A DNA stretch of 64,000 nucleotides from assembly GCF_008107445.1 (NCBI RefSeq), contig NZ_VSLD01000007.1, positions 62,001-126,000 of the forward strand, given 5' to 3'. This document shows, in pieces, positions 1 to 64,000 of the stretch (positions are counted from its first letter, which is position 1; the number at the start of each line of letters is the position of its first letter). Under the pieces are notes generated by a model, which was not told the DNA's origin, made no database searches, and saw nothing but the letters and a program-made list of their open reading frames with translations. The position numbers and the translations under genes were made by a program. Source of the stretch: Arthrobacter echini (GTDB lineage Bacteria > Actinomycetota > Actinomycetes > Actinomycetales > Micrococcaceae).

Positions 1-1
1 G

Positions 2-97
2 GAGGTCGCCGAGAAGCTCGGGGTTGCCGTGCCCACCATCAAATCAAGGATCCGCGACGGCCTGATCCGACTCAAGACGTGCCTGGGGGTTTCCTGA
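2..97 (+). CDS. ECF RNA polymerase sigma factor, C-terminal fragment (SigK-like)
   Basis: Only the last 31 codons are in the window; the gene begins upstream. The visible part reads EVAEKLGVAVPTIKSRIRDG, a region-4 helix-turn-helix that contacts the -35 element, and ends in TGA one base before the ATG of an RskA-type anti-sigma factor. That neighbour is why a SigK-type ECF factor is the best guess; the fragment alone only supports the sigma-70 region 4 assignment. Confidence 0.75.
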   Translation, partial: EVAEKLGVAVPTIKSRIRDGLIRLKTCLGVS

Positions 98-98
98 T

Positions 99-974
99 AT
101 GACGGACAAGAACATGAGCAGGCAGTTCGCCGACGATCTTGAGACCGATCTGGCCCGTGGCCACGTCCTCGAGTGGGCAGAACTGTACGCCCTCGACGCC
201 ATCAGCGCCGATGAGCGCCGGTCGATCAAAGCGTTCCTCCAGGACGCCGACTCCTCTGTCGCGTCGGTCTTCTCCGACCGGGTCCGTACCTGCCGGGACA
301 CGATCACAGCCACCTACACGACGGCCCCGCTCGATCCACCGGCCGATCTCTTCGACCGGATCCTCGCTCAGCTTCCGGGTGTAGCGGCCGGATCGACCGC
401 TCGCCCGGCATCCGGATCGATGCCCGCAGGGCCCGCGCCGGATTCCCCTGCCGACCTGGACCACGGCGTGGTTGCGGGAGACGCCCGGGACGAACTGTCC
501 GAGCGCCGCGCGAAGCGGACATCGCTGTCTGCGCGGGCTGCACGATGGACCGTGGCCGCGGCCGCAGCCGCTGTTCTCGTCGTGGGTGGTGTGACCGTGG
601 CGCAGAACCTGCAGGAGAGCACGCTCGAGGACCAGGTGCTCCAGGCCCAGGACGTCAGGACCGAACAGCTCTCCCTCGACGCCGGCGGCACGGCGGACCT
701 CGCCGTCTCCGGTTCGGAGAACGCCGCGGTCGTCACGCTCACCGGGGTTCCGGCACCGGCCGAGGGATCGGTCTATCAGATGTGGCGCATCCCCGCTGAC
801 GGTTCGGCGCCCGTCTCGGTCGGCACCATGACGGAGGGCGATGTCGACGGTGGGAAGTCCACCGAGATCACGGACATCAGCGGCCTCAGCGCCCTCGCCA
901 TCACCGTGGAGCCCGAGGGCGGTTCGACGACACCGACGCTTCCGATCGTCGCCCAGATCCCGCTGGGAGCCTGA
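99..974 (+). CDS. Anti-sigma factor, RskA family
   Basis: A 291-residue membrane anti-sigma factor that should hold the upstream ECF sigma factor at the membrane until a signal triggers its proteolysis. Residues 1-95 form the cytoplasmic sigma-binding part, with the LYALDAI helix typical of RskA. A single membrane helix lies at about 150-168 (Ala/Val-rich after an Arg-rich stretch). Residues 200-290 match the extracytoplasmic RskA domain, with YQMWRIPADG and a terminal beta-rich region. It starts one base after the sigma stop codon, so the two are co-transcribed and probably translationally coupled. The stress signal cannot be read from sequence. Confidence 0.88.
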   Translation: MTDKNMSRQFADDLETDLARGHVLEWAELYALDAISADERRSIKAFLQDADSSVASVFSDRVRTCRDTITATYTTAPLDPPADLFDRILAQLPGVAAGSTARPASGSMPAGPAPDSPADLDHGVVAGDARDELSERRAKRTSLSARAARWTVAAAAAAVLVVGGVTVAQNLQESTLEDQVLQAQDVRTEQLSLDAGGTADLAVSGSENAAVVTLTGVPAPAEGSVYQMWRIPADGSAPVSVGTMTEGDVDGGKSTEITDISGLSALAITVEPEGGSTTPTLPIVAQIPLGA

Positions 975-1030
975 GCCTCGGTCCTACCCGCCCTCCGGCC
1001 CCTGCCGTGGGTCGACAGGGCGTCGCCGGA

Positions 1031-1783
1031 TCAGAAGCCGGCGATGGTCTGGTCGGTGTTGATGCCGACCACATGGAAGGCTTCTGCGCTGCGACCCTCG
1101 CCGAGACCTCCGCGGCGTGCGTTGTCCTGGAGTATCGCCCGCACCCGTGACTGCATGCGATCCACATCGGGATGCTGGCTCTCATGGGCCATGATGGCTG
1201 CGATCTTGAGGTCCTCGGCACCGGTGACATCGATGAAGCGGTTCTCGAGGTGCGCGGGACCGGCGTAGAACCACAGCCACGGCACCTTGAAGCTGGTGAT
1301 CCCCGCCGCTTCGAGTTCCGGGTATGCGTACGGGTTCTCAACGGCCGGATACACGGCCCTCGTGACCGCTTCACCACAGGCCAGGTGATCGGGGTGACTC
1401 TTCTGGATCATGTCCCAGCTGCGCTCGGGATGCATGGCGAGCACGATATCCGGCCGGACCTCCCTCATGCGTCGGACGATCCCGCGGATCACGGCGTCGG
1501 TCGGTTCCAGGTGCCCGTCCGTCTCACCCAGGAACGTGACATCCGTGACGCCGACGCGAGCCGCGGCCGCGCGTTGCTCTTCCCGACGCAGTGCTGCCAG
1601 ACCCGGCCTGTCCTCGTCGGAGAACCCGCCGGCGTCGCCATCGGTGAGGATGCAGTAACTCACCGACGCTCCGGCCGCGGTCCAGCCCGCGATCGTTGCC
1701 GACGCCCCGAAGTCGATGTCGTCAGGATGTGCGGCGACGGCGAGAACGCGTGCGGGAGCCAGGGCCTCCCCGAGATCCGCCAT
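1031..1783 (-). CDS. PIG-L family deacetylase
   Basis: A 250-residue zinc-dependent N-deacetylase of the LmbE/PIG-L family. The metal-binding AHPDD motif is at residues 18-22, and a second conserved motif, HPDH, lies at about 130. Relatives include MshB and Mca of mycothiol metabolism, but this protein lacks the longer HPDDE form of those enzymes and its substrate cannot be assigned. It follows etfA by 3 bp, so it is the third gene of the etfB-etfA operon. It runs convergent to the anti-sigma gene with a 56-bp gap in which no clear terminator was seen. Confidence 0.85.
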   Translation of the reverse strand: MADLGEALAPARVLAVAAHPDDIDFGASATIAGWTAAGASVSYCILTDGDAGGFSDEDRPGLAALRREEQRAAAARVGVTDVTFLGETDGHLEPTDAVIRGIVRRMREVRPDIVLAMHPERSWDMIQKSHPDHLACGEAVTRAVYPAVENPYAYPELEAAGITSFKVPWLWFYAGPAHLENRFIDVTGAEDLKIAAIMAHESQHPDVDRMQSRVRAILQDNARRGGLGEGRSAEAFHVVGINTDQTIAGF

Positions 1784-1786
1784 GGG

Positions 1787-2731
1787 CTAGAGCCCGCGCT
1801 TCCGGATCTCCTCGGTGGCCTGTGGCAACACCGAGAACAGATCACCGACGATCCCGAAATCGGCGATCTCGAAAATAGGCGAATCGGAGTCCTTGTTGAT
1901 GGCGACGATCACCTTGGAGGTCTGCATCCCGGCCCGTTGCTGCACGGCCCCTGAGATGCCCACGGAGACGTACAGCTGGGGAGCGACCGTCTTGCCGGTC
2001 TGCCCCACCTGTGCGGAGTGTTCGATCCAGCCTGCGTCCGTCGCGGCCCGGGAGGCGCCTACCGCTCCGCCGAGGGCGTCCGCTAGGTCCTCCAGCGGGC
2101 CGAAGTCACCGTCGACACCGCGCCCACCCGCCACGATGACCCGCGCCTCCGTGAGATCGGGACGGCCGCTGACCGGCTTGTCGACCCGACCGGTGATGCG
2201 GGCTGCCGGGGTCACTGCGCCCACCGGGACCCGGATCTCCCGTGGTGCCTGCGGCGTCCCGGCTTGCACGGCGTCGAAGCTGTTCGGCTTGACGGTCAGG
2301 ATGGCGCGCGCGGTGGTCACGCGGCACCCGACCGTGTAGGACCCGGCGAAATCGGCCTTCGTCGCAACGAGATCGCTGTCCAACGAGACGACATCGGTCA
2401 CGACCCCTGCCTCGAGGCGGATGCCCGCCCGCGCGGCGATCTCCTTGGCCTCGTAGGAGTTTCCCAGCAGGACGACATCGGCCGCGGCGGACCGGGCGGC
2501 TTCCGCCAGGAACGCTGCCTTGCCCGCGACCAGCACCTCGGACACATCCGTGTCCGGCCGGTAGCACTCCTGGACTCCGTAGGACCCGACACCGTCCAGA
2601 TAGGTCTGCTCGGCGTCGTCCGCGAGCGCTACGGCGACGTCGCCGAGGGATCCCGCCAGGGAAAGGAGTTCGCGTTCACCCTTGGCGAGGCTGGCTCCGG
2701 GGTGGTCGAGGAAGACGAGGACAGTGGTCAT
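1787..2731 (-). CDS. etfA: Electron transfer flavoprotein subunit alpha
   Basis: The 314-residue FAD-binding subunit of the ETF heterodimer, which takes electrons from acyl-CoA and similar dehydrogenases and passes them to the quinone pool. The C-terminal FAD domain carries [19 protein letters not shown], then [20 protein letters not shown] and the closing VAINKD segment, all standard for EtfA. The start at the ATG of MTTVLVFLD is chosen over an upstream in-frame extension because it matches the family N-terminus and has the ribosome site GGAGAT. It lies 35 bp after etfB. Confidence 0.95.
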
Positions 2732-2766
2732 GGCTGGGATCTCCTGGAGAAAGAAGGGGCGGCGGG

Positions 2767-3594
2767 TCAGAGAAGTTTCTGGCCGGCGAGGAAGTCGACC
2801 AGCCGGATGCCGGCATCGCCCTCGTCGGTGATGATCACGCCCTGGCTGCGCGGCGGCCTCGGTTCGGCCGCCTCCACCCTGGTCCACGAGCCCGGAAGAC
2901 CCACCTCGTCCGCCTGTATTCCGCAGTCGGCGAGGGACAACACCTGGATCTGCTTCTTCTTCGCCGCCATGATGCCCTTGAAATTTGGGTACCGGGGGTC
3001 ATTGATCTGATCCGTCACGGACACCAGCGCGGGCAGGGGCGCCTCGATGGTCTCGGCGAACGTGTCGTTGTCGCGGCGGGCGGTCAGGGCCCAGCCGTCG
3101 TCCGTCGCCGCCAGCTCCAGCGACGCCGCGAAGGTCACCTGGGGAAGGCCGAGTCGCTCAGCCAGCTGTGCCGGTACGAGCGAGGTCTCCCCGTCGGTCG
3201 AGGCCATCCCGGTCAGGATCAGGTCGAAGGGTCCCACCTGCTCCAGGAGGGCGGCGAGCGCCCGGGAGGTCGCCGAGGCGTCGGAGCCGAACAGAGCCTC
3301 GTCCGTCAGGTGCACGCCGTCGTCGACCCCGATCTGGAGGGACTTCTTCACCGCGTTGACGGCTGCCGCCGGACCCATGGTGAGCGCGGTGATCCGGTGG
3401 CCGGCCCCCGCTCCCCCGTGCGCCTCGACGAGCTGGAGCGCCGCTTCCAGCGCGTACTCGTCGAGCTCGGAGAGAATGCTCTCGGACCGGACGGTCGTCA
3501 GCTGGTCACCGCCGATATGGCGGTCGAACTGTGCGTCGGGTACGTGCTTCACCAGGACCGCGATGTGCAGCCCGCCTGCCGTGGCCTCGTCCAT
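2767..3594 (-). CDS. etfB: Electron transfer flavoprotein subunit beta
   Basis: A 275-residue EtfB with the family N-terminus HIAVLVKHVPDAQFD and the internal SELDEYALEAAL segment that shapes the AMP pocket. It is the first gene of a minus-strand operon etfB-etfA-PIG-L. A good ribosome site (AGGAAGG) precedes the ATG. A 138-bp gap separates it from the end of the htrA-type gene upstream on the same strand; that gap contains a terminator-like hairpin, so the promoter should lie between about 3600 and 3680. Confidence 0.95.
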   Translation of the reverse strand: MDEATAGGLHIAVLVKHVPDAQFDRHIGGDQLTTVRSESILSELDEYALEAALQLVEAHGGAGAGHRITALTMGPAAAVNAVKKSLQIGVDDGVHLTDEALFGSDASATSRALAALLEQVGPFDLILTGMASTDGETSLVPAQLAERLGLPQVTFAASLELAATDDGWALTARRDNDTFAETIEAPLPALVSVTDQINDPRYPNFKGIMAAKKKQIQVLSLADCGIQADEVGLPGSWTRVEAAEPRPPRSQGVIITDEGDAGIRLVDFLAGQKLL

Positions 3595-3680
3595 TGCTGA
3601 CCTTCCTCGATCGGGGATCTTCCCGCGTCCTAGCTAACCACAGTGGTATGACGCTTTCCGATGACCGGAACCGATGCAGA

Positions 3681-3706
3681 AGGCGGCCCCCGGTCGGGAG
3701 CCGCCT
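3681..3706 (-). terminator. Hairpin terminator after the HtrA-type protease gene
   Basis: The arms AGGCGGC and GCCGCCT pair perfectly, with a further CCC/GGG pairing inside and a GGTC loop. It lies 27 bp beyond the protease stop and upstream of etfB. No long U tract follows, which is usual in high-GC actinobacteria. Confidence 0.6.
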
Positions 3707-3732
3707 CGTCCAGCCTGGCTGCCGGAAGGATG

Positions 3733-5124
3733 CTAGTTGGCCGGCACCTCACCCAGAGTGACGTCCATGGTCATGGTCTGCCCGTTCCGGAGGATCTCCA
3801 CCGGCACCTGCTCCCCCACCCGCTGCATGCGGACGGCGGCCGTCAGGGACTCCGGGTCGGTGATGGTGAAGCCTGCCACCTCGGTGATCACGTCACCGGC
3901 CTCGAGGGACGCGTCCTCGGCGGGCGAGCCTGGCTCCACGTTCTCCACGAGTGCCCCGGAGGAGAACGGGGACGTGGTCGGCGAGCCATCCGCCGAGGCG
4001 GGGGAGATGCTCACGCCGAGGAAGCCGTGGGTGGCTTCGCCGTCGGCGATGATCTCCTTCGCGATGCGCTCCGCGTAGCTGATGGGGATGGAGAAGCCGA
4101 CGCCGATGTTGCCCGTGGTCTCACTCGATCCCCCCGAGGCGATCGCCACGTTCACTCCGATGATCTTCCCGTCCGTGTCCACGAGCGCACCACCGGAATT
4201 CCCCTGGTTGATCGCGGCGTCGGTCTGGATCACGTTGAGATAGATGGAACCCTGTGACTGCGGCTGAGGTGCCGACGAGTCCCCGGGTGGGAGGAAGTTG
4301 AAGCCGTCCTTGTTCTCCGACGCCGAGCTGTCGGGCTGCTGCTCCGGCACGGCGGAGGAGGCGACACTGATGGTTCGATTCAGCGTGGAGACGATCCCGT
4401 CGGTGACCGTTCCGCTCAGGCCCAGGGGCGAGCCGATCGCGATGGCCGTGTCTCCCACGTTCAGCATGTCGGAGTCGCCGAGTGTGGCAGCGGTGAGCTG
4501 CGGTGCATCGATCTTGACGACCGCCAGGTCGCTGAGGGGATCCGTCCCGACCACGGTCGCCGGGAAGAGTCGTCCGTCATTGAGCCGGACCTCGATGGTG
4601 GGGTCGGACACCTGGCCGCCGAGAGTCACCACGTGGGTGTTGGTGAGGATGTGTCCGTCGGTGTCGAGGATGATGCCCGACCCGGTGCCGCTGGAGTCCC
4701 CACCACTCACGGCGATGGTGACTACGCTCGGCGATGCGGTCACCGCTGCGCCGGTGATGCTGTTGACGTCGTCGGAGTTGTTGACCACGACCGACTGCGG
4801 CTCGGACCGGACGGTACCCGCCGAGGAATCGGGCTCCAGGGCGTTGTACCCGGCAGTCGCCACTCCACCGCCGATCAGCCCGGCCACGAGGGCTCCGGCA
4901 GCGAAGGTCGCCACACTCACCCGGCGGCGGTCACGGGGTGCCTTGCTCCCACTGGCCGTGGACGGGCCGGAGCTGCCCCTGGGATCACCGTAGAAGGGCT
5001 GATGGCCCGCGTAGGCGGGGTGCGGCGTCGCGGGCTGCTGGCCCGTTCCTCCGGCGGTGCGGGACGGGGGTGTCAGCGGCTGGGGCGGCAGTGGTCGATC
5101 GGAGGTGCCCGGCTGCTCGTTCAT
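3733..5124 (-). CDS. Trypsin-like serine protease with PDZ domain, HtrA/DegP family
   Basis: A 463-residue membrane-anchored protease for damaged envelope proteins. The N-terminal 85 residues are Pro/Gln-rich, followed by a membrane anchor (about 75-100, Ala/Gly/Val-rich). The catalytic triad is visible as His in ILTNTHVV, Asp in LSDLAVVKID and Ser in QGNSGGALVD. A PDZ domain follows from about residue 360 to the end. The ATG at 5124 is preferred to one 33 bases upstream because GAGAGGA precedes it at good spacing. Unlike in mycobacteria, this htrA is not beside the sigE locus, which sits at 55-57 kb here. Confidence 0.92.
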   Translation of the reverse strand: MNEQPGTSDRPLPPQPLTPPSRTAGGTGQQPATPHPAYAGHQPFYGDPRGSSGPSTASGSKAPRDRRRVSVATFAAGALVAGLIGGGVATAGYNALEPDSSAGTVRSEPQSVVVNNSDDVNSITGAAVTASPSVVTIAVSGGDSSGTGSGIILDTDGHILTNTHVVTLGGQVSDPTIEVRLNDGRLFPATVVGTDPLSDLAVVKIDAPQLTAATLGDSDMLNVGDTAIAIGSPLGLSGTVTDGIVSTLNRTISVASSAVPEQQPDSSASENKDGFNFLPPGDSSAPQPQSQGSIYLNVIQTDAAINQGNSGGALVDTDGKIIGVNVAIASGGSSETTGNIGVGFSIPISYAERIAKEIIADGEATHGFLGVSISPASADGSPTTSPFSSGALVENVEPGSPAEDASLEAGDVITEVAGFTITDPESLTAAVRMQRVGEQVPVEILRNGQTMTMDVTLGEVPAN

Positions 5125-5513
5125 GGAAAGTCCTCTCGTTGCTGTTGACCACATCATCGCAAGAGTCGCTGAGCATCAGGCGTGCACTTGCTGAATGCTT
5201 GCTGGACGTCCGCTGGCGTCGATCGGGTGGCGGCGGTCGAACGACTGCGCCTCCGGCTCACCCCAGTATCCTCCGTCCGAGCACCGTCGACACGACGTGT
5301 CCGCGCCCGTTGCAGGCACCGGAGGTATTTCGTCGGCCACCGACCAGGCTGCGTCCATGCGGCCGACGACCACTGTTCGCTTCGGGCACGACCGCCCTGG
5401 TGGACGCTCCGGGGACCCGACCATAGAATCGGACGACAACAGGGAGCCTCCGGCGTCCGCCAGCCCCAGTCGCGGGATCGGTAAGGTCCGGGGGACGTGC
5501 TGAAGGGTCGGAC
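5125..5513. promoter_or_regulatory. Divergent promoter region between the HtrA-type and TPM-domain genes
   Basis: A 389-bp non-coding gap with no supported gene. For the rightward gene a promoter TGGACG-N17-TAGAAT is visible (5401-5406 and 5424-5429), giving a start near 5436 and a leader of roughly 80 nt that ends in GAAGGGT. No convincing promoter was picked for the leftward protease gene. Confidence 0.45.
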
Positions 5514-7637
5514 ATGCGATTGACGAGCAGGCGCGTACGCGTCTCTGCTGTTCTGGGAGCCCTCGTGGCGATCCCGCTGATAGCGGGTTCAGCGGCATTC
5601 GCCGACGAGCCGGTCACGTTCGACACCGGGAACTACGTGATCGACGACGCCGGCGTCCTCGGCCCCGACGAGGAGGACCAGCTCCAGGCCGCCATCGAGG
5701 AGCTGCGGTCGTCCGAGGGCTTCACGGTCCGCGTCGCCTATGTCGACACGTTCGAGAATCCAGCTGCTGCTGGAGACTGGGCCAGTCAGGTGGCGGCGGC
5801 GAACGCCCAGTCCGACGATGAAGCTGTGCTCGCTGTCGCAGTCGAGCAACGACAGGTGGGTTTCAGCGCGGGCCAACGCTCGGCGATCTACTCATCGGTC
5901 GAGGACATCAGGACGAATGACGTGGCGCCGGAACTCGGGCAAGGAGACTGGCTCGGCGGCGGCCTCGCCGCTGTGGCGGGGACCGAGGCAGTTCTCTCCG
6001 GCACCTCGGGCGGAACCTCCAACGGCTCCGGTGGCACCTCAGGCAGCACGGGTACCTCGTCGGACGGCGGAGGACTCGGCGGTCTGGTACTCGTGGGCGG
6101 GATCGTCGCCGTCGCCGGCGCCGGCGGCTACCTGCTGCTGAAGAAGCGCGGGGGCACCAGCGCCCAGCGCAAGCGCGAGCAGTACGGATACGGACCGTCG
6201 CCGTCGTCGGACGGCGAGGTGATCGACCCGCTCGCCTCGGTCAGCGTGGAGGACCTGCGCAAGCGCGCCGGCAGCCTCCTGATCGCCGCGGACGACGCCA
6301 TCAAATCCAGCGAGCAGGAGCTCGGCTTCGCCGAGGCGCAGTACGGCGCACCGGCGATCGCCACCTTCGCGGAGGACATCGCCGCCGCGAAGCGTCACAT
6401 GGGAGCGTCCTTCAAACTGCAGCAGCAGCTCGACGACCACATCCCCGACACCGAGGAGCAGCAGCGTCAGTGGCTCGGCGAGATCATCCGCCGCTGCGAG
6501 GACGTGAATGCGTCCCTCGAGGAACACAAGGCCGACTTCGACGGCCTGCGCGAACTGGAACGGAATGCGCCCGAGGCACTCGCCCACGCCCGGTCCGCGG
6601 CGGCCGACGCCGGTCAGCGCCTCGCCGCGGCCGAGCAGGCACTGGGCCGCCTGCAGGCCCGCTACAGCGACACCGCGACGACCCAGGTGGCGGACAACAT
6701 CGACCAGGCCAGGGACCGGCTCGCCTTCGTGGACAGTGCCGCACAGGAAGCCGGTGAACGTATGGACGCCGGGGACACCGGCCGCGCCGTCGTCGCCGTC
6801 CGGGCGGCGGAGGAAGCCGTCCATCAGAGCACTGTCCTCCTCGACGCGATCGACCGGAGATCGGACGAGCTCGCAGCGGCCGAAACAGAGCTGGAGCGAG
6901 CGCTGCCCGACACCGAGCAGGACCTGGCGCAGGCCCGAGCCATGGACCGCGCCGGTCAGTACCGTGATCTCGCCGGCCCGATCGCTGCTGTAGAGGCTGC
7001 GGTGGCCACCGTGCGGGAAGAGCGACGACAGAGCCGCAGCAATCCCCTGGCGCTGCTGGAACGACTCGAATCGGCGCATGCCCAGCTCGACGCCGCTCTG
7101 GGGGGTGTGCGGGACCAGGCGGAGAATGCGCGCCGTGCACAGGATTCGCTGCAGCACGCGCTCATCGCCGCGCAGTCCGGTATCTCCGGTACTGCCGACT
7201 ACATCCGGGCGCGGCGGGGCGGGGTGGGCCGCGAGGCTCGCACCCGCCTGGCCGAGGCCGAGCGGAACCTCGACCACGCCGTGGACCTCCAGCGCTCGGA
7301 TCCCGTGACGGCGCTCTCCCACGCCCAGCAGGCGGCGATGCTCGCTGACCAGGCCGCGCAGCTCGCCGAACAGGACGTGAGCGGCTTCGGCCGCGGAGGC
7401 GGAGGCTACGGCCGACGCGGGAACGACGGCATGGGCGGCGCGCTGCTCGGCGGAATCCTGCTCGGTTCCATCCTCAACGGGGGCGGCGGATTCGGAGGAG
7501 GATTCGGTGGAGGCGGCGGGCAGAGCGGTGGGGGCTTCGACGGAGGCGGCGGCAGTTTCGGCGGCGGCGGCTTCGGCGGCTTCGGTGGCGGCGGTGGCGG
7601 TTTCGGCGGCTTCGGCGGCGGTGGCGGCGACTTCTAG
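5514..7637 (+). CDS. TPM-domain membrane protein with coiled coil and Gly-rich tail
   Basis: A 707-residue exported protein. Residues 1-30 are a signal peptide ending near AFADE. A TPM (TLP18.3/Psb32/MOLO-1) domain occupies about 40-165 and contains the typical FDTGNYVIDDAGVL opening. A Ser/Gly/Thr linker leads to one membrane helix (about 188-208) ending in LLKKR, so the rest is cytoplasmic: a long Ala/Glu/Arg-rich coiled coil (about 240-620) and a tail of Gly-Gly-Phe repeats (from about 625). A PspA homologue follows 62 bp downstream. TPM domains are recurrent partners of PspA in envelope-stress systems, so a membrane sensor or scaffold for PspA is the likely role. The biochemical activity is unknown. 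Confidence 0.85.
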   Translation: MRLTSRRVRVSAVLGALVAIPLIAGSAAFADEPVTFDTGNYVIDDAGVLGPDEEDQLQAAIEELRSSEGFTVRVAYVDTFENPAAAGDWASQVAAANAQSDDEAVLAVAVEQRQVGFSAGQRSAIYSSVEDIRTNDVAPELGQGDWLGGGLAAVAGTEAVLSGTSGGTSNGSGGTSGSTGTSSDGGGLGGLVLVGGIVAVAGAGGYLLLKKRGGTSAQRKREQYGYGPSPSSDGEVIDPLASVSVEDLRKRAGSLLIAADDAIKSSEQELGFAEAQYGAPAIATFAEDIAAAKRHMGASFKLQQQLDDHIPDTEEQQRQWLGEIIRRCEDVNASLEEHKADFDGLRELERNAPEALAHARSAAADAGQRLAAAEQALGRLQARYSDTATTQVADNIDQARDRLAFVDSAAQEAGERMDAGDTGRAVVAVRAAEEAVHQSTVLLDAIDRRSDELAAAETELERALPDTEQDLAQARAMDRAGQYRDLAGPIAAVEAAVATVREERRQSRSNPLALLERLESAHAQLDAALGGVRDQAENARRAQDSLQHALIAAQSGISGTADYIRARRGGVGREARTRLAEAERNLDHAVDLQRSDPVTALSHAQQAAMLADQAAQLAEQDVSGFGRGGGGYGRRGNDGMGGALLGGILLGSILNGGGGFGGGFGGGGGQSGGGFDGGGGSFGGGGFGGFGGGGGGFGGFGGGGGDF
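7477..7636 (+). repeat. GGCGGN-rich low-complexity tract encoding a Gly/Phe tail
   Basis: The 3-prime end of the TPM gene is built of imperfect GGCGGCTTC and GGTGGCGGC units, giving runs of GGF and GGG. Such tracts are prone to slippage, so length differences between strains would be expected. Confidence 0.7.
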
Positions 7638-7699
7638 ACCGTGGGCGGCGGCGTCCAGCAGGACACAGAGACCAGCAGGAAGAATCGAAAGGCAAATCA

Positions 7700-8494
7700 A
7701 TGATGAAACAGTCAATCTTCGGACGGATCACCCAGCTCACACGGGCGAATATCAACTCCCTGCTCGACCAGGCAGAGGACCCGCAGAAGATGCTCGACCA
7801 GATGGTCCGCGACTACACGAACAGCATCGCCGAGGCGGAGAGCGCGGTCGCCCAGACCATCGGGAACCTGCGCATGATGCAGGAGGACTACAACGAGGAC
7901 CTGGAGAACTCCCGCAGCTGGGGCAACAAGGCGCTCGCGGCGTCCCGCAAGGCCGACGAGTACCGGACCTCCGGCAACACTGCGGATGCACAGAAGTTCG
8001 ACAATCTGGCGAAGGTCGCCATCCAGCGCCAGATGTCTGCCGAGAACGAGGCCAAGGGCGCAGAACCCACCATCGCGTCGCAGACGGAGATCGTGGACAA
8101 GCTCAAGGACGGTCTCAACCAGATGAAGGGCAAGCTCGGCGAGCTGACCGTCAAGCGTGATCAGCTGATTGCCCGTTCCCGCACGGCCCAGGCCCAGCAG
8201 CAGGTTCACGACGCCGTGAAGAGCATCGACTTCATGGATCCGACGAGCGAGGTGGGCCGCTTCGAGGAGAAGATACGGCGCGAGGAGGCCAAGGTCCGCG
8301 GGCAGCAGGAACTGGCGTCGTCGAGCCTCGACTCGCAGTTCGAGAGCCTCGAGGACCTCGGTGAGCAGACCGAGATCGAGGCGCGGCTGGCCGCCCTGAA
8401 GTCCGGCGCCGGCAGCCAGTCCGCGCTCGGACAGGGAAACGGGACCGATGGTTCGAACGGTGCTCCCTCGGGGACGGGTGGAAGCACCTTCTGA
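7700..8494 (+). CDS. PspA/IM30 family protein
   Basis: A 264-residue, almost entirely helical protein of the PspA/Vipp1 (ESCRT-III-like) family that binds stressed membranes. The N-terminal amphipathic helix and the motif INSLLDQAEDPQKMLDQMVR are diagnostic. Long coiled-coil helices follow, then a Gly/Ser-rich tail from about 240. The ATG has AAAGG seven bases upstream; the next codon is also ATG. It is the second gene after the TPM protein and is followed by a strong terminator, so the two probably form one transcription unit. Confidence 0.93.
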   Translation: MMKQSIFGRITQLTRANINSLLDQAEDPQKMLDQMVRDYTNSIAEAESAVAQTIGNLRMMQEDYNEDLENSRSWGNKALAASRKADEYRTSGNTADAQKFDNLAKVAIQRQMSAENEAKGAEPTIASQTEIVDKLKDGLNQMKGKLGELTVKRDQLIARSRTAQAQQQVHDAVKSIDFMDPTSEVGRFEEKIRREEAKVRGQQELASSSLDSQFESLEDLGEQTEIEARLAALKSGAGSQSALGQGNGTDGSNGAPSGTGGSTF

Positions 8495-8536
8495 TCCCGA
8501 CGCCAGGCGGCAGCCCGACGCCATCCGGCGGAGGGT

Positions 8537-8576
8537 GACAGGGGAACCACGGCCATCAGGCTGCGGTTCCCCTGTC
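8537..8576 (+). terminator. Rho-independent-type terminator after pspA
   Basis: A 12-bp perfect stem, GACAGGGGAACC pairing with GGTTCCCCTGTC, with a 16-nt loop and CTTT right after it. It lies 42 bp after the pspA stop. Confidence 0.8.
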
Positions 8577-8578
8577 CT

Positions 8579-8614
8579 TTCGTGCACCATGACATCGTCT
8601 ATTCGTGCACGATG
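8579..8614 (+). promoter_or_regulatory. Paired repeat TTCGTGCACSATG upstream of the photolyase gene
   Basis: TTCGTGCACCATG (8579-8591) recurs as TTCGTGCACGATG (8602-8614), 23 bp apart, each with the palindrome GTGCAC. The pair is 32-67 bp upstream of the photolyase start, where an activator or repressor would bind. No regulator can be named from sequence. Confidence 0.4.
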
Positions 8615-8633
8615 CCGTGTCAGTGGCCGCCGG

Positions 8634-8639
8634 TAGGTT
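8634..8639 (+). promoter_or_regulatory. -10 element of photolyase gene (leaderless type)
   Basis: TAGGTT ends exactly six bases before the ATG, so +1 would coincide with the start codon. No Shine-Dalgarno sequence is present. Confidence 0.45.
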
Positions 8640-8645
8640 GATGGT

Positions 8646-10034
8646 ATGGCTGTCACTCTCGTCTGGTTCCGCGACGATCTGCGTATCTCCGACAATCCCG
8701 CGCTCATGGCGGCTGCACAGAGCGGGGACGACGTCGTCGCCTGCTATGTGCTGGATGAGGAGACCGAGGGCATCCGTCCGCTCGGGGGCGCCTCGAAATG
8801 GTGGCTGCATCATTCCCTCAGCGCCCTCGCGGCGTCGCTCGGCGAGCTCGGGATAGCCCTCACCCTGCGACGCGGCGCCGCCGGGGAGGTGCTCCCCCGG
8901 CTCGTCGACGAGTCCTCGGCCCGCGCCGTCGTGTGGAACCGCCGCTACGGCCTGGCCGAGCGAACGGTCGACGCCTCCCTCAAGGCAGGCTTTTCCGAGG
9001 ACGGCGTCGAGGCGACGAGCTACCAGGCCAATCTGCTGTACGAGCCGTGGGAAGTCGCCACCGGATCGAAGGAACCGTACAAGGTCTTCACACCGTTCTG
9101 GCGGGCCTGTCTCGCGTTCCGTACGCCCCGGACCCCGCTCCCCGCTCCCGAGTCCCTGCAGGGGCCACAGCTGAAGTCCGAGAATCTCGACTCCTGGAAG
9201 CTGCTCCCGACCACACCGGACTGGGCGCAGGGGCTGCGTGAGGCCTGGACACCGGGCGAGGGCGGCGCCCACGAACGCCTCGACGACTTCCTCGACAGCG
9301 CCGCCGGGTACAAAGCGGCCCGGGAGCGGCCCGGGACCGAGGGCACCAGCAGGCTGTCCCCGCACCTGCGCTTCGGCGAGATCAGCCCGTTCGAGGTCTG
9401 GCACGCAGTCCAGGACAACAAGGACACCTCGACGGCGGAGGACATGCGGGTCTTCGGCGCAGAGCTCGGCTGGCGGGAGTTCAGCTGGCAGCTGCTCTAC
9501 TTCAACCCGGATCTCGCCACCGTGAACTACCGCAGGGAATTCGATGGCTTCGCGTCGGAGGACCCGACGCCGGCCGATCTTGCGGCGTGGCAGCAGGGGC
9601 GCACCGGCTATCCCCTCGTGGACGCCGGGATGCGCCAGCTCTACGGGACGGGGTGGATGCACAATCGTGTCCGCATGGTCACGGCCTCCTTCCTGATCAA
9701 GAACCTCATGGTCGATTGGCGCGTGGGCGAGAGATGGTTCTGGGACTGCCTCGTCGACGCCGACGCGGCGTCCAACGCGTCGAACTGGCAGTGGGTAGCG
9801 GGATCGGGCGCCGACGCGAGCCCCTACTTCCGCATCTTCAATCCGGTGCTGCAGAGCAGGAAGTTCGACGCCGAGGGGAAATACCTCTTGCGCCACGTAC
9901 CGGAACTCGCTGATGCGGACAATCTGCACGAACCATGGAAGGGATCGGCCCCCGGCTATCCGGATCCGATCGTGGACCTCAAGGAGAGCCGGGAACGGGC
10001 ACTGAGCGCCTACAAGGAGCTTCCGAAGGGCTGA
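8646..10034 (+). CDS. phr: Deoxyribodipyrimidine photolyase
   Basis: A 462-residue flavoenzyme that splits UV-induced pyrimidine dimers with blue light. The N-terminal antenna domain opens with VTLVWFRDDLRISDNPAL. The C-terminal FAD domain contains GTGWMHNRVRMVTASFL and the signature WQWVAGSGADASPYFRIFNP, which holds the electron-transfer and FAD contacts of class I CPD photolyases. Its length is normal for the class. It stands alone between a terminator and the tRNA hairpin, with its own promoter and a repeat pair upstream. Confidence 0.95.
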   Translation: MAVTLVWFRDDLRISDNPALMAAAQSGDDVVACYVLDEETEGIRPLGGASKWWLHHSLSALAASLGELGIALTLRRGAAGEVLPRLVDESSARAVVWNRRYGLAERTVDASLKAGFSEDGVEATSYQANLLYEPWEVATGSKEPYKVFTPFWRACLAFRTPRTPLPAPESLQGPQLKSENLDSWKLLPTTPDWAQGLREAWTPGEGGAHERLDDFLDSAAGYKAARERPGTEGTSRLSPHLRFGEISPFEVWHAVQDNKDTSTAEDMRVFGAELGWREFSWQLLYFNPDLATVNYRREFDGFASEDPTPADLAAWQQGRTGYPLVDAGMRQLYGTGWMHNRVRMVTASFLIKNLMVDWRVGERWFWDCLVDADAASNASNWQWVAGSGADASPYFRIFNPVLQSRKFDAEGKYLLRHVPELADADNLHEPWKGSAPGYPDPIVDLKESRERALSAYKELPKG

Positions 10035-10107
10035 CGCGTACCCGGTGGTACTGTCCAACCCCGTAGAGCGGCTCGGGCAGCATCGGGGCTCTCTCAGCAG
10101 ACGCTTA

Positions 10108-10150
10108 AACAGTGAAGTCCGGCCCACCAGGTGGACCGGACTTCACTGTT
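10108..10150. terminator. Bidirectional hairpin between phr and tRNA-fMet
   Basis: A perfect 15-bp stem (AACAGTGAAGTCCGG with CCGGACTTCACTGTT) and a 13-nt loop. It is 73 bp after the photolyase stop and 15 bp beyond the 3-prime end of the tRNA on the other strand, so it can end both transcripts. The plus-strand side continues as GTTGCCTCTT. Confidence 0.75.
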
Positions 10151-10165
10151 GTTGCCTCTTCGTCG

Positions 10166-10239
10166 TTGCGGGGACAGGATTTGAACCTGTGACCTCTGGG
10201 TTATGAGCCCAGCGAGCTACCGAACTGCTCCACCCCGCG
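10166..10239 (-). tRNA. Initiator tRNA-fMet (CAT)
   Basis: A 74-nt cloverleaf on the minus strand with anticodon CAT. Two initiator hallmarks are visible: the unpaired C1 opposite A72 (CGCGGGG against CCCCGCA) and three consecutive G-C pairs in the anticodon stem (GGG-CTCATAA-CCC). The T arm reads ACAGG-TTCAAAT-CCTGT. The discriminator is A and CCA is not encoded (CGA follows), so CCA must be added enzymatically. Confidence 0.95.
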
Positions 10240-10261
10240 GCGTGTAACTAACGTTACCGGC

Positions 10262-10303
10262 CGCGGGGTCGGGAGGCAAATCGACCGGCCTCCCGACCCC
10301 GCG
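10262..10303 (-). terminator. Terminator of the UPF0182 gene
   Basis: A perfect 15-bp GC-rich stem (CGCGGGGTCGGGAGG with CCTCCCGACCCCGCG) and a 12-nt loop, starting 14 bp after the UPF0182 stop codon and just before the tRNA-fMet gene on the same strand. Confidence 0.75.
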
Positions 10304-10317
10304 TGATCAGCTTCGAG

Positions 10318-13300
10318 CTATCCGCCGGCACCTCCCGAGACGCGCTCCTCCGCGTCCAGGGCCCGCTGGAGGGCGCTCTGCAGCCGGTCCTGCGCGTCAC
10401 CGTAGGCGGCGAAGTCGTTGGCTGCCAGGGCCGCATTACCGTCCTGGATCGCCGTGTTCGCATCATCGAGTGCGCTACGCAGGTCCGCGGCCGGATCGTC
10501 CGTGGTACCACCCGGTGTGCCGCCCTCGGAAGGAGTAGGCGTCGGCGTGGCGGACGGGGTGGGTGCGGGTGTCTCGCCGTCACCCTCCGCGGGCGGCGCT
10601 GCGGGATCATCCGGGGTTGCCCCGACGTTCTCCTCGTCGCCCGCCGTTGCTCCGGAGTCCCCACCGAACACCTGGTCCAGCGCCTCGGCGAGCGTGGGCG
10701 CGAAGCCGACGTTCTCACCGAAGCTCACGAGGACCCGTCGGAGGACGGGGAAGGACGAACTGCCGGAGGACTGCACGTACACCGGCTGCACGTAGGCGAT
10801 GCCGCCGCCGATCGGCAGCGTCAGCAGGTTGCCGTTGATGACCTCGGAGGCCCCCTGGCGCAGCAGGTTCAGTTCCTGCGACACCGTGGTGTCCGAGTTG
10901 AACAGGTTCTGCGCCTGCCCGGGGCCGACGACCGAATCCTGTCCGGAGCTGTCGAGCAGGGTCAGGCGGCCGTAGTTCTCGCTCTTGACGCCGTCCTCCC
11001 CCGTGCTCGCGTCACCGTTGGCGGCGAGGAACCCGTACAGCACGTTCCGCGGGGTCTGGCCCGGCGGTACGTAGGGGATGTACGGCGTGGTCAGCGAGAA
11101 CGCCGCCTCGTCGTACTGGGGCATCTGCAGCGTCAAATAGAACGGCGGCTGCCGGGGCGTGGAGGCCGTCGTCGCGCCGTCCGAGGAGGCGCCCGGATCA
11201 GCCGGCACACTCCATGCCTCGCTGTTGTTGAAGAACTCGTCCGTCGCGGTGACGTGGTAGCGCGCGAGCAGTTCACGCTGCACCTTGAAGAGGTCCTCCG
11301 GATACCGCACGTGGGCGAGCAGATCCGAGGACATCTCGCTGTACGGCTTGAGCGAGGACGGGTACACGTTCTGCCAGGACATCAGGACCGGATCCTGGTC
11401 GTCCCACGCGTAGAGATTGATGGAGCCGTCGTAGGCGTCCACCGTGGCCTTCACCGCATTCCGGATGTAGTTGACCCGATCCGCCGGAAGTGCTGTCGCG
11501 AGACCCTCCGCCGTCTGCGAGTCCTGGGTGGCCGACTGCAGCTCCTGCTCCGTGGAGTAGGGGAAGTTGGCGCTCGTCGTGTAGCCGTCGATGATCCACT
11601 TCACCCGGCCGTCGACGATGGCGGGGTAGCTGTTGCCGTCGAGGGTCAGGTAGGGCGCCACCTTGCGCACCCGTTCCACCGGGTCCCGGTCGTAGAGGAT
11701 CTGCGAGTCGCTGTTGACCTGATCGGACAGGAGCAGATCCGTGGACTGGAACTTCAGCGCGTAGACCAGCCGGTTGAAGGCGTTGCCGACGTCCGGGCCG
11801 CCGTCCCCGCTGAAGGTGGTCCGCGAGTCGGTGTCCGAGTTCTCGTCCTGCGGCCGGTCGATCTCGGCCGGGTCCTGGTTCTCCGGCGCACCGACCACGG
11901 AGTAGTCGGGCGACTCCTCACCGAAGTAGATCCTCGGTTCGTAGGTCGACTCGTCACCGAGCACTCCGGTGGAGGGGATGCCGGACTGCAGGAACTCGGG
12001 GCGGCCGTCGGGCTGGACGGTGGAGCCGGCAGCGGCGACCACGCCGTAGCCGTGCGTGTAGAACACGTGCTCGTTGACCCAACCGTCCGGGACGCCGCTC
12101 GTATCGAGCTCGCGCACGGCGATCACGGTGTCCTGGATCTCGCCGTCGATCTCGTAGCGGTCCACATTCAGCGTGTCCGGGAACTGGTAGTACTGGCGGA
12201 ACTGCTGGAGCTGGCTGAAGGCGTCGGAGACGAGATTCGGGTCGAGCAGGCGGATGTTCGCCGTGGTCTCGCCGTCGTCACCCAGTGCTCCCGAGGTCGG
12301 GACGCTCTCGGGCGTGTAGGCCGAGACCTCGACGTCGTCGAGTCCGTAGGCCTCCCGCGTCAGCTCTATGTTGCGGTCGATGAACTCGCCCTCACGGGAG
12401 AGCAGCGACGGGTCCACCTGGAAGCGCTGCACGATGGCCGGGTAGATGCCTCCGGCGAGCAACGCTGTGACGATCAGCATGGCCGTTCCGATCAGGGGCA
12501 GCCTCCAGCGTCCGATGATGGCGGAGACGATGAACAGCACGGCGACGATGATCGCGGCGACGGCGAGGATGGCCTTCGTCGGGATGACCGCGTTCACGTC
12601 GGTGTACAGCGCGCCTGCCCAGTCGTCCTGGTTCAGCAGCGTCCCGTAGCGGTCCAGCCAGTAGTTGATGCCCTGCAGGATGAGGAACAGCGCCACGACG
12701 ACAGCGATCTGGATCCGCGCAGCCTTCGTGGTGAACAGACCCTTCTCCTCGAGCCGGATACCGCCGTAGAGGTAGTGGGTCAGGATCGTGGCGATGGCAC
12801 TGATGATGACGACGCTGATCAGGAAGCCGGTCACGAACCCCAGGAAGGGCAGCGTGAACATGTAGAAGGAGTAGTCGAGTCCGAACTCGGGGTCCTGCCG
12901 GTTGAACGGCTCCTGCCGCAGGAAGAGGAGCACCTGCTGCCACTGCGACGACGCCGCGGTGCCGGCGAATGCGCCGAGCACCACCGGGATGCCGAGCATG
13001 AGCAGGCGGCGGATGGGTTCGAGCTGCGCCTGATAGCGGTTGAGGTTGTCCTGGATGGCGCTGTCGGGCGCGTAGATGGGTCTGCTGCGGAAGGCGATGC
13101 GAAGACTGAGGTACACCGCCCCGGCCATGATCAGGAACGCCGCGAGGAACAGGGCGATCCTGGTGAGATTCTCGGTCACGAACACCTCGAGGAAGCCGAG
13201 CTGGTCGTACCACAGCACATCGGCGTACACCTGGGACAGATACACGAAGGCGACGACTATGACCGCCACGACGATGATTGTCGGTATGAGCGGGTTGCGG

Positions 13301-13368
13301 CGCCTGGTGGCTGATCCTCGTGGTTTGCTCGGGCTACTGCCGAACGATGGTTCTGGTCCGGATGTCAC
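10318..13368 (-). CDS. UPF0182 family integral membrane protein
   Basis: A 1016-residue protein of a conserved actinobacterial/cyanobacterial family of unknown function (Rv3193c type). Seven hydrophobic segments fill the first 330 residues, beginning with a helix at about 27-45 that ends in [17 protein letters not shown], a family signature. About 550 residues of predicted extracytoplasmic domain follow. The last 150 residues are Pro/Thr/Glu-rich and low in complexity, then a short Ala-rich helix. The start is GTG with GAGG five bases upstream. It is followed by its own terminator. Function cannot be assigned. Confidence 0.9.
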
Positions 13369-13615
13369 ATATACCTCATCATTAGGTGCTGCGGGTCACG
13401 ATGGCCGTTCTCTGGCCCCGCTACCTGCCTCGTGAAGCAGAAGGTAGCGTGCACGGACGTCATTCCTGCTCTCATTCTGCCCTCTCCACGTCCGGGCCGA
13501 CCAATTCGGTTCCGCGCGGGAGCAGGACAGACTCGATCGTCACCCAACCGTGTCCTTCCGGGACCGGACCCCCACGCGCCCCCGGACGAGGCCGGTCGCG
13601 TACCCGTCCGGTCCC
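13369..13615. other. Intergenic region between UPF0182 and PDZ-protease genes
   Basis: A 247-bp gap upstream of the UPF0182 gene on the minus strand. It holds a possible small hairpin (GCTACCT 13420-13426 with AGGTAGC 13442-13448) and no supported gene. The UPF0182 promoter is expected here but no clear -10/-35 pair was identified. Confidence 0.35.
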
Positions 13616-14710
13616 TCAGCAGGAGGCGAGTCCGGCGGCGTCGCCTCCCTCGCCGAGGGTCCCGACGGCCTCGACGGCGTCGTCGAGCGTGTCCACCCGG
13701 ACCACCGTCAGCCCGTCCGGGATGTTCCCCGTGACCTCGTCGCAGTTCTCGCCCGGAGCGAGGAAGAACTCGGCGCCGCCCGAGCGTGCGCCGACGAGCT
13801 TCTGTGCGATCCCTCCGATGGGGCCCACCACGCCGGCCGAGTCGATCGTGCCCGTCCCCGCGAAGTGGCGTCCGCCGGTCAGATTGCCCTCCGTGAGGGT
13901 GTCGACGATCCCGAGGGCGAACATCATCCCGGCTGATGGGCCGCCGACGTCGTCCAGCTGGATGGTGATGTCGAAGGGGAAGTCGAACCTCGAGGTGAGC
14001 AGGACCCCGAGCTGGTAGTCGCCCTCGCCGGACTCCCTGGGTGTGACGGACACGTCGGTCGACGCTCCGTCGCGGGTCACGGCGAGGTCCACCGCTGATC
14101 CGTCGCCGTCGTTGAGTGCCTCGCGCAGCGCGGCGATGGTGCGGATCTCCTGCCCGTCGATAGAACGCAGCACATCACCCTCCTCGAGGAGCCCCTCCGC
14201 GGCGGAGTCCTGCCCGAGACCGACGACGGACAGCTCCTCCGTGTACTCGATGTCCTCGTGGGACAGGGCCGCAGCGATGGCGGACTCCTGGGAGGAGGTC
14301 ATGGCGACGGCGTTCTGCTCCTGCACGTCGGAGGAGGTGGTGCCCTCGGGGTAGACGAGCTGTTCGGGGATGACGTCGTCGTCGGAGGTGGCCCAGGCCC
14401 GGATCGTGTCGAGGACGTTGACCTGCCCGTTCGGGCCTCCCCGGACGAAGACCGTCGTGAGGTCCAGTTGGCCCTCCGGCGGGAAACTCTCCGCGCCGTC
14501 GATCTCGATCAGCGGTTGCCCGTCCACCTGGCCGATGGTGTTGAAGGTCGGTCCCGGGGACTCGAGCACATAGGGAGAGGGCAGGAGGACCGCCGTCGCG
14601 CTCAGCACGACGGCGAGACCACCGGAGACGGCCATGGCGCGGAAGCGTGGATCGCGGGGACGCTCCGGTCCCTCGTGGCCGAAGGTCTCGGCGTGGGCAC
14701 GCTGCGTCAC
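13616..14710 (-). CDS. PDZ domain serine protease, YlbL/Lon (S16) type
   Basis: A 364-residue membrane-anchored protease (Rv3194c type). An N-terminal membrane helix (about 25-48) leads to SPYVLESPGPTFNTIG, then a PDZ domain (about 170-245) and a C-terminal Lon-like domain carrying the Ser-Lys dyad: Ser in DVGGPSAGMMFALG and Lys in GGIAQKLVGARS. The GTG at 14710 is chosen because it follows an AGAGAGAAGA ribosome site and gives the family N-terminus. A longer in-frame extension upstream has no support. It is divergent from the DUF2342 metalloprotease gene. Confidence 0.88.
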   Translation of the reverse strand: MTQRAHAETFGHEGPERPRDPRFRAMAVSGGLAVVLSATAVLLPSPYVLESPGPTFNTIGQVDGQPLIEIDGAESFPPEGQLDLTTVFVRGGPNGQVNVLDTIRAWATSDDDVIPEQLVYPEGTTSSDVQEQNAVAMTSSQESAIAAALSHEDIEYTEELSVVGLGQDSAAEGLLEEGDVLRSIDGQEIRTIAALREALNDGDGSAVDLAVTRDGASTDVSVTPRESGEGDYQLGVLLTSRFDFPFDITIQLDDVGGPSAGMMFALGIVDTLTEGNLTGGRHFAGTGTIDSAGVVGPIGGIAQKLVGARSGGAEFFLAPGENCDEVTGNIPDGLTVVRVDTLDDAVEAVGTLGEGGDAAGLASC

Positions 14711-15028
14711 GGATCTTCTCTCTGTAGCGGTAGCGGGGTGGTGGTGGCGGGCCGGCCTGCGAGCACCGTTCCTGCCAACCCAGCCTAGACGCTCCATCCT
14801 GGACGATCGCCGGGCGTTCCCCGGATCTTCAGCGGGAGCCGTCCCCGGCGCAGCTCGCGCGGGCGACGCCGATCCACGGATCGTTCGCTGCTTTGCCCTC
14901 AGCGAACGATCCGAGGCATGAGGGACGCCGGGAGGCCCGGGCCGGTAGCGTGGAGCGTACAGCCGGCAGGGATGGCGCAATCCCGCCCGACCGGACCCGC
15001 CAAGCTACTCCCAGGACCGGTGGTATCA
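14711..15028. promoter_or_regulatory. Divergent region between PDZ-protease and DUF2342 genes
   Basis: About 318 bp without a supported gene. It contains a perfect 14-bp inverted repeat (14877-14913) and a rightward -10-like TAGCGT at 14946-14951. If that element is used, +1 is near 14958. An ATG at 14972 in frame with the downstream gene is an alternative start. Confidence 0.4.
14877..14913. repeat. Perfect 14-bp inverted repeat in a divergent promoter region
   Basis: CGGATCGTTCGCTG (14877-14890) and CAGCGAACGATCCG (14900-14913) pair perfectly around a 9-nt spacer. Neither side is followed by a T tract, and both flanking genes point away from it, so a terminator role is unlikely. It could be an operator or an RNA hairpin in the leader of the leftward gene. 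Confidence 0.7.
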
Positions 15029-16537
15029 GTGACCAACCCATCCAACCCCTCGAACGGCGACGACGACACGCCTCAGGACCCGCTGTCGGAGATGCTCTCG
15101 AAGATGTTCGGCGGAGGGGCCGGAGGCTTCGACGCGCAGGAGCTCGCAAAAGCGGCGGGCCTGCCCTCCGATCCATCCGCGATGGCCATGATGATGCAGC
15201 AGGTCCAGGCGATGTTCTCCACGGCCAGCGACGGCCCCGTCAACTGGCAGCTGGCCCACGAGCACGCCCGGCGGATCGCCGCAGCGGACAACGACCCGTC
15301 CGTCTCCTCCCTGCAGCGCAGGAGCGTCGACGAGGCCCTGAAGCTCGCCGAGATGTGGCTCGACCCGGTCACCGACTTCCCCAGCACCGGCCAGCTGGGC
15401 CGCGCGTGGTCCCGGGCCGAGTGGGTGGAGGCGACCATGGCTACCTGGCGCCGCCTCACGGAACCCGTGGCCACGAGCATCGCCCGCGCGCTCTCCGATG
15501 TGATCTCCGAGCAGCTCCCGGAGGAGATGAAGTCCATGCTCGGCTCCATGGGCGGACCCGCGTCGATGCTGCAGAATGTCGGTGGCGCGATGTTCGGCAT
15601 GCAGCTGGGGCAGGCCGTCGGCGCCCTCTCGAAGGACGTTGTGGGCTCCACGGACATCGGTGTTCCCCTCGCGGACGGCCGCATGGCGTTGCTCCCCGCG
15701 AATGTTGCGGCCTTCGGCGAGGGGCTCGACATCCCCGAGCAGGAGGTACAGCTCTTCCTGGCGGTCCGGGAGGCCGCCCATGTCAGGCTCTTCACCCAGG
15801 TGCCGTGGCTGACCGGTCACCTCCTCGGCAGCATCGAGCGCTATGCGCGCGGCATCCACATCGACATCAGCAAGATCGAGGAAGCTGCCCGGGACATCGA
15901 TCCCACCAACCCGGAGAGCATGCAGGGTGCCCTGTCACAGGGTGTCTTCATGCCCGAGCGCACTCCGGAGCAGGAAGCAGCACTCGTGCGCCTGGAGACC
16001 ACGCTGGCTCTCGTGGAGGGCTGGGTCGACGAGCTCGCGGCAGCCGCCGCGGCGAACCTTCCCTCCGCCGGCGCCCTGCGGGAAATGGTCCGACGGCGAC
16101 GGGCGACGGGCGGACCGGCCGAGCATGCCTTCGCATCGCTCGTGGGCCTCGAGCTCAGGCCGCGCAGGCTCCGGGATGCCGCCGCCCTCTGGTCGCGGCT
16201 CACCGAGGAACGCGGCGTTCAGGGCCGGGACGCTCTCTGGCAGCATCCGGACCTGCTGCCCACAGCGGAGGACCTCGATGATCCCGAGGGCTTCTCCGAG
16301 CGCCGGCGGCTGATCGAATCCTCCGACGCCGATGTGGATGCGGCCCTCGAGCGCCTGCTGGCGGGCGACTTCGACGATCAGGAGCCACAGCACCCGGACG
16401 CAGCGGAGGACACGGCGACGGATGGGCCGACGCCATCCGGAGTCGATGACGCGGGATCCGACTCCGGAGCGGACTCCGCTGCGGACGACGATCCGGATGC
16501 ACCGGGGACCGACGAGGGAGTGGACCCGAACCGATAG
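15029..16537 (+). CDS. Zinc-dependent metalloprotease, DUF2342 family
   Basis: A 502-residue protein of the actinobacterial DUF2342 family (Rv3195 type; relatives are annotated as F420-biosynthesis-associated). The likely metal motif EAAHVRLFTQVPWL lies near residue 250, and the N-terminal DPLSEMLSKMFGG segment is typical. The last 70 residues are acidic and probably disordered. The GTG at 15029 gives the usual family N-terminus; an in-frame ATG at 14972 would add 19 residues. The protein substrate is unknown. It converges with the YgjP-like gene 34 bp away. Confidence 0.85.
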   Translation: MTNPSNPSNGDDDTPQDPLSEMLSKMFGGGAGGFDAQELAKAAGLPSDPSAMAMMMQQVQAMFSTASDGPVNWQLAHEHARRIAAADNDPSVSSLQRRSVDEALKLAEMWLDPVTDFPSTGQLGRAWSRAEWVEATMATWRRLTEPVATSIARALSDVISEQLPEEMKSMLGSMGGPASMLQNVGGAMFGMQLGQAVGALSKDVVGSTDIGVPLADGRMALLPANVAAFGEGLDIPEQEVQLFLAVREAAHVRLFTQVPWLTGHLLGSIERYARGIHIDISKIEEAARDIDPTNPESMQGALSQGVFMPERTPEQEAALVRLETTLALVEGWVDELAAAAAANLPSAGALREMVRRRRATGGPAEHAFASLVGLELRPRRLRDAAALWSRLTEERGVQGRDALWQHPDLLPTAEDLDDPEGFSERRRLIESSDADVDAALERLLAGDFDDQEPQHPDAAEDTATDGPTPSGVDDAGSDSGADSAADDDPDAPGTDEGVDPNR

Positions 16538-16571
16538 AGCCCGCCCGGTTCCCGCGTCCTGACTCCGGGGT

Positions 16572-17192
16572 CTACGGAGCGGGCGCGGGGTCGTCAGAAT
16601 CCGGCCGGCTCGGCTGTCCGCCCCGAGACCACCGCTGGGACCCGAACGAGGCACCGTCGAGGAAGGCCTTCGCCAGGTCCGTCCTGGGGTATTCCGAGAG
16701 CAGGCGCCAGAAGGCGGCGCTGTGGGAAGGCTCGATCAGGTGGGCCATCTCGTGCAGGATCACGTAGTCCACCACCCAGTCCGGCATGCCCTGCAGTCTG
16801 TGCGACAGACGAATGGTGCGACGCGCCGGAGTAGCCGATGCCCAGCGTGTGTTCTGGTTCGTGACCCACACGATCGCCGACGGCACTCCCCTGCCGTCGA
16901 GGAAACGTCGCGCGAGGCCCTCGGCCCGCTCCCGCAATGCAGGGAGCGGGAGGTTCTCGGGACACGGCGCTGGAGGGTATTTCGCCGCCATCTTCTCCAC
17001 CATCTTCTTCACCCAGAGGCGTTCCTCCCCCGGGGAGAAGTGACCGGGGATCAGGACACGGAGGACGCCGTCGCGCAGGTCCGCGCTGACGGTACGTTTG
17101 CGCCGCGCCGAGCGCCGGACCTCGACCCGTGGACGGCCCGGCCCCGCCCCAGGGTCAGGCGTTGTCACCGATGATCCCGAGCACGGCTTCAC
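16572..17192 (-). CDS. YgjP-like (M48/SprT-type) metallopeptidase
   Basis: A 206-residue protein with the zinc-binding VILHEMAHLIEPSHSAAFW, in which HEMAH supplies two His ligands and the catalytic Glu. This is typical of the YgjP/WLM group of small metallopeptidases. The reading begins at GTG 17192 inside the end of uvrD2, preceded by GGAG; another GTG at 17168 is possible and would shorten the overlap to 14 bp. Either way it is translationally coupled to uvrD2. Relatives are often linked with DNA-damage or ribosome-associated functions, but no substrate is established here. Confidence 0.82.
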   Translation of the reverse strand: MKPCSGSSVTTPDPGAGPGRPRVEVRRSARRKRTVSADLRDGVLRVLIPGHFSPGEERLWVKKMVEKMAAKYPPAPCPENLPLPALRERAEGLARRFLDGRGVPSAIVWVTNQNTRWASATPARRTIRLSHRLQGMPDWVVDYVILHEMAHLIEPSHSAAFWRLLSEYPRTDLAKAFLDGASFGSQRWSRGGQPSRPDSDDPAPAP

Positions 17193-19263
17193 CGTACCGC
17201 TCCAGCTTCGCGGAGCCGATACCCGCCAGCTCGCCGAGCTGATCGAGGGACTCCGGCCGCGCCTCCGCGATGGACACGAGCGTCGCGTCGGTGAAGATCA
17301 CGAACGCCGGGACATCCTTCTCACGGGCTTCGCCCAGCCGCCACGCGCGCAGCGCCTCGAACGTCTCCTCCTCGTAACTCACCGGGCAGTCGTTGCATCG
17401 GCCGATCTTCCGCTCCGATCCAGTCAGCAGGGGCCGCTTGCAGACCCGGCAGGTCACCGGGCCGGCGCTCTTCCGCGCTGCCTTCGCGCGGGGTTGGCGA
17501 AAGGCTGCCTGCCCGGTCCCTGCGGGCCTGAGCGCGTCGAGGAAGCGGGAGGGCTTCCGGCTGGCACGTCCGCCCGGCGAGCGCGAGGTGGACCAGGACA
17601 TGGCGAGATGCCGGCGTGCCCGGGTGATCCCGACGTACAGCAGGCGCCGTTCCTCGTCGACCGCCTCCTGGGTATCGGCGAACGAGATGGGCATCAGACC
17701 CTCACTGAGTCCCACGAGGAACACGGCATCCCACTCGAGGCCCTTGGCAGAGTGCAGGGAGGCCAAGGTGACGCCCTGGACCGTCGGTGCGTGCTGGGCT
17801 GCGGCGCGTTCCTCGAGCTCGGCCACGAAGAGCTGCAGAGTGAGGGCCTCGGCTCCGCGCACGCGTGCGAGCTCGTCCGCGAGTCCCACCAGGGCCGCGA
17901 GCGATTCCCACTTCTCCCGGACGGCGCCGGAGTTCTGCGGCGCCACGGAGGTGTAGCCGAGCGAGGCGAGGACGTCGCGCACCTGCTGGGGAACATCCTC
18001 ATCGCCCTGGGTGCGTGCGGCAGCCCGCAGCTGCAGCAGCGCGTCACGGACCTCGCGGCGCTGGAAGAAGCGTTCGCCACCGCGGAGCTGGTAGCCGATG
18101 CCGGCACTCGCGAGGGCCTGCTCGTAGGCCTCCGACTGCCCGTTCGTCCGGTACAGGATGGCGATCTCGCTCGCCTTGACCCCCTGGTCGAGCAGGGCAC
18201 CGATGCGCCGGACGCACTCCGTGGCTTCGGCCTCGTCATCGCTGCACTCCGTGAAGGCGGGTTCTGGGCCCGCCTGCTGCTGCGCGACGAGTTCGAGCGG
18301 CGCGGACCAGGTGGTGCCGGCCGTCGATCTGTCGGCCTCCTTGCTCCGGGCCGCCAAAAGGGTGTTCGCCGCCTTGACCACCTGCGGCGTTGACCGGTAG
18401 TCGCGCACCAGCCTCACCACCTGGGCACCCTCGTAGCGCTTGGTGAAGTCGAGCAGATGGCGTGAGGACGCTCCCGTGAAGGAATAGATGGTCTGGCTCG
18501 CGTCGCCGACCACGCACAGCTCCCGCCGCTCACCCAGCCAGAGATCGAGCAGGCGCTGCTGCAGTGGAGAGACGTCCTGGTACTCGTCCACCACGAAGTG
18601 CCGGTACTGGGCACGGACCGTGGCGGCGATCCGCTCGTCGTCCTCGAGGATCCCGACGGTACTGAGGAGGACGTCCTCGAAATCGATCAGATTGCGGTCG
18701 AGCTTGAGGTCCTCGTAGGCCGAGAAGATGCGGGACACCGTGGTCAGGTCCATACCGGCGGGCTCCGATCTCCCGACCGCCGCACCCATGTACGCGTCGG
18801 GGGTGAGCATGGACACCTTCGCCCACTCGATCTCCGCCGCGACATCGCGGATGGCGGCCCGATCGGTGGTGACGCGCAGCCGCCGCGCCGATTCGGCGAT
18901 GAGCTGTGCCTTGTGGTCCACGAGCGCCGGCAGTGTCCCACCCACGGCCTGCGGCCAGAAGTACTGCAGCTGACGCAGTGCGGCCGCGTGGAAGGTCCGC
19001 GCCTGGACGCCGGCGGCCCCGAGGTCCCGGAGTCTCGTGCGCATCTCGGCGGCGGCCCGCGCGGTGAAGGTCACGGCCAGGACCTGCTGCGGCTTGTACA
19101 CGCCGGTGCGGACGCCGTAGGCGATGCGGTGGGTGATGGCGCGCGTCTTGCCCGTTCCCGCCCCGGCCAGGACGCAGAGCGGACCGCTGAGCGTGGTCGC
19201 GACCGCCCGCTGTTCGTCGTCGAGCCCCTCGAGGATGCTGTCCTCGAGCAGGACGCCGGTCAC
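17155..19263 (-). CDS. uvrD2: ATP-dependent DNA helicase UvrD2
   Basis: A 702-residue SF1A helicase that unwinds DNA 3-prime to 5-prime. Motif I is GAGTGKT, motif II DEYQDVSP, motif VI GITRARRH. Unlike plain UvrD it has a tetracysteine module (CRVC then 14 residues then CNDC) and an HRDC domain (about 630-702), the arrangement known for mycobacterial UvrD2. The GTG start overlaps the nudC stop by 4 bp (GTGA), so it follows nudC in an operon that continues into the YgjP-like gene. Confidence 0.94.
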   Translation of the reverse strand: MTGVLLEDSILEGLDDEQRAVATTLSGPLCVLAGAGTGKTRAITHRIAYGVRTGVYKPQQVLAVTFTARAAAEMRTRLRDLGAAGVQARTFHAAALRQLQYFWPQAVGGTLPALVDHKAQLIAESARRLRVTTDRAAIRDVAAEIEWAKVSMLTPDAYMGAAVGRSEPAGMDLTTVSRIFSAYEDLKLDRNLIDFEDVLLSTVGILEDDERIAATVRAQYRHFVVDEYQDVSPLQQRLLDLWLGERRELCVVGDASQTIYSFTGASSRHLLDFTKRYEGAQVVRLVRDYRSTPQVVKAANTLLAARSKEADRSTAGTTWSAPLELVAQQQAGPEPAFTECSDDEAEATECVRRIGALLDQGVKASEIAILYRTNGQSEAYEQALASAGIGYQLRGGERFFQRREVRDALLQLRAAARTQGDEDVPQQVRDVLASLGYTSVAPQNSGAVREKWESLAALVGLADELARVRGAEALTLQLFVAELEERAAAQHAPTVQGVTLASLHSAKGLEWDAVFLVGLSEGLMPISFADTQEAVDEERRLLYVGITRARRHLAMSWSTSRSPGGRASRKPSRFLDALRPAGTGQAAFRQPRAKAARKSAGPVTCRVCKRPLLTGSERKIGRCNDCPVSYEEETFEALRAWRLGEAREKDVPAFVIFTDATLVSIAEARPESLDQLGELAGIGSAKLERYGEAVLGIIGDNA

Positions 19264-20219
19264 CGCTCACCGGTCCGGGACGGCTCCTCGTCCAACGATC
19301 CGCCGTACCAGCGCTCGATCAGCGCACGGGCGATGGATACTCCACCGGCGACGGCGATCGAGCCCTCCCGGAGTTCCGCGAACAGCTCCGCCCGGGTGAA
19401 CCAGCGCAGGGAGCGGATCTCAGAAAGATCGGGGCGGACATCGGTGGTCGCGGCGTGCGCGGTGAAACCGAGCATGAGGGAGGCGGGGAAGGGCCACGGC
19501 TGCGACCCGAGGTACTGGGGCGAGTCGACCGCGATGCCGGCCTCCTCTCCGACCTCCCGGATGACGGCAGCCTCGAGTGACTCCCCGGGCTCCACGAAAC
19601 CGGCGAGCGTCGAGTAGCGGTTCTCGGGCCAGGCCACGGCCGATCCGAGGAGCAGCCGGTCCTCGTCGTCGACGATGGAGACGATGATGGCGGCGTCGGT
19701 GCGGGGATAGTGCTGCGACCCGTCGTTGGGGCACTGGCGCACCCACCCGGCATCGCGCACCACGGTGGGTGTTCCGCATCGAGGGCAGTGTGTGGTGGTC
19801 TCGTGCCAGTTGGCGACGGCTGCGGCCTCGACGAACAGTCCGGCGTCCCGGGCGTCGAGCGACGTGGCGATGTCGCGCAGTCCCAGCCACTGGTCGAGGG
19901 GAGCCAGCTCGGGGTCGGCCTCCTCGAGCATGGCGAGGATCACGTGGTTCCCGGCGTCGACAGCTCCCTCGTTGACACGGCCCAGATAGACCAGGATGCC
20001 GTGCCCGCCGATATCGGAGGGCGTGACCAGCGTCAGCGCCCCAGCGGTGACGGGCGCCTTCCCGTGGGCGATCGGCAGCACCTTGGTGCCGGCCGTCTCC
20101 CAGAGCGTCTCGAGGAACTGCTCGGTGATCCTCGACTCGCCGTTCCGGTCCGAGTCGGCACGTGAGAGCTGCAATTCTCCGAGCGGAGGCTGAGCGAGGG
20201 TCCGGAGGGTCTCTTCCAT
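19260..20219 (-). CDS. nudC: NADH pyrophosphatase / NAD-cap decapping hydrolase
   Basis: A 319-residue Nudix hydrolase that splits NAD(H) to NMN(H) and AMP and can remove NAD caps from RNA. The four-Cys zinc ribbon is visible as CPRCGTP with a later RQCPND. The Nudix box GFVEPGESLEAAVIREVGEE is intact. It heads the nudC-uvrD2-YgjP operon. The ATG is preceded by no ribosome site but by TACCGT at six bases, so the mRNA is predicted to be leaderless. Confidence 0.94.
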   Translation of the reverse strand: MEETLRTLAQPPLGELQLSRADSDRNGESRITEQFLETLWETAGTKVLPIAHGKAPVTAGALTLVTPSDIGGHGILVYLGRVNEGAVDAGNHVILAMLEEADPELAPLDQWLGLRDIATSLDARDAGLFVEAAAVANWHETTTHCPRCGTPTVVRDAGWVRQCPNDGSQHYPRTDAAIIVSIVDDEDRLLLGSAVAWPENRYSTLAGFVEPGESLEAAVIREVGEEAGIAVDSPQYLGSQPWPFPASLMLGFTAHAATTDVRPDLSEIRSLRWFTRAELFAELREGSIAVAGGVSIARALIERWYGGSLDEEPSRTGER

Positions 20220-20225
20220 GCTTCT

Positions 20226-20231
20226 ACGGTA
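20226..20231 (-). promoter_or_regulatory. -10 element of nudC (leaderless type)
   Basis: TACCGT on the minus strand, six bases before the nudC ATG, predicts +1 at the start codon. Confidence 0.5.
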
Positions 20232-20354
20232 CGTTCTCGCAACCCCAAAAAGGCATTCTGTGCCGAGAGGTGGAGGAGCAGTGCAGGACCGAAGACGAGT
20301 AGTGCATCTGGCGACTCACCGCACCCCGGGTCGAAAAGCGCTGCCTGGACGCCC

Positions 20355-20360
20355 TACCGT
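20355..20360 (+). promoter_or_regulatory. -10 element of the phosphotransferase-like gene (leaderless type)
   Basis: TACCGT ends seven bases before the GTG at 20368. The intervening TGAGGGT could also act as a very close ribosome site. Confidence 0.4.
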
Positions 20361-20367
20361 TGAGGGT

Positions 20368-21774
20368 GTGAAACGCACACCCATGGAACTTGCCGCCGTT
20401 GCCAGCGCCGCCGTGCCCGGCCTGGCTCCGACGGGCGTGGCCGGCACCCCCGATGATGCCGTGGATTTCGATTCCGCGCAGTTGGTGGACGCGTCCGGGA
20501 AACAGTGGCGGGTCCGTGCACCGAGGCATGTCGAGGCAAGTATGCGTCTCGAGACCGAGGTGCAGGCACTCCGGGCCTTCACACCGGCGGTGAAGGCCGA
20601 ACTCCCGTTCCTGATCCCCCACCTCGCGGGCAGCGTCCGCCAGGGCGAACTCAGCACCTTCGTCTACTCGCACCTCGCCGGCAGTACCGCGTCGCTGTCC
20701 GCCCTGGCCGGCGGCGACCGCGCCGTCGCGACGGAGATCGGACGCGTCATCGCCGCCATCCACGATCTCCCGAAGGAGCTGGTCCAGCAAGCCGACCTGC
20801 CCAGCTACGAGGCCGACGAGTACCGGCAGCGCAAACTGAACGAACTCGATCAGGCGGCGACCACGGGGCGGATCCCTTCTGTGCTGCTGCGCCGCTGGGA
20901 GCACGCGCTCGAGGACGTGAGTCTGTGGAGATTCGCCCCCACCGTGGTCCATGGTGACCTGCACGAGGACCATCTGCTCCTCTCGGGGCCACGGGTGTCC
21001 GCCGTGATCGGTTGGACAGAGCTCTGCGTCGCCGACCCAGCACAGGATTTCGCCTGGCTCGCAGCAGCCGAGAACACGGACTTCGTCCACGCGGTCCATG
21101 AGGCCTATGCCACAGCCCGGGCCGGAGCGGTTGATCCGCATCTCCCCCGACGCGCCGCGCTCGCGGCCGAATTCGCGCTCGCGCAGTGGCTGGTCCGCGG
21201 TGTCACCCTCGGGGACGGCTCGATGATCCGCGAGGCCGAGGAGATGCTCGCTGCGCTCGAGGCCGACGTCGAGTCCCTCGAGCGGGAGCAGCACGAGGCC
21301 GCCGAGCGTGCCCTGCGCGCCGAGGAGGAGCGGATCGAGTGGGGCGATGCGGAGGGATCCGACGAGCACACGGCCTCACCGCGTCCGGGCACTGAAGCCC
21401 AGCACGGCGCCGCGGCCGTGGGGGCGACGTCGTCGCCGCGGTGGTCGGAGGATGCCGCGGCGTCCGACGGGGACGGCCACGCCGACGAGGCACGCGGGCT
21501 GCCAGCGTCCGACGAGGACGATGCCGAGGCGTCCGACGGGGACGGCGATGCGGACGACCACGGTCACGACCGGAGGCGCCCGGGACCGGACGACGGAACT
21601 CGGCCGGGCACGGGAACGGCCTCCGGCTCGTCCCTGGCCCACGCGCGACTGACAGCCGGACGGGAGGGCGCCGTGGGGCAGGACGACACGGCGCCGGAGG
21701 ACAGCGGGGCGGGCCCGGAGTCTCCCGACGAGCTGGAGACGACAGCACTTCCCATCGTGTCCTTCGGCCGCTGA
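20368..21774 (+). CDS. Macrolide-phosphotransferase-like protein, possibly inactive
   Basis: A 468-residue protein with an APH/choline-kinase fold in its first 330 residues. The catalytic loop reads VVHGDLHEDHLLL: catalytic Asp197 is present, and His202 stands where most APH proteins have Asn, as macrolide 2-prime kinases do. At the metal-binding Asp of the usual IDW motif it has Gly215 (AVIGWTELCVADPAQDF). That makes ordinary kinase activity doubtful. The last 130 residues are acidic and low in complexity with a repeated ASDGDGDAD-type unit. It is convergent with adnB. A resistance role is not supported by context. Confidence 0.75.
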   Translation: MKRTPMELAAVASAAVPGLAPTGVAGTPDDAVDFDSAQLVDASGKQWRVRAPRHVEASMRLETEVQALRAFTPAVKAELPFLIPHLAGSVRQGELSTFVYSHLAGSTASLSALAGGDRAVATEIGRVIAAIHDLPKELVQQADLPSYEADEYRQRKLNELDQAATTGRIPSVLLRRWEHALEDVSLWRFAPTVVHGDLHEDHLLLSGPRVSAVIGWTELCVADPAQDFAWLAAAENTDFVHAVHEAYATARAGAVDPHLPRRAALAAEFALAQWLVRGVTLGDGSMIREAEEMLAALEADVESLEREQHEAAERALRAEEERIEWGDAEGSDEHTASPRPGTEAQHGAAAVGATSSPRWSEDAAASDGDGHADEARGLPASDEDDAEASDGDGDADDHGHDRRRPGPDDGTRPGTGTASGSSLAHARLTAGREGAVGQDDTAPEDSGAGPESPDELETTALPIVSFGR

Positions 21775-21789
21775 GCGCAGGCGGCCATA

Positions 21790-24700
21790 TCAGGCCGGAG
21801 ACTGGTTTGAACCGCTCTCCTGCGCCGCGGCGACGATCGCCTCGAGTTCGGCTGCGTCACCGAGATCGTGCGGACGCACCACGAGGTTGTCGGCGACGTA
21901 GAAGAACGCTGCCCGCACCTTCTCCAACGGAACATCCTTCAGCCTCGACCACGCCAGCCTGTAGACGGCCAGCTGGACCGCCTTGGCGGCTCGCAGTCCC
22001 GGAGCCGGCGGGTGTCCGGTCTTCCAGTCGATGAGATCCCATCCGCCATCGGCATCACGGAACACCGCGTCGATCCGTCCGCGGACAACCACCCCTCCGA
22101 TCCGCGTCTCGATCGGTGCCTCCACCGCTTCGGGCTCGCGCAGTGCCCACTCGGACCGCTCGAAGATCGCCGCCATCTCCCCCAGTCCGAGCGACTCGTC
22201 CACGTACGCATCGGCGCCTCCGGGATACTCCCCCAGGTCGAGCATGCCCGTCGACCCGTAGAACTCCTCGATCCAGGCATGGAACGCCGTTCCCTTGCGT
22301 GCTGCCGAGCCCGGCCGGCGGGGCAGCGGCCGGCGCAGGTTCCGCATGACGGCGTCCGGGTCCTCACGCAGTTCCACCAGGGTCGACGCCGAGATGTGCG
22401 CGGGCAACGCGAGCGGTCGCCGTTCGCCCTCCCGGTGCTGCCGGGCCAGCGCCAGCCGCACCTCGCGACCCCACCGCCCATCGTCGACGTCCTCCTCCGG
22501 AGCGGCCGCGACAATCCGCTCGAGGACAGCCTGCGCCGCCTGCTCCATGGCGGGGCGCCGCGGTCCCAGCGGATCGATGGGCCAGGTGGCCTGCTCGGGC
22601 CGTGCGTTCGCCGGGTTGGTGTCGCCGACGTCGGCGTCCGTGACCCAGTGCGGCATGGCGATCCCGGGGCTCCCGGAGTCGGCGAGGACCGTGAGCGCCT
22701 CGAGGAAGGACGACGGCCCGGAAGGCTTCGAGCGCCCACCCGACCACACCGACGACGTGCAGACCAGCACCTGCTTGGCACGGGTGAAGGCGACATAGGC
22801 GAGCCGGCGTTCCTCCCGCTCCGTGTGGGCTCTCGCCTCCCCGGTGAAGTCAGCCTCACTGGCCAGCCACGCCTTCTGGTCCTGCTGTTCCCAGTCCCAC
22901 TGCGGCAGCTCCGGTGCATCACCACGCAGGGGCCACGGGATGGCCGAACTCCCGCTGCTCCAGCGCGAATCCCTGTCGCTGGGGAAGGAACCCGCGGTGA
23001 GGCCCGGGACGAACACGACGTCCCATTCGAGGCCTTTCGAGGCATGCACGGTGAGCAGCTGCACGGCGTCCCGGCTCGCCTCCAGCTGCGTCACGGGCAA
23101 GCCGTCCTCCTCCTGGTCCGCGGCCTCCAGCCAGGCGAGGAATGCCGGCAGATCGACGCGGTCGGCCGTGGCGACGAACCCGGCCACGGCCTCCGTGAAG
23201 GCGTCGAGGTTCCGGCGCGCCTCGTTGGTCCCCATACCGGGTTTGGCGGCCACTTCGATGTCCAGCAGGATGGTGCGTTCGACCTCCCCGATCATGCTAC
23301 CCAGATCGTCGCCCACGAAGCCGCGGAGCACCCGCAGTTCCTTCCTCAGCGCCTCCAGGCGCTGCCGCGCGGTGGCGCTGAGGACCCTGCCGGACGAGGA
23401 CGCCCAGTCCGACGGCGGCAACTGGTCCACGGCCTCCACCAGGCTGCCCGCTTCGGCCGTGTCCGGTGACACGATCGCGTCGCGGAGCTGCTCGTCGTCG
23501 ATCTCCTCCCCCACCGCCGTCCCGCGCCGGAACATCGCCTCCCGCCTCCGCGCGAGGTGCCGCGACCAGTCACCGAGCGCCATCAGATCGGCCGGCCCGA
23601 TCCGCCACCGCGCTCCGGACAGGAGCCGGAGCATCGAGTCCGACCTGTCGGGGTCGCCCAGGACCCGCAGGGTGGCGAGCAGATCGACGATCTCGGGGGT
23701 GCGCAGCAGGCCGCCCAGCCCGACGACCTGCACCGGGATGCCGGCACGCTCGAGCTCCCGGCGGATCGGGGCGAACTGCTTGCGCCCCCGGCACAGGACT
23801 GCCATGGAGGGCGGAAGAGCCGCCCCGTTGTGCGATTCGAAGGAACGACGACGCTGCCGCAGCACCTCCCGCGTGATCGCCTCCGCCTCGCTGAGGGTCG
23901 GACCGGACGGGCCCGCACCATCGGTGGGCGCGCCGAGGACCGGGGCGTCGGTCAGGAAACGGCCGAGGATCACCTCTCCGACCGGAGCACCCGGACGCGC
24001 GTCGAGGCCGGGAACCTGCTGAGCAGGGGTGGTCCGCAGCCAGGGAGCGGGCGTGTTCAGCGGGGCTGCCACCGTGTTCGCCGCCTCGAGGATGGACGTC
24101 GGGTTCCGCCACGCGACCGACAGGTGCGCCACCTGCGACGGAGCACGCCGGTCCGCGTCGATCATCGGGAACGCCGTGCGGAAGGTACCCAGCTGTCCGG
24201 CCGACGCTCCCCTGAAGCCGTAGATCGACTGGTGCGGGTCACCGACGGCGGTGACCGAGCGGCCGTCCGCGAACAGGCGCGAGAACAGGACCATCTGCGC
24301 GTGGGACGTGTCCTGGAACTCGTCGAGCAGCACCACGCGGTACTTCTCGCGCTCCAGTTGCCCTGCTTCGGGGATGTCGCGGGCGATCCGGGCGGCGAGG
24401 GAGACCAGGTCGCCGAAGTCGAGCTGCCTGCGGGCGAGCTTCGCGGCGGAATAGGTCTCCACGAGCTCCGTCACGGTGACGCGCGTGCGGAGTTTGTCGA
24501 GCAGCTCCTGCACCTTCTGCGTGGGCGCCTTCGTGGTCCCGTCCACGTAGGCCTGGGCGCCGACGTGCACGAGGTGGCGCCGGAGCTCCGCGCGCACGGT
24601 CGCCGGGCTGACCAGATGCTCGGCGCACTCCCCTGCCATGTCGAGCACCGCCTTGACGAGGGTGCTCTTGGCCGCCGTGAAGTGCGCCCAGTCGCCGTCG

Positions 24701-25203
24701 TACGCCTCGACGACGGAGTGGGCCAGCTGCCAGGACTGCGCCGTCCCGAGCATCACGGAGTCGCGCTCGACGCCGATCCGCAGCCCGTAGTCCTGCACGA
24801 TCCCGTTCGCGAAGGAGTGGTAGGTGGAGATGGCCGGGTCGAGGCGATCGACCACGTCCGCGCCGGGGGCGGCCGCATCGTCGCGCCCGAGTGCTGCGTA
24901 GAGTTGCGCCAGCCGCAGACGGACCCGCGAGGCGAGTTCCCCGGCGGCCTTGCGCGTGAAAGTGACGCCGAGGATCTGCTCGGGGCGCACGAGCCCGTTC
25001 GCGACGAGCCAGACCACCCTGTCCGCCATGGTCCGCGTCTTGCCCGACCCCGCGCCCGCGATGACGAGCAGTGGCTCCAGGGGCGCCTCGATGACCCGCA
25101 CCTGGTCCTCGGTGGGGTACTGGACCGGGGCTCCGGGGTCGGTGTGCAGCAGCTCGGCGAGCGCCCTCGCCGAGTAGGTCGGAGCCGGCATCGCAGCCGC
25201 CAC
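21790..25203 (-). CDS. adnB: Helicase-nuclease subunit AdnB-like (UvrD/AddA family)
   Basis: A 1137-residue SF1A helicase fused to a RecB-type nuclease. Motif I is GAGSGKT, motif II DEFQDTSHAQ, motif VI VAFTRAKQ. The C-terminal nuclease has HAWIEEFYG, then RGRIDAVF and DWKTG, with the metal-binding Asp and the catalytic Lys in place. The sequence and the neighbouring gene match mycobacterial AdnAB, the motor-nuclease that resects double-strand breaks (AdnB is Rv3201c). The GTG start overlaps the adnA stop by one base (TAGTG), indicating translational coupling and fixed stoichiometry. Confidence 0.9.
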   Translation of the reverse strand: MAAAMPAPTYSARALAELLHTDPGAPVQYPTEDQVRVIEAPLEPLLVIAGAGSGKTRTMADRVVWLVANGLVRPEQILGVTFTRKAAGELASRVRLRLAQLYAALGRDDAAAPGADVVDRLDPAISTYHSFANGIVQDYGLRIGVERDSVMLGTAQSWQLAHSVVEAYDGDWAHFTAAKSTLVKAVLDMAGECAEHLVSPATVRAELRRHLVHVGAQAYVDGTTKAPTQKVQELLDKLRTRVTVTELVETYSAAKLARRQLDFGDLVSLAARIARDIPEAGQLEREKYRVVLLDEFQDTSHAQMVLFSRLFADGRSVTAVGDPHQSIYGFRGASAGQLGTFRTAFPMIDADRRAPSQVAHLSVAWRNPTSILEAANTVAAPLNTPAPWLRTTPAQQVPGLDARPGAPVGEVILGRFLTDAPVLGAPTDGAGPSGPTLSEAEAITREVLRQRRRSFESHNGAALPPSMAVLCRGRKQFAPIRRELERAGIPVQVVGLGGLLRTPEIVDLLATLRVLGDPDRSDSMLRLLSGARWRIGPADLMALGDWSRHLARRREAMFRRGTAVGEEIDDEQLRDAIVSPDTAEAGSLVEAVDQLPPSDWASSSGRVLSATARQRLEALRKELRVLRGFVGDDLGSMIGEVERTILLDIEVAAKPGMGTNEARRNLDAFTEAVAGFVATADRVDLPAFLAWLEAADQEEDGLPVTQLEASRDAVQLLTVHASKGLEWDVVFVPGLTAGSFPSDRDSRWSSGSSAIPWPLRGDAPELPQWDWEQQDQKAWLASEADFTGEARAHTEREERRLAYVAFTRAKQVLVCTSSVWSGGRSKPSGPSSFLEALTVLADSGSPGIAMPHWVTDADVGDTNPANARPEQATWPIDPLGPRRPAMEQAAQAVLERIVAAAPEEDVDDGRWGREVRLALARQHREGERRPLALPAHISASTLVELREDPDAVMRNLRRPLPRRPGSAARKGTAFHAWIEEFYGSTGMLDLGEYPGGADAYVDESLGLGEMAAIFERSEWALREPEAVEAPIETRIGGVVVRGRIDAVFRDADGGWDLIDWKTGHPPAPGLRAAKAVQLAVYRLAWSRLKDVPLEKVRAAFFYVADNLVVRPHDLGDAAELEAIVAAAQESGSNQSPA

Positions 25204-28200
25204 TACTGCGTCACCTGCTTGCCCTCTTCGCAGAGCGGGCAGATCTCGGGCAGCCGGCAGCCACTGCCGCCGAATCCGGACCGCCGCGGGTCGTGGACGG
25301 TGTCGAAGGAGGCGGAGGCCATCAGCGCCGCCGCGTCCTCGATCATGCCCAGCGCCCAGGTGTCCTCGTCGCCGACGGCGGGCTGGTCCTGGACCGCGAC
25401 GGTCTTCGCCTTCGTCCCGAGGTGGACGAGCGAGGCGCCCCCTGGCGTCTCGTGCACCGTGGCGTCGTCGGCAGGAGCACCGTCGGCGACGTCGGCAGTC
25501 GCGACATCACCGGTCTCGATGTCGTGGGCCTGGGTGTCGTCGGCCTGCGTCACGGCGACAGCTCCGTACGCCACGGCCGTCTGATAGGCCGCGAGCTGCG
25601 GGTGCCGCTCGATCTCGGCGGCGGTCGGTGCGCTCCTGCCCGTCTTCAGGTCCACGACGACGGCGCGGCCCCCGGCGTCGCGCTCGAGACGGTCGATCTG
25701 GCCGCGGAGCCGGGCCGTCCGCTGCGCACCCTCGACGAGCACGGTGAGATCCACGGAGAAGTCCACCTCCGTGGCCTGCAGGGTGCGTCCGGACTTCCTC
25801 ATCAGCAGCACGTAGGTGGCGAGTTTGCGGACCATGCCCTCGGCCCGCCGGAAGTCCGCCTGTCCCTCCCAGCCGTCACTGATACCGAGCCGCGGCCACC
25901 GGCGCTCGAGTTCCTGCGTGTACTCCTGGCCGGTCGCGTCGGGGAGATCCTGGGCGATCTGGTGGACGAGGGTGCCGAGGGACCGCGCGAAGTCGGTGTT
26001 CCGCTCTCCTCCTGCAGCGGAGACGAACCAGCTCAGGGGTGAGGCCAGCACGGACTCCACCTTCGAGGGCGAGACATTGATGGGCTGGTCCGCCGGAACC
26101 ACAGGAGCAGCACTGCTCACCTCGGCGAGCCCCCACCACTGGGCCGGATGGGCACCCGGCACGGGCGGCTCCGTCGCGGCCATGCGGCCCAGGTGCCGCA
26201 CGGCTTCCCCGGTCAGGGCTGCGCTCGCCTGCGGATCCTGCGCCACCCGGCGCAGCTCCGCGACCAGGGCGCGCAGGGTGAGGGGCCGCAGCACCTCCGT
26301 GCGAGGCCTCGCCTCGGCACCCGGAGGAAGCGGATCGAGCACGTCGAGGAACGGCGACGCCTGCTCGTCCTGGGACGAGACGGCGCAGCACACGAGCTCC
26401 TGGCTCGCCCGGGACACCGCGAGCGAGAAGGTGCGCAGCTCGTCGAACCGGATGTCCTGCAGCAGGGAGACCGGATCGCGGGTACTGCGGAAGGACTCGC
26501 CGTGATCGAGCAGGGCCCGCAGCTCCCCGGACCCGAGGAGTTCGCCGCGGAGCCGGAGATTCGGCCAGACGCCGTCCTGCACGCCGGCGACGACGACCAT
26601 GGGCCAGTGCCGCCCGGCCGCACTGGCCGGGGTGAGGACGGAGATCGAGGCCTGCCTGCTGGTCCGCTGGGCCAGCGTGTCCATGGGGATGTCCTGGTTG
26701 AGGATGTACTCGAGGAAGAGCTCGGGATCGGCGCCCGGCACCTGCTCCACGAAGCGCTCCGCCGTGGTGAACAACGCCATCATGGCGTCCAGGTCGCGGT
26801 CCGCGCGGGCGGAGAACGGACCTTCGGACAGGGCCGCACCCGACCACTGCTGGGCGAGACCCGACGCCGACCACAGCGCCCAGAGGACCGTCTCCGCATC
26901 GGCCGCGATCTCGTCCGCCGCGGCCCGGCCCGCCTCGAGCATCCGGTGCAGTCGCCGGACGGGCGCCCCCTCGGAGGAGAGCTCGGCGATCTCCTCCGGG
27001 GAGGAGAACAGGGTGGCGAGCAACTCGTCACTCGTCCGGCCCCCGCCGCGCTGGAGTTCAATACGCCGTAACTGCTGCCGCAGCCGGCGGAGCTCCAGAC
27101 TGCCCGCCCCGCCGATCCTGGAGGTGAGCAGGGAGATGCACAGCTCGGTGTCGAGCGGCGCGCTCCCCACGGCCACGGCGTAGAGATGGAGCAGGGGTCG
27201 TACAGCCGGCTCCTCGCGGATGGCCGTCTCCGCGGCCGGGACGTTCACGGCGATCCCCTGCGCGGTCAGATAGCGCTGGACGGCTGCCACCTGGGCACCG
27301 TTCCGGACGATCACCGCGATGTCGTCGAAGCTACGCCCACCGAACAGATGGGCCTCGAGCGCCTGCTGGGCGATGAATCGCTGTTCGTGGAACACGCTGT
27401 CGAGCACATGCACGGAGACCGCCGCTCCACGCTGCGGACCCCCGTCCCCGGAACCACCCGGGCATCCCTCTGCCGACACCTCTCGTGGTGCGGTCGGGAG
27501 CGAGCGGTAGGCCGTGCTGACACCGGTCGTGGCGATACGGGCCGCCACATTGGTCCAGGCGTCCGCCAGCGGGCCCTTCAGGGTCAGCGATCCGGGAAGT
27601 GTCAGGGTCGTCAACCCGCCCTGACGCGTGAAGAGGGCGGCCAGACGTCCTGCCAGGTCGGGGCGCGCGCCCCGGAAGCCCTGGGCCACCGTGTCAGGGC
27701 AGGCGGTGATGACGACGTCGTTGCCCGCACCGATGAGGCCCAGGAGCGCGTGGATGCCTGGGTTGGCCTCCTGGTAGTCGTCCACGAGGACCAGCTGCAG
27801 ACGGGTACGCTCCCGGTCGAGGAATTCCCGGTCCGTCTCGAGGATCTCGCGGGCAGCCGTGAGGATGCCCGCCGGGTCGAAGGCCTCGGGCATGCGCAGA
27901 TCGAGGACATCGCGGTACTCGCGGTAGAGCTGGGCGGCGGCGATCCAGTCCGGCCGGTCGAAGCGCTCCCCCCAGGCGGCCAGCTCCTCGGCGGACACCG
28001 CGTATTCACTCACGCGGTCGAACAGATCGCGGATCTCCTGCCGGAAGCCCCGTGTGGGCAGTGCCAGGGCCAGACTCGCCGGCCAGGAGGGACCGGGAGC
28101 GCCGTCCTGCCCGTGACCGGCGAGGAGCTCCTTGATGATCAGATCCTGTTCCGCTCCCGAGAGCAGGCGGGGGGCGCGCCCGATCCAGGGCATCCGCCCC

Positions 28201-28562
28201 TCGGCGCGGGCCCGCCGGATGAGGTCGAAGGCATAGGAGGACCAGGTCCGGGCAGGCGCCGTGCTGATGCTGCGGTCGAGCTTCGCCGTGAGTTCGTCGC
28301 GGAGCCGGGTCGCGGCGGCGCGGGTGGGCGCGAGCACCAGGAGGCCCTCGGGATCGAGCGTCCCCGCCTCGATCCGGCGGACGGCGAGATCGGTGAGCAG
28401 GGAGGACTTGCCACTGCCCGGGGCACCGAGGACCAGTACCTGTCCGGACAGGTGCCGCAGCGACTCGAGGATCGCCTCGTAGCCGCTCGTGGGCTGCTCG
28501 GTCGAGCCGTCCCGTTCAGCGCCGGAGGGACGGGCGGGAGCGTCGTCGACGGTGCTGGTCAT
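25203..28562 (-). CDS. adnA: Helicase-nuclease subunit AdnA-like
   Basis: A 1119-residue partner of AdnB (Rv3202c type). Motif I is GAPGSGKSS, motif II LVDDYQEANPG, motif VI LAVSRASQEL. The nuclease domain has RLRGQIDRL, VVVDLKTGRS and HPQLAAYQ, so its active site also looks intact. An unusual Ala/Asp/Thr-rich insert of about 45 residues, rich in ADD and TAD, lies inside the nuclease domain just after AAYQTAVAYG. The C-terminus has four Cys (CRLPEICPLC). The ATG at 28562 (MTSTVDD) is preferred to a GTG 18 bases upstream. It follows the ATL gene by 36 bp. Confidence 0.9.
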   Translation of the reverse strand: MTSTVDDAPARPSGAERDGSTEQPTSGYEAILESLRHLSGQVLVLGAPGSGKSSLLTDLAVRRIEAGTLDPEGLLVLAPTRAAATRLRDELTAKLDRSISTAPARTWSSYAFDLIRRARAEGRMPWIGRAPRLLSGAEQDLIIKELLAGHGQDGAPGPSWPASLALALPTRGFRQEIRDLFDRVSEYAVSAEELAAWGERFDRPDWIAAAQLYREYRDVLDLRMPEAFDPAGILTAAREILETDREFLDRERTRLQLVLVDDYQEANPGIHALLGLIGAGNDVVITACPDTVAQGFRGARPDLAGRLAALFTRQGGLTTLTLPGSLTLKGPLADAWTNVAARIATTGVSTAYRSLPTAPREVSAEGCPGGSGDGGPQRGAAVSVHVLDSVFHEQRFIAQQALEAHLFGGRSFDDIAVIVRNGAQVAAVQRYLTAQGIAVNVPAAETAIREEPAVRPLLHLYAVAVGSAPLDTELCISLLTSRIGGAGSLELRRLRQQLRRIELQRGGGRTSDELLATLFSSPEEIAELSSEGAPVRRLHRMLEAGRAAADEIAADAETVLWALWSASGLAQQWSGAALSEGPFSARADRDLDAMMALFTTAERFVEQVPGADPELFLEYILNQDIPMDTLAQRTSRQASISVLTPASAAGRHWPMVVVAGVQDGVWPNLRLRGELLGSGELRALLDHGESFRSTRDPVSLLQDIRFDELRTFSLAVSRASQELVCCAVSSQDEQASPFLDVLDPLPPGAEARPRTEVLRPLTLRALVAELRRVAQDPQASAALTGEAVRHLGRMAATEPPVPGAHPAQWWGLAEVSSAAPVVPADQPINVSPSKVESVLASPLSWFVSAAGGERNTDFARSLGTLVHQIAQDLPDATGQEYTQELERRWPRLGISDGWEGQADFRRAEGMVRKLATYVLLMRKSGRTLQATEVDFSVDLTVLVEGAQRTARLRGQIDRLERDAGGRAVVVDLKTGRSAPTAAEIERHPQLAAYQTAVAYGAVAVTQADDTQAHDIETGDVATADVADGAPADDATVHETPGGASLVHLGTKAKTVAVQDQPAVGDEDTWALGMIEDAAALMASASFDTVHDPRRSGFGGSGCRLPEICPLCEEGKQVTQ

Positions 28563-28598
28563 GGTCCAAGCCCACCACACTCCACGGACAATCAGCGC

Positions 28599-29078
28599 TC
28601 AGCCCACGGACGTACCGGAGTCCGTGTCCTGGCCGTCTCCCGCGGCGCGGAGGGCGAGGCCGAGGTTCTCGATCGCGGTCTGCTCCTGCGGGGAGGGCCA
28701 CCACCGGGCGAGCGCGAGTTCCACGCGGTAGTCGGCGTCGTCGGTCGCCTCGGCGGGCACCCGCAGGGGTGTGCCCTCGGCGTCGTAGTGCGGCCTGGCC
28801 CGACCGGCCAACCCCCTGGCCGCGAGCCCGCCGGAGCGCAGCACGCGCCACCACGGGACCTCCCGCGTACTGCGTGAGAGGGCTCGGCCCACCTGGCGTG
28901 GACCGCCGCGGCCCAGCAGCTCGGCGATATCGCCGTAGGTCAGGACGTGACCGGCAGGGATCAGCCCGGTCACGGCGAGGACGGCCTCCACGTAGGCACG
29001 GGGATCCACGGATGGCGCGGTATCCGTGGGCCCGAGGCCCGCCGCTGCCGCACCCCGGGCGGTCTTCGGTGGTTCCAT
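28599..29078 (-). CDS. MGMT-family alkyltransferase-like (ATL) protein
   Basis: A 159-residue protein with the DNA-binding domain of O6-alkylguanine transferases: VLTYGDIAELLGRGGPRQVG and then PWWRVLRSGG. The acceptor Cys of the PCHRV motif is replaced by Trp, so it cannot transfer the alkyl group to itself. ATL proteins flag alkylated bases for nucleotide-excision repair. It is first in an atl-adnA-adnB unit and is preceded by TAGTCT seven bases before the ATG. A conserved terminal extension of about 50 residues follows the domain. Confidence 0.88.
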   Translation of the reverse strand: MEPPKTARGAAAAGLGPTDTAPSVDPRAYVEAVLAVTGLIPAGHVLTYGDIAELLGRGGPRQVGRALSRSTREVPWWRVLRSGGLAARGLAGRARPHYDAEGTPLRVPAEATDDADYRVELALARWWPSPQEQTAIENLGLALRAAGDGQDTDSGTSVG

Positions 29079-29085
29079 GGGTTCA

Positions 29086-29091
29086 AGACTA
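29086..29091 (-). promoter_or_regulatory. -10 element of the ATL gene (leaderless type)
   Basis: TAGTCT on the minus strand, seven bases before the ATG. It is divergent from the similar element of the exonuclease gene 55 bp away. Confidence 0.45.
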
Positions 29092-29145
29092 AGCGGCAGC
29101 GCCGGGTCCGCCGGGGCGCAATGCCTGTTGGTCGGACCGCGCCGG

Positions 29146-29151
29146 TAGCGT
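29146..29151 (+). promoter_or_regulatory. -10 element of the DnaQ-like exonuclease gene (leaderless type)
   Basis: TAGCGT ends six bases before the ATG at 29158, predicting +1 at the start codon. Confidence 0.5.
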
Positions 29152-29157
29152 GTCACC

Positions 29158-29946
29158 ATGACGAGCTGGCACGAGGAACCACGGGCGGCCTTCGACCTCG
29201 AGACGACGGGACGCGATCCGTCGAGCGCGCGCATCGTCACCGCGACCGTCGTCCTCGTGGACGGCCAGGGTGAGATCCTCGAGCACCACGAGTGGCTGGC
29301 CGATCCCGGCGTCGAGATCCCGGAGGGTGCCGCGGCGATCCACGGGATCACCACGGAGCACGCCCGGAGCCACGGTCTCCCCGCGGCGGAGGTGGTACAG
29401 GGTATCGCCGCCGTCCTGACACGACTGTTCGACGACGGCGTACCCGTACTGGCCTACAACGCGCGCTACGACTTCACGGTGCTCGCGCAGGAGGGCCTGC
29501 GCCACGCCGTCAACACGCCCGTGCCCTCGCCCGTGATCGACCCGTACGTCATGGACAAGCAGGCCGACCGGTATCGCAGGGGCAAGCGCACGCTCACAGC
29601 GGTGTGCGAGCACTACGGCGTGGATTTCGAGAACGCCCACACGTCCGCGGCGGATGTCCTGGCGACCCTGCGCGTGGGCCGGCTCCTCGCGGACCGGCAC
29701 GCCTTCCTCCGCAAGCCCGCAGCGGAGCTCCATGCCTCGCTCGTGGTCTGGGCGGCCCGTCAGGCGGCGAACTTCGAGGAGTACCTCCGGCGGACGGAGC
29801 CCGGCGCCCTCATCGAGCGGGACTGGCCCGTCGTGCGGCCGGTTATGGAGGGCAGGAACGCCGTGGAGGACAGGCCTGCTGTGGAGGACGGGACCGTCGT
29901 GGCGGGCAGGACCACCGTCGACGCCGGGCGCCCTGCTGCCCTGTGA
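29158..29946 (+). CDS. DnaQ-like 3-prime to 5-prime exonuclease
   Basis: A 262-residue DEDDh exonuclease. The Asp-Glu pair is in AAFDLETTGRD, a later Asp is in YNARYDFTVL, and the His/Asp pair is in NAHTSAADVLAT, so all four metal ligands are visible in the first 185 residues. It lacks polymerase or GIY-YIG domains, so it is a stand-alone nuclease rather than a proven epsilon subunit. The last 35 residues are a degenerate repeat of VED-type units. It diverges from the ATL gene and sits beside adnAB, which suggests a repair role. Confidence 0.87.
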   Translation: MTSWHEEPRAAFDLETTGRDPSSARIVTATVVLVDGQGEILEHHEWLADPGVEIPEGAAAIHGITTEHARSHGLPAAEVVQGIAAVLTRLFDDGVPVLAYNARYDFTVLAQEGLRHAVNTPVPSPVIDPYVMDKQADRYRRGKRTLTAVCEHYGVDFENAHTSAADVLATLRVGRLLADRHAFLRKPAAELHASLVVWAARQAANFEEYLRRTEPGALIERDWPVVRPVMEGRNAVEDRPAVEDGTVVAGRTTVDAGRPAAL

Positions 29947-29956
29947 CGCCCGCGGC

Positions 29957-29962
29957 TATGCT
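29957..29962 (+). promoter_or_regulatory. -10 element of the DUF1697 gene (leaderless type)
   Basis: TATGCT, six bases before the ATG at 29969. The gene can therefore be transcribed independently of the exonuclease gene 22 bp upstream. Confidence 0.45.
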
Positions 29963-29968
29963 GGCGCC

Positions 29969-30490
29969 ATGTCGAAGTCGGTCGCGCTGATCCGAGGAGT
30001 GGGAGGACCCACCGCCCTGCGGATGCCCGCCCTGCGCTCGGCGCTGGAGGACGGCGGGCTCGAAGGGGTGGTGACCCTGCAGGTCGCGGGGAACGTCGTC
30101 TTCGAGCCGGGGGGCCGTTCGGCTTCAGCGTGCGCCGAGCTCGTCAGGCGGACCGTCCGTGAAAGCTTCGGCCACGATCTCCCCGTCGTCATCCGATCCC
30201 ACCGACAACTCGCCGCCGCCGCGCGCCGCAACCCGTTCGTCGGAACGCAGGAGGGCCGCTGGGTGATGACGGTGTTCCTCGACCGACCACCACGGGCGGA
30301 CACTGTGCTCGATCCGGCCAGCGGCACCCCGGATCTGTTCGTGGTGGACGGCAGGGAGGTGTTCGTGCGCCACGCCGAGTCCGTGGCGACGTCGAAACTC
30401 CAGTCCACGTGGTTCGAGAAGCGGCTCGGCGTGATCGGCACTGCCCGCAATGCCAACACCGTCGCGAAACTGGTGCGGCTCACGGCCTGA
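29969..30490 (+). CDS. DUF1697 domain protein
   Basis: A 173-residue protein of unknown function. The family opening SVALIRGVGGPTALRMPAL and the central VQ/LQVAGNVVFEPGG segment are clear. The ATG at 29969 is fixed by the family N-terminus. It lies 22 bp after the exonuclease gene and converges with hemL. No catalytic residues are known for the family. Confidence 0.82.
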   Translation: MSKSVALIRGVGGPTALRMPALRSALEDGGLEGVVTLQVAGNVVFEPGGRSASACAELVRRTVRESFGHDLPVVIRSHRQLAAAARRNPFVGTQEGRWVMTVFLDRPPRADTVLDPASGTPDLFVVDGREVFVRHAESVATSKLQSTWFEKRLGVIGTARNANTVAKLVRLTA

Positions 30491-30500
30491 CCATCGACGA

Positions 30501-30526
30501 CTCGCCGCCGCAGTGGCAGCGGCGAG
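30501..30526. terminator. Bidirectional hairpin between DUF1697 gene and hemL
   Basis: CTCGCCGC pairs with GCGGCGAG around a 10-nt loop, in the 43-bp gap between two convergent genes. Confidence 0.6.
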
Positions 30527-30533
30527 CAGGCGC

Positions 30534-31871
30534 TCAGTCGGTCGGAACGGCTTCTGCAGCAGCCCGCGCCGCCGCCGGCAGGGCCGCGAGGACGCGCTCC
30601 ATTGCGGCGTCGTCGTGTGCTGCCGAGAGGAACCACGCCTCGTACACGGACGGCGGCAGATAGACGCCGGAGTCGAGCATGGAGTGGAAGAACGGCCCGT
30701 ACCGGAAGGCCTCCTGGCCCTGCGCGTCGGCGTAGTTCCACACCCCGTGCTCCGACGTCCCGAACGCGACACTGAAGAGATTCCCCGCACGCTGGATCGA
30801 GTGATCCACCCCGGCCTCGGCGAGCGCGTCCGAGAGGGCGTGGCTCAGTTCCAGGGAGCGCGCGTCGACGTGGCGGTAGACCTCGTCGGTGGCGGCGGTC
30901 AGCGTCGCGACGCCGGCGGCCATGGCGATCGGGTTCCCCGACAGCGTGCCGGCCTGGTACACCGGGCCGATCGGTGCCAGATGGTTCATGACGTCCGCCC
31001 GGCCACCGAGGGCCGCGGCCGGGATGCCGCCGCCGATGACCTTGCCGAAGGTGAGCAGATCCGGGGTCCAGGGATGCTCGGCGTCGTCCGCCCCGCCCGT
31101 GAGTTTCCAGTAGCCGCCGGGGTGCGTGCGGAAGCCGGTCATGACCTCGTCGACGATGAACAGTGCACCGTGCTCGGCGCTGATGCGACTGAGGAACGCG
31201 TTGAAGCCCGGTGCGGGCGTCACCACGCCCATGTTGGCCGGGGCAGCCTCGGTGATGATGGCTGCGATGTTCGCGCCGTGCGTGCGGAAGGCTTCCTCGA
31301 CCGCCTCGACGTCGTTGTAGGGCAGCACGAGGGTCTCCGCCGTCGTCGCCTCCGTGACACCCGCGGATCCGGGCAGCGCCAGCGTGGCGACACCCGATCC
31401 GGCCGCTGCGAGCAGGCTGTCCACGTGCCCGTGGTAGCACCCGGCGAACTTGACGATCAGATTCCGCCCCGTGAATCCGCGGGCCAGGCGCACGGCCGTC
31501 ATGGTGGCCTCGGTGCCGGTGGAGACCATGCGCAGGAGCTCGACGGCGGGAACGCGCTGCTGGACGAGCTGCGCGAGATCGGCCTCGGCGGGCGTGGAGG
31601 CCCCGAAGGTGAGCCCGTGGTCCACGGCCCGGTGGACGGCGGCGATGACGTCTGGATGCGAGTGGCCCAGCAGCGCCGGGCCCCACGATCCGACGAGATC
31701 CACGTACTGTGTGCCGTCGGCGTCGGTGACATAGGCTCCCTGCGCGTCGACGAGGAAGCGCGGCGTCCCGCCGACCGACCCGAAGGCGCGGACCGGGGAG
31801 TTGACGCCGCCGGGCATGAGGGCGCGGGCGCGCTCGTAGAGGCTGTCCGACGTGGTGGAGGGCGTGGTCAT
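30534..31871 (-). CDS. hemL: Glutamate-1-semialdehyde 2,1-aminomutase
   Basis: A 445-residue PLP enzyme that turns glutamate-1-semialdehyde into 5-aminolevulinate, the second C5-pathway step after HemA. The cofactor Lys is in [18 protein letters not shown], and the N-terminus ([20 protein letters not shown]) is diagnostic. It is the last gene of the heme operon, 8 bp after hemB, and ends at a bidirectional terminator. Its presence with hemA shows the cell uses the glutamyl-tRNA route. Confidence 0.96.
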
Positions 31872-31879
31872 GGGGTTCC

Positions 31880-32866
31880 TTAGCTGTGGTGGTCGTCGAG
31901 CCAGAGCGCGAGCTCCGAGGCCCAGTAGGTGAGGATCAGCTGGGCGCCGGCGCGCTTGATGCCGAGGACCGACTCCTCGATGGCGCGCCGCCGGTCGATC
32001 CAGCCGTTCGCAGCCGCGGCCTCGATCATGGCGTACTCCCCCGAGATTTGGTAGGCGGCCACGGGTACGGGTGATATCGCCGCGACGTCGGCCAGGATGT
32101 CCAGATAGCTCATCGCGGGCTTGACCATCACGAGGTCGGCACCCTCCTCGAGATCCAGCTCCACCTCCAGGAGTGCTTCCCTCCGGTTCGCCGCGTCCAT
32201 CTGGTAGGTCCGGCGGTCACCGGTGAGCTGGGAGTCGACCGCTTCGCGGAAGGGCCCGTAGAAGGCGGAGGCGTACTTGGCGGCATAGGCGAGCACCATG
32301 GTGTCCCGGTGGCCGGCCTCGTCCAGTGCCTGCCGGATGACGGCGACCTGGCCGTCCATCATGCCGGAGGGGCCGAGCACGTGGGCTCCGGCATTGGCCT
32401 GCTCCACGGCCATCTGAGCGTAGAGCGCCAGGGTGGCGTCGTTGTCGACGGCGCCGTCGGCGTCGAGCACCCCGCAGTGACCGTGGTCGGTGAACTCGTC
32501 GAGGCAGACGTCGCTCATGACGACGAGTGAGTCCCCCACCTCGCTCCTGACGTCGGCGATCGCCCTGTTCAGGACGCCATCGGGATCGATCCCCGCGCTG
32601 CCGGTGGCGTCGCGGTGCTCGGGGATGCCGAAGAGCATGATGCCGCCCACCCCGCGCTCCACGGCCTGCGCCGCGGCGCGCTTGAGCGAATCGGTGGTGT
32701 GCTGGACGACGCCGGGCATGGACGAGATGGGCGAGGGCTCGGTGAGGCCCTCGCGGATGAACGCCGGCAGGATCAGCTCCGCCGGGTGCACCCGGTACTC
32801 GGCGACCATGCGCCGCATGGCGGGGGTGGATCGCAGCCTGCGCGGCCTGTGCTGGGGGAAACTCAT
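31880..32866 (-). CDS. hemB: Porphobilinogen synthase (5-aminolevulinate dehydratase)
   Basis: A 328-residue enzyme condensing two 5-aminolevulinates. The two active-site Lys are in [13 protein letters not shown] and [13 protein letters not shown]. The metal region reads [14 protein letters not shown], with Asp replacing a Cys of the zinc-type triplet, so a magnesium-dependent enzyme is predicted. The ATG ([12 protein letters not shown]) is preceded by CGGAGAT and overlaps the hemD stop by 4 bp. Confidence 0.96.
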
Positions 32867-33744
32867 GATCGATCTCCGTTCGGTCGGTAATCTGTCGTGA
32901 TGGTGCGTGCAGCCGCGTCCCGGACGGCCGCGGCGATGCCCTCCGGCGTGGGGTCGGCCGCCGTCGCCGCCGGGCCCCACCCCTCGGCGCGCAGTGCCGC
33001 TGCCGTGGTGCGGCCGATGGCGACCGCCGCGAAGGTGCCCGGTCCGACGTCGGCGGGCCCTCCGGTCAGTCTGGCGCGGAAGTGCCGCACGGCGCTGGGG
33101 GCGGTGAAGACGACGATCGGCCGTGCTGTCCCGGACAGGAGTTCGAGGGCAGCGGGCACATCGAGCAGTGGCGGCCTGGCGCCCGTCTCCTCGACGCCGG
33201 GTACCCTGCGCTCCGGGTCCGCCGGCGAGGCCACCGTGCGGTAGGCCTCGACGCGCCGCACGGACCAGCCCAGCCGGGCCAGACCCGCGCGGAGATCCTC
33301 GGGTGCGAGATCGGACTGCGGCAGGAGCACGTCACCCGTGCCGCGGGGGAAGACCGCGAGGATGCCGGTGGCGGACTCGTCGTCGGGGACCAGGACGACG
33401 TCCACGCCCACGCCGCCGAGGAGCTCCGCCGTCGCCGACCCCACGGCCACCACTTGGGCTCTTCCCGCACGGACGACGTCCGCCAGCGTGGTTCCGCCGT
33501 CGCGGGCGATCAGTTCCAGCGCCTGCACGGTGTTGCCGCTCGTCACCACGAGCCAGGAGTAGGCGCCCCGGGCCAGCGCTGCGAGCTCGCAGTGGACGGC
33601 GGCGGTGTCGCCGGGCAGTTCGGTGTCCGTGAGGGGCAGGGCGAACGGGGTGAAGCCCGCCCCCTCCAGCGCGGTCTTCAGGCGCACCGCGCGCGCGGGA
33701 TGACGCAGGACGATCACCGGCCGGCCGGGTCCGTCAGGTGCCAC
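32863..33744 (-). CDS. hemD: Uroporphyrinogen-III synthase
   Basis: A 293-residue enzyme that closes and inverts ring D of hydroxymethylbilane. HemD is poorly conserved; visible support is the two-domain alpha/beta pattern, [23 protein letters not shown] and [14 protein letters not shown], plus its place between hemC and hemB. It starts at GTG, 6 bp after hemC, and its TGA overlaps the hemB ATG. The short spacing shows translational coupling. Confidence 0.88.
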
Positions 33745-33750
33745 GGGAGC

Positions 33751-34695
33751 CTAGGAGGTCAGCGGCGCGATGACGGCCGCGCCCGCGGCGAGGAGTTCAT
33801 CGGCCAGGGCGTGGCCGAGCTGCGCCGCGGCGTCGACGTCCGCAGCGGGTGCAGAGCGCGTCAGTCGGAGGATCGACCGACCATCGAGGCTGCAGACCAC
33901 GGCTTCCAGGGCGAGCTCGTCGCCCCGCAGGTGCGCGAGTGCTCCGATCGGAGCGCTGCACCCGGCCTCGAGGCGACGCAGGACGGCGCGCTCGGCCGTG
34001 ACGGCGAGGCGTGTGGGCGCGTGGTCGTAGGACGCCAGGGCTTCGCGCACGCCGGGTGCGGCCTCGCCCTCACGGCACTCCACCGCCAGGGCCCCCTGCC
34101 CGGGAGCCGGCAGCATCACCGCGGGATCGATCAGTTCGGTGATGGCCTCCTCCCGACCCAGTCGCCGCAGACCCGCAGCCGCCAGGACCACGCCGTCGAG
34201 GTCTCCCGGCGCTCCGCTGACGAGCCCGGCGACGCGTCCGAGGCGCGTGTCCACGTTCCCGCGGATGTCCACCACCTCGATCCCCGGGCGGGCGGCCCGG
34301 AGCTGCGCGGCACGGCGGGGTGAGCCGGTCCCCACCCGGGCGCCGTCGGGCAGCGTGGCGAGCGTGAGACCGTCGCGGGCGCACAGTGCATCGCGGACAT
34401 CCTCACGCCCCGGCACCGCCGCGACGGTCAGCCCGTCCGCAGGCAGCGTCGGCAGATCCTTGAGCGAGTGCACGGCGAGATCGCAGCGCCCCTCCAGCAC
34501 GGCGTCGCGCAGCGCCGCGACGAAGACACCCGTGCCGCCGATCTGCGAGAGCGAGCCCTTCAAAATATCGCCCTCGGTGCGTACCCGCACCAGTTCGTAG
34601 GACGACCCGGCGAGCTCCGACACCCGCTCCGCGACAGTGGTGGTCTGGGTCATCGCCAGGGCGCTGCCCCGGGTACCGACCCTGATCATCGCCAT
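33751..34695 (-). CDS. hemC: Hydroxymethylbilane synthase (porphobilinogen deaminase)
   Basis: A 314-residue enzyme that joins four porphobilinogens. The N-terminus RVGTRGSALAMTQ, the HSLKDLPT loop and the dipyrromethane-cofactor Cys in EAGCSAPIGALA are all present. The ATG overlaps the hemH TAA by one base (TAATG), so a long in-frame extension upstream, which runs through hemH, is rejected. Confidence 0.96.
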   Translation of the reverse strand: MAMIRVGTRGSALAMTQTTTVAERVSELAGSSYELVRVRTEGDILKGSLSQIGGTGVFVAALRDAVLEGRCDLAVHSLKDLPTLPADGLTVAAVPGREDVRDALCARDGLTLATLPDGARVGTGSPRRAAQLRAARPGIEVVDIRGNVDTRLGRVAGLVSGAPGDLDGVVLAAAGLRRLGREEAITELIDPAVMLPAPGQGALAVECREGEAAPGVREALASYDHAPTRLAVTAERAVLRRLEAGCSAPIGALAHLRGDELALEAVVCSLDGRSILRLTRSAPAADVDAAAQLGHALADELLAAGAAVIAPLTS

Positions 34696-35900
34696 TATTC
34701 GCCGGGGTTCGGCAGCGGGGTCCCCACGGTGGAGTCGACGGCCGCGACGGTGGGCTTCTCCCCCCGCCGGTTCGCGCAGCAGTTGGGCCGGCACACATCG
34801 AACCAGGGGCCCAGGGGCGTGGTCGAGGGGCGGTCCGCGATGTTGTTCTCGATGGTGCGCTCGAGGATCAGGTCGACGAGGCCCTCGACGAACTTCCGGT
34901 GGGTGCCCGGGGTGGGCACCCTGTCCGCGACCATGCCGAGCTCGGCGCAGGTCTCCTTCGCCTCGGTGTCGAGATCCCAGGCAACCTCCATGTGGTCGGA
35001 GACGAAGCCGAGGGGCACGATCACGACGCCGCGCGCCCCGCTCTCGTAGCGGTCCCGCAGTGCGTCGCTGATGTCCGGCTCGAGCCAGGGGATGTGCGGG
35101 GCGCCCGAGCGCGACTGGTAGACGAGCGACCACTCGACGCCGGCCGCCTCGGGGATGCGGTCGAGGACCGCCTGGGCGGTGGCGAGGTGCTGCGCCACGT
35201 ACGCGCCCTCCTCGTAGGCCGGACCACCGTCGGCATCACGCGGACCGGCAGCTTCCGCGTCGCCCATCGGGATGGAGTGGGTGGAGAACATGATGTGCAC
35301 CGGGGCGTCGGCGGCGTCCTGCTCGGCCAGACCGGCGCGCACCGCGGCGAGTCCTGCGGACACGCCCTCGACGAAGGGCTCGACGAAGCCGGGGTGGTCG
35401 AAGTACTGGCGCACCTTGTCCACTTCGAGCCGGCCCTCGAGCCCGGTCTTCACGAGTGCCATTCCGAGGTCCTCGCGGTACTGCCGGCAGCTCGAGTAGC
35501 AGGAGTACGCGCTCGTGGTCACGGCGAGCACCCTGCGGTGCCCGGCGTCGTATGCCTCCTGCAGGGTGTCCGCGATGAACGGCTCCCAGTTGCGGTTGCC
35601 CCAGTACACCGGGAGGTCGATACCGCGCCGCCGCAGCTCGGCCTCCATGGCGGCCCGGAGGGCGCGGTTCTGGCTGTTGATGGGGCTCACGCCGCCGAAG
35701 GCGCGATAGTGGTGCGACACCTCCTCTAGACGCTCATCCGGGATACCGCGGCCACGCGTCACATTGCGCAGGAACGGGATGACGTCGTCCTGCCCCTCCG
35801 GTCCGCCGAAGGAGGCGAGCACCACGGCGTCGTACGCCTTCGGCGCCATCCTGCCGTTCTCGTCGATCCCCTCGCGTGGGTCGAATACCTGAGTGGTCAC
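34695..35900 (-). CDS. cpfC: Coproporphyrin III ferrochelatase
   Basis: A 401-residue chelatase that puts iron into coproporphyrin III. The catalytic His is in MFSTHSIPMG, and the conserved Glu is in DHMEVAWDLDTEAKE. Cys in SSCRQYRED and the C-terminal DVCRPNCC fit the [2Fe-2S] ligands known in actinobacterial ferrochelatases. The 30 residues after them are a variable tail. The GTG start overlaps the hemQ TGA by 4 bp. Also named hemH in older annotation; hemQ next door argues for the coproporphyrin substrate. Confidence 0.94.
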   Translation of the reverse strand: MTTQVFDPREGIDENGRMAPKAYDAVVLASFGGPEGQDDVIPFLRNVTRGRGIPDERLEEVSHHYRAFGGVSPINSQNRALRAAMEAELRRRGIDLPVYWGNRNWEPFIADTLQEAYDAGHRRVLAVTTSAYSCYSSCRQYREDLGMALVKTGLEGRLEVDKVRQYFDHPGFVEPFVEGVSAGLAAVRAGLAEQDAADAPVHIMFSTHSIPMGDAEAAGPRDADGGPAYEEGAYVAQHLATAQAVLDRIPEAAGVEWSLVYQSRSGAPHIPWLEPDISDALRDRYESGARGVVIVPLGFVSDHMEVAWDLDTEAKETCAELGMVADRVPTPGTHRKFVEGLVDLILERTIENNIADRPSTTPLGPWFDVCRPNCCANRRGEKPTVAAVDSTVGTPLPNPGE

Positions 35901-36616
35901 TGGAGTACCTCTGCAATCTCGTCGTGGGTGATCCGCCGGCCGGTGAAGAACGGCACTTCCTCGCGCACATGACGGCGGGCCTCGGTCTCCCGGAGGTGCC
36001 GCATGAGGTCCACGAGGTCCACGAGGTCGGGGGCCTCGAGTGCCAGGATCCATTCGTAGTCGTTCAGGGCGAAGGACGACACCGTGTTGGAGAGGACCTG
36101 CGGGTACTTGCGCCCCTTCATGCCGTGGTCCATGAGCATCTCGCGGCGCTCCTCCATGGGCAGGATGTACCACTCGTAGGACCGGACGAACGGGTACACG
36201 CACACCCACTCGGCCGGTGCCACGCCTCGGGAGAACGCCGGGCTGTGCGACTTCGAGAACTCGGCGTCCCGGTGCACGCCCATGGCGGACCACTCGATCT
36301 CGGCTCCGGCGAAGGCCCCGGTGCGGCGGAGCTTCCGGACGGCTGCCTGCAGGTCCTCGGCCCGGGGTCCGTGCAGCCACACCATGACGTCGGCGCCGGC
36401 ACGCATGGCTGAGACGTCGTAGAACCCGCGGAGCACCACGCCGTCCTGCTCGAAGCCGGCGATGGTCTCCTCGAGATCCGCGACCTCGGCGGCACCTGAG
36501 CCGCCACTGCGCCGGAAGACGGTCCAGAGGGTGTAGAAGAGTTCACCGGGGGCGTCGTCGCCCGCTCCGGTCTGCTGTGCATCGTGGGTTGGGTTGCTAC
36601 CGGTTGGCTCAGTCAT
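35897..36616 (-). CDS. hemQ: Coproheme decarboxylase HemQ (chlorite dismutase family)
   Basis: A 239-residue enzyme that oxidatively removes two propionates from coproheme to give heme b. The signature VRSYEWYILPMEERREML includes the reactive Tyr, and LMDHGMKGRKYPQV carries the conserved loop. The ATG (MTEPTG) is chosen over an upstream in-frame start because of the family length. It is separated from cgoX by 71 bp, the only sizeable gap in the heme operon, so an extra promoter or regulatory site is possible there. Confidence 0.95.
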   Translation of the reverse strand: MTEPTGSNPTHDAQQTGAGDDAPGELFYTLWTVFRRSGGSGAAEVADLEETIAGFEQDGVVLRGFYDVSAMRAGADVMVWLHGPRAEDLQAAVRKLRRTGAFAGAEIEWSAMGVHRDAEFSKSHSPAFSRGVAPAEWVCVYPFVRSYEWYILPMEERREMLMDHGMKGRKYPQVLSNTVSSFALNDYEWILALEAPDLVDLVDLMRHLRETEARRHVREEVPFFTGRRITHDEIAEVLQ

Positions 36617-36660
36617 GACTACAGTTTGCCTCTGTCCGGAGACGATCCGAAATCTTTTTC

Positions 36661-36677
36661 TTCTACCGCACGTAGAA
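36661..36677. repeat. Short palindrome TTCTAC-N5-GTAGAA between cgoX and hemQ
   Basis: A 6-bp perfect inverted repeat in the 71-bp gap, next to a T-rich CTTTTTCTTC on the plus strand. On the transcribed strand it is followed by A-rich sequence, so it is not a terminator for the operon. It could be an operator or mRNA hairpin. Confidence 0.35.
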
Positions 36678-36687
36678 GCGACGAACA

Positions 36688-38202
36688 TCACACAGGAGGC
36701 CCCGACCCGTCGCCTCCCGCTCCGGCCAGCAGGGCGTCCGCGAGCGCCCCCGCCCGGGCCCGTGCGTCATCGATGACCGCCACGAGTCCCGTCCCCGCGA
36801 GCCACCCGCCCGTGACGGCGAGGGAGTTGGCATGGTCCGCCACCAGGGCCCTGATCCGGGCGACCCGCTCCCGGTGGCCCACGGCGGCGTGCGGCAGGGC
36901 GCCGGCCCAGCGCACCACGTCATGATCCAGCACGTCCGCTGCCCCGACCGGGATGCCCAGGAGCACGGAGGCGTCCGCGAGCGTATGGCTGAACAGGACG
37001 TCGTCGTCACTCGCGATACCGACGTCGGCCGGGCGGTCGCCCACGCGCCCGAAGGACAGGCGCAGCACGTGGCGCCCGGGGCCGGCCTGCTCGCGCAGCC
37101 ACGCCCACTTGGCGGTGGAGTGCGTGAGTGCCTTCGCGGCGACCCCCTCGACGCCGCGCGCCACGAGCACGCCCGTGCCCCGCGGCCGGACGTCGAGTGC
37201 GGGGAGGTCCACGAGCAGGGTCACCAGGGCCACGCCCGGCACGGGAGCGGGCCGTTCCGCGGCCAGGGCCGGCAGGCCCGGGGACAGCAGGTCGACGGCG
37301 GCCCTGCCCTCGGTGGCGACGACCACGCCGTCGGCGACGAGGCGCCGCGGCGCTCCCGCGCGGCCGGTCGTGACGGTCCAGCCGTCCCCGGTGCGCGTCA
37401 GGTCCGTGACCTCCTCCCCCGTCCGCAACTGTGCCCCTGCGGCCTCGAGGTCGGTGACGAGGCGGTCGCGCAGGAGCGCGATCCCGCCGTCGATCCCGCC
37501 CACCGCCGCGCCGGCCGGGGCCGCCGCGCGGAGAGCACCTGCGGCGGCCCCCAGCGATCCGAGCCGCGCCATCGTCGCGCGGAGTCCCGGTGCCACGGAG
37601 TCGACGTCGAGATCGTCGGGGTCGGCGGAGAAGACCCCGCCCGCAACGGGAGCCACGAGCCGCGCGAGGATCTCGTCGCCCATGCGGGTGCGGACCAGTT
37701 CTCCGAGGCTGACACCCGCCCGGGTGGCGAGGGAGCCCACCGGCAGGACGCCGTCCTGCGCGGCGCGCCGCGCTCCCTCCGGGGAGATCATGGCGCTGAT
37801 CAGGGGATCGGTGGGATCCGCCGGGATCCCGAGCACCCCGGAGTTCGGCAGCGGCCGGGCGGACGCCTGCAGGTCCGGTCCGGGTAGCTGGACCCAGGCG
37901 CCGGTCGCCTCGGGTGTCACGAGCCGCTCACCCAGGCCGAGCTCGGCGGCCAGTGCCGGCACGGTCGCGGAGCGCGTGGAGAAGGATTCCGCGCCGCTGT
38001 CGAGCTGGAGGCCTCCGAGCACCCGGCCGTCCACGGTGCCCCCGAAACGATCGGAGCGCTCCAGCAGGGTCACCCGGACCCCGCGCCGGAGCAGAGTCCG
38101 TGCAGCCAGCAGGCCCGCCATACCCCCGCCGATCACCACGGCGCTCCGCTGCCGTGCCGGACCCGCCTGCTCCCGGGCTACGGCGTCGTCGCGCCCGGTC
38201 AT
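36688..38202 (-). CDS. cgoX: Coproporphyrinogen III oxidase (HemY-type flavoenzyme)
   Basis: A 504-residue FAD enzyme that oxidises coproporphyrinogen III to coproporphyrin III in Gram-positive bacteria. The dinucleotide motif is VVIGGGMAGLLAARTLLRRG followed by LLERSDRFGG. The C-terminal FAD segment VAVTGGWLAGTG-like (SLAVTGGWLAGTG) is present. The ATG lies 2 bp after the hemE stop. The large in-frame extension upstream covers hemE and is rejected. Often annotated as protoporphyrinogen oxidase hemG/hemY. Confidence 0.94.
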   Translation of the reverse strand: MTGRDDAVAREQAGPARQRSAVVIGGGMAGLLAARTLLRRGVRVTLLERSDRFGGTVDGRVLGGLQLDSGAESFSTRSATVPALAAELGLGERLVTPEATGAWVQLPGPDLQASARPLPNSGVLGIPADPTDPLISAMISPEGARRAAQDGVLPVGSLATRAGVSLGELVRTRMGDEILARLVAPVAGGVFSADPDDLDVDSVAPGLRATMARLGSLGAAAGALRAAAPAGAAVGGIDGGIALLRDRLVTDLEAAGAQLRTGEEVTDLTRTGDGWTVTTGRAGAPRRLVADGVVVATEGRAAVDLLSPGLPALAAERPAPVPGVALVTLLVDLPALDVRPRGTGVLVARGVEGVAAKALTHSTAKWAWLREQAGPGRHVLRLSFGRVGDRPADVGIASDDDVLFSHTLADASVLLGIPVGAADVLDHDVVRWAGALPHAAVGHRERVARIRALVADHANSLAVTGGWLAGTGLVAVIDDARARAGALADALLAGAGGDGSGPPV

Positions 38203-38204
38203 GG

Positions 38205-39266
38205 CTAGGGCTCCAGCGAGTGGATGAGCTCGACGACGCGCGTGAGCACGGCGGGATCCGTCTCGGGCGGTACGCCGTGCCCGAGGTTCACCACGTGTCC
38301 CGGTGCCGCGGCCCCGGCGGCGAGCACGTCCCGGACGTGCCGCTCGAGGACGGGCCACGGTGCGGGGAGCAGGGCCGGATCGATATTGCCCTGGAGCGGG
38401 ACGGCGCCACCGAGCCGCCGATTGGCCTCGTCGAGCGGCAGCCGGTAGTCGACGCCGATCACGTCGACCCCGACGTCGTGCATGGCCACGAGCAGTTCCG
38501 AGGTGCCGGTGCCGAAGTGGATCAGGGGCGCGCCGAGGCCGCGCACGTGGTCCAGGGCCCTGCGCGAGGCCGGCGCCACATGACTCCGGTAGTCCGCCAG
38601 CGAGAGCGAGCCCGCCCAGGAATCGAAGAGCTGCGCCGCACTGGCGCCGGCCTCGAGCTGGGCGCGGAGGAACATGCCGGAGGCGTCGGCTGCCCACTCC
38701 GTCAGGGCCTGCCAGGTGTGGGGATCCGCGTGCATCATGGTGCGCGGTCCGAGGTGGTCCCGGGACGGCTTTCCCTCGACCATGTAGGCGGCCAGGGTGA
38801 AGGGGGCACCAGCGAACCCGACGAGCGGCGTGGAGCCGAGCTGCTCGACGGTGAGGCCCACGGCCTGCCGGATGGGTTCGAGGGCCTCCGGCGTGAGGCG
38901 CGGCAGGGCCGCGACGTCGGCGGCGGAACGGATCGGCGAGCCGAGGACCGGGCCCACTCCGGGAACGATGTCCACGTCGACGCCGGCCAGCTTCAAGGGG
39001 ATGACGATGTCCGAGAAGAAGATGCCCGCATCGACGTCGTGCCGCCGGACCGGCTGCAGCGTGATCTCCGAGGCCAGCTCCGGGATGAGGCAGGACTGCA
39101 GCATGTCGGTGCCCTCCCGCAGAGCCCGGTACTCGGGCAGCGACCTCCCGGCCTGGCGCATGAACCATACGGGGCGCCGGTGCGGTCTCTGGCCCCGGTA
39201 GGCGCGGATGAGTGCCGAGTCGGACGTACGTCCGTCGACCAGCGGGTGCGATGCTCCAAGGTCCAT
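38205..39266 (-). CDS. hemE: Uroporphyrinogen decarboxylase
   Basis: A 353-residue enzyme making coproporphyrinogen III. Signature one, RRPVWFMRQAGRSLPEYRAL, carries the substrate-binding Arg residues, and GFAGAPFTLAAYMVEG is the second. It is the first gene of the eight-gene minus-strand heme operon. CAGAAT lies seven bases before the ATG with no ribosome site, so the mRNA may be leaderless. Its promoter shares the gap with hemA and an iron box. Confidence 0.96.
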   Translation of the reverse strand: MDLGASHPLVDGRTSDSALIRAYRGQRPHRRPVWFMRQAGRSLPEYRALREGTDMLQSCLIPELASEITLQPVRRHDVDAGIFFSDIVIPLKLAGVDVDIVPGVGPVLGSPIRSAADVAALPRLTPEALEPIRQAVGLTVEQLGSTPLVGFAGAPFTLAAYMVEGKPSRDHLGPRTMMHADPHTWQALTEWAADASGMFLRAQLEAGASAAQLFDSWAGSLSLADYRSHVAPASRRALDHVRGLGAPLIHFGTGTSELLVAMHDVGVDVIGVDYRLPLDEANRRLGGAVPLQGNIDPALLPAPWPVLERHVRDVLAAGAAAPGHVVNLGHGVPPETDPAVLTRVVELIHSLEP

Positions 39267-39401
39267 GCACCCGATTCTGCCGAAGATCCCTGCGGAGCGT
39301 TAACCGGTGCAGGCGCCCCGACCACGCCGCGCTGCTCCGCGTGCGCAACATCACTCCGCTTCCGCGACCACGGGTCTGGCGGAACGGCGAGGAATACCCT
39401 C

Positions 39402-39420
39402 CCGGGTAAGGCAAACCTAT
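39402..39420. promoter_or_regulatory. DtxR/IdeR-like iron box between hemE and hemA
   Basis: The 19-mer from 39402 (CCGGGTAAGGCAAACCTAT) matches 14 of 19 positions of the DtxR consensus TWAGGTWAGSCTWACCTWA, and 12 of 13 in the core GGTWAGSCTWACC. It ends 24 bp before the hemA -10 element, so a bound repressor would cover the -35 region. The consensus is established for DtxR/IdeR; binding here is inferred. Confidence 0.6.
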
Positions 39421-39444
39421 TCAGGGAATGGGACGGGACCTCGG

Positions 39445-39450
39445 TATGCT
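39445..39450 (+). promoter_or_regulatory. -10 element of hemA
   Basis: TATGCT, nine bases before the hemA GTG. A weak TTCAGG at 39420-39425 could serve as -35. The leader would be three bases or less. Confidence 0.45.
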
Positions 39451-39459
39451 GGAATCATT

Positions 39460-40833
39460 GTGGTACTTCTTTCACTCGTAGCGACCCACTCGGATGTAGA
39501 CCTGGAAACCGTGGCCCGACTCAGCATCGGAGCGCCCCAGGTCCCCTCGGTGGTGCTCGCCGACGACAGGACCGTTGCCGGCGCCGTCGTCCTGGCCACG
39601 TGCAACCGCTTCGAGATCTATGCCGAGGCGCCCACCGTGGAGGACGTCGAAGCCGCCCGCTCGGCGATCATCTCGACCATCAGCGAGTACTCCGGCATCT
39701 CCGAGCAGTCCGTCTCCTCCTCCTTCCGGACCCACACCGGGCAGGATGTGGCCGAGCACCTCTTCGCCGTCGGCGCCGGCCTCGATTCCGCCGTGATCGG
39801 CGAGCGGGAGATCGCGGGGCAGGTGCGGCGGGCCCTCATCGAGGCTCAGGGCTCCGGTGCGGCCAGCGGCTCCCTGGTGCGCCTCTTCCAGGCTGCCTCG
39901 AAGACCGCCAAGGACGTCGGAGCGCAGACAGCCCTCGGCTCCCGTGGACGCTCGATCGTCTCCGTGGCTCTCGAGCTCGGCAGTGACATATCCGCCGACC
40001 CGGACTGGTCCCGGAAGTCGGTGGTCCTCTTCGGCACGGGCGCGTACGCCGGAGCGACCGTCGCGGCCCTGAAGGACAGGGGCTGCACCGACATCTCCGT
40101 GTTCTCCTCCTCGGGCCGCGCCGAGGCCTTCGTCGCATCCCGCGGCGGTACCGCCGTCTCCGCTGCGGGTCTGGCCGATGCCCTGGGGCAGGCCGACGTC
40201 GTCATCGGGTGCAGCGGCAGTGACGCCCGCATCGACGCCGCCGACATCGAGCGGGTCCGCGCAGGCAGCACCTCTCCCCTGCTCGTGATCGACCTGGCAC
40301 TGAGCCACGACTTCGACCCGGCCGTGGGACTGCTCGACGACGTCGAGCTCATCACGCTCGAGTCGGTCCGCGCAGCTGCCCCCGACGAGCAGGCGGATTC
40401 CCTGGTGCAGGCGAGCGACCTCGTCCGGGACGCGGCCCGCGCCTTCGAGGAACAGCAGAGCGCACGAGCGATGAACGCGTCGATCGTGGCACTGCGCCGC
40501 CACACGCAATCGGTGCTCGACTCCGAGATGGAACGTGTCCGCGCCCAGCACGGCTGCACGGCCGCCGCGGAGGAGGTGGAGTTCGCATTGCGCCGCATGG
40601 TGCGTCAGCTCCTGCACGTGCCCACCGTGCGGGCTCGCGAACTCGCCGCCGAGGGACGCCAGGAGGACTACGAGGCAGCGCTCCAGGCCCTGTACGGGAT
40701 CGACGTGACGCAACCCGGCACGCCGGCGGACGCCACCGCCGACCGGACGCCCCGGACAATGCCCGGTGCTGGCGCTGGTGCCGAGGACGCGGCGTGCCCG
40801 GTGGATCGGGATCGTCCGGCTCGCGGCGCCTGA
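39460..40833 (+). CDS. hemA: Glutamyl-tRNA reductase
   Basis: A 457-residue enzyme that reduces glutamyl-tRNA to glutamate-1-semialdehyde, the committed step of the pathway. The nucleophilic Cys48 is in [30 protein letters not shown] and the NADPH-binding [13 protein letters not shown] follow. The GTG ([11 protein letters not shown]) matches the family N-terminus, so longer upstream starts are rejected. It is divergent from the rest of the heme operon and sits downstream of the iron box, which suggests iron-dependent control of the entry step. The last 30 residues are not conserved. Confidence 0.95.
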
Positions 40834-40914
40834 ATCGAGGAGGTTCCCGGGTACGGGGGCTCTTCAGGACATCGGCCTGACCAATACGTGGGCCGGTCCA
40901 CTCCGTGCGCCTGT

Positions 40915-42165
40915 CTAATACGTGAGCTTGTCCGGTTCGATCCTGCGGACCCACTCCGTGATGCCGCCCTCCACCGAGTGCACCTCCGTGTGGCCCCGGC
41001 TGCGGAGGAATCGGACCACCTCCGCAGACCGGACGCCCGATTTGCAGTGCACGTACGCCGTCCGCGCAGGATCGACGACGGTCTCGCCGTCGAGGATTGT
41101 GCCCTTGGGGACGAGCACGGCGCCATCGATACTCACGATCGCGTGCTCCTCGGGGCTGCGCACATCCAGCAGGTCGAAGTCCGCCCGGCCCTCGGAGCGC
41201 GCCGCGAGGAGCCCCGCCAGCTCGTCCACGGACACCACCGGCACCGCCGCCGTGTCCGGGCCTGCCGCCGCATCCGGGTCCACCGTGCGGGTCGCGGAGG
41301 GCAGCCCGCAGAACTGCTCGTAGTCGACGAGCTCCGTGATGGGCGGGATGCTCGGATCCGGCCGGACCCGCAGTTCGCGCCAGCTCATCGCGAGCGCATC
41401 GAAGACCAGCACCCGGCCGAGCAGGGTGGTCCCCACTCCCGTGATGAGCTTGATCGCCTCGTTGACCATCACGGAACCGATCTGCGCGCACAGGACCCCG
41501 AGCACACCGCCCTCCGCGCACGACGGCACGGACCCCGCCGGCGGCGGTTCGGGAAAGAGATCCCGGTAGGTGGGCCCGTGCCCCTGCCAGAAGACGCTGA
41601 CCTGTCCGTCGAAGCGCAGGATGGAACCCCAGACGTAGGGCTTGCCCAGGATGGCGGCGGCGTCGTTGACGAGGTACCGGGTGGCGAAGTTGTCGGTGCC
41701 GTCGATGATGAGGTCGTACCCGGAGAACAGGTCGAGTGCGTTGGCGCGCTCCAGCCGTTCCTGGTGCAGCACCACCTCGACGAGCGGGTTCACCTCCGCC
41801 ACACTCAGGCGCGCGGACTCGGCCTTGGAACGTCCGAGATCGGCCATGCCGTGGATGACCTGGCGCTGCAGGTTCGACAGCTCGACGTCGTCGTCGTCCA
41901 CGATGCCCAGCGTGCCCACCCCCGCTGCCGCCAGGTAGAGCAGCGTCGGGGAACCGAGCCCGCCTGCTCCTATCACGAGGACACGTGCCTGTCTGAGGCG
42001 CAGTTGCGCCTCGATCCCGAACCCGGGAATGATCAGGTGCCGGGAGTAGCGCTCCGCCTCCTCCTGCGACAGGGTACCGACCGGCTCCACCAGCGGCGGA
42101 AGCCCCGCGGGGCTGTCCGCCGACGGCGGCGCGACGGCGGAAGCCAGGGATCCGGAAACAGTCAT
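40915..42165 (-). CDS. moeZ: ThiF/MoeB-type adenylyltransferase with rhodanese domain (MoeZ)
   Basis: A 416-residue enzyme that activates ThiS/MoaD-like carrier proteins by adenylation and then sulfurates them. The E1-like domain has VIGAGGLGSPTLLYLAAAG and DGTDNFATRYLVND. A C-terminal rhodanese domain (about 295-416) has LLDVRSPEEHAIV and the catalytic Cys in VHCKSGVRSAE. It serves molybdopterin, thiamine or thiocarboxylate pathways; the partner is not in the window. Rv3206c is the positional equivalent. TACCCT lies five bases before the ATG. Confidence 0.93.
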   Translation of the reverse strand: MTVSGSLASAVAPPSADSPAGLPPLVEPVGTLSQEEAERYSRHLIIPGFGIEAQLRLRQARVLVIGAGGLGSPTLLYLAAAGVGTLGIVDDDDVELSNLQRQVIHGMADLGRSKAESARLSVAEVNPLVEVVLHQERLERANALDLFSGYDLIIDGTDNFATRYLVNDAAAILGKPYVWGSILRFDGQVSVFWQGHGPTYRDLFPEPPPAGSVPSCAEGGVLGVLCAQIGSVMVNEAIKLITGVGTTLLGRVLVFDALAMSWRELRVRPDPSIPPITELVDYEQFCGLPSATRTVDPDAAAGPDTAAVPVVSVDELAGLLAARSEGRADFDLLDVRSPEEHAIVSIDGAVLVPKGTILDGETVVDPARTAYVHCKSGVRSAEVVRFLRSRGHTEVHSVEGGITEWVRRIEPDKLTY

Positions 42166-42170
42166 ACCCA

Positions 42171-42176
42171 AGGGTA
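42171..42176 (-). promoter_or_regulatory. -10 element of moeZ (leaderless type)
   Basis: TACCCT on the minus strand, five bases before the moeZ ATG, with no ribosome site. Confidence 0.4.
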
Positions 42177-42216
42177 GGGCGCAGCACCGCGGCGATGCCA
42201 CCGCGGGGCCGGCCGG

Positions 42217-42222
42217 TAAACT
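42217..42222 (+). promoter_or_regulatory. -10 element of the TetR regulator gene
   Basis: TAAACT predicts +1 near 42229 and a 30-nt leader containing GAGGA before the GTG at 42259. This one is a normal leadered transcript. Confidence 0.45.
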
Positions 42223-42258
42223 GGCGCTACCCGATCGCGACAGCTGAGGATTCCCTAC

Positions 42259-42876
42259 GTGAGTGCAGAACCGACCACCGGACGCGCCGTGCGGCTCCCG
42301 CGCGACGAGCGTCGACGCCAGCTCCTCGCGGCAGCACAGGCGGTCTTCGTGGGCAACGGCTACCACGGGGCCGCCATGGACGACATCGCCGATGCCGCCC
42401 GGGTCAGCAAGCCGGTGCTCTACCAGCACTTCCCCGGCAAGCGCGATCTGTACCTTGCCCTGCTGGACAGCCATCTCGCGGAACTGACCGAGCTGTTGAT
42501 CGATGCGCTCCGCTCCACCGATGACAACGATCTGCGCGTCCACGCGACCATGCGCGCGTACTTCCAGTTCATCGCCCAGGACAGCAGGGCGCATCGACTG
42601 GTCTTCGAATCCGACATCAGCGACGAACCGGACGTCAGCAGTCGGCTGGAGGCGTTCAACGCCCACTTCGCGAGCGCCATCGCGGAGGTGATCGCCGACG
42701 ACACCCAGCTGTCCATGGTCGAGGCGACCCTCCTGGGCAGGGGCCTCGCCGGGATGGCGCAGATCAGCGCCCGCTACTGGCTCGAGACCGACGGCAGCCT
42801 CGACATCGATGCCGCCGCGGAGCTGATCTATCGTTTAGCTTGGCGCGGAATCAGCCGCTTCCCCAAGGAGATCTAG
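42259..42876 (+). CDS. TetR family transcriptional regulator
   Basis: A 205-residue regulator (Rv3208 position). The helix-turn-helix spans about 25-60 with MDDIADAARVSKPVLYQHF and then PGKRDLYLALL. The C-terminal ligand domain has no recognisable pocket. It is followed 47 bp later by the DUF3107 gene, an arrangement kept across actinobacteria. Its targets are unknown. Confidence 0.92.
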   Translation: MSAEPTTGRAVRLPRDERRRQLLAAAQAVFVGNGYHGAAMDDIADAARVSKPVLYQHFPGKRDLYLALLDSHLAELTELLIDALRSTDDNDLRVHATMRAYFQFIAQDSRAHRLVFESDISDEPDVSSRLEAFNAHFASAIAEVIADDTQLSMVEATLLGRGLAGMAQISARYWLETDGSLDIDAAAELIYRLAWRGISRFPKEI

Positions 42877-42923
42877 AGTAGGTTCCAGAGAGCATCAGGC
42901 TCACTACACAGGAGGCACGCGCC

Positions 42924-43148
42924 GTGGAAATCAAGATCGGTATCCAGAACATCAACCGCGAGATCGTCATCGATTCCACCGAGAGCGCCGACGCCATCGC
43001 CGAGCTGGTGGGCAAGGCCATGGGCGAGGGCACCGACCTCCGCCTCAAGGACTCGAAGGGCCGCCAGGTCATCGTTCCCACATCGGCCCTGGGATATGTG
43101 GAGATCGGCGCCGAGGAGACCCGGCGCGTGGGCTTCGGCGCACTCTGA
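42924..43148 (+). CDS. DUF3107 protein
   Basis: A 74-residue actinobacterial protein of unknown function (Rv3208A position). It begins MEIKIGIQNINREI and ends with GYVEIGAEETRRVGFG, the family limits. GTG start with AGGAGG upstream. TAGGTT at 42879-42884 could be a separate promoter. A terminator follows at once. Confidence 0.92.
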   Translation: MEIKIGIQNINREIVIDSTESADAIAELVGKAMGEGTDLRLKDSKGRQVIVPTSALGYVEIGAEETRRVGFGAL

Positions 43149-43162
43149 CCCGGGACAACACC

Positions 43163-43207
43163 AGAAGGACCCTTACCAGACCTACCCGGTCGGGTGCGGG
43201 TCCTTCT
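43163..43207. terminator. Hairpin between DUF3107 and ferritin-like genes
   Basis: AGAAGGACCC (43163-43172) pairs with GGGTCCTTCT (43198-43207) across a 25-nt loop. It lies between two convergent genes. Confidence 0.65.
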
Positions 43208-43215
43208 GCGTGGGG

Positions 43216-43971
43216 CTAGGCCGTCAGGCCGAGGGCGCTCATCCGCCGGGAGTGGTTCCGCGTGAGTTCGGAGAAGAACGTCCCGCTGGGCCGGGCCGGG
43301 CCGTCCTCTCCGGCGAAGAGCAGTCCCGCGAGATTCTCCCGCTCTATGCCCACCCGCTGCGCCTGGGTCAGCGCCTCTCCCACGAGCCGCCGTCCCCAGA
43401 GCGCGCAGCGTGACGCGAGCCGGGGATCATCGGCGAGGGCTTCCTTCAGGCGGTCCCGGAGGTGTTCCGCACCGTCGCCCGAGTCGATGACGGCGATCAG
43501 CTCGCGTGTCCTGGCGTCCAGGTTGTGCGCCAGCGAACGGTAGAAGTCCCGCGAGAAGGCATCGACCACGTAGGCCTTCATGAGCGACTCGTACCAGTCG
43601 CCGGGCCGCGTCCGCTCGTGGAAGGAGTCGATCGAGGCGCAGAACGGCGTCATGGCGTCCTCGACGGTGATGCCCAGGCCGTCGAGGAACCGACCCACGA
43701 GCTCGAAATGCTCGAACTCCTGCACCGCGAGCCTGCCGAGGCTCGCACGATCAGCGAGGCTCGGCGAGAAGCGAGCATCGGAGGACAGCCGCTCGAATCC
43801 GGAGAGCTCCGCGTAGGCGATGGCGCCGAGCAGATCCGCGACGAAGCGGACGTAGTGGGGATTACCGAACGGGTCCTCGACGTCGCTCCCGTGGGCGGCG
43901 GAAGCTGCCTCCGAAGCAGTCCGCGGCTCGGCGGCAGGAGGGGCCATGCTGTCGGAGGCGCCGTTGTTCAT
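43216..43971 (-). CDS. Ferritin-like fold protein (Rv3210c type, MiaE-like)
   Basis: A 251-residue helical protein. The spacing of Glu and His in the motifs AYAELSGFERL, VQEFEHFELVGRFL and AFSRDFYRSL resembles diiron ferritin-like proteins, and FEHFE gives the ExxH-type pair. The first 30 residues are Ala/Pro-rich and probably disordered; an internal ATG at 43947 could be the true start. No substrate is known. It converges with the DUF3107 gene. Confidence 0.75.
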   Translation of the reverse strand: MNNGASDSMAPPAAEPRTASEAASAAHGSDVEDPFGNPHYVRFVADLLGAIAYAELSGFERLSSDARFSPSLADRASLGRLAVQEFEHFELVGRFLDGLGITVEDAMTPFCASIDSFHERTRPGDWYESLMKAYVVDAFSRDFYRSLAHNLDARTRELIAVIDSGDGAEHLRDRLKEALADDPRLASRCALWGRRLVGEALTQAQRVGIERENLAGLLFAGEDGPARPSGTFFSELTRNHSRRMSALGLTA

Positions 43972-44071
43972 GCTGCTAAGAGTACGCAATCGCCGGGGAG
44001 CGGCAAGCCGTCGGCCCGGCCCGGGACACCGCGCTGCTGCGCCGCCCCGGGCCGATGTCCGTGACGTGCGT

Positions 44072-44077
44072 TACCGT
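44072..44077 (+). promoter_or_regulatory. -10 element of the RNB ribonuclease gene (leaderless type)
   Basis: TACCGT ends seven bases before GTG 44085. It would lie inside the coding region if the upstream ATG at 44055 were used, which argues for the GTG. Confidence 0.4.
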
Positions 44078-44084
44078 GAATCCC

Positions 44085-45572
44085 GTGCCAGCGAAGCCTC
44101 CGGTTCCCGAGCGGGACGCGCAGCAACTCCTTGCCCGCTCGCTGAGCGGGCTGCGTGCGGAGCTCGATCTCCGTGAGGGCTTCCCCGAGGAGGTCCTCCG
44201 GGAGGCGGCTGCGGCGGTGGTCGCCCACCGCCTTCCGTCCGAGGATCTGCGGGAGCTGCCCTTCCTCACCATCGATCCGCCCGGCTCCACCGATCTGGAC
44301 CAGGCCATTCACCTCGGACGTGGCGCCGCGGACGACGCGGACGGGGCTGCCTACGACGTGCGGTACGCCATCGCCGATGTTCCCGCCTTCGTCCCGGCGG
44401 AGGGCGCCGTCGATCTCGAGGCCCGGCTTCGCGGCCAGACCATGTACGCCCCGGACGGCCGGATCCCGCTGCACCCGGACGTGATCTCCGAGGGGGCCGC
44501 GAGCCTGCTGCCGGGTCAGGACCGCCCGGCCTTCGTCTGGCACTTCCGGCTCGATGCCGCGGGAGCTGTCGACTCCGTCTCGGTGCGCCGCGCCACCATC
44601 AGGAGCCGGCGCCAGCTCACGTATGCCGAGGTGCAGTCCGCGATCGACGCAGGGACCACGGACGAACAGTTCCGCCTTCTCGAGGAGATCGGCCGGCACC
44701 GCATCCGGTTGGAGCTCGAGCGCGGGGGTGCCGGCCTGACACTGCCGCGCCAGGAGGTCACCCACGACGGCGGGCGGTACGCCATCGTGACCGAGCCCGC
44801 CAGGCCCTGCGAGGACTGGAACGCCCAGCTCTCGCTGATGACCGGCATGGCGGCGGCGCGCATCATGCTCGACGGCGGCATCGGGATCCTCCGCACCATG
44901 CCCGCGCCCGACGACGGTGCACTCAGGAAGTTCCGCCTGCAGTCCGTGGCCCTCGGGCACCCGTGGCCCGAGGATCTGCCCTACGGGAACTTCCTGCGCA
45001 CCCTGGATGTCAGCGAGCCCCGGCAGCTCGCCCTCATGCACGCGGCCGCCACGCTCTTCCGCGGCGCCGGGTACACCGTGTTCGACGGCGAGCTCCCCGA
45101 TGACACCGTCCAGTCGGCGATCGCCGCGCCCTACGCCCACACCACCGCACCCATCAGACGGCTCGTGGATCGCTTCGTCCTCGTGATCTGCGCGGCGCTG
45201 TGTGCCGGCGAGGACGTCCCCGGGTGGGCGCGGCGTGCGCTACCCGAGCTGGGTTCCGTCATGGCGTCCTCGGCGCAGCTCGCGTCCCGGCTCGACTCCG
45301 GTGCCCTCGACGCGGTCCAGGCAGCGCTGCTGAGCGAGCGGATCGGCGAGGCGTTCTCCGCCGTCGTGCTGCAGGGCTCCCCGCCGGCCGCCGACGACGC
45401 CCCCGGCAGGCAGGCGCCCCGCCCGTCCGGCGTGGTCCAGGTGGCCGATCCCGTCCTCGAGGCGGTCTGCTACGGGGACCTGGTGGCCGGCGAGAAGGTC
45501 ACGGTGATCCTGCTGGAAGCGGACATCGCGCGTCGTCGCCTGCGCTTCGAGGTGAAGCCGGCCGACGCGTGA
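44085..45572 (+). CDS. RNB-domain ribonuclease (RNase II/R family)
   Basis: A compact 495-residue 3-prime to 5-prime exoribonuclease. The catalytic Asp cluster is in LTIDPPGSTDLDQAIHL. The region VRYAIADVPAFV and the later HTTAPIRRLVDRF complete the RNB domain. It lacks the long cold-shock and S1 domains of RNase R, having only a short C-terminal barrel-like segment. The GTG at 44085 is chosen from the upstream TACCGT; an in-frame ATG at 44055 would add ten residues. Confidence 0.87.
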   Translation: MPAKPPVPERDAQQLLARSLSGLRAELDLREGFPEEVLREAAAAVVAHRLPSEDLRELPFLTIDPPGSTDLDQAIHLGRGAADDADGAAYDVRYAIADVPAFVPAEGAVDLEARLRGQTMYAPDGRIPLHPDVISEGAASLLPGQDRPAFVWHFRLDAAGAVDSVSVRRATIRSRRQLTYAEVQSAIDAGTTDEQFRLLEEIGRHRIRLELERGGAGLTLPRQEVTHDGGRYAIVTEPARPCEDWNAQLSLMTGMAAARIMLDGGIGILRTMPAPDDGALRKFRLQSVALGHPWPEDLPYGNFLRTLDVSEPRQLALMHAAATLFRGAGYTVFDGELPDDTVQSAIAAPYAHTTAPIRRLVDRFVLVICAALCAGEDVPGWARRALPELGSVMASSAQLASRLDSGALDAVQAALLSERIGEAFSAVVLQGSPPAADDAPGRQAPRPSGVVQVADPVLEAVCYGDLVAGEKVTVILLEADIARRRLRFEVKPADA

Positions 45573-45854
45573 TCGGCGCGGCCCGTAATGACGCCCGGCG
45601 GGGGCGGGCGGGGTAGAGTCGACAGCGTAGTAATGGATGCCCGGTCGTTATCACGTCCTCGATAACCCGCAGTACCTACTCGATCCCGAGTTTTCCCGCA
45701 GGCGCAGGTTCTACTCCGCAGCCCGCACGCAGTCGCAAGCCCGCGATCGGCTTCCACTGGACGCCCTGCGCCCGTCGATACGCTCCGCCCCGCCCGAAGT
45801 CGGTCCGGTGCGTCGAGCCTTCGCCGCCGCACGGCCTGAAATGAACGGTAGAAC
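45573..45854 (+). promoter_or_regulatory. Probable long leader of rhlE
   Basis: A 282-bp gap without a supported gene. TAGAGT at 45614-45619 is a possible -10, which would give a leader of over 220 nt. A hairpin (GTTATC 45647-45652 with GATAAC 45661-45666) lies near the predicted 5-prime end. Long structured leaders are common on DEAD-box helicase mRNAs that regulate themselves. Confidence 0.35.
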
Positions 45855-47678
45855 GTGCAGAACACAGAACACACCACAGACACCCCCCTGGCCTCGGACG
45901 CACACCACCTCGTCGCCGACGACGCCCCGGACGCCATCGACGTCGAGGAGACCCTGGTCTCCACGGACGAGCCGCACGCGGAGGTCGTCGAGACCTTCGC
46001 CGACTTCAACGTGCGGCCCGACATCGTGGAGTCGCTGGCCGACGCCGGCATCATCCACCCCTTCCCCATCCAGGCGATGACGCTGTCCATCGCGCTCGGC
46101 GGGCACGACATCATCGGGCAGGCGAAGACCGGCACCGGCAAGACGCTCGGGTTCGGCATCCCGGCGATCCAGCGGGTCGTGGGACCCGAGGATCCCGGCT
46201 ACGAGAAGCTGCCCGTGCCCGGCGCGCCGCAGGCCCTCGTGGTGGTACCCACCCGTGAGCTCGCCGTGCAGGTCGCCGGGGACCTGACGACGGCGGCGAA
46301 GAAGCGCAACGCGCGCATCGTCACCATCTACGGTGGCCGCGCCTACGAGCCGCAGATCGAGGCCATCAAGCAGGGCGTCGAGATCGTGGTCGGCACCCCC
46401 GGACGACTGATCGACCTCTACCGGCAGAAGCTGCTGGTGCTGAAGAACGTCAAGATCGTGGTGCTCGACGAGGCCGACGAGATGCTCGACCTCGGCTTCC
46501 TGCCCGACGTCGAGACCCTGATCGCCGCCACCCCGCCCGTGCGCCAGACACTGCTCTTCTCGGCGACGATGCCCGGCCCCGTGATCGCGATGGCCCGCCG
46601 CTACATGACCCAGCCCACGCACATCCGGGCCGCGGATCCCGAGGACGAGGGCATCACCAAGAAGGACATCCGCCAGGTCATCTACCGGGCGCACAATCTC
46701 GACAAGGCCGAGGTGGTGGCCCGCATCCTGCAGGCGAGGAATCGCGGCCGCGCCATCGTCTTCTGCAAGACCAAGCGCACCGCCGCGAAGCTCTCCGAGG
46801 AACTCATCGACCGCGGCTTCGCCGCCGGCGCCATCCACGGCGATCTGGGGCAGGGCGCGCGCGAGCAGGCCCTCCGGGCCTTCCGCGGCGACAAGATCGA
46901 CGTCCTCGTCGCCACCGAGGTGGCCGCGCGCGGCATCGACGTCGACGACATCACGCACGTCATCAACTACCAGTGCCCCGAGGACGAGAAGGCCTACCTG
47001 CACCGCGTGGGCCGCACGGGTCGCGCAGGCAAGAAGGGCACCGCCGTGACCTTCGTCGACTGGGACGACGTCCCCCGGTGGGGACTGATCAACAAGGCGC
47101 TGGGGCTGGACACCCCCGAGCCGGTCGAGACCTACTCCTCCTCACCGCATCTCTTCACGGATCTCGACATCCCCGAAGGCACCAAGGGTCGCCTGCCGCG
47201 CAGGGAGCGCAAGCTCGCCGGCATCGACGCGGAGGCCCTGGAGGATCTCGGCGAGACCGGCAAGCGCGGCGGCGCCCCCTCCGGCCAGGACCGCTCCACC
47301 GGTCGCGGCTCGGGCGGTCGCGGCTCGGGCGGTCGCGGCTCGGGTGGTAGTGACTCGGCTGGTAGTGGCTCGGCTGGTAGTGGCTCGGGAGGACGGTCCG
47401 GGCAGGGCGGCGAGGGATCGCGTGGATCCCGCGGACGCGGCCGCGGTGGCAATCGTGCAGCAGAGGCCCCGGGCGCCGCGGCCGACAGTCCGGCGGCGGA
47501 CAACCGGGGGGCGGACAGTCGGACGACGACGGAGCCTGCCGGCAACGAGGCTCCGGGTCGCCGTCGCCGACCGGCAGGTGAGGGCGAGGCGCCCTCGGGC
47601 GAGCGTCCCCGGCGCAGCCGGACCCGGCGGCGCAACGGCGAGGTCGTCGCAAAGTCCGCCGGCGGCACGGAGGACTAG
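45855..47678 (+). CDS. rhlE: DEAD-box RNA helicase RhlE
   Basis: A 607-residue ATP-dependent RNA helicase. The Q motif (ETFADFNVRPDIVESLADAG onward), AKTGTGKT, PTRELAVQV, GTPGRLIDL, DEADEMLD, SATMP and HRVGRTGRAG are in order within residues 45-395. The last 190 residues are disordered, with Gly/Ser repeats then an Arg-rich end, an RNA-binding tail. GTG start with no good ribosome site. It is followed 6 bp later by a DNA methyltransferase gene whose ribosome site is inside the rhlE end. Confidence 0.94.
   Translation: MQNTEHTTDTPLASDAHHLVADDAPDAIDVEETLVSTDEPHAEVVETFADFNVRPDIVESLADAGIIHPFPIQAMTLSIALGGHDIIGQAKTGTGKTLGFGIPAIQRVVGPEDPGYEKLPVPGAPQALVVVPTRELAVQVAGDLTTAAKKRNARIVTIYGGRAYEPQIEAIKQGVEIVVGTPGRLIDLYRQKLLVLKNVKIVVLDEADEMLDLGFLPDVETLIAATPPVRQTLLFSATMPGPVIAMARRYMTQPTHIRAADPEDEGITKKDIRQVIYRAHNLDKAEVVARILQARNRGRAIVFCKTKRTAAKLSEELIDRGFAAGAIHGDLGQGAREQALRAFRGDKIDVLVATEVAARGIDVDDITHVINYQCPEDEKAYLHRVGRTGRAGKKGTAVTFVDWDDVPRWGLINKALGLDTPEPVETYSSSPHLFTDLDIPEGTKGRLPRRERKLAGIDAEALEDLGETGKRGGAPSGQDRSTGRGSGGRGSGGRGSGGSDSAGSGSAGSGSGGRSGQGGEGSRGSRGRGRGGNRAAEAPGAAADSPAADNRGADSRTTTEPAGNEAPGRRRRPAGEGEAPSGERPRRSRTRRRNGEVVAKSAGGTED
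47301..47390 (+). repeat. Six 15-bp tandem repeats in the rhlE tail
   Basis: Three copies of GGTCGCGGCTCGGGC (the third ending in T) are followed by three of the diverged form GGTAGTGGCTCGGCT. They encode GRGSG three times, then GSDSA, GSGSA and GSGSG. All are 15 bp, so copy changes keep the frame. Confidence 0.9.
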
Positions 47679-47684
47679 CCCTCC

Positions 47685-48554
47685 GTGAGTGGACTCCCCG
47701 CGCCGTCACCGCTGCCCTCCTGGAGCGGTGACGGCGCCAATCTCGTGGTGAACGCCGACAACGCGGACTTCCTGCCCACCCTGCCGGATGGCGCCTTCAC
47801 CCTCGTCTACGTGGACCCGCCCTTCAACACGGGTCGCGTGCAGCGCCGGCAGCAACTGAGCACCCGGCGCGCCGAGGCGGGCACGGGCAACAGGGTGGGC
47901 TTCAAGGGACAGTCCTACTCGACGGTCAAGGGCACTCTCGCGAGCTACGACGACGCGTTCGAGGATTACTGGGAGTTCCTGGCCCCACGGCTCATCGAGG
48001 CGTGGCGGCTCCTCGCCGACGACGGCACGCTCTACCTGCACCTCGACTATCGGGAGGTGCACTACGCCAAGGTGATGCTGGACGCCCTGTTCGGCCGCGA
48101 CAGCTTCCTCAACGAGATCATCTGGGCCTACGACTACGGTGCGCGGACCACGCGGAAGTGGCCCGCCAAGCACGACAACATCCTCGTCTACGTGAAGAAC
48201 CCGTCCGCCTACCACTTCGACAGTCAGGCTGTGGACCGGGAACCGTACATGGCCCCCGGGCTCGTGACGCCGGAGAAGGCCGCACGCGGAAAGCTCCCCA
48301 CGGACGTGTGGTGGCACACCATCGTGTCCCCTACCGGCAAGGAGAAGACCGGCTATCCCACCCAGAAGCCCGAGGGACTGCTGCGGAGGGTGGTCGCGGC
48401 GAGCAGTCGCGAGGGCGACTGGGTGCTGGACTTCTTCGCCGGCTCGGGCACCCTCGGCGCCGTCTCCGGGAAACTCGGACGCCGCTTCGTCTGCGTGGAC
48501 AGCAACCCGCAGGCCATCGCCGTCATGAACGCGCGCCTGGACCGCTGGCTCTGA
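47685..48554 (+). CDS. Site-specific DNA methyltransferase, beta class
   Basis: A 289-residue amino-methyltransferase (N6-adenine or N4-cytosine). The catalytic motif IV VYVDPPFNTG comes first (about 40-50), and the SAM-binding motif I VLDFFAGSGTLGAV is near the end (about 246-260), the order of the beta class. The GTG start uses GGAGGA located at the end of rhlE. There is no restriction endonuclease gene nearby; the next gene is a PHP phosphoesterase on the other strand. It therefore looks like an orphan, possibly regulatory, methylase. Confidence 0.88.
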   Translation: MSGLPAPSPLPSWSGDGANLVVNADNADFLPTLPDGAFTLVYVDPPFNTGRVQRRQQLSTRRAEAGTGNRVGFKGQSYSTVKGTLASYDDAFEDYWEFLAPRLIEAWRLLADDGTLYLHLDYREVHYAKVMLDALFGRDSFLNEIIWAYDYGARTTRKWPAKHDNILVYVKNPSAYHFDSQAVDREPYMAPGLVTPEKAARGKLPTDVWWHTIVSPTGKEKTGYPTQKPEGLLRRVVAASSREGDWVLDFFAGSGTLGAVSGKLGRRFVCVDSNPQAIAVMNARLDRWL

Positions 48555-48594
48555 GCCACCCGTCGAGGACGGCTTCCTCCCCCCGGACCGGGAC

Positions 48595-49437
48595 TCACGG
48601 GGCGGCGGCGCCCGTCGCGAGACCCTGGATGGCCCCGAGCACCTCGGGGGCGGTCAGATTCTCTCCCAGCAGATTCGGCTTCCCGCTGCCGTGGTAGTCG
48701 CTGGAGCCCGTCACGAGCAGTCCCCGCTCGCGCGCGATCCTGCGCAGTGCCACCTGCGCGGCGGCGGGATTGTCCCGGTGCTCCACCTCGAGGCCCAGCA
48801 GTCCGGCGTCGATCATCTCCTCCAGATCCGCACCACCCACCACCGCTCCCCTGTTGGACGCCGAGGGATGGGCGAACACCGGGACCCCTCCGGCAGCGCG
48901 GATCAGCCCGACGGCGTGGGCCGGGTGCGGCGCGTAGTGGCTGACCCAGTAGGGGGAGCGCGCCGTGAGGACGCTCTGGAAGGCCTCCGAGCGGGTCCGC
49001 ACGATCCCGAGGCTCACCAGGGCGTCGGCGATGTGCGGCCGTCCCACCGTGGCACCCTCGCTCACGTGCTGCGCCACGAGGTCCCAGCTGATGGGGTAGT
49101 CCACCGACATCAGTTCCACCATGCGCCGGGCACGGGTCAGCCGCGCCGTCCTGGAGCGTTCGATCTCCGCGTGCAGGCCCGGATGCAGCGGGTCGTGCAG
49201 GTAGGAGAGCATGTGCACGCTGATACCCGTGTCCGTCCGGCAGGAGACCTCCATGCCCGGGACGAACGTGATCCCCAGTCCGTGCGCCGCCGTCCGCGCG
49301 CGGTCCCACCCTGCCGTGGAGTCGTGGTCGGTCAGTGCGACGGCGTCCAGCCCGGCGGCCACGGCGGATCCGATCAGGACCTCCGGGTCCTCTGTGCCGT
49401 CCGAGACGTTGGAGTGCGTATGCAGGTCGATCCTCAC
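48595..49437 (-). CDS. PHP-domain phosphoesterase
   Basis: A 280-residue metal-dependent phosphoesterase. The PHP motifs are DLHTHSNVSDGT at the N-terminus, ALTDHDST at about 38, then GMEVSC and VFAHPSA, with a final HG in SSDYHGSGK. Relatives act as 3-prime,5-prime-nucleoside bisphosphate phosphatase or on RNA 5-prime ends. The GTG at 49437 starts VRIDLHTHSN directly; TAGATT is seven bases upstream. It converges with the methyltransferase gene. Confidence 0.9.
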   Translation of the reverse strand: MRIDLHTHSNVSDGTEDPEVLIGSAVAAGLDAVALTDHDSTAGWDRARTAAHGLGITFVPGMEVSCRTDTGISVHMLSYLHDPLHPGLHAEIERSRTARLTRARRMVELMSVDYPISWDLVAQHVSEGATVGRPHIADALVSLGIVRTRSEAFQSVLTARSPYWVSHYAPHPAHAVGLIRAAGGVPVFAHPSASNRGAVVGGADLEEMIDAGLLGLEVEHRDNPAAAQVALRRIARERGLLVTGSSDYHGSGKPNLLGENLTAPEVLGAIQGLATGAAAP

Positions 49438-49444
49438 CGGGTCC

Positions 49445-49450
49445 AATCTA
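49445..49450 (-). promoter_or_regulatory. -10 element of the PHP phosphoesterase gene (leaderless type)
   Basis: TAGATT on the minus strand, seven bases before the GTG. Confidence 0.45.
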
Positions 49451-49529
49451 CGCGCCGGCGGCGGCGTCCTGGTCCATGCCCGGCGGGCCGGACTTCCCCG
49501 GCCTGCCACAGCGGTGAGACGATGGCAGG

Positions 49530-51110
49530 ATGAGTACCGCCGACATCGAATCCGCAGCCCACAACCCCTCCGACTCGCCGGAGGGCCAGCCCCTGTCCGA
49601 CCGCAACGAGAACCGGTCGCAGCGCCCCGATTCTGACGCCTTCAAGGCGTTCATGGCCAGTGAGTGGGCATCTGACACCGCGACACTCCCGGAGAGGTCA
49701 CCCGTGGCGGAGCACGCCGCACGACGCCGGCGCGCCGTCTCCGACCGCTTCCCCGGGGAGCGCATGGTCGTCCCGGCGGGGCCCTTCAAGGTGCGCTCCA
49801 ACGACACCGACTACCGGTACCGGCCGCACTCGGGGTTCGCGCACCTGACCGGTCTCGGCCTGGACCACGAGCCCGACGCCATGCTGGTGCTCGAGCCGGT
49901 GGAGCACGGGCAGGGCGACGACGGCGGGAACCACACCGCCCGGCTCTACTTCCGTGAACTCGCGGGCCGGGACAGCGCGGAGTTCTACGCCAACGCCCGG
50001 TACGGGGAGTTCTGGATCGGCCGGCGTCCGTCGATGGCGCAGCTGAACGCCCAGCTGGACCTCGCGACCGCCGACCTCGGTGAGCTGGAGGTCGCCATCA
50101 CCAAGGACGCCGGGGTGGCCGAGATCGGCGGCATCGGGATCCGCCTCCTCCGCGAGGTGGACCCGGCCGCGGATGCCCTGGTGGACACCTCGCGCATCAA
50201 CACCGGGGTGGACCTCGAGAAGGCGGACGCCCTCGATGCCATGCTCGCCGAGTTCCTCTCCGAACTGCGCCTCATCAAGGACGCGTGGGAGATCGAGCAG
50301 ATGGAGGTCGCGGTGGCTGCGACCGTCGACGGCTTCCACGAGGTCATCCGGACCCTGCCGCGGGCCATCTCCCACCCGCGCGGCGAGCGCGTGGTCGAGG
50401 GTGCGTTCTTCACGCGGGCCCGCGAGGAGGGCAACGATCTCGGGTACGACACCATCGCCGCCGCCGGCAACAACGCCACCACACTGCACTGGATCCGCAA
50501 CACGGGCCAGGTCAAGGCCGGCGAGCTCCTGCTGCTGGACGCCGGCGTCGAGGCCGAGAGCCTCTACACGGCCGACATCACCAGGACCATCCCCATCAAC
50601 GGCACGTACACGGACACGCAGCGCGCCATCTACCAGGCCGTGCTCGATGCGGCCGACGCCGGGTTCGCCGCAGCCCGGCCCGGCCGGAAGTTCCGCGAGA
50701 TCCACGATGCGGCCGTGACGGTGCTCGCCGAGAATCTCGACCGCTGGGGGCTGCTGCCGGTATCGCTGGATGAGGCCCTGGCACCTGACGGCCAGCACCA
50801 CCGCCGCTGGATGCCGCACGGCACCAGCCACCACCTCGGCATGGATGTCCACGACTGCGCCCAGGCCAAGCGTGAGCTCTACCTGGACGGCGTCCTCACG
50901 GAGGGCATGGTCTTCACGATCGAGCCGGGCCTCTACTTCAAGGCCGAGGATCTCGCCGTGCCGGAGGAGTACCGGGGGATCGGCGTGCGGATCGAGGACG
51001 ACATCCTCATGACAGCCGACGGACCCGTCAACCTCAGCGCCGCGCTCCCCCGCAACCCCGAGGACGTCGAGGACTGGATCGCCGGGATCTGGGGCAGCAC
51101 CGGCGAGTAG
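49530..51110 (+). CDS. pepP: Xaa-Pro aminopeptidase (aminopeptidase P, M24B)
   Basis: A 526-residue dimetal peptidase releasing N-terminal residues that precede Pro. The pita-bread domain has both Asp ligands in LLDAGVEAESLYTADITRTI, His in PHGTSHHLGMDVHD, and Glu in TIEPGLYF and VRIEDDI. The N-terminal domain with YRYRPHSGFAHLTGL is normal for the family. About 60 variable residues precede it. The ATG follows GGCAGG. It ends at a strong bidirectional terminator. Confidence 0.94.
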   Translation: MSTADIESAAHNPSDSPEGQPLSDRNENRSQRPDSDAFKAFMASEWASDTATLPERSPVAEHAARRRRAVSDRFPGERMVVPAGPFKVRSNDTDYRYRPHSGFAHLTGLGLDHEPDAMLVLEPVEHGQGDDGGNHTARLYFRELAGRDSAEFYANARYGEFWIGRRPSMAQLNAQLDLATADLGELEVAITKDAGVAEIGGIGIRLLREVDPAADALVDTSRINTGVDLEKADALDAMLAEFLSELRLIKDAWEIEQMEVAVAATVDGFHEVIRTLPRAISHPRGERVVEGAFFTRAREEGNDLGYDTIAAAGNNATTLHWIRNTGQVKAGELLLLDAGVEAESLYTADITRTIPINGTYTDTQRAIYQAVLDAADAGFAAARPGRKFREIHDAAVTVLAENLDRWGLLPVSLDEALAPDGQHHRRWMPHGTSHHLGMDVHDCAQAKRELYLDGVLTEGMVFTIEPGLYFKAEDLAVPEEYRGIGVRIEDDILMTADGPVNLSAALPRNPEDVEDWIAGIWGSTGE

Positions 51111-51136
51111 CCCTCACCCCGGCTCCGGACCGGACG

Positions 51137-51172
51137 ACGGAAGGCAGGGACCATCGGGTCCCTGCCTTCCGT
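51137..51172. terminator. Strong bidirectional terminator
   Basis: A perfect 16-bp stem (ACGGAAGGCAGGGACC with GGTCCCTGCCTTCCGT) and an ATCG tetraloop, 26 bp after pepP and 52 bp beyond the end of the convergent stress-protein gene. Confidence 0.88.
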
Positions 51173-51224
51173 GTCGCTCGACGCCGGTGCGCTCCGCCGC
51201 ACGGAGCTGCTGATCAGGAGCGGA

Positions 51225-52073
51225 TCAGCCCCGGCGCTGCGATGAGGTGGGTCCGCCGTTCTCGGCCTCGCCCGTCGGGGACTGTCCACCGTGCACCGTT
51301 CCGGACTGCTCCGCCGGATCGCCGGCCGGACGATCCTCGACGCGCTCCCCGTACTGGGGGCGTCCGTCCGGAAGATCGGGGAGCTGACCACGACGCGGCC
51401 CGGTGGTCCCCGGTCCGGCGGTCTGGTCGGCGGTGACCGGGTCCTGGGCGGGCTGTGGCGGCAGGGCGGGGGGCTGCTGACCGGCGTAGGGATCGTTCCA
51501 CTGGGCCGGACGATCGGGCGCCGGCTGGGAAGGCTGCTGGCCCTGTCGCCCGGTGGAGCCGGCGACCGGGTGCTGGGCCTGGCCCTGCATCGGGAGCTGC
51601 TGCAGCAGCTTCCGTGCCTCGGCCGCGAGGGTGGGATCCACGAGGACGTCGTAGCTGGTCGCGATGACCTGGCTCGTGGAGGTGAAGTCCCGCTTGCCAC
51701 GCTGGAAGGCGTAGGTGATCACGCCGAAGAGGAGCCAGAAGATGGCACCGAGGGCGATCGAGGAGGTGATGGTGATACCCGACTCGCTCCCTGCGAAGAG
51801 ACTCAGGATGAGGCCCACGAAGAGACCGAACCAGGCACCCGTGGCTGCGCTGCCCAGGGCCACGCGCGGGTAACTGAGCCGCCCGGTGACGCGCTCCACC
51901 GCCTTGAGGTCGTTGCCGACGATCGCCACCTTCTGCACGGCGAACTTGTGATCGGCGAGATAGTCCACCGCCTTCTGCGCATCGAGGTAACTCGTGTAGC
52001 GGCCGATGATCTCGCCCGTGGGCAGGGTGCGGCCCTGGTCACGGGAGGCGGTGGTTCCAAGTGGCGTCGACAT
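51225..52073 (-). CDS. General stress protein 17M-like membrane protein
   Basis: A 282-residue protein. Residues 20-80 form the YflT/17M-like domain (YLDAQKAVDYLADHKFAVQKV, the pattern for binding a small ligand or protein). Two hydrophobic helices follow at about 85-105 and 110-130. From about 165 on it is a Pro/Gln/Gly-rich tail with no fold. The ATG (MSTPLGTT) is preceded by AGGGATC. It diverges from the MgtE-N gene; Rv1234 is the positional equivalent. Confidence 0.8.
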   Translation of the reverse strand: MSTPLGTTASRDQGRTLPTGEIIGRYTSYLDAQKAVDYLADHKFAVQKVAIVGNDLKAVERVTGRLSYPRVALGSAATGAWFGLFVGLILSLFAGSESGITITSSIALGAIFWLLFGVITYAFQRGKRDFTSTSQVIATSYDVLVDPTLAAEARKLLQQLPMQGQAQHPVAGSTGRQGQQPSQPAPDRPAQWNDPYAGQQPPALPPQPAQDPVTADQTAGPGTTGPRRGQLPDLPDGRPQYGERVEDRPAGDPAEQSGTVHGGQSPTGEAENGGPTSSQRRG

Positions 52074-52187
52074 GATCCCTATTCTGGCCCACGGCCTGCC
52101 GCCGGGACAGCGGTATCGCCGCTGGTGAACGCCCACGGTCCTCCGACGCGGCAGGACCCCGATGCCGGTCGGCGCGAGCGTGCCCGA

Positions 52188-52193
52188 TAGCCT
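52188..52193 (+). promoter_or_regulatory. -10 element of the MgtE-N gene (leaderless type)
   Basis: TAGCCT ends six bases before the GTG at 52200, predicting +1 at the start codon. Confidence 0.5.
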
Positions 52194-52199
52194 AGGACG

Positions 52200-53486
52200 G
52201 TGACTACCAATCCGACCCGCGTCTTCGTCGCACGACTGCTGGGCCTGGACGTCTTCGACCCGCTCGGTGACCGGCTGGGCCGCCTCCGGGACGCCGTCGT
52301 GCTCGATCGCGGTGCCGCCGGCCCGCCCCAGGTGGTGGGTCTCGTGGTCGAGGTCCCCGGCAAGAAGCGGGTCTTCGTGCCGATGACCCGTATCACGTCG
52401 ATGGATGCCTCCCAGATCATCTGCACCGGACTGGTCAATCTCCGCCGGTTCGAACAGCGCGGGGCCGAGATGCTCGTGGTCGCCGAACTCTTCGACCGGC
52501 GCCTGACGCTCCGCGACGGTAGCGGCAGCGCCGTGGTGGAGGACAGCGCCATGGAACGCGACCGCAGCGGCGACTGGCACGTCTCGCAGCTGTACGTGCG
52601 CCGCGGTGGATCCTCCACCTCGCCCCTGCGCGGCCTGCGCCGCGGTGGGGAGCGCCTGATCATCGACTGGATCGACGCCTTCCACGGGCCCGCGAGCGAG
52701 CCACAGGGCGCGTCCCAGTACGTGGCGCAGCACGAGGACCTGAAGGCCGCCGACTTCGCCGACGCCCTCCACGAGATGAACGACAAGCGCCGCGTGGAGG
52801 TGGCCGGGGAGCTGCAGGACGATCGTCTCGCGGACGTCCTGCAGGAACTGCCCGACGACGACCAGGTCCAGATCCTGTCCTCGCTCACGCGTGAGCGTGC
52901 GGCGGACGTCCTGGAGGAGATGGACCCCGACGACGCGGCCGATCTCCTCAACGAACTGCCCGAGGCAGAGAAGGAGGAACTGCTGCAGCTCATGGAGCCG
53001 GAGGACGCCGAGGACGTGCGCCGCCTGCTCGAGTACGAGGAGGACACGGCAGGATCGCTGATGACCACGGTCCCGGTCATCCTGCCTCCGGAAGCCACTG
53101 TCGCGGAGGCCCTCGCCCATGTGCGCCGCCAGGAGCTCACCCCCGCCCTCGCATCGGCGATCTTCGTCTGCCGCCCGCCGCTCGAAACCCCCACGGGGCG
53201 CTACCTCGGTGTGGTCCATATCCAGCAGTTGCTGCGCTATCCGCCTCCGGAACCCCTCGGCAACATCATCGACACGGATCTCGAGGCCGTCGGCGACCAG
53301 GCCGCCCTGAGCGATGTCTCGCGGATCCTCGCGACCTACAATCTGAACTCGGTCCCCGTCGTCAACACCGAGGGTCGTCTCGTCGGCGCCGTGACGGTCG
53401 ACGACGTCCTGGACCATCTGCTGCCCGACGACTGGCGGGCACAGGACGATGCATCGGAAGCGAAGCGAGGTGAACGCCGTGGTTGA
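52200..53486 (+). CDS. MgtE N-terminal and CBS domain protein without membrane part
   Basis: A 428-residue cytoplasmic protein. An N-terminal PRC-barrel-like part (about 1-170) is followed by an MgtE N domain (about 175-300) of helical repeats such as LQDDRLADVLQELPDDDQV and MDPDDAADLLNELPEAEKEE, then a CBS pair (about 300-415). The channel part of MgtE is absent, so it cannot transport magnesium alone. Rv1232c is the equivalent. It leads a unit with DUF1003 and mrp. The function is unknown; Mg or nucleotide sensing is an inference. Confidence 0.87.
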   Translation: MTTNPTRVFVARLLGLDVFDPLGDRLGRLRDAVVLDRGAAGPPQVVGLVVEVPGKKRVFVPMTRITSMDASQIICTGLVNLRRFEQRGAEMLVVAELFDRRLTLRDGSGSAVVEDSAMERDRSGDWHVSQLYVRRGGSSTSPLRGLRRGGERLIIDWIDAFHGPASEPQGASQYVAQHEDLKAADFADALHEMNDKRRVEVAGELQDDRLADVLQELPDDDQVQILSSLTRERAADVLEEMDPDDAADLLNELPEAEKEELLQLMEPEDAEDVRRLLEYEEDTAGSLMTTVPVILPPEATVAEALAHVRRQELTPALASAIFVCRPPLETPTGRYLGVVHIQQLLRYPPPEPLGNIIDTDLEAVGDQAALSDVSRILATYNLNSVPVVNTEGRLVGAVTVDDVLDHLLPDDWRAQDDASEAKRGERRG

Positions 53487-54075
53487 GAGAATCAGGTCGA
53501 GTTCCAGTGGGCTGGACATGCCCCGCGAGAGTCGGATGCGGCTCCTGCCGCGCCTGCGTCCGAACCCGGATGCCTTCGGCAGCGCCACCGAGAACTTCGC
53601 GCGGTTCATGGGCACACCCCAGTTCCTCTTCTACATGACCGTGTTCTGCGCGGTGTGGCTGCTGTGGAACACGCTGGCGCCGGAGGGCCTGCGCTTCGAC
53701 AGCGCCGCGATCGGGTTCACCCTGCTGACGCTCATGCTCTCGCTGCAGGCCTCCTACGCAGCTCCCCTGCTGCTCCTGGCCCAGAACCGCCAGGACGATC
53801 GCGACCGCGTCTCGCTCAAGGAGGACCGCCAGCGCGCGGAACGCAATCTCTCCGACACCGAGTACCTGACCCGCGAGATCGCCGAGCTGCGCATCGCCCT
53901 GCGGGAGGTGGCCACCCGCGACTACGTCCGCTCCGAACTGCGGTCCGTGCTCGACGAGGTACTGGAGACGGCGGACGGCCAGGAGCTGATGCTGCAGAAG
54001 CGCAAGCCGCGGAAGTCCTCCGACACCGCCACCACGCCGAGGGTGCAGCCCGCAGGGAGGAGGCAGTCGCGGTGA
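53479..54075 (+). CDS. DUF1003 membrane protein
   Basis: A 198-residue protein with two membrane helices (about 55-75 and 80-105) in the order typical of DUF1003, ending in LLLLAQNRQDDRDR. A coiled coil follows and a basic tail. The GTG at 53479 has AGGTGA at five bases and overlaps the MgtE-N stop by 8 bp; another GTG at 53470 is possible. It is co-transcribed with MgtE-N and mrp. Function unknown. Confidence 0.85.
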   Translation: MVERIRSSSSGLDMPRESRMRLLPRLRPNPDAFGSATENFARFMGTPQFLFYMTVFCAVWLLWNTLAPEGLRFDSAAIGFTLLTLMLSLQASYAAPLLLLAQNRQDDRDRVSLKEDRQRAERNLSDTEYLTREIAELRIALREVATRDYVRSELRSVLDEVLETADGQELMLQKRKPRKSSDTATTPRVQPAGRRQSR

Positions 54076-55202
54076 CCTTCTCCCCGCCCAGCGAGCAGGC
54101 AGTGCGCGACGCCCTCGCCACGGTGATCGACCCCGAGCTGCGCCGTCCCATCACCGAGCTCGGCATGGTCGCGTCGGTGGCCGTCGAGGGCAGCACAGTG
54201 CGCATCGGGATCCTGCTCACGATCGCCGGGTGTCCGCTGCGTGGCACCATCACCGAGGACACCGAGGCCGCGGTCTCGCGCGTCGAGGGCGTGGACGAGG
54301 TGGTGGTGGACCTCGGGGTCATGAACCAGGGCCAGCGTGACGCCCTGAAGGACCAGCTCAAGGGCCCCGGTGGCCGGCGCGGCATCCCCTTCGCCGATCC
54401 GGCGTCGCTGACGCGGGTCTACGCCGTGGCGAGCGGCAAGGGAGGCGTGGGGAAATCGAGCGTGACGGTGAATCTCGCGGTGGCCATGGCCGCGCGCGGT
54501 CTCCGGGTGGGGATCGTCGACGCGGACATCTACGGCTTCTCCGTCCCGGCCCTCATGGGTATCAGCCAGCAGCCCACTCGCGTGGACGAACTCATTTTGC
54601 CGCCGGTCGCGCACGGCGTGAAGGTGATCTCCATCGGCATGTTCGTCGAGGGCAACCAGCCCATCTCCTGGCGCGGCCCCATGCTGCACCGTGCCCTGGA
54701 GCAGTTCCTCACGGAGGTCTACTTCGGGGATCTCGACGCCCTCTTCCTCGATCTGCCGCCGGGTACGGGCGACATCGCGATCTCGGTGGCCCAGTTGCTG
54801 CCCTCCTCCGAACTCCTGGTGGTGACCACACCGCAGAGTGCCGCCGCCAGCGTGGCCGAGCGTGCGGGAGCCATGGCAGCGCAGACCGGACAGGGCGTTG
54901 CCGGGGTCATCGAGAACATGTCCTGGCTCGAACTGCCCGACGGCGGACGGCTCGAGCTCTTCGGAGCCGGCGGGGGCGCACTGCTGGCCACCCGGCTGTC
55001 CGGCACGCTGTCGACCGAGGTACCACTGCTCGGCAGCATCCCGCTGGATCAGAGCTTGCGCGAGGGTGGCGACGAGGGCCTGCCCCTCGTCCTCGGGACC
55101 GAAGCCTCCGCGGCGAAGGACGAACTGATCAGGATCGCCGCGCTCCTCGCCGGGCGCCCACGAGGCCTCGAGGGGCTGAAGCTTCCTGTCACGGTCTCCT
55201 GA
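54072..55202 (+). CDS. mrp: Mrp/NBP35 family Fe-S carrier ATPase
   Basis: A 376-residue P-loop protein that helps assemble or carry Fe-S clusters. An N-terminal MIP18 (DUF59) domain (about 5-85) precedes the deviant Walker A in VASGKGGVGKSSVTVNLA and the LFLDLPPGTGDIA motif. The CxxC of many ApbC proteins was not found. The GTG start overlaps the DUF1003 stop by 4 bp. The start is set by VTFSPPSEQAVRDAL. Confidence 0.92.
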   Translation: MTFSPPSEQAVRDALATVIDPELRRPITELGMVASVAVEGSTVRIGILLTIAGCPLRGTITEDTEAAVSRVEGVDEVVVDLGVMNQGQRDALKDQLKGPGGRRGIPFADPASLTRVYAVASGKGGVGKSSVTVNLAVAMAARGLRVGIVDADIYGFSVPALMGISQQPTRVDELILPPVAHGVKVISIGMFVEGNQPISWRGPMLHRALEQFLTEVYFGDLDALFLDLPPGTGDIAISVAQLLPSSELLVVTTPQSAAASVAERAGAMAAQTGQGVAGVIENMSWLELPDGGRLELFGAGGGALLATRLSGTLSTEVPLLGSIPLDQSLREGGDEGLPLVLGTEASAAKDELIRIAALLAGRPRGLEGLKLPVTVS

Positions 55203-55219
55203 CCCGCAGAAGAGTCCCG

Positions 55220-55237
55220 GGCCGGACCTGCCCGGCC
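55220..55237. terminator. Weak hairpin between mrp and tatB
   Basis: GGCCGG pairs with CCGGCC across a 6-nt loop in the 48-bp convergent gap. Confidence 0.35.
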
Positions 55238-55250
55238 ATGCGGGGTACGG

Positions 55251-55661
55251 CTAAGTGGCTTCCAGATCGTAGGGGGCGGGCTCCCCTGGCGCCAGCGTGG
55301 GCCTCAGGGGCACCGACGGGCCCGGGCCCACCTGCAGGGCCGCCGCGGTGGCGGCCGCCGGAACAGCGGTCGGCGCTCCGCTGCTGACGGGCTTGAAGAC
55401 GTCCTCGATGTCGTCGAGGAGCGCCTCCTTGATGATGCGTCGTGGGTCGTACTGGCGCGGATCGAGCTTACGCCAGTCGACCTCGTCGAGCTCCGGACCC
55501 ACCTCTTCCCGGAGCTGGTCACGGGCCCCGGTGGCCATGCGCCGCAGGCTCTTCACGAGCCTCGCCAACTGCGCGGCGTACTCCGGGAGGCGTTCCGGGC
55601 CGAGCACCACGACGGCGATGATCGCCAGGACCACCAGTTCGAGGCCATTGATTCCCAACAC
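55251..55661 (-). CDS. tatB: Sec-independent protein translocase TatB
   Basis: A 136-residue component that receives twin-arginine substrates. The membrane helix at 4-21 (LELVVLAIIAVVVLGPERLP) and the amphipathic helix after it are the TatA/B signature; the Glu in the helix and the 70-residue tail favour TatB. The GTG start has TAGGCT six bases upstream. It lies downstream of the sigE/anti-sigma pair as in mycobacteria, but with its own promoter. TatA and TatC are not in the window. Confidence 0.92.
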   Translation of the reverse strand: MLGINGLELVVLAIIAVVVLGPERLPEYAAQLARLVKSLRRMATGARDQLREEVGPELDEVDWRKLDPRQYDPRRIIKEALLDDIEDVFKPVSSGAPTAVPAAATAAALQVGPGPSVPLRPTLAPGEPAPYDLEAT

Positions 55662-55667
55662 GCGAGA

Positions 55668-55673
55668 AGCCTA
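55668..55673 (-). promoter_or_regulatory. -10 element of tatB (leaderless type)
   Basis: TAGGCT on the minus strand, six bases before the tatB GTG. Confidence 0.5.
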
Positions 55674-55745
55674 CCTTCCCGGTCAGGACGTACCGCATCC
55701 GGTGGCGCGCCCGACGTCGGCCCCGGGGATGCAGCTCCCCATGGG

Positions 55746-56735
55746 TCAGCGGTCCTGCGGGTGCGTCATGACCGACAGCCCCCGCATGATCCTGTCCATC
55801 ATGGAGCCGTCCTGTCCGTGCGGCGTCGACAATCGGGCGTAGTCCGTGGTGACGAGCTGGTTGAGCGTCTGCGGCATGGCGGCGGGCGGCAGCTCGGAGA
55901 CCACCGTATAGGTCACCGTGGGTGAATCGAGCACCACGAGCCAGGGCTCGCCGGAGCGCACCCACAGATCTCGACCCACACCGCCCACGTGGTCGAAGCC
56001 GTCCTGCTCGACCGTCCTGCCGCTCGCTGCGTTCACCGGCACCGCCGTCGTCGCATCGGGGCGCCCCTCGATCTTCCGCTGCTCGTAGACGGTGACCTCG
56101 TCGCCGTCGTGCTCCAGCACGAGCCGGAGCGTGGGCATGTCGCCCACACTCATGCCCCCGGCGCTCCTGAGCGTGAATCCGAGGGACGTGAGCGCGGGAC
56201 ACGCCCACCCCTCCGCCCTCAGCGTCTCCAGCTGATCGGCATCGAGTGCGGTGGGCGTGCGCGGCACCATGGACTCCCACCCCGCGCGCAGCGCCGTCGG
56301 ACCGGCCGCTCCGGCCGTCGCCTGCTGCGGGGACCCCGCCACGTAGGCGCTGCCGAGCACTGCCGCAGCCACCACGGCCGAGACGGCGGTCGCGGCAACG
56401 ACTGCGCGGCGGCGGCGTGGCGCACGGAGCGCAGGATCGTGAGCCACACCTGCGGGGCACGTGCGTCGGACGTCGTCCGACCGCGTAACGTCGGAGGACC
56501 CGGGGACCTCCGGGGCGTGGGGAGGGCGCGACGTCGTGGAGAGGAGCCTGCGCTGGAAGTCCGGATCGAGTGACGGACGCTGCAGCCCCAGGAGGGTGCT
56601 CTTGTGACCGCGCAGCCGGCTCACGGCCGCCGTGCAGGGCGCGCAGAGCTGGACATGGCGCTCGACGGCGAGCCTCTTCCGGTCGGACAGCTCGCCGTCC
56701 ACGAGGTCCTGCAGGGAGCGCCGTGGATGGAACAC
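55746..56735 (-). CDS. rseA: Anti-sigma-E factor (zf-HC2, RseA-like)
   Basis: A 329-residue membrane anti-sigma factor. The N-terminal zinc domain has HVQLCAPCTAAVSRL (His-x3-Cys-x2-Cys). A membrane helix at about 115-140 follows an Arg-rich stretch. The rest is extracytoplasmic and contains MSVGDMPTLRLVLEHDG. The GTG at 56735 follows the sigE TAG by 4 bp and has TGGGGTAG upstream; a longer in-frame reading that overlaps sigE is rejected. It should control the upstream sigma factor. Confidence 0.86.
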   Translation of the reverse strand: MFHPRRSLQDLVDGELSDRKRLAVERHVQLCAPCTAAVSRLRGHKSTLLGLQRPSLDPDFQRRLLSTTSRPPHAPEVPGSSDVTRSDDVRRTCPAGVAHDPALRAPRRRRAVVAATAVSAVVAAAVLGSAYVAGSPQQATAGAAGPTALRAGWESMVPRTPTALDADQLETLRAEGWACPALTSLGFTLRSAGGMSVGDMPTLRLVLEHDGDEVTVYEQRKIEGRPDATTAVPVNAASGRTVEQDGFDHVGGVGRDLWVRSGEPWLVVLDSPTVTYTVVSELPPAAMPQTLNQLVTTDYARLSTPHGQDGSMMDRIMRGLSVMTHPQDR

Positions 56736-56739
56736 GGCG

Positions 56740-57387
56740 CTACCCCAGACCGGCGACCCGCGGCACGCCGAGCGAGGCGCCGCTGCCGGCGGGCCTGGGA
56801 TCACGGTGGGCGAGCTTGCCACGGAGCATCGTCCGCCCGCGGTGGATCCGTGAGCGGACAGTGCCCAGCTTGACCCCGAGTGCCCGCGCCACCTCGTCGT
56901 AGGCCAGGCCCTCGAGATCGCACAGGACGACGGCGGCGCGGAAGTCCGGAGGCAGTTCTTCGAGTGCCGCCTGCACGTCGATGTCCAGATTGTTGAACTC
57001 GAAGCTGCGCTCGGGACCGGGATGCCCGCTGGCGAGCCGGCTCTCCGCCTCCTCGGTCAGACCGTCGAAGCGGATGCGGGTCTTGCGGCGGGCCTGGTCG
57101 AGGAACAGGTTCGTGGTGATCCGGTGCAGCCAGCCATCCAGCGTGCCGGGCCTGAACTTCGCGAGAGACCTGAACACGCGCACGAAGACCTCCTGCGTGA
57201 GGTCCTCGGCGTCGAACTTGTTGCCGGTGAGCCGATAGGCGAGGCGATACACCTTGGGCGAGTAGTTCGTGACGACCTCCTCCCAGGAGGGTGCCACCCA
57301 AGGATTGCCGTGCTCGTCGAGGACGGGCGCGTCCGTTCTGTCGACGCTCCCCAGATCCGGCTGTCTCGTCTCAACGCTAGACATCAT
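56740..57387 (-). CDS. sigE: ECF RNA polymerase sigma factor SigE-like
   Basis: A 215-residue extracytoplasmic-function sigma factor. Region 2 has YRLTGNKFDAEDLTQEVFVR (promoter -10 contact and core binding), and region 4 has YDEVARALGVKLGTVRSRIH. Start at either of two adjacent ATG codons (57387, 57384), both served by GAGAAGGGG. A long in-frame extension upstream to 57666 lacks support. It is followed by its anti-sigma factor; gene order with the methyltransferase beyond matches Rv1220c-Rv1222. Confidence 0.92.
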   Translation of the reverse strand: MMSSVETRQPDLGSVDRTDAPVLDEHGNPWVAPSWEEVVTNYSPKVYRLAYRLTGNKFDAEDLTQEVFVRVFRSLAKFRPGTLDGWLHRITTNLFLDQARRKTRIRFDGLTEEAESRLASGHPGPERSFEFNNLDIDVQAALEELPPDFRAAVVLCDLEGLAYDEVARALGVKLGTVRSRIHRGRTMLRGKLAHRDPRPAGSGASLGVPRVAGLG

Positions 57388-57719
57388 GTGCCCCTTCTCG
57401 CCCGAACTCCCGGATGGATCCTGGCCGCTCCTGCTCGGGCGCGGCCGGTCCCAGCAGTGATTCGGCACTGCTCCGCTGGTGGATGTCCAGCACGAGAAGA
57501 CTTTCGCACCAAGCTGGGAACTGGCTGGCAGCGTCGGTCGTGCCCGGTCCGTCATTCGCCGAGGGCAATGCTCACGAGGGGACAGGAGCTCCGATGCAGG
57601 GCATGCTCTCCTTCGAAGCCGTGCAGGGCACAGTAGTGTTGAGTCCGGGCTCCGGCCCGCCACCAATCACCGGCCGCGCGCAGGGCACCTCCCGCGCGGC
57701 GTAGAACGAAGGGAAGTCC
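57388..57719. promoter_or_regulatory. Divergent promoter region between sigE and the O-methyltransferase
   Basis: A 332-bp gap with no supported gene. On the plus strand GGGAAC at 57516-57521 stands 18 bp before GTG at 57540-57542, loosely like an ECF promoter (GGAAC-N18-GTT), but it faces the methyltransferase. No convincing self-regulated sigE promoter was found. Confidence 0.3.
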
Positions 57720-58358
57720 ATGGCCGCCGACAAACACAGCAGCTGGTCCTATACGGAAGGGCTCCCCGACGAGGACGACATCCTCCTCCGGGCGCGCGAG
57801 CGGTCCCATGAACTCGGAGTCTCCCCGGTCACGCCCGCTGTCGGCGCTGCCCTGACCGTCCTCGCTGCCGCGTCGAAGGCCTCCACCGCGGTCGAGGTCG
57901 GGGCGGGTGCGGGAGTATCCGGAGTCTGCCTATTGCGGGGGCTGGGGCGCCAGGCCGTCCTGACCACCATCGATGCCGATGTGGACCACCTCCGTGCCGC
58001 GAGGGAGGCCTACGCGGAAGCGGGCATCCCCACGAACCGCACCCGGACGATCTCCGGGCGGGCCTCGGACGTGCTGCCGCGACTGACGGACCGGGCCTAC
58101 GACCTCGTGTTCCTCGACGCCGACAAGGCAGGACTTCCCGGGTACGTGGAGCAGGCCACGCGTCTGCTGAAGGAGGGTGGCATGCTCATCGTCAACGACG
58201 CACTCGATCAGGACCGGGTGCCCGAGCCCGCCGTGCGCGAGGCCTCCACAACCACCCTGCGCCAGGTCGGCAGACTGGTCCGCGAGAACGAGACCCTGGT
58301 CTCGGCGCTCCTGCCCACCGGCACGGGACTTCTCCTGGCCGTCAAGCAACGTCCCTGA
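57720..58358 (+). CDS. SAM-dependent O-methyltransferase (family 3)
   Basis: A 212-residue class I methyltransferase. Motif I is TAVEVGAGAGVSGVCLL, and LVFLDADKAGLPGYVEQA gives the metal- and substrate-binding region of catechol-type O-methyltransferases. GAAGGGAAG precedes the ATG. Its position beside sigE matches Rv1220c. The acceptor is unknown. Confidence 0.9.
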   Translation: MAADKHSSWSYTEGLPDEDDILLRARERSHELGVSPVTPAVGAALTVLAAASKASTAVEVGAGAGVSGVCLLRGLGRQAVLTTIDADVDHLRAAREAYAEAGIPTNRTRTISGRASDVLPRLTDRAYDLVFLDADKAGLPGYVEQATRLLKEGGMLIVNDALDQDRVPEPAVREASTTTLRQVGRLVRENETLVSALLPTGTGLLLAVKQRP

Positions 58359-58394
58359 TCACCCGGGCCGGTGTCCCCGGCCCGGGCGGCGGCT

Positions 58395-58562
58395 CTAGGT
58401 CGTGACGGTCAGGAGGCAGTCCTTGAGCTTGCCCGCCTCTTCCGCGTTGAGCTCGACGACCAGCCGGCCACCGCCGTCGATCGGGACCCGCATGATGAGG
58501 CTGCGCCCCTCCTTGGTGACTTCCATCGGTCCATCGCCGGTACGCGGTTTCATGGCAGCCAT
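58395..58562 (-). CDS. DUF3117 protein
   Basis: A 55-residue protein strongly conserved in actinobacteria (Rv1211 position). The whole family is visible: MAAMKPRTGDGPMEVTKEG through RVPIDGGGRLVVEL to LKDCLLTV. AAAGGGAT gives the ribosome site for the ATG at 58562. Function is unknown. Confidence 0.93.
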   Translation of the reverse strand: MAAMKPRTGDGPMEVTKEGRSLIMRVPIDGGGRLVVELNAEEAGKLKDCLLTVTT

Positions 58563-58733
58563 AGGGGGATCCCTTTCAACAGGGCGCAACCGCCGGCAGC
58601 GGTCCACGCATCAGTAAACGGTGCCCCGAGCCGGTTCCCCGAGGGGGTCGGCGGTGCACATCATCGATTCCATTATTCAGTACAAGCCGTGCACCTGCTA
58701 ATTCGGATGGGGCGTGGATCACATCCGCCGGGA
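58563..58733 (-). promoter_or_regulatory. DUF3117 promoter region
   Basis: A 171-bp gap with an unusually AT-rich patch. AATAAT (58672-58677, minus strand) with TTAGCA 18 bp upstream (58696-58701) is a plausible promoter, +1 near 58665. The patch is flanked by inverted GGTGCAC/GTGCACC at 58653-58659 and 58689-58695. Confidence 0.4.
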
Positions 58734-59999
58734 CTAGGGCGGAAAATCCCCATCCGGACCGGACGGGGTCCAGCCCCAGAACCAGTCCACCCAGAGGAGC
58801 TGGAGCACCACCGAGACAGGCACCAGGACCCACAGCTGGCGTGGTCCGCGGGGGACGGCGGCGAGAGCGAGCGGGAACAGCGGCAGGAGGATCCGCCAGG
58901 TGCTGGACTGCGGATCCCAGAAGGCCGCCAGATAGAGCAGGTAGCCCGCGCACCACGACCACAGGACCGGGCCGAGGGATCGCACCGCCGGTGCCAGGAA
59001 GAGCCCCGCCACCGCGAGCAGGAGTGCGAACACCAGGAGCCCTGCGGCTACCGGTCCGAGCAGCGCAGCGGGCGTGGCGAACCAGGGCACGAACGGCACG
59101 AGTGCTTCCTCGCGCCAGGCCGTCTCCGTCGCCACGTATGCGTCGCGCTCCCCGGTCGTGATCCAGGCCACCGCCGGCCAGGTGATCGCCGCGAGGGAGG
59201 ACACCACGCCGAGGAGGAACAGGGGCAGCACCTGCCAGGTGGCACGGTGGCGCTCAGCCGACCCACCAGCGGTACGGGCCCGCCAGACCGCGTGGAGGAC
59301 GAGGAGCCCGACGGCGAGCGCGAACGGCACCCCCACCGGGCGCGCCAGGCCCATGAGCACCACCACGGGCATCGCCGCATAGTAGTGGTGAGTGGACACG
59401 AGGTACAGCGCCGATGCCAGCAGGAGCAGCAGGAGGGACTCAGCGTAGGGGACCTGCAGGATCGCTGCCACGGGTGCGAAGGAGACGAGGGCGACACCTG
59501 CCAGGGCGGACCCGTGGCCGGCGCGGAGGCGGAAGAGCCTGTAGATCACCAGCGAGGCTCCGGCGGACGCCGCCAGTGCCACGCTTGGTGCCAGGACCCC
59601 CCAGCCCAGTCCCGTGACCGCGTCGAGCCCACGGACGAGTCCCGGGAAGAGCGGGTAGAAGGCCCACTGATTGGGCTCGACGGAGCCGAGCGCGCCACGC
59701 GGCAGCTCCGCAGGATAGCCCTCCCGGAAGATCCGCTCGTACCAGCCGCTGTCCCAGTAGTTGATGAAGACGCCGTAGCCGGGGGCGGGGCCGGACCATG
59801 GGCTGGGGCCCTGCCGGGCGGCAGAAAGCAGGAGGAGGCCGGTGGAGACGAGGCGTCCCACGACGAAGACCACCAGGACCTGGACCACCCAGGTTCCCTG
59901 CGATCCGACGACGGACCGCACGGCCACGGCGCGGCTCAGCGCGCGGCCCGGCGGACGACTCGGCGAACGACTCAACGGGCGGCTCAGCGGACGGGTCAT
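58734..59999 (-). CDS. PIG-V-like membrane glycosyltransferase
   Basis: A 421-residue protein with about ten membrane helices. A loop after the first helix has NYWDSGWYERIFREGYP, in which the WDxxWY pattern matches PIG-V/GT-C mannosyltransferases; FYPLFPGLVRGLD and GLARPVGVPFALAVG follow. The family uses lipid-linked sugars on the outer face of the membrane. The first 25 residues are an Arg/Pro/Ser repeat. The ATG overlaps the tagA stop by 4 bp. The acceptor is unknown. Confidence 0.82.
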   Translation of the reverse strand: MTRPLSRPLSRSPSRPPGRALSRAVAVRSVVGSQGTWVVQVLVVFVVGRLVSTGLLLLSAARQGPSPWSGPAPGYGVFINYWDSGWYERIFREGYPAELPRGALGSVEPNQWAFYPLFPGLVRGLDAVTGLGWGVLAPSVALAASAGASLVIYRLFRLRAGHGSALAGVALVSFAPVAAILQVPYAESLLLLLLASALYLVSTHHYYAAMPVVVLMGLARPVGVPFALAVGLLVLHAVWRARTAGGSAERHRATWQVLPLFLLGVVSSLAAITWPAVAWITTGERDAYVATETAWREEALVPFVPWFATPAALLGPVAAGLLVFALLLAVAGLFLAPAVRSLGPVLWSWCAGYLLYLAAFWDPQSSTWRILLPLFPLALAAVPRGPRQLWVLVPVSVVLQLLWVDWFWGWTPSGPDGDFPP

Positions 60000-60619
60000 C
60001 GCCGCAGCGGGTCGCCGGGTGGATCGTCGCTCTCGGCCGTCGCGGCCCCGCCGCGCACCCAGCAGTCCCGGAGGTGATCGTCGACATAGCCCGTGGCCTG
60101 CAGCATGGCGTAGGCCGTGATCGGCCCGACGAAGCGGAACCCCAGCGTCCGGAGCTCCCGGGCGAGTGCGATGCTTCCGGGCGTGCTCGCCGGTACGTCC
60201 GAGAGATCCATGGGCGCAGGACCGGCCGGGGGGCGGTGTGCCTGAAGGATCGCGCCGAGGCTCGTCCCCGCCGGCAGCGCCAGGAGCGCCCGGGCGTTGA
60301 CGATGGTCGCCTCGATCTTGCGGCGGTTCCGGACGATACCCGTGTCCGCCATGAGCCGCTCGACGTCCTCGGTCCCGAACGCCGCGACGGTGTCCGGGTC
60401 GAAGGCGGCGAACGCCCGGCGGAAGGCCGGTCGCTTCCGCAGGATGGTGATCCAGCTCAGTCCCGACTGGAAGGCCTCGAGGCTCAGGCGCTCGTACAGT
60501 CCCTGTTCGCTGCGGACCGGCCTGCCCCACTCCTCGTCGTGGTAACGCTCGTACTCGGCACTGGAGACGGCCCAGCCGCACCGGGGCCGCCCGTCCGACC
60601 CGGGGACCGCAGGGCTCAC
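59996..60619 (-). CDS. tagA: DNA-3-methyladenine glycosylase I
   Basis: A 207-residue base-excision enzyme. RCGWAVSSAEYERYHDEEWG supplies two zinc ligands and the opening of the family; the Glu-Phe region LSLEAFQSGLSWITILRKR and the C-terminal DDHLRDCW complete it. It starts with GTG overlapping the DivIVA-type stop by 4 bp. Neighbours on both sides overlap, so it is in the middle of a three-gene unit. Confidence 0.95.
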   Translation of the reverse strand: MSPAVPGSDGRPRCGWAVSSAEYERYHDEEWGRPVRSEQGLYERLSLEAFQSGLSWITILRKRPAFRRAFAAFDPDTVAAFGTEDVERLMADTGIVRNRRKIEATIVNARALLALPAGTSLGAILQAHRPPAGPAPMDLSDVPASTPGSIALARELRTLGFRFVGPITAYAMLQATGYVDDHLRDCWVRGGAATAESDDPPGDPLRR

Positions 60620-60990
60620 CGGACGGCGTCCCGTTCCGCCAGCCGCGCGCGCAGGTGCAGGATCTCCTCGTCGCGTTCGGTGATCGTAGTAGCGAGCCTG
60701 TCCAGCACCTCGTCCACCTGGTCCATCCGGTAGCCGCGCAGACCGAGACCGAAGCGGACGGCGTCGACGTCCCTCGCCGAGACCTGTGTCGGCAGCAGCA
60801 CCGGCGGCAGGGAGGCCACGGGGTGGACCAGGCCGAGGTCGCCGCCGCCCGATACGTCCCTGTCCTCGGACCGGGACACCGCCGAGCCGGGACGACGCCG
60901 GCCGGCCCAGGACGGCAGCGGACGACCCGACGCCAGCACGGCCGTTCCCCCCACCAGCAGGATCGCGAGGATCACCAGGAAGATAGTCAC
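60616..60990 (-). CDS. DivIVA-domain membrane protein
   Basis: A 124-residue protein. A single N-terminal membrane helix (about 2-20) leads to a short linker and a DivIVA-type motif at about 80-105 (VRFGLGLRGYRMDQVDEVLD), then a short coiled coil. Such proteins sense membrane curvature or polar sites; the gene is in the Rv1209 position. GTG start chosen because the reading upstream has no support. Confidence 0.82.
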   Translation of the reverse strand: MTIFLVILAILLVGGTAVLASGRPLPSWAGRRRPGSAVSRSEDRDVSGGGDLGLVHPVASLPPVLLPTQVSARDVDAVRFGLGLRGYRMDQVDEVLDRLATTITERDEEILHLRARLAERDAVR

Positions 60991-61025
60991 ACCGCAATGG
61001 TGCCAGAGGAGGCGGAGCGCTGTGC

Positions 61026-61826
61026 TCAGGCGTCGCCCGGGCTTCCCGCCGACGTCGTCATGATCCGTACCGCTTCCTCCGCCGTGTCGACCAGCTGCAC
61101 GAGCGAGAGGTCCTTCTCCGCGATCGTCCCCTCGGCCACCAGCGTTGCCCGGAGCCAGTCGAGCAGGGGCCCCCAGTAGTCCACCCCGACCAGCACGATC
61201 GGGAACGAGGTCACCTTCTGGGTCTGGACCAGGGTCATCGCCTCGAACAGTTCGTCGAGTGTGCCGTAGCCGCCGGGCAGCACCACGAAGCCGCTCGCGT
61301 ACTTCACGAACATCGTCTTCCGTGCGAAGAAGTAGCGGAAGTTGACGCCCAGATCCACCCACTCGTTCATGCCGGCTTCGAAGGGCAGCTCGATTCCGAG
61401 CCCCACGGAGATGCCGCCCTCCTCGCACGCCCCCTTGTTGGCCGCCTCCATGGTGCCCGGACCACCTCCGGTGATCACGGCGAACCCGGCCTGCACGAGC
61501 AGCCGACCCACCTCCTCGCCCATCGCGTAGTAGCGCGACTCCCGAGCGGTCCGCGCGGACCCGAAGACGCTGATGGCCGGTCCCAGCTCCGCGAGCGCCC
61601 CGAATCCCTCCACGAACTCGCTCTGGATCCGCAGCACACGCCAGGGATCGGTGTGGGTGAAGGCGCCCGAGCCGTGGTCGTCGAGCAGGATACTGTCGGC
61701 CTGCGCACCCGTCGCCTGACCACGCCGCAAGACCACGGAGCCCTTGCGCCTGGTGGAGGGAGTGGACGCAGCGGGCCCGGAGGACGCGCTGCCGTCGTCG
61801 GGCGAGGGACGCTGGAAGGAAGACAT
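61026..61826 (-). CDS. LOG family protein (TIGR00730, nucleotide 5-prime-monophosphate nucleosidase)
   Basis: A 266-residue Rossmann-fold enzyme. GGGPGTMEAANKGA and LPGGYGTLDELFEAM are the nucleotide-binding motifs of lysine decarboxylase-like LOG proteins, which release the base from nucleoside monophosphates. The first 50 residues are Ser/Pro-rich. The ATG at 61826 is fixed by TAGCCT six bases upstream. Positional equivalent of Rv1205. It diverges from the ABC transporter operon. Confidence 0.9.
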   Translation of the reverse strand: MSSFQRPSPDDGSASSGPAASTPSTRRKGSVVLRRGQATGAQADSILLDDHGSGAFTHTDPWRVLRIQSEFVEGFGALAELGPAISVFGSARTARESRYYAMGEEVGRLLVQAGFAVITGGGPGTMEAANKGACEEGGISVGLGIELPFEAGMNEWVDLGVNFRYFFARKTMFVKYASGFVVLPGGYGTLDELFEAMTLVQTQKVTSFPIVLVGVDYWGPLLDWLRATLVAEGTIAEKDLSLVQLVDTAEEAVRIMTTSAGSPGDA

Positions 61827-61832
61827 CCCCAC

Positions 61833-61838
61833 AGGCTA
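61833..61838 (-). promoter_or_regulatory. -10 element of the LOG gene (leaderless type)
   Basis: TAGCCT on the minus strand, six bases before the ATG. Confidence 0.5.
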
Positions 61839-61922
61839 GCGAACCCCCGGCGCCCGCCCTCACGCAGCGCCGCAGGCTTGGTTGCTCTTGGATCACGATT
61901 GACCACTTCGGGCTGCTGCGTA

Positions 61923-61950
61923 GTGACACCCCCGGATTGTTCGCTAGATT
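61923..61950 (+). promoter_or_regulatory. Promoter of the glutamate-type ABC operon
   Basis: GTGACA (61923-61928), 16-bp spacer, TAGATT (61945-61950), six bases before the ATG. This is the best complete -35/-10 pair among the leaderless-type promoters seen. Confidence 0.6.
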
Positions 61951-61956
61951 TCTCCC

Positions 61957-62733
61957 ATGACACCTGAGCCTCAGCCGACCGGACCGTCGACCCCGGCGGG
62001 TCCGCTGGTCCGGCTGAAGAACGTCAACAAGCATTTCGGTGAGCTGCATGTGCTCCGCGACATCAATCTGGAGGTCTCCCGCGGCGAGGTCGTGGTGGTC
62101 ATCGGCCCGTCCGGGTCGGGCAAGTCGACGCTGTGCCGGGCCATCAACCGCCTGGAGACGATCGACGACGGCGAGATCACCATCGACGGGAAGGTCCTCC
62201 CCGCCGAGGGCCAGGGCCTGGCGAAACTGCGTGCGGACGTGGGGATGGTCTTCCAGTCCTTCAATCTGTTCGCCCACAAGTCCATCCTGGAGAACGTGAC
62301 CCTCGGTCCCATGAAGGTCAAGGGCATGAAGGGCGCCGCCGCGAAGGAGCTGGCCATGTCGCTGCTCTCCCGGGTGGGCGTCGAGAACCAGGCGCAGAAA
62401 CTGCCCGCACAGCTCTCCGGCGGCCAGCAGCAGCGCGTGGCCATCGCGCGTGCGCTGGCCATGCAGCCCAAGGTGATGCTGTTCGACGAGCCCACCTCGG
62501 CCCTCGACCCGGAGATGATCACCGAGGTCCTCGATGCGATGGTCCTGCTCGCCAAGGAGGGCATGACGATGATCGTGGTGACCCACGAGATGGGTTTCGC
62601 CCGCAAGGCCGCCGACCGCGTGATCTTCATGGCCGACGGCGAGATCATGGAACAGGCGACGCCGGAGGAGTTCTTCACCAATCCGCAGACCGATCGCGCC
62701 AAGGACTTCCTCGGCAAGATCCTCGCGCACTGA
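61957..62733 (+). CDS. gluA: Amino acid ABC transporter ATP-binding protein (GluA-like)
   Basis: A 258-residue ABC ATPase powering polar amino acid uptake. Walker A is GPSGSGKST, the signature [16 protein letters not shown], and Walker [16 protein letters not shown], with the His switch in [10 protein letters not shown]. The gene order ATPase, binding protein, permease and the closeness to GluA/GlnQ make glutamate or glutamine the best guess for substrate. Confidence 0.93.
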
Positions 62734-62788
62734 CCCGTACACCCGACCACTCGAGGCCTTCGTGAGGGCCACAACGCAAGGAGAGCCA

Positions 62789-63631
62789 ATGCGCAAGACC
62801 CGTTACGCAGCAGCCGCGATGGCTGCCGCGGCCGCACTGACCCTGTCCGCCTGTGGTGGAGGCGACGACGCCAGTTCCTCCGGAGAGAGTGGCGACGCCG
62901 GCGGCGAGGTGGTCCGCATCGGCATCAAGTTCGACCAGCCGGGCCTCGGCTACAACGAGGGCGGATCGTACTCCGGGTTCGACGTCGACGTCGCCAAGTA
63001 CGTGGCCAACGAACTCGGCTACTCCGAGGACCAGATCGAGTTCGTGGAGTCCCCCTCCGCGAACCGCGAGAACATGCTGGCGAACGACCAGGTGGACATG
63101 ATCTTCGCGACCTACTCCATCACCGATACCCGCAAGGAGACCGTCGCCTTCGCAGGTCCCTACTTCATCGCCGGGCAGGATCTGCTGGTCCCCACCGACA
63201 GCGACATCACCGGTCCGGAGGATCTCGAGGGCAAGAACCTGTGCTCGGTCACCGGCTCCACCTCGGCGCAGAAGATCAAGGACCAGTACCCGGGTGTGCA
63301 GCTCGTGGAGCAGCCGGGCTACGCCGAGTGCGTCACGGCGATGGGCGGCGGACAGATCGATGCCGTCACCACCGACGACATCATCCTGGCGGGTCTCGCC
63401 GCGCAGGAGGCCAACGCCGGCAAGTTCAAGGTGGTCGGCAACACGTTCTCCGAGGAGAAGTACGGTGTGGGACTGCCCCAGGACAGTGACCAGTGTGAGG
63501 ACATCAACGCCGCCATCACCAAGATGATCGATGAGGGCGACTGGGAGGAAGCGCTCACCGCGAACACGGAAGGTGCCGACTACAGCTACAACGAGGATCT
63601 GAATCCCCCGGAGCCCGACGACTGCGCGTAG
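62789..63631 (+). CDS. gluB: Glutamate-type ABC transporter substrate-binding lipoprotein
   Basis: A 280-residue solute-binding protein. The signal peptide ends in the lipobox LTLSAC, with Cys at about 24 for lipid attachment. The mature protein has the type II fold with DVAKYVANELGY, PSANRENMLANDQVDMIFA and VTGSTSAQKIK as in glutamate-binding proteins. AAGGAGAG precedes the ATG at 62789; an in-frame start 27 bases earlier is rejected. A strong hairpin follows. Confidence 0.93.
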   Translation: MRKTRYAAAAMAAAAALTLSACGGGDDASSSGESGDAGGEVVRIGIKFDQPGLGYNEGGSYSGFDVDVAKYVANELGYSEDQIEFVESPSANRENMLANDQVDMIFATYSITDTRKETVAFAGPYFIAGQDLLVPTDSDITGPEDLEGKNLCSVTGSTSAQKIKDQYPGVQLVEQPGYAECVTAMGGGQIDAVTTDDIILAGLAAQEANAGKFKVVGNTFSEEKYGVGLPQDSDQCEDINAAITKMIDEGDWEEALTANTEGADYSYNEDLNPPEPDDCA

Positions 63632-63643
63632 CCGTCCGTCCCC

Positions 63644-63676
63644 TGGTGGGGTCACCCGTGACGGGTGGCCCCACCA
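63644..63676 (+). terminator. Intercistronic hairpin between binding protein and permease
   Basis: A 15-bp stem with one G-U pair (TGGTGGGGTCACCCG with CGGGTGGCCCCACCA) closing on TGA. It lies 12 bp after gluB and 33 bp before the permease start. No T tract follows, so partial termination or mRNA protection is more likely than full stop. Confidence 0.65.
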
Positions 63677-63709
63677 CAGCCGTGTTCCTCAACAGATAAG
63701 GGGTGATCC

Positions 63710-64000
63710 GTGGAGAGCTACCTGTCCCTCTTCGAGACGTACGACGTACCCGCTGCGTTCTGGGTCAACATCCAGCTGTCCTTCTGGTCCGCGATCTGGG
63801 CGCTGGCCCTGGGCACAGTCCTTGCGCTCTTCCGCATCTCCCCCATCCTCAGTCTGCAGTGGTTCGGCGCGGCCTACGTCAACATCTTCCGCAACACACC
63901 CCTGACGATCATCCTCGCCTTCGGGTTCCTCGGTCTGTTCTCCGTGATGCAGATCAGTCTGGCGGACGACCTCAATCTGAGCCTGTTCCGGATCGCGATC
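63710..64000 (+). CDS. gluC: Amino acid ABC transporter permease, N-terminal part (GluC-like)
   Basis: The first 97 codons of a permease cut by the window end. A membrane helix at about 20-42 and the segment AAYVNIFRNTPLTIILAFG are typical of His/Glu/Gln-type permeases (the RNTPL motif is near invariant). The GTG is preceded by AAGGGGTGATCC. It completes the operon order ATPase, binding protein, permease. Confidence 0.9.
   Translation, partial: MESYLSLFETYDVPAAFWVNIQLSFWSAIWALALGTVLALFRISPILSLQWFGAAYVNIFRNTPLTIILAFGFLGLFSVMQISLADDLNLSLFRIAI

Follow-up and report, generated by a model that had tools for sequence, protein, structure and literature searches.

Structures of IdeR bound to DNA place one CCTAA repeat on each subunit, so that one dimer occupies two repeats with four bases between them, and the 19-bp IdeR box is described as two interleaved sites of this one-dimer kind (PMC8464063). 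The IdeR protein of Saccharopolyspora erythraea is reported to bind a lone half-site as one dimer with an apparent KD of 78 nM, and TTAGGNNNNCCTAA has been proposed as a redefined IdeR consensus (PMC8464063). A 2023 review of IdeR presents the role of half-sites, the mode of activation, and the occurrence of half-sites in other species as open questions (PMC10317159). In Corynebacterium diphtheriae, the -35 element of ftn is positioned one base 3' of a DtxR site, and the transcript is predicted to have no 5' leader. This site beside the -35 element is said to suffice for DtxR-dependent activation, and the hemA operon of the same organism is tabled as iron- and DtxR-induced, with log2 values of 1.35 and 1.85 (PMC13001254). 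For Corynebacterium glutamicum, DtxR-mediated upregulation of an engineered heme pathway is announced in the title of one paper (PMC6160403), and the main text of a DtxR/HrrA binding study does not name hemA (PMC12327846). Among the matches listed for literature on DtxR/IdeR together with hemA, Arthrobacter, or Micrococcaceae, drawn mostly from nonsubscription sources, no title or abstract opening reported an IdeR half-site at hemA.

The hemA promoter and the divergent heme genes

The window, i.e., the whole 64,000-nucleotide stretch that was analyzed, comes from a 3.16-Mb genome, the nearest named relatives of which are Arthrobacter records with HemA proteins 80 to 90% identical. The glutamyl-tRNA reductase gene hemA (39460 to 40833, plus strand) starts with a GTG codon 9 nt after the -10 hexamer TATGCT (39445 to 39450, plus strand), in which T1, A2, G4, and T6 do not vary among 37 genomes. 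Given this short distance, the hemA transcript would be leaderless or nearly so, and no ribosome-binding site was seen before the GTG. A spacer of 17 to 18 bp would put the -35 element at 39421 to 39427 (plus strand), a place estimated partly from spacing and holding no good match to TTGACA. Counted from the GTG, the candidate regulatory site described below ends at -40 and the -10 hexamer starts at -15, with no recognizable -35 hexamer between them; the spacing would fit an ftn-type promoter.

The gene for uroporphyrinogen decarboxylase, hemE (38205 to 39266, minus strand), is the first of a divergent run that continues with cgoX/hemY, hemQ, the ferrochelatase gene, hemC, hemD (identified by matches below curated cutoffs), hemB, and hemL. 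The first-pass annotation had proposed that the gap between hemE and hemA controls all nine heme genes. The clustering of the nine genes holds, but we see no ground for control of the other eight by the box at hemA. The suggestion that the box perhaps also governs hemE was not upheld, as roughly 140 bp separate the box from the start of hemE, with a conserved putative hemE core promoter (39274 to 39304, minus strand; -35-like TTAACG and -10-like CAGAAT) and a second palindrome in between. The latter, GTGCGCAACATCAC (39341 to 39354, no strand assigned), has the form GTGN-N6-TCAC and is situated between the hemE and hemA promoters. It is kept in most genomes of the genus, reads GTGGCCAACATCAC in several relatives, and is presumably a Crp/Fnr-like (Crp/GlxR-type) site upstream of hemE. 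On the other side of the locus, two long reading frames in 40352 to 42187 gave no Pfam match; they precede a gene for a TetR-family regulator near FasR (42259 to 42876, downstream of hemA; NF053731, 216 bits against a cutoff of 330).

Sequence of the candidate box

The stretch originally proposed as an iron-repressor box comprises the 19 bases at 39402 to 39420 (plus strand; CCGGGTAAGGCAAACCTAT), said to match the DtxR/IdeR consensus at 14 of 19 positions and at 12 of 13 in the core. We obtained the same 14 matches with the degenerate consensus TWAGGTWAGSCTWACCTWA, 13 of 19 with the strict form TTAGGTTAGGCTAACCTAA, and, by eye, the same count for the core. The box had also been regarded as the sole copy recognizable by eye, and indeed no other place in the 64-kb window has at least 13 matches to the degenerate consensus. 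From 100 simulations under a first-order Markov model of the window, 0.12 places per 64 kb with at least 14 of 19 matches are expected by chance, and the 19-mer match in one window is thus modest evidence only.

Conservation as a unit is confined to the right-hand 14 bp of the 19-mer. This segment forms a DtxR-family half-site, TAAGG-CAAA-CCTAT (39407 to 39420, plus strand), spanning -53 to -40 from the hemA GTG and ending 1 to 2 bases upstream of the expected -35 place, in line with the earlier description of the box as abutting the -35 region. It agrees at 8 of 10 positions with the published IdeR half-site TTAGGNNNNCCTAA, which served as the scoring consensus and was not fitted to these data. 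Scores of at least 8 of 10 are expected by chance at 3.04 places per 64 kb, so that these 10 positions alone are not rare. Across the organism's own genome, WWAGGNNNNCCTWW was not enriched (6 places versus 11 for the reversed control), and on this count the idea of a broad half-site regulon there was dropped. The decisive support for the box is its conservation at a fixed position.

Conservation within the genus

The region upstream of hemA was compared in 38 genomes of the genus, 37 of which were readable; in G033, hemA lies at a contig end. In all 37, the box occupies exactly -53 to -40 from the hemA GTG. The pattern TWAGG-N4-CCTAT is exact in 32 of them, and the other five (L165, L167, L173, L174, and L187) carry one or two changes; scores against TTAGGNNNNCCTAA range from 7 to 9 of 10. 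Information content amounts to 1.5 to 2.0 bits in the box columns (1.09 at W) and to 0.06 to 0.43 in the four spacer columns, for which 20 different sequences occur across the genus. The interval from box to -10 contains no indels in the 37 genomes, while indels are common upstream of the box. With TT added, the pattern TWAGGNNNNCCTATT has 34 exact places in the 38 genomes. Of these, 31 are at hemA, one per genome and each 53 bases 5' of the start, and 3 are elsewhere, making its place at hemA near-exclusive; the reversed control has 9 places in the same genomes. The first-pass annotation had proposed a DtxR/IdeR-family site and considered that a lack of conservation in related genomes would speak against it. 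Since its position is conserved in the relatives, we retain it as a predicted site of this family.

The two-dimer 19-bp IdeR/DtxR box (TTAGGTTAGSCTAACCTAA, with four CCTAA repeats) is not kept as a unit across the 37 genomes. Positions 3 to 5 and 11 to 14 of the 19-mer are not kept as a two-dimer box needs, and the 19-mer was rejected as the functional unit. The box at the hemA promoter is real, and its conserved unit is the 14-bp half-site, which differs from the 19-mer. Judged from the sequence, the geometry of this half-site is that of one DtxR-family dimer, a reading that would account for a free spacer at hemA and a fixed spacer in two-dimer boxes.

A second HemA paralogue, 46 to 52% identical, was found in four genomes of the genus (G015, G037, G023, and G035; loci L196, L197, L198, and L199). 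No box was seen in the 80 bases before these second-HemA matches, whose start codons were not set.

Recurrence across Micrococcaceae and other families

Outside the genus, 141 genomes of the family were found and the upstream regions of 80 were read. Sixty-one of these (62 rows, as G071 appears twice) represent 31 other genera, and the further 19 were chosen from genera already positive for the box and left out of the genus counts. The first family-wide comparison used the genus pattern in place of the published half-site. A half-site with at least 7 of 10 matches at -55 to -52 was present in 16 of the 31 other genera (17 of 32 with the genus itself), and one with at least 8 of 10 was present in 11 (12 of 32). 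Five genera, g8, g14, g19, g27, and g29, reach 7 of 10 and no higher and are included in the 17; one g27 row (L318) was underscored through a misplaced shift, and this genus counts through its other rows. Against TTAGGNNNNCCTAA, at least 7 of 10 matches at -54 to -51 occurred in 13 of the 31 other genera, compared with at most 3 for any other 4-nt window. By single loci, 20 of the 79 readable among 80 named ones reach 7 of 10 and 59 do not; the 7/10 match of L025 (Pseudarthrobacter) is probably due to chance. In g12, HemA is just 33% identical and its start is uncertain.

Several genera are informative about the form of the site. In g9, a genus that branches close to the base of the HemA tree, it reads TTAGGTCTGCCTAA, a 10/10 match. 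All four g11 genomes have the symmetric variant TGAGG-N4-CCTCA, in which both sides of the palindrome have changed. In g21, no box is found at -53; instead, a 9/10 half-site begins at -43, exactly 10 bp nearer to hemA, in five of five genomes (L306, L354, L355, L356, and L357, each at -43 to -30), a displacement of one helical turn. These cases bear on whether the box merely belongs to the conserved core promoter, or results from shared ancestry without a regulator. The box does abut the -35 region, and its CCTATT end touches the -35 place. Against such an origin stand the inverted repeat with its free spacer and weakly conserved flanks, the genera with a similar -10 at the same place and no box, the one-turn shift in g21, and the symmetric variant in g11; we give this explanation hardly any credence.

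The box is absent from many genera, for example from g10 in all seven genomes read, and g25 and g32 are mixed. In six other families of the order (20 genomes), matches of at least 7 of 10 in the 200 bases before the assumed start were confined to G239 (7 of 10 at -63, taken as chance); some starts in these families were set by alignment alone. Mapped on the HemA tree by a quick method, with 14 of 39 inner branches weak, presence of the box changes 11 to 12 times. This tree does not separate gain from loss, and the box is either an old, easily lost element or one that was gained repeatedly. We favor one origin with losses because the position is identical. Such lability, with absence in many genera and 11 to 12 changes, suggests that the box is dispensable, which counts against its proposed role as an activating IdeR operator.

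IdeR and MntR as candidate binders

Two DtxR-family proteins are encoded in the genome. One is IdeR, whose gene lies beyond the window at G000:C39, and the other is MntR-like, with a gene that follows an ABC-3 metal transporter. IdeR aligns to its S. erythraea counterpart with an E value of 8.7e-77; in this alignment the helix SGPTVSQT is identical, and the DNA-contacting residues Ser37, Pro39, Thr40, and Gln43 are present.

For likely targets of the two proteins, the comparison used the 30 best loci each of the siderophore-permease promoter (fecCD) and the mntA promoter, out of 37 and 38 genomes with a match, respectively. The best fecCD half-site is NTAGG-YTAG-CCTTA in 26 of 30 promoters and takes another register or form in 4. 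In 11 of 30 it reads ATAGG-YTAG-CCTTA, the reverse complement of which contains the hemA half-sites TAAGG and CCTAT. Boxes at the mntA start are TTTAGG-YATG-CCTMAA or close to it, with a YATG spacer that is probably fixed because the start codon lies inside it.

The two sets differ in the base preceding each half-site. At mntA it is T in 57 of 60 half-sites, compared with 0 of 74 at hemA; at fecCD it is G or C in 58 of 60. At hemA, all 37 left half-sites are preceded by G or C and the right ones by A in 34 cases and by G in 3, so that the right side departs slightly from the IdeR form as well. The hemA box does not have the MntR operator form TTTAGG-N4-CCTAAA with its preceding T (0 of 74 half-sites).

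A further comparison comes from g28, where both genomes contain a single DtxR-family protein, an IdeR 70.5 and 74.0% identical to that of our organism, and lack MntR. Their hemA boxes are kept, with scores of 9/10 and 10/10 (TAAGGCATCCCTAA and TTAGGCTTCCCTAA; G091 is the 10/10 case). As a case against MntR this is strong but not final, representing one genus and one loss. Three more genomes without MntR (G069, G070, and G051) have no box, which is compatible with either binder. Binding of the box by the manganese sensor, which would couple heme synthesis to manganese, could draw on the TTAGG-N4-CCTAA geometry shared by mntA operators and on a hemA-like second site, TAAGG-CAYG-CCTAT, in 2 of 30 mntA promoters. 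Set against the preceding T and the box retained beside IdeR in g28, it appears very unlikely.

Palindromes spaced by four bases are also recognized by regulators of the NarL/FixJ type, such as NreC and ComA. Another dimeric regulator of this kind, resembling the heme-sensing HrrA and ChrA of corynebacteria, could therefore be considered as the binder. Regulators of this type control hemA in Corynebacterium (PMC10991733). However, the hemA half-sites equal those of the IdeR boxes in the same genomes and equal the published IdeR half-site (PMC8464063), and we judge a NarL/FixJ-type binder to be improbable. Favored over MntR, IdeR is with good probability the protein that binds the hemA half-site.

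Two other palindromes were recorded in the course of these comparisons. One, the MntR-type TTTAGGCATGCCTAAA, has the mntA ATG within its spacer (L093:2595-2610, around G000:C26:517095); in 19 of 30 mntA promoters of relatives, a second MntR-type copy with 9 or more of 12 matches lies 23 bp upstream. The other, the perfect palindrome TTAGGGTGCCCTAA (L095:2761-2774, G000:C34:351260), precedes by about 1.6 kb a reading frame resembling metX by eye and is possibly a further half-site.

Proposed mechanism and its sign

When iron is plentiful, Fe-IdeR would bind TAAGG-N4-CCTAT as a single dimer directly upstream of the presumed hemA -35 element. The bound protein would most likely aid RNA polymerase, and the committed step of porphyrin synthesis would accordingly rise with iron; when iron is short, this help would be lost. 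Provided that IdeR binds, we regard a positive effect on hemA as the likelier sign, by analogy with known promoters. Activation is preferred because the box adjoins the presumed -35 place, much as a DtxR site adjoins -35 at ftn, whereas repressed genes have their box over the -10 element and/or the start. The whole reading, a single-dimer IdeR operator that activates hemA with iron, has in our estimate an even chance of being correct, obtained by multiplying our confidence in the binder by that in the sign.

The first-pass annotation had predicted repression at high iron or a more complex role. The position upstream of the -35 element fits activation better than repression. If IdeR bound the half-site and repressed, its position beside the -35 element would hinder RNA polymerase and hemA expression would be lower in high iron. 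IdeR does repress iron-uptake genes (PMC10317159), and the g21 site at -43 to -30 covers the -35 place; this shifted site could mean repression. Yet the boxes of repressed genes are described as covering the -10 element and/or the start (PMC10317159). The same presumably holds for the siderophore-permease IdeR box of the genus, which lies 38 to 79 nt before the start codon in 28 of 30 promoters with a canonical box. Moreover, both iron and DtxR induce the C. diphtheriae hemA operon (PMC13001254), and less heme under rich iron would make little physiological sense. Taken together, repression seems unlikely to us.

Regarding activation by IdeR, the tendency of IdeR-activated genes towards several boxes (PMC10317159) counts against it at hemA. 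A weaker -35 element in genera with the box was considered as a mark of activation and was discarded, since no difference was found: the mean best match was 2.67 in 13 genera with the box versus 2.77 in 13 without it (P = 0.98). Genera whose boxes were mixed, marginal, or shifted were excluded from this comparison, as was any row lacking TAnnnT at the -10 place. With -35 elements of equal quality, the promoter gives no sign of activator dependence.

A bolder proposal is that the lone IdeR half-site acts as a dedicated, direct iron-to-heme switch across Micrococcaceae. One Fe-IdeR dimer would activate hemA by contact, in phase with RNA polymerase, in keeping with a site that is either retained at -53 or displaced by exactly one turn. 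We put this proposal forward tentatively, at somewhat less than even confidence. If true, half-sites would gain a function and IdeR a simple mode of activation without Lsr2 or several boxes.

Comparison with known systems

In Arthrobacter-like soil bacteria, heme synthesis probably follows iron supply directly through a strictly positioned sequence signal before hemA, most likely bound by IdeR. If true, the committed step of heme synthesis would be under direct iron control, unlike the indirect route of C. glutamicum (PMC10991733). The hemA site offers a conserved, natural promoter with a single half-site for studying both the role of half-sites and activation by IdeR.

Closest in form is the nuo half-site of S. 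erythraea, likewise a one-dimer palindrome of the TTAGGNNNNCCTAA type with a free spacer, described for an IdeR whose SGPTVSQT helix is identical (PMC8464063). The candidate site described here differs in lying at hemA and in its fixed promoter position, which is conserved over the genus and part of the family. Closest in arrangement is DtxR site 3 of C. diphtheriae ftn, which ends beside the -35 element of a leaderless promoter, an arrangement that the hemA site would share; iron induction is reported there and predicted here. However, ftn has three DtxR-binding sites and hemA a single half-site (PMC13001254). The bfrB gene of Mycobacterium tuberculosis also combines iron-dependent activation with one box overlapping the -35 element, but has four boxes and is activated against Lsr2 (PMC10317159). 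In C. glutamicum, iron controls hemA transcription, but indirectly via HrrA, which counts against a direct IdeR reading (PMC10991733, PMC12327846). In M. tuberculosis, hemL, a different gene of 5-aminolevulinic acid (ALA) synthesis, is reported to have a putative IdeR box and lower mRNA levels in low iron (PMC10991733).
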